DNA of 7,843 bases. Source: Candidatus Solincola jinzensis (GTDB lineage Bacteria > Actinomycetota > Geothermincolia > Geothermincolales > RBG-13-55-18). The position numbers and the translations under genes are program-made. This document shows, one piece after another, positions 1 to 7,843 of the stretch (position 1 is its first letter; each line of letters starts with the position of its first letter). The notes under the pieces were generated by a model. The model did no database searches, was not told the DNA's origin, and saw nothing but the letters and a program-made list of their open reading frames with translations. Location of the stretch: positions 1 to 7,843 of the forward strand of contig JACVJG010000107.1 of the NCBI GenBank assembly GCA_015711875.1. Reading direction: 5' to 3'.

Positions 1-861
1 GATATGATGGTAGCGCACCCCGTCGTATTCGAAGAAGCGCTGGTAATCCCCGGAGGTGCTGATATAGGTGCCGCCGGGAAGCAGCAATGTGGCCAGGTAA
101 CCCTCCCCGCGCGGGTCCATAACCGCAATCCTACAACCGTTCTCCTCCCCACCAGGTTTTTCTCCCAGGGTCAGGGAGGTGCTTATCATATTGACCACCG
201 CCGCCTCCACGCCGCGTTCCCTCAATATCCCGGCCGCCTTATCCAGTGCGTAGCCCTTGGCCAGTCCCCCGAGGTCGATGGCCATCCCCTCCCGCGCGAA
301 CATGACGGTATGCGCCGCGGGATCGAGGAGCAGTTTGTCGGCCCCCACCAACGCAAGGGCTGCCTCTATCTCCTCCCGCGACGGCGGCGGCTCTCCCCTC
401 TCGCTCCTCCCCGTAACATCCCACACGTCTATGAGAGGACCCACGGTTATGTCGAACAAGCCCTGGCTGGACCGGTATACCTGCATCCCTGCCTCCACCA
501 TCTCCCACAGGTCATCGGAGAGGGCCACCGGTCCGGCGGCTGCGTTTGCGTTGACCCTGGAGAGCTCGCTCTCGGGGTCGTAACGGTCGGCAATCCCCTG
601 AAGGCGGAAGAGTTCCTTGAAAGCCTCGTCCACCGCTCCCTCAACAAGCGATTGATCCTTTCCGTAAGCGGTTATGGTCACCAGATCGTCGAGGACATAC
701 TCCTGGCGCTCGAAAGGCCGTTTGGAATAGCCGGGGTTAACGGCCCTGGCCAGCACCACGGCCAGCAGGACCAGCGCGAGGGTGACGGCGATGACGATCG
801 CGGTATCCCTGCGGTTCTTTCTCCCGATTTCCCGGTATACTGACTCCTTCTTTGCCTCCAT
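1..861 (-). CDS. apbE: ApbE-type FAD:protein FMN transferase, membrane-anchored (3' end outside window)
   Basis: ApbE enzymes transfer FMN from FAD to a threonine of target flavoproteins such as RnfD, RnfG, NqrB and NqrC, using Mg2+, outside the cytoplasmic membrane. The visible 287 residues begin with a basic N-terminus and one hydrophobic segment (about 20-40), read as a signal anchor. The family landmarks follow: GLFDITVGPL (134-143), IDLGGLAKGYA (195-205), STSGDYQRFF (268-277) and RYHH (283-286). The frame runs off the left edge, so perhaps 40-60 residues are missing. The usual Asn-x-Gly-Gly segment after the DLGG helix is replaced by NMISTSLTLG (224-233), which is unusual. The start is uncertain: the ATG at 861 has no Shine-Dalgarno but sits 7 bases after a TATACT box. 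An in-frame ATG at 936 would add 25 unlikely residues and also lacks a ribosome binding site. The likely client is RnfD encoded at 4170-5117. The family call is firm; the substrate is inferred. Confidence 0.92.
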   Translation of the reverse strand, partial: MEAKKESVYREIGRKNRRDTAIVIAVTLALVLLAVVLARAVNPGYSKRPFERQEYVLDDLVTITAYGKDQSLVEGAVDEAFKELFRLQGIADRYDPESELSRVNANAAAGPVALSDDLWEMVEAGMQVYRSSQGLFDITVGPLIDVWDVTGRSERGEPPPSREEIEAALALVGADKLLLDPAAHTVMFAREGMAIDLGGLAKGYALDKAAGILRERGVEAAVVNMISTSLTLGEKPGGEENGCRIAVMDPRGEGYLATLLLPGGTYISTSGDYQRFFEYDGVRYHHI

Positions 862-1230
862 GGGCGGTAGTATATCACCAAAGCCGGAAAGCGGTCCTGA
901 CCAGGTCGTTAACGAGACGGTCTTTCTTCTGGGCATGGGGTCTATGCCGGATCGCGGCCGGCCCTGAGGGCGAAAAGCGCGTCCTTGTTCCTCCTGGCGG
1001 GCGATCACTGGCTTGAACATGAAGCATTGCCGGGACCCCATGAGGGACTCATACAGCGGAAGGGAGCCCCGTGAACAGCGGGCGGCGGAATACGAGGCCC
1101 TATACCCCTGTATCCCCTAAGCTCACCGAGGTCCTTTCGAGGCCTGTTTTTTCCAGGAAAGTTCCCGCCCCAGGACGCTGAAACGCCCTCACTCTCCATC
1201 CGGAAGGGCTTACCAGAATCCCGCATCCGG
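862..1230. other. Intergenic stretch without a convincing gene
   Basis: These 369 bases separate the stop of the ATPase gene from the start of apbE. I read both strands and found only short open frames with no recognisable motif and no ribosome binding site. One example is a 33-codon plus-strand frame starting at 1019. A CATCCGG heptamer occurs twice near 1197 and 1224, and a CCTG/CAGG inverted repeat lies near 1142-1157, but neither forms a good terminator. Apart from the possible -10 box next to apbE, I see nothing functional. Confidence 0.5.
869..874 (-). promoter_or_regulatory. Possible -10 box of a leaderless apbE transcript
   Basis: Read on the minus strand, TATACT lies 7 bases before the ATG at 861, so transcription could begin at or next to the start codon. 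No Shine-Dalgarno precedes that ATG, which fits a leaderless mRNA of the kind common in high-GC Gram-positives. No good -35 hexamer is visible, so this is only suggestive. Confidence 0.3.
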
Positions 1231-3783
1231 TCAAGCGCCGTCCACCTGTTCCACCTCGCCCAGCTCCTCCACATGAGGGGGCGCCTCCGGACCGCGGATG
1301 TATCTCTGCATGTAGCGACCCGAGAGCTCCAGCAGCAGTGAAAAGACCGCCGCGATGCCCAGGGCTTGCAGCAACACCACGACGCGCGGCAAATAAAGCT
1401 GGAAGAATTCACGGAACCAGGGAATGGCCAGCACGCCCACGAACGCGCCCGCCATGGCCGCCAGAAGCGCTCCGCGCCAGGAGAGCAGGGGACGCGAAAG
1501 ATACCCGAGCACCGCCAGCCCCACGATGGTAAGCACGATCACCGCCACGGTGCGGGACTCCTCCAGGCTTACGCCGTTGCTCCTGGCCATGGCGTTCCCG
1601 GTAAAAGTGGCCGCCCCAGCGATGAATCCCGCCGGCACCGCGAAATACAACACGCGCCGCAGCAGCCCGGGCCGGTAGCGCCGCTTGCTGCGGGCGAAGG
1701 AGAGGATGAAGGCGGGGATGCCTATGGTAAGGGATCCCACCAGCGAGATATGCCGTGGGAGAAAAGGGTACTCCCAGGCGAGGAGGGCCACGCCGACGGC
1801 CAGCAGAGCCGCGTAAACCGTCTTGGTGAGAAAGAGGTTGGCGACCCTTTCCATGTTGGCCATCACCCTTCTGCCCTCTGCCACCACTCCCGGAAGGGTC
1901 GAGAACCTGCCGTCCAGCAAAACCAGCTGGGCAACGGCCTTGGTGGAAGGAGCGCCCGACCCCATGGCTATGCCCATATCCGCGTCCTTCAGGGCCAGGG
2001 TGTCGTTGACCCCATCCCCCGTCATGGCCACCACGTGACCATGGTGCTGGAGAGCTCGCACCATGAGGCGTTTCTGTTCCGGGATCACGCGTCCGAATAC
2101 CGTCTTCCTGTGCAGGATCTGCGCCAGCTCCTCCTTGTCCTGCGGAAGCTCCCGCGCGTCCACCGGCTCTTCCGCGCCCGGGACCCCCACCCGCGCCGCC
2201 ACCGCGCCCACCGTGCGGGGGTTGTCTCCGGAGATAACCCTGATGCCCACATCCTGGCGCCTGAAATATTCCAGGGTATCGGCCGCGTCCGGGCGCACTT
2301 TTTCCTCGAACACCAGCAAGGCCGCCGGCACCATCCCCTCAGGGGTTTTTTCGCCCGCCACGGCCCTTTCCGCCTTCGCGAAAAGCAGCACCCTCTTTCC
2401 CGAGGCCGCGATCTCGTCAGCCTTTTCTCTTAGCCCCTCTGCTCCCGGAAGCCCCTGCAACAGGACCTCAGGGGCTCCCAGGACCCAAGTATCTCCGCCC
2501 GCAAAGGAAGCGGCACTCCACTTCCAGGCCGAGGAGAACGGCACCACTTCCTCTGCCCGCCATCCTGGGGGAGAGGGGAACGTGGCTTTGAGGGCAGTGA
2601 TGGTGGGATTCTCTGAAGGAGCCGCCGCCGCAAAAGCGCCCAGCGCGTCAATCAGGGCCTCCTCGCCGTTGAGAGACATCATATGCGAGAACTCGAGGGT
2701 TCCCTCGGTTAGCGTGCCCGTCTTGTCCAGGCAGATGACATCGACTTTCGCCAGGCCCTCCACCGCCGGAAGCTCCTGCACCAACACTTTCCGTCGCGCC
2801 AGGGTAACAGCGCTGACCGCGAACACCAGACTGGTGAGGAGCACCAGGCCCTCCGGCACCATACCCACCAGGCCGGCCACCGTGGCCAGGACCGAGTCGT
2901 CGAATGAGCTATGGGTGAGAAGTTGGCTGGTCGCCAGAAGGATGGCCGATGGTATCATCACGTAGGTGATATAGCGCAGGATGGTGTTGATGGCATCACG
3001 GAGGTCCGATTGCACCAGGGCATATCTCCTGGCCTCGGCGGCCAGCTTCCTGGCATAGGCCTCCTCCCCCACCGCCGTGGCCCTATACCTTCCCGCCCCC
3101 GAGGATACGAAGCTCCCGGAGAGCACGGTGTCCCCAGGCCCCTTGGCGACTGGCACCGATTCACCCGTCAACAACGATTCGTCCACTTCAAGCCCGTTTG
3201 AGAACAGCACTATGCCGTCCACGATGATCTGGTCCCCGGCCTGAAGCTCCAGGAGGTCGTCCAGCACAACCTCCTCCCTCGGGAGCTCCAGAGACTCGCC
3301 CTCTCGTACCACCCTCGCCCTCGGCGCGCTGAGGAGCGAGAGCCTGTCCAGGGTGAACTTGGCGCGTAGTTCCTGCACTATCCCTATAAGGGTATTGAAC
3401 ACCAGCACCATTCCGAAGAGGGCGTCCCGCCATGGCCCGATGAAAAGCACCACCACCGCCAGGAACCCCAGGATAGCGTTGAAGCGGTTGAAGACGTTGA
3501 CGCGTATGATGGAGGCTAGGGAGCGGCTGGTCTCGTCCTTTACGGCGTTGGTCTCGCCACGCTCCACGCGCTCCTTCACCTGGAAACCGGCCAGACCCCG
3601 CTCAGGATAGGTTGGGCCCAGATCGCGGAGCTCGACCTGCCCCCCTGTAAGGACCGCTCGACGCATCCCAGGCTCAGGACGGGGTAGCTGCTCCGGAGTC
3701 AAACCCATCTCCTCCCCATGCCCTTGATCTGCCTCCCCAGGCCCTTCCTTGCCGCTTTTACCGCCATTCCCTATGGTGGCCAC
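1231..3783 (-). CDS. ctpE: CtpE-like P-type cation-transporting ATPase
   Basis: This is a membrane pump that uses ATP through a phospho-aspartate intermediate, 850 residues from the GTG at 3783. The actuator loop has TGES (206-209). Transmembrane helix 4 has the VPEGL metal-site motif (309-313). The phosphorylation site is DKTGT, with the catalytic Asp at 353. SGDNP (518-522) and TGDGVND (588-594) complete the P and hinge motifs. There are about ten hydrophobic helices: two near 100-137, two near 270-328 and six after 645, including LTKTVYA (652-658). The PEGL helix, the LTKTVY helix and the segment around VDAREL (541-546) resemble mycobacterial CtpE, which is linked to calcium uptake, so Ca2+ is the best guess; the ion is not proven. 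Family similarity begins near residue 63 (GLAGFQVKERV). The first 60 Gly/Pro/Glu-rich residues may therefore be extra or mis-started; ATGs at 3708 and 3666 are alternatives. No clear terminator follows. Confidence 0.94.
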   Translation of the reverse strand: MATIGNGGKSGKEGPGEADQGHGEEMGLTPEQLPRPEPGMRRAVLTGGQVELRDLGPTYPERGLAGFQVKERVERGETNAVKDETSRSLASIIRVNVFNRFNAILGFLAVVVLFIGPWRDALFGMVLVFNTLIGIVQELRAKFTLDRLSLLSAPRARVVREGESLELPREEVVLDDLLELQAGDQIIVDGIVLFSNGLEVDESLLTGESVPVAKGPGDTVLSGSFVSSGAGRYRATAVGEEAYARKLAAEARRYALVQSDLRDAINTILRYITYVMIPSAILLATSQLLTHSSFDDSVLATVAGLVGMVPEGLVLLTSLVFAVSAVTLARRKVLVQELPAVEGLAKVDVICLDKTGTLTEGTLEFSHMMSLNGEEALIDALGAFAAAAPSENPTITALKATFPSPPGWRAEEVVPFSSAWKWSAASFAGGDTWVLGAPEVLLQGLPGAEGLREKADEIAASGKRVLLFAKAERAVAGEKTPEGMVPAALLVFEEKVRPDAADTLEYFRRQDVGIRVISGDNPRTVGAVAARVGVPGAEEPVDARELPQDKEELAQILHRKTVFGRVIPEQKRLMVRALQHHGHVVAMTGDGVNDTLALKDADMGIAMGSGAPSTKAVAQLVLLDGRFSTLPGVVAEGRRVMANMERVANLFLTKTVYAALLAVGVALLAWEYPFLPRHISLVGSLTIGIPAFILSFARSKRRYRPGLLRRVLYFAVPAGFIAGAATFTGNAMARSNGVSLEESRTVAVIVLTIVGLAVLGYLSRPLLSWRGALLAAMAGAFVGVLAIPWFREFFQLYLPRVVVLLQALGIAAVFSLLLELSGRYMQRYIRGPEAPPHVEELGEVEQVDGA

Positions 3784-3860
3784 TGCCTCGATGACCTCAT
3801 CACGCGAAGAAGTGAATTTCTCTGCCCCTTTACCCGTCCCTTCCCCTGTCTTACCTGATC

Positions 3861-4013
3861 CTATCCCGTATTGCGGCGAACCAAGAAGGCCAACACCTTC
3901 TCTTCTTCTATTTCGCGATGCTCAGCGGCGATCTGCGGCCCGCGCAAACCGGCTTATGTAATAATAGCAGGCTCGCCGCGCTCGGGATCAGCGACAAAGT
4001 CCATCACATCCAT
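3861..4013 (-). pseudogene. Short open frame interrupted by one TAA; possible decayed small gene
   Basis: From an ATG at 4013 the minus strand encodes MDVMDFVADPERGEPAIIT, then a TAA at 3954-3956. The same frame then stays open for 30 more codons (AGLRGPQIAAEHREIEE and onward, ending FLVRRNTG) before a TAG at 3861-3863. The second half is charged and helix-like and looks more like protein than noise. An AAGGG lies 8 bases before the ATG. I do not recognise the family. It could be a small gene inactivated by one base change, a sequencing error at the TAA, a genuine 19-residue peptide, or chance. It lies 77 bases upstream of the ATPase start and could share its transcript. Confidence 0.35.
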
Positions 4014-4016
4014 GGG

Positions 4017-4042
4017 GATAGCCCTTCTAAGGAAGGGATATC
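4017..4042 (-). promoter_or_regulatory. Hairpin covering a Shine-Dalgarno-like site
   Basis: On the minus strand GATA-T-CCCTTC, loop CTTA, GAAGGG-C-TATC forms a 10-pair stem with one internal mismatch. Its right arm contains the AAGGG that would serve as ribosome binding site for the ATG at 4013. No T-run follows, so it is not a terminator. It could control translation of the short frame downstream, but this is inferred from base pairing alone. Confidence 0.4.
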
Positions 4043-4054
4043 GGAACAGCGGCG

Positions 4055-4060
4055 ATAATA
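4055..4060 (-). promoter_or_regulatory. Possible -10 box upstream of the small frame and ATPase gene
   Basis: TATTAT on the minus strand lies between the rnfD terminator and the next minus-strand gene, where a promoter is needed. Transcription would begin near 4048, just before the hairpin at 4017-4042. No convincing -35 element sits at standard spacing; TGTAAG 16 bases upstream matches poorly. Confidence 0.25.
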
Positions 4061-4109
4061 CCTATGCCTACCTGTGCTTACAGTCAGCATCCCGGGGGTA
4101 TTAACCCTA

Positions 4110-4142
4110 AGGAAGGAAGACGGGCCGGGTCTCCCCGGCCCG
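4110..4142 (-). terminator. Intrinsic terminator after rnfD
   Basis: The minus strand has CGGGCCGGG, loop GAGA, CCCGGCCCG: a perfect 9-pair GC stem (4121-4142). It is followed by the pyrimidine tract TCTTCCTTCC (4120-4111). It begins 27 bases past the rnfD stop and marks the end of the fdh-rnf operon, which shows that no further rnf gene follows rnfD in this transcript. Confidence 0.85.
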
Positions 4143-4169
4143 CCGTGTTTCACCAAAGGCAGGGACCGC

Positions 4170-5117
4170 TTAAGCCGCCGCCACCTCTCCGAACCTCTTG
4201 GGCTTGAACACCGTGTCCAGCAGGGGCACGAAGGCGTTGCCGATGAGGATGGAGTAGGCCACCGCCCCCGCCGGGGCCAAAAACACGCGGATGATCACCA
4301 CGCACACCCCGATGATGAGGCCGTAGACCACCTGCCCCCAGGTGTTCATGGGGCTGGTGACCCAGTCGGTGGCCATGAAGAAGGCCCCCAGCATGATCCC
4401 GCCGGCCAGGATGTTGTAGAGCCCGTCGGAGCCCACGATGTAGGCGAGCACGAACACCGTGGCCAGGATGGTCACCGGGATGACCCAGCCTATGACCTTG
4501 CGGTAGAGCAGGTAGGCGCCGCCCAAAAGCACCCAGAAGGCCCCCACCTCGGAGATGGCCCCCCCGTAGTTGGCGAAGAGCAGGGCCAGGTAGGAGGGCC
4601 CGGAGCTCTCCAGCCCCTGCTTGATGTACACCAGGGGGGTGGCGGACTGCACGCCGTCATAGCCCGCCTTGAGGAAGCCCAGGTTGCCGGTCCAGGAGGC
4701 CAGGAACCCGGATCCTATGAGCACGAAGACGAACCCGAAGAGGGCGGGGTTGAAGATGTTGCGGCCCAGGCCCCCCATGAGCTCCTTCACCACCACGATG
4801 GCCACAAAGGAGGCGATGATGAGGTTGAGCCACTGGATGCGCGCCGGAAATAGCAGGGCCAGGAGCAGGCCCGTCACCGCCGCGCTGCCGTCGGCCAGGT
4901 TCACCTTCTTCTTGCGCGCCTTGCGCACCGCCCACTCGAAGAACATGCAAGATCCCACCGCCAGGGCCATGTTGAAGAGGGCGTTGTAGGTGAAGGCCAC
5001 CAGGGCGGCGATGGTCACGGGCGCCAGCGCGATGAGCACGTCGCGCATGGCGAGCGCCGTTTGCTCCTTGCTCCTCAGGTGAGGGGGCGGGGTTACGACC
5101 AGGTTGTCCAGAGCCAT
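4170..5117 (-). CDS. rnfD: RnfD, membrane subunit with covalent FMN site
   Basis: RnfD/NqrB proteins are integral membrane flavoproteins that pass electrons inside ion-pumping Rnf and Nqr complexes. The 315 residues are close to the family length and contain eight to ten hydrophobic segments. Family blocks in order are DGSAAVTGLLLALLFPA (76-92), KELMGGLGRNIFNPALFG (111-128), DGVQSATPL (154-162), GAFFMATDWVTSP (244-256) and the SILIGNAFVPLLD helix (289-301). Thr160 in SATP is the expected FMN attachment site for an ApbE enzyme such as the one encoded at 1-861. The ATG at 5117 has GGAGG 9 bases upstream and lies 15 bases after the rnfC stop. A terminator follows at once, so RnfG, RnfE, RnfA and RnfB are not encoded downstream as they usually would be. 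The partner could therefore be the formate dehydrogenase encoded upstream. The family call is firm. Confidence 0.96.
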   Translation of the reverse strand: MALDNLVVTPPPHLRSKEQTALAMRDVLIALAPVTIAALVAFTYNALFNMALAVGSCMFFEWAVRKARKKKVNLADGSAAVTGLLLALLFPARIQWLNLIIASFVAIVVVKELMGGLGRNIFNPALFGFVFVLIGSGFLASWTGNLGFLKAGYDGVQSATPLVYIKQGLESSGPSYLALLFANYGGAISEVGAFWVLLGGAYLLYRKVIGWVIPVTILATVFVLAYIVGSDGLYNILAGGIMLGAFFMATDWVTSPMNTWGQVVYGLIIGVCVVIIRVFLAPAGAVAYSILIGNAFVPLLDTVFKPKRFGEVAAA

Positions 5118-5132
5118 ACTCTATCGCCTCCT

Positions 5133-6452
5133 CTACTTCTTCTTCAGGGCCGCGATCTCGGCCTTGGCCTTGCGCACGTATTGCACGTGGGGGATGTAGG
5201 CGGGGCAGGAGAAGGAGCAGCAGCCGCACTCGAAGCAGTCCAGCGCCCCCCACATCTCCGCCTTGTCCCACTGCCCCCGGCGGGCGGACTGCACGATGAA
5301 GTTGGGGGAGAGGAACATGGGGCAGGCCTCCACGCACTTGCCGCAGCGCACGCACTCCCCCTCCTCGCCCAGGTCCACCACGTCCGAGGTGAGCACCACC
5401 ACCCCCGAGGTGCCCTTGACCACCGAGGCGCGGGTGTCGGACTGCGCCCAGCCGGTCATGGGGCCGCCCATGATGAGCTTGGCGGGGTTGCCCACGAACC
5501 CCCCGCAGGCGTCCAGGAGCACCTGGATGGGGGTGCCGATGGCCGCCAGCAGGTTGGCGGGCTCGCGCACCCCGGGGCCGGTGACCGTGAGCACCCGCTC
5601 ATAGAGGGGCTTGCCCCAGGACGCCGCCTCGAACAGCGCCACCGCGGTGCCCACGTTCTGCACCAGGCAGCCCACCTCGCTGGGGAGCTTGCCCGGGGGG
5701 ACCTTCCTTCCCGTGAGGGCGAAGATGAGCATCTTCTCCGCTCCCTCCGGGTACTTGACCTCCAGTATCTCCACCTCCACGTCGGAAAGCCCGGAGGTCT
5801 TGGCGCGCAGGGCGTCGGCGGCGTCCATCTTGTTGGCCTCCACCCCGATGATCACCTTGCCCGCCCCCACCGCGGTCTTGAGCAGGCGGGCGCCGGCGAT
5901 CAGGTCCTCGGGCCTCTCGAGCATCAGCCGGTGGTCGCAGGTGAGGAAGGGCTCGCACTCGCAGGCGTTGATGATCACCGTGTCCACCGGCTTGTCGGCG
6001 GGAGGGGTGAGCTTTACGTGGGTGGGGAAGGCGGCTCCCCCCATGCCCACCAGCCCCGCCTCGCGGGCGATCTCCCGCACCTCCTCGGCGCTGAGGGCCT
6101 CGAGGTCCTTGCCGGGCTTCTTCTGGAACTCCGGCTGCTCCGGGTCGGCGGTGATGACCACGCTGCGCACCTTGGCGCCGGTGAAGTTGGGGACCTCGGT
6201 GATCTCCTTCACCACCCCCGCCACCGAGGAGTGCACGGGGGCGGAGACGAAGGCTTCCGTGGCCCCGATCTTCTGGCCCACCTCCACGCGGTCGCCCTCC
6301 TTGACCAGGGGCTCGTTGGGGGCCCCGATGTGCTGCTGCAGGGGGATGATGACCTCTTTGGGCACCGGGGCGCGCTTGATGGCCTTGCCCGAGGCCAACT
6401 CCTTGTTGTAGGGGGGATGGATGCCTCCCTTGAAGGTCTTTGCCTCCGCCAT
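5133..6452 (-). CDS. rnfC: RnfC, NADH/FMN and iron-sulfur subunit
   Basis: RnfC is the cytoplasmic subunit of Rnf complexes that exchanges electrons with NAD(H) through FMN and two [4Fe-4S] clusters. The 439 residues match the short form of the family. The N-terminal part has FKGGIHPP (7-14) and a biotinyl-like barrel region. The NuoF-like core has the glycine-rich loop GLVGMGGAAFPTHVKL (133-148), NACECEPFLTCDHR (162-175), KYPEGAEK (233-240) and LVQNVGTA (263-270). Cluster ligands are Cys367/370/373/377 and Cys406/409/412/416, so it looks fully functional. The ATG at 6452 is preferred because GGGAGG at 6461-6466 sits 8 bases upstream. A GTG at 6461 would add three residues but overlaps that ribosome binding site. 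The ATG follows the fdhB stop after one base, so translation is probably coupled. A stand-alone RnfC-like protein paired with the dehydrogenase is less likely, because rnfD follows directly. Confidence 0.96.
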   Translation of the reverse strand: MAEAKTFKGGIHPPYNKELASGKAIKRAPVPKEVIIPLQQHIGAPNEPLVKEGDRVEVGQKIGATEAFVSAPVHSSVAGVVKEITEVPNFTGAKVRSVVITADPEQPEFQKKPGKDLEALSAEEVREIAREAGLVGMGGAAFPTHVKLTPPADKPVDTVIINACECEPFLTCDHRLMLERPEDLIAGARLLKTAVGAGKVIIGVEANKMDAADALRAKTSGLSDVEVEILEVKYPEGAEKMLIFALTGRKVPPGKLPSEVGCLVQNVGTAVALFEAASWGKPLYERVLTVTGPGVREPANLLAAIGTPIQVLLDACGGFVGNPAKLIMGGPMTGWAQSDTRASVVKGTSGVVVLTSDVVDLGEEGECVRCGKCVEACPMFLSPNFIVQSARRGQWDKAEMWGALDCFECGCCSFSCPAYIPHVQYVRKAKAEIAALKKK

Positions 6453-6453
6453 C

Positions 6454-7368
6454 TCACTCACCTCCCTGGGCGCGCTCGAGGCCCTCGTTGCGCTTGTTGA
6501 TCACGTAGCCCACGCCGGCAGCCGCCACCAGTCCCACCAGGGCCAGCCCTCCCCAGGGGGCGCCGGGCTTGACCAGGGTCTCCCACACCGTGACCCCGGC
6601 GGGCACGGAGGGCTTCTCCGGCAGGCCGTAGCGGGCGGGCTCGTCCTCCAGCACGTAGATGTAGTGGAGGCCTCCCACCTGGTCCAGGCCGTAGATGCGG
6701 GCCTTTTCCTTTTTGCGCTCCGCCTTGAGGAAGGCCACCCTCTCCTCGGCCTTCTTCGCCATCTCCTCGCGGGCGCCGAAGTCCAGGGCCCCGGAGGTGC
6801 AGGTCTGCACGCAGGCGGGGCGGTTGCGGGAAGGCACCGGGTCGGGAGCCTTGGCGAGGTCCGGGGAGGCCTGCTCGGGGGTGGGGAAGGCCTCGGGGTC
6901 CTGGGTGATGCGGTCGAAGCAGAGCACGCAGCGGCCGATGGCCTTCTCGGCCTCGTCGTAGCGGCAGGCCTGGAAGGGGCAGGTGGCCACGCAGTAGTTG
7001 CAGCCTATGCACTGCTTGGGGTCGGTGCGCACCAGCCAGGCCTCGGGGTCGTCCGCCGAGACCTTGTACTTCTTGGTGGCCCCGGAGGGGCAGACCTTGA
7101 CGCAGGTGGCGTCGGTGCAGTGCATGCACTGGTACTTGGTGAAGTACCAGTAGAGCTCGTCGTCGGAGGCCGGGCGCTTCTCGGGCTCGTTGAAGAGGAT
7201 GCGCATCCAGCACTGGGCGGTGAGTTCGAGAGGGTTCTCATAGGTGCCCTCGTTGTCCGTCCTGGTGTAGGTGCGCTGGTTCCAGTTCTTGCAGGCTACC
7301 TGGCAGGCCCGGCACCCCGTGCACTTGCTGGCGTCGAAGAGGATCGCCTTGTCCGTCGGGTTAGCCAT
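6454..7368 (-). CDS. fdhB: Formate dehydrogenase beta subunit, FDH-N type, four [4Fe-4S] clusters and C-terminal anchor
   Basis: This subunit carries electrons from the catalytic subunit to the membrane partner. The 304 residues hold four cysteine sets: Cys16/19/22/26, Cys81/84/89/93, Cys120/123/126/130 and Cys147/150/186/190, as expected for four [4Fe-4S] clusters. The segment PACVQTCTSGALDFG (184-198) and the GGLHYIYVL stretch (232-240) follow E. coli FdnH closely. A hydrophobic helix (about 272-290), followed by NKRNEG, matches the single FdnH transmembrane anchor that contacts the cytochrome b subunit. No such cytochrome gene is adjacent; rnfC starts one base after the stop. No Tat signal is seen, as expected for a beta subunit exported with its partner. 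Small oddities are CTSG in place of CPTG in the fourth cluster set and an extra Cys135. GGAAGG 9 bases before the ATG supports the start. Beta subunits of related molybdoenzymes are similar, but the neighbour favours formate dehydrogenase. Confidence 0.93.
   Translation of the reverse strand: MANPTDKAILFDASKCTGCRACQVACKNWNQRTYTRTDNEGTYENPLELTAQCWMRILFNEPEKRPASDDELYWYFTKYQCMHCTDATCVKVCPSGATKKYKVSADDPEAWLVRTDPKQCIGCNYCVATCPFQACRYDEAEKAIGRCVLCFDRITQDPEAFPTPEQASPDLAKAPDPVPSRNRPACVQTCTSGALDFGAREEMAKKAEERVAFLKAERKKEKARIYGLDQVGGLHYIYVLEDEPARYGLPEKPSVPAGVTVWETLVKPGAPWGGLALVGLVAAAGVGYVINKRNEGLERAQGGE
6461..6466 (-). promoter_or_regulatory. Ribosome binding site that decides the rnfC start
   Basis: GGGAGG on the minus strand lies inside the last codons of fdhB, 8 bases before the ATG at 6452. 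It favours that ATG over the in-frame GTG at 6461, whose first base is the last base of this site. Confidence 0.75.
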
Positions 7369-7369
7369 A

Positions 7370-7843
7370 TCACTTCACCTTCCTTAGGTTCACCAGGAAC
7401 GCTTTCGACTCGGGGATGGTGGTGTTGGCATCGCCCACATGGGGTGTGAGCTGGTTGGCGGCGTAGTTCTTCTTGGAGATGCCGTTCCTCTCCGGGCCGC
7501 CGGGGAAGAGGCCGATGTAGCCATAATGCCAGGTCATCCCCACGATATGGACTTTCCTGGTGTTTCCATTGTCCCCGATCTCCAGCGGCAGCGGCTTGAG
7601 GCGGGTGGTGACCACCGCCACCCCCTGCACCTTGCCGCGCAGGCTTTCCACCTCCACCAGGTCACCCTTCTTGATCCCCAGCTCCTCGGCGAGCTCCACC
7701 GAGATCTCCACGAAGTGCTCGGGCATGGCCTCTCCCAGCCAGGAGTTGTTGCGGGTCATCTGGCCCGCCTGCCAGTGCTCGGTGACGCGGTAGGTGGTGC
7801 CGATGTAGGGGAACCTCGGGTCTCCGACCTCAGCGAAGCCCCA
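7370..7843 (-). CDS. fdhA: Formate dehydrogenase catalytic (alpha) subunit, C-terminal end only
   Basis: Only the last 157 residues lie in the window; the start and the active site are beyond the right edge. This is the molybdopterin dinucleotide-binding domain found at the C-terminus of formate dehydrogenase alpha chains. Landmarks are FPYIGTTYRVTEHW near the window edge, EHFVEISVELAEELGIKKGD, and LTPHVGDANTTIPESKAFLV near the end. The last closely parallels the end of E. coli FdnG (LTPFVGDANT and so on). Catalytic residues, a selenocysteine codon and any Tat signal cannot be judged from here, so neither metal nor cell side is settled. The TGA at 7370-7372 lies one base before the fdhB ATG, as expected for subunits of one enzyme. 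A methionine at 7759 is internal, because the frame continues to the edge with family-like sequence. Confidence 0.93.
   Translation of the reverse strand, partial: WGFAEVGDPRFPYIGTTYRVTEHWQAGQMTRNNSWLGEAMPEHFVEISVELAEELGIKKGDLVEVESLRGKVQGVAVVTTRLKPLPLEIGDNGNTRKVHIVGMTWHYGYIGLFPGGPERNGISKKNYAANQLTPHVGDANTTIPESKAFLVNLRKVK

Follow-up and report, generated by a model that had tools for sequence, protein, structure and literature searches.

Closest described systems

Two well-described membrane systems come closest to the operon described here. The first is Rnf (RnfCDGEAB; solved from A. woodii, 9eri, and C. tetanomorphum, 7zc6). The portions of the structural papers on which we draw trace electrons from RnfD to RnfC and on to NAD+ and describe RnfD as "only involved in electron transfer" (PMC11889175, PMC9588780, PMC12174285); the corresponding portion of the C. 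tetanomorphum Rnf paper assigns ion translocation to RnfD, contrary to Kumar 2025. The second is formate dehydrogenase-N (FdnGHI, E. coli 1kqf), in which a Tat-exported catalytic subunit and a four-cluster beta subunit with a C-terminal helix work with the cytochrome b FdnI. The RnfC and RnfD of our operon share the cofactor residues and the proposed inward leg of Rnf, but RnfB, RnfA/E, and RnfG are missing, and the predicted donor is an exported formate dehydrogenase. Relative to formate dehydrogenase-N, FdnI is replaced by RnfD plus RnfC, and the predicted acceptor is NAD(H), not quinone.

Several looser parallels exist. As described in the sections of the two papers used here, the two-subunit NQR/RNF-like systems likewise connect NAD(P)H to the outside through an NqrB/RnfD membrane wire, with an RnfD-NqrF fusion, an RnfG-like protein, and an RnfD flavinylation site that is not conserved (PMC8238504, PMC10979944). 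The present operon differs in having a separate RnfC, no RnfG (none in 58 related loci at E 1e-5), and an RnfD that keeps the threonine and contains only the PF03116 domain. RnfC-type proteins outside Rnf include RnfC2 of the A. woodii RnfC2-MetVF enzyme, postulated to be its NADH-binding subunit (PMC6895022), and, judging by model name, PrdC of proline reductase; the parts of the sources consulted mention neither RnfD nor an exported dehydrogenase alongside them. Finally, an exported formate dehydrogenase and a partial Rnf occur in one soda-lake genome, that of Syntrophonatronum acetioxidans (Timmers 2018, PMC6295475), but that part of the paper does not link the two and takes RnfD to be a Na+ or H+ pump.

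The operon and its recurrence

The window, the whole 7,843-nucleotide stretch analyzed here, belongs to close relatives of Ca. Solincola (Actinomycetota) and contains the features listed in Table 1. Coordinates and family models bear out a minus-strand order of fdhA, fdhB, rnfC, and rnfD with gaps of 1, 1, and 15 bases, as a sequence-only reading had proposed. The rnfC start is an ATG, with a possible alternative GTG at 6461 that would overlap fdhB. The fdhA piece matches Molydop_binding and the end of the FDH-N alpha model (below cut-off, as expected for a fragment) and is 91% identical to the C-terminus at the kin locus L001, while the FdhB score lies below the cut-off of its best model.

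Table 1. Features of the window and the evidence for each
Feature	Position	Strand	Evidence or remark
fdhA, C-terminal 157 aa, formate dehydrogenase-N type catalytic subunit	7370-7843	-	Remainder beyond window
fdhB, FdnH-type four-cluster Fe-S subunit with C-terminal hydrophobic helix	6454-7368	-	FDH-beta best NCBIfam model; E. coli FdnH 1kqf_B match 3.4e-48
rnfC, NAD(H)/FMN subunit, two [4Fe-4S] motifs	5133-6452	-	TIGR01945 over cut-off; 7zc6_C 3.7e-132
rnfD, flavin-binding integral membrane subunit	4170-5117	-	TIGR01946 over cut-off; 7zc6_D 2e-65
RnfD Thr160 codon	4638-4640	-	Aligns with FMN-bearing Thr153/Thr156 of solved Rnf
RnfD Asn123 codon (riboflavin ligand)	4749-4751	-	Alignment and conservation
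RnfD Asp251 codon (riboflavin ligand)	4365-4367	-	Alignment and conservation
G+C-rich hairpin with T/C-rich tail, likely terminator	about 4119-4144	-	3' of rnfD
P-type cation ATPase	1231-3783	-	Between rnfD and apbE; same placement in loci L002-L008
apbE, FAD:protein FMN transferase	1-1041	-	Runs off window; true start probably internal

The "strong terminator" of the earlier reading held up in part. The hairpin after rnfD is real (11 pairs, G+C; MFE z of -2.8 over a 96-base stretch), but termination there is only likely, as a consensus terminator scan did not list it. Beyond it lie the P-type ATPase and then ApbE, and the remaining 4.2 kb of the window holds no rnfG/E/A/B and no cytochrome b, in agreement with the earlier claims that the other Rnf genes do not follow rnfD and that the usual gamma subunit is missing after fdhB. 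ApbE, encoded near the operon in the window and in nine kin loci, is a candidate flavinylating enzyme for RnfD; the ATPase is probably not part of any complex with these proteins.

The region beyond 7843 was read in kin loci. Eight of the nine Solincola-type loci extend far enough to show it, and in these eight FdhE-like and TatC genes lie upstream of fdhA, with no rnf gene and no fdnI. All but one of 34 kin FdhA N-termini contain a Tat motif by a strict pattern (the 34th reads TRREFLR), and fdhA has an in-frame TGA in most kin; these features of an FdnG-type alpha subunit are read in kin only, the window holding the FdhA C-terminus. FdhB is an FdnH homologue whose 16 cysteines are invariant in 17/17 rows and which keeps the four clusters and C-terminal membrane helix of the FDH-N beta subunit. 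The Tat motifs in kin and the presence of RnfD in the operon speak against a cytoplasmic NAD-dependent formate dehydrogenase.

The four-gene order is far from confined to one genome. It is present in each of the nine Solincola-type loci of sufficient length, and among the best 80 RnfD loci, 58, like the window, lack RnfA/E, RnfG, and RnfB at E 1e-5, with FdhA encoded at 38 of the 58. At the same threshold, all 15 control loci chosen by an RnfA/E match show at least three of RnfA/E/G/B, and relaxing it to E 1e-4 adds just a single weak hit among the 58 loci, to one of these Rnf proteins at L015. The genes also stay together when rearranged, as C-D-A-B (L022, L052, L065), A-B-D-C (L056), or A-C-D-B (L027, L042). 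Chance adjacency is ruled out because the order recurs in so many genomes. A broken or contig-split Rnf operon is ruled out as well, given that sequence extends 4 kb or more to each side of RnfC/D at 31 of the 58 loci (at the other 27 it falls short of 4 kb on one side or both) and that separate RnfA/E loci exist.

Carriers comprise Actinomycetota (the Solincola type) and many Bacillota, many of them labeled Syntrophomonadaceae and one a named strain, Anoxynatronum buryatiense Su22; only these two phyla are counted as sure. Loci labeled "Desulfovibrio" (L016), "Thioalkalivibrio" (L039), and "Dehalococcoidia" (L030) fall among Bacillota in the trees, so mis-binning or transfer is possible. Nor does the design hold generally in the class of A. 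buryatiense: all eight extra RnfD places read in other genomes of that class are Rnf or Nqr.

A separate RnfC and RnfD lineage

The two Rnf-type subunits retain features of their Rnf counterparts: RnfC has a NuoF-like FMN domain and two [4Fe-4S] clusters, and RnfD has the FMN threonine and a riboflavin site. The earlier observation that key residues are kept extends across the stand-alone family, with Thr160, Asn123, Asp251, and Glu190 conserved in 71/71 stand-alone RnfD rows (10 of them without a recognized partner) and the eight cluster cysteines in 57/57 RnfC rows. One stand-alone RnfD fetched later, L172, has serine at the position equivalent to Thr160. The predicted RnfD model matches three solved RnfD structures with query TM scores of 0.82-0.84. 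Before counting, we removed identical rows as well as matches that covered less than three quarters of 250 residues for RnfD or of 350 for RnfC; row numbers then went from 110 to 99 for RnfD and from 93 to 85 for RnfC.

Two candidate markers of the stand-alone group were dropped: RnfC Cys175 (56/56 plus the window versus 0/29), as C. tetanomorphum Rnf also has Cys, and RnfD Ala287, as A. vinelandii Rnf also has Ala. Nor did we take the lower identity of the RnfD outer linker to prove docking, because loops are variable in any case.

In neither tree did the operon proteins group with Rnf's own. One RnfD branch (support 99/95) parts 70 stand-alone rows from 29 Rnf/Nqr rows, and one RnfC branch (support 100/98) parts 25 Rnf rows from 57 others, with a single long-branched stand-alone row (L056) adjoining the Rnf side. 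The RnfC tree leaves out 14 Bacteroidales Rnf loci, and the RnfD tree leaves out the same loci and fragment L136.

A hybrid Rnf would explain the operon differently: its RnfC and RnfD would be paralogues that join RnfGEAB of the main Rnf, with the formate dehydrogenase docking on the result. RnfA/E are indeed encoded elsewhere in 12/13 Solincola-type genomes and 31/32 other carriers, so sharing with Rnf is possible. Yet in all 12 Solincola-type genomes the coordinates place the separate RnfA/E pair beside another RnfD, the seven such loci that were read also have their own RnfC, and RnfC is present along with RnfD at 10 of the 15 other RnfA/E loci (2 are cut and 3 are Nqr-like). The separate phylogeny also counts against a hybrid, as does the 13th Solincola-type genome, G011 (completeness not stated), which has the operon and no RnfA/E match. 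We regard this explanation as very unlikely.

The sequence-only reading had suggested a genome-wide search for the missing Rnf genes and for FdnI/NrfD. Besides the separate RnfA/E loci, this yielded no FdnI and no NrfD in the 13 Solincola-type genomes, no FdnI over cut-off in 32 kin genomes (one weak match, in G040), and no PF01292 cytochrome b in 14 genomes. On the quinone side, MqnA was found in none of the 13 Solincola-type genomes and MenD over cut-off in none, although all 13 have sub-cut-off MenD matches; MenD was judged by cut-off only, because 14/14 controls matched at E 0.001. As genome completeness is not given, these absences are not final.

That no FdnI, NrfD, or PF01292 protein was found in the 13 Solincola-type genomes while FdhB keeps its membrane helix also bears on a second alternative, namely, that FdhAB donates to an extracytoplasmic carrier or other membrane protein and that the RnfCD pair acts independently as an NAD(H) flavoprotein, merely co-transcribed. 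RnfCD pairs do adjoin other enzymes, and nothing FdhB-like was matched next to the A. buryatiense pair L171. Against this, the operon is kept through rearranged orders, and Solincola hydrogenase loci form an RnfD clade of their own. On this evidence, we find mere co-transcription quite unlikely.

A predicted formate-NAD(H) half-loop

The explanation we think likely is that FdhA, FdhB, RnfC, and RnfD form one membrane complex connecting formate/CO2 outside with NAD+/NADH inside, probably a wire between the two that works without quinones. FdhAB would be exported folded by Tat, with FdhB anchoring it to the outer face through its C-terminal helix. Electrons would leave FdhAB through its [4Fe-4S] clusters for the FMN bound covalently to Thr160 of RnfD in the outer leaflet, move on to the RnfD riboflavin on the inner side, and reach NAD+ by way of RnfC, with its two [4Fe-4S] clusters and FMN. 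The suggestion that the dehydrogenase replaces the ferredoxin-side half of Rnf thus gains support from the conserved gene order, the kept residues, and the solved complexes, in which RnfC and RnfD are the inward leg. It can be refined: FdhAB would feed the RnfD-RnfC path and stand in for RnfB, RnfA/E, and the RnfG shuttle, with the dehydrogenase predicted from kin to be Tat exported and RnfA/E encoded, as a rule, elsewhere in the genome. Compared with Rnf, the crossing would be one-way, not U-shaped, with no ion-pumping RnfA/E.

We infer that such a complex would be active and reversible. Two electrons would cross the membrane per formate, making the reaction electrogenic. Membrane potential would be generated by formate oxidation and consumed when NADH drives the reduction of CO2. 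The standard potential of formate is about -430 mV, and moving two charges against about 150 mV to reach NAD+ (about -320 mV) is marginal, so direction would depend on conditions. Within this same proposal, the complex may normally be a potential-powered, NADH-driven CO2 reductase that makes formate outside for interspecies electron transfer. An inside-negative membrane potential helps electrons move outward, and the many Syntrophomonadaceae labels among carriers suit that direction, whereas acetyl-CoA synthase in the Solincola group (strong matches in 12/13 genomes) fits formate or H2 as donor. Sequence cannot tell direction, and we hold the reductive direction to be possible but somewhat doubtful.

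RnfCD also lies beside a [NiFe] hydrogenase and a PhsA-like molybdoenzyme in related anaerobes, suggesting that pairs of the same family serve other exported enzymes too. On balance we lean toward RnfCD being a portable half-Rnf membrane module, recruited to connect exported enzymes that are unrelated to each other (the formate dehydrogenase, the [NiFe] hydrogenase, and the PhsA-like molybdoenzyme) with NAD(H); it may give quinone-free anaerobes a redox half-loop that is electrogenic and reversible. The usual division of acetogens is between Rnf and Ech energy conservation, as the portion of PMC10213532 used here puts it; this half-loop would be neither of these, nor quinone based. If the proposal is true, these anaerobes would have a further coupling site, at which outside formate or H2 is joined to inside NAD(H) via two Rnf subunits, and their use of exported dehydrogenases without cytochrome b would be explained. 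Rnf itself would then consist of halves that can be separated, the inward one being able to work alone.

Gene content and conservation of the operon

Coordinates and profile searches confirmed the order fdhA-fdhB-rnfC-rnfD that the sequence-only reading had claimed, with spacings of 1, 1, and 15 bases. The strong terminator that it placed after rnfD fared less well: an 11-pair hairpin is indeed present 3' of this gene, but the consensus terminator scan did not list it. Downstream of the hairpin, the window encodes a P-type ATPase and ApbE, which is described in the literature as the flavinylating enzyme for RnfD-type proteins.

Features of the formate dehydrogenase-RnfCD operon and the adjoining ATPase gene in the window
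Feature	Position	Strand	Remark
fdhA, C-terminal 157 aa	7370-7843	minus	profile match to the end of FDH-N alpha
fdhB	6454-7368	minus	FDH-beta is the top model; score under that model's cut-off
rnfC	5133-6452	minus	NCBIfam cut-off passed
rnfD	4170-5117	minus	NCBIfam cut-off passed
P-type cation ATPase	1231-3783		between rnfD and apbE

RnfD shares 94 to 95% identity with its counterparts in the Actinomycetota genome Ch49 (locus L001) and Ca. Solincola daggyaiensis (L002). The four-gene order recurs in related genomes, including many Bacillota. Among kin loci L001 to L011, the four genes stand together in all nine that are sufficiently long (L002 and L009 start within rnfC and fall outside this count). 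The region 5' of fdhA, which the sequence-only reading had proposed to inspect, was read in these kin, and TatC and FdhE matches were found there in all eight of the nine loci with enough upstream sequence, giving the order tatC, fdhE-like gene, fdhA, fdhB, rnfC, rnfD; tatC scored above its cut-off and the fdhE-like gene under it. The kin fdhA encodes a Tat signal, and its active-site residue is specified by an in-frame TGA codon (U191 in L003, U195 in L001). Downstream, L002 to L008 have the ATPase and apbE, and L009 and L011 have apbE without the ATPase; L011 also has downstream genes that look by eye like selB and selA.

The key residues are kept, as claimed for both Rnf proteins. Alignment to solved RnfD identifies Thr160 (numbering of the window's RnfD) as the FMN threonine and Asn123 and Asp251 as riboflavin ligands; these three and Glu190 are kept in 71/71 stand-alone RnfD rows, the window counted; one RnfD outside this set, L172, has Ser in place of Thr160. 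All 57 RnfC rows keep eight cysteines of the clusters and three glycines of the FMN loop. When the window's RnfD was modeled with AlphaFold (mean pLDDT 77.9), the top matches of the model were the RnfD subunits of three solved Rnf complexes, with query TM scores of 0.82 to 0.84. FdhB has 16 invariant cysteines (17/17 rows), and a single hydrophobic helix forms its C-terminus in the rows examined, except for two short L048 fragments. The FdhA N-terminus carries [ST]RRxF[LI]K in 33 of 34 sequences and TRREFLR in the other; the active-site codon in the same 34 is TGA in 31 and Cys in 3.

Separateness from full Rnf and distribution

The reported absence of RnfG, RnfE, RnfA, and RnfB held up, with no match at 1e-5 in 58 related non-Rnf loci, 31 of which have at least 4 kb of flanking sequence on both sides. 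At this threshold, at least three of these subunits were detected in 15/15 separate loci picked by an RnfA/E match; relaxing it to 1e-4 gained one weak match among the 58 (L015). An RnfA/E (PF02508) pair does occur in 12 of the 13 Solincola-type genomes, the window's close kin, at a site different from the operon and with another RnfD adjoining, and RnfC is also present in all seven such loci inspected. Ca. Geothermincola primus (G011) has the operon and gave no RnfA/E match. Among 32 other carriers, RnfA/E scored above cut-off in 31. In the unrooted RnfD tree, a single branch (support 99/95) divides 70 stand-alone rows from 29 Rnf/Nqr rows; in the unrooted RnfC tree, a branch with support of 100/98 divides 25 Rnf rows from 57 others, and L056, a long-branched stand-alone RnfC, adjoins the Rnf side.

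With loci classed by the presence of genes anywhere in them, the best 80 of 384 relatives, a sample biased because best matches were kept, comprise 38 loci that carry FdhA but none of RnfA/E/G/B, 22 full Rnf loci, 7 with FdhB alone, 4 molybdoenzyme, 2 hydrogenase, and 7 cut or partnerless. A-B-C-D is the commonest order, C-D-A-B, A-B-D-C, and A-C-D-B also occur, and the genes remain grouped. The carriers fall in Actinomycetota and Bacillota, and one of them is a named strain, Anoxynatronum buryatiense Su22 (L020); three labels that each occur once, Desulfovibrio, Thioalkalivibrio, and Dehalococcoidia, are questionable. In the genome labeled Desulfovibrio (G014; loci L016 and L160), the stand-alone and Rnf RnfD both cluster with Bacillota, and its label likely reflects mislabeling, a mixed bin, or transfer. 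RnfD matches were found in 110 of 148 genomes sampled from the class of A. buryatiense and in 62 of 246 sampled across the Actinomycetota phylum. Of 10 RnfD sites inspected in that class, 8 have an Rnf or Nqr context, and both stand-alone cases come from A. buryatiense; the RnfCD-partner design is therefore not general there.

The search for a quinone partner came up empty. Neither FdnI nor NrfD, the partners that the sequence-only reading suggested seeking, was found in the 13 Solincola-type genomes, nor was MqnA, and MenD had no match above cut-off; PF01292 gave no match in these 13 plus A. buryatiense (completeness of these genomes not stated). The 32 other carriers had no FdnI above cut-off and one weak match. 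Acetyl-CoA synthase has a strong match in 12 of the 13 Solincola-type genomes and a weak one in G012, and it was not found in A. buryatiense.

Other partners of RnfCD

Solincola-type genomes also have RnfC and RnfD after Tat [NiFe] hydrogenase small and large subunits and a protein of ~165 aa; eight such loci were fetched (L119 [3523-9284], L120, L122, L126, L127, L128, L130, and L137). The ~165-aa protein looks membrane-like, and neither Pfam nor NCBIfam gave a match for the L126 copy. The hydrogenase-type RnfD is longer, with an extended Asn123-Glu190 stretch (outer linker). In a third type, also in these genomes, RnfC and RnfD accompany a PhsA-like molybdoenzyme with a Tat signal and a chaperone resembling TorD (L012:1-4473, L013, and L014:1974-8100); an FdhB-like gene precedes the set in L014, and L012 and L013 are cut. 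In seven genomes with both the formate dehydrogenase and hydrogenase systems, RnfC is 61 to 77% identical between them but RnfD just 40 to 46%. Judged by these sequences, RnfC could be swapped between systems while RnfD seems specific to its partner, a pattern that would follow if RnfD is the subunit facing it.

Three stand-alone RnfCD loci occur in A. buryatiense (L020, L171, and L172). The RnfC-RnfD pair of L171 (4549-11341) is 38/33% identical and has no FdhB-like match alongside; a few kilobases away, a flavoprotein resembles, by eye, FMN-binding fumarate reductases. Two further RnfD genes (L132:7794-8954 and L135:4841-5938) are close to the hydrogenase type in the tree, with no partner genes recognized nearby.

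A possible electron route

In published accounts (PMC11889175, PMC9588780, PMC12174285), electrons in Rnf pass from ferredoxin through RnfB, RnfA/E, and RnfG, on the outside, and then back inward through the FMN and the riboflavin of RnfD, the RnfC clusters, FMN, and NAD+. The same sources differ on RnfD, to which Kumar et al. (2025) assign electron transfer only, whereas the C. tetanomorphum paper treats it as ion-translocating. The operon retains the inward leg of this route alone and adds an exported enzyme that could supply electrons to the outer flavin. Most simply, formate outside the cell would exchange electrons with NAD(H) inside through the membrane, which would be electrogenic because two electrons per formate would cross. 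Formate in excess would charge the membrane; in syntrophs, NADH could be oxidized outward, aided by the membrane potential. If ion movement by RnfD is real, coupling would be unlike the scheme proposed here. The recurring gene set and the separate RnfC and RnfD trees support the dehydrogenase-plus-RnfCD reading as an architecture, from which we infer the formate:NAD(H) function.

In the portions of the open-access literature available, we found no description of RnfCD partnering an exported formate dehydrogenase. As an architecture, the operon is supported as a variant combining features of FDH-N and Rnf, and it may be a single instance of a half-Rnf module with broader use.
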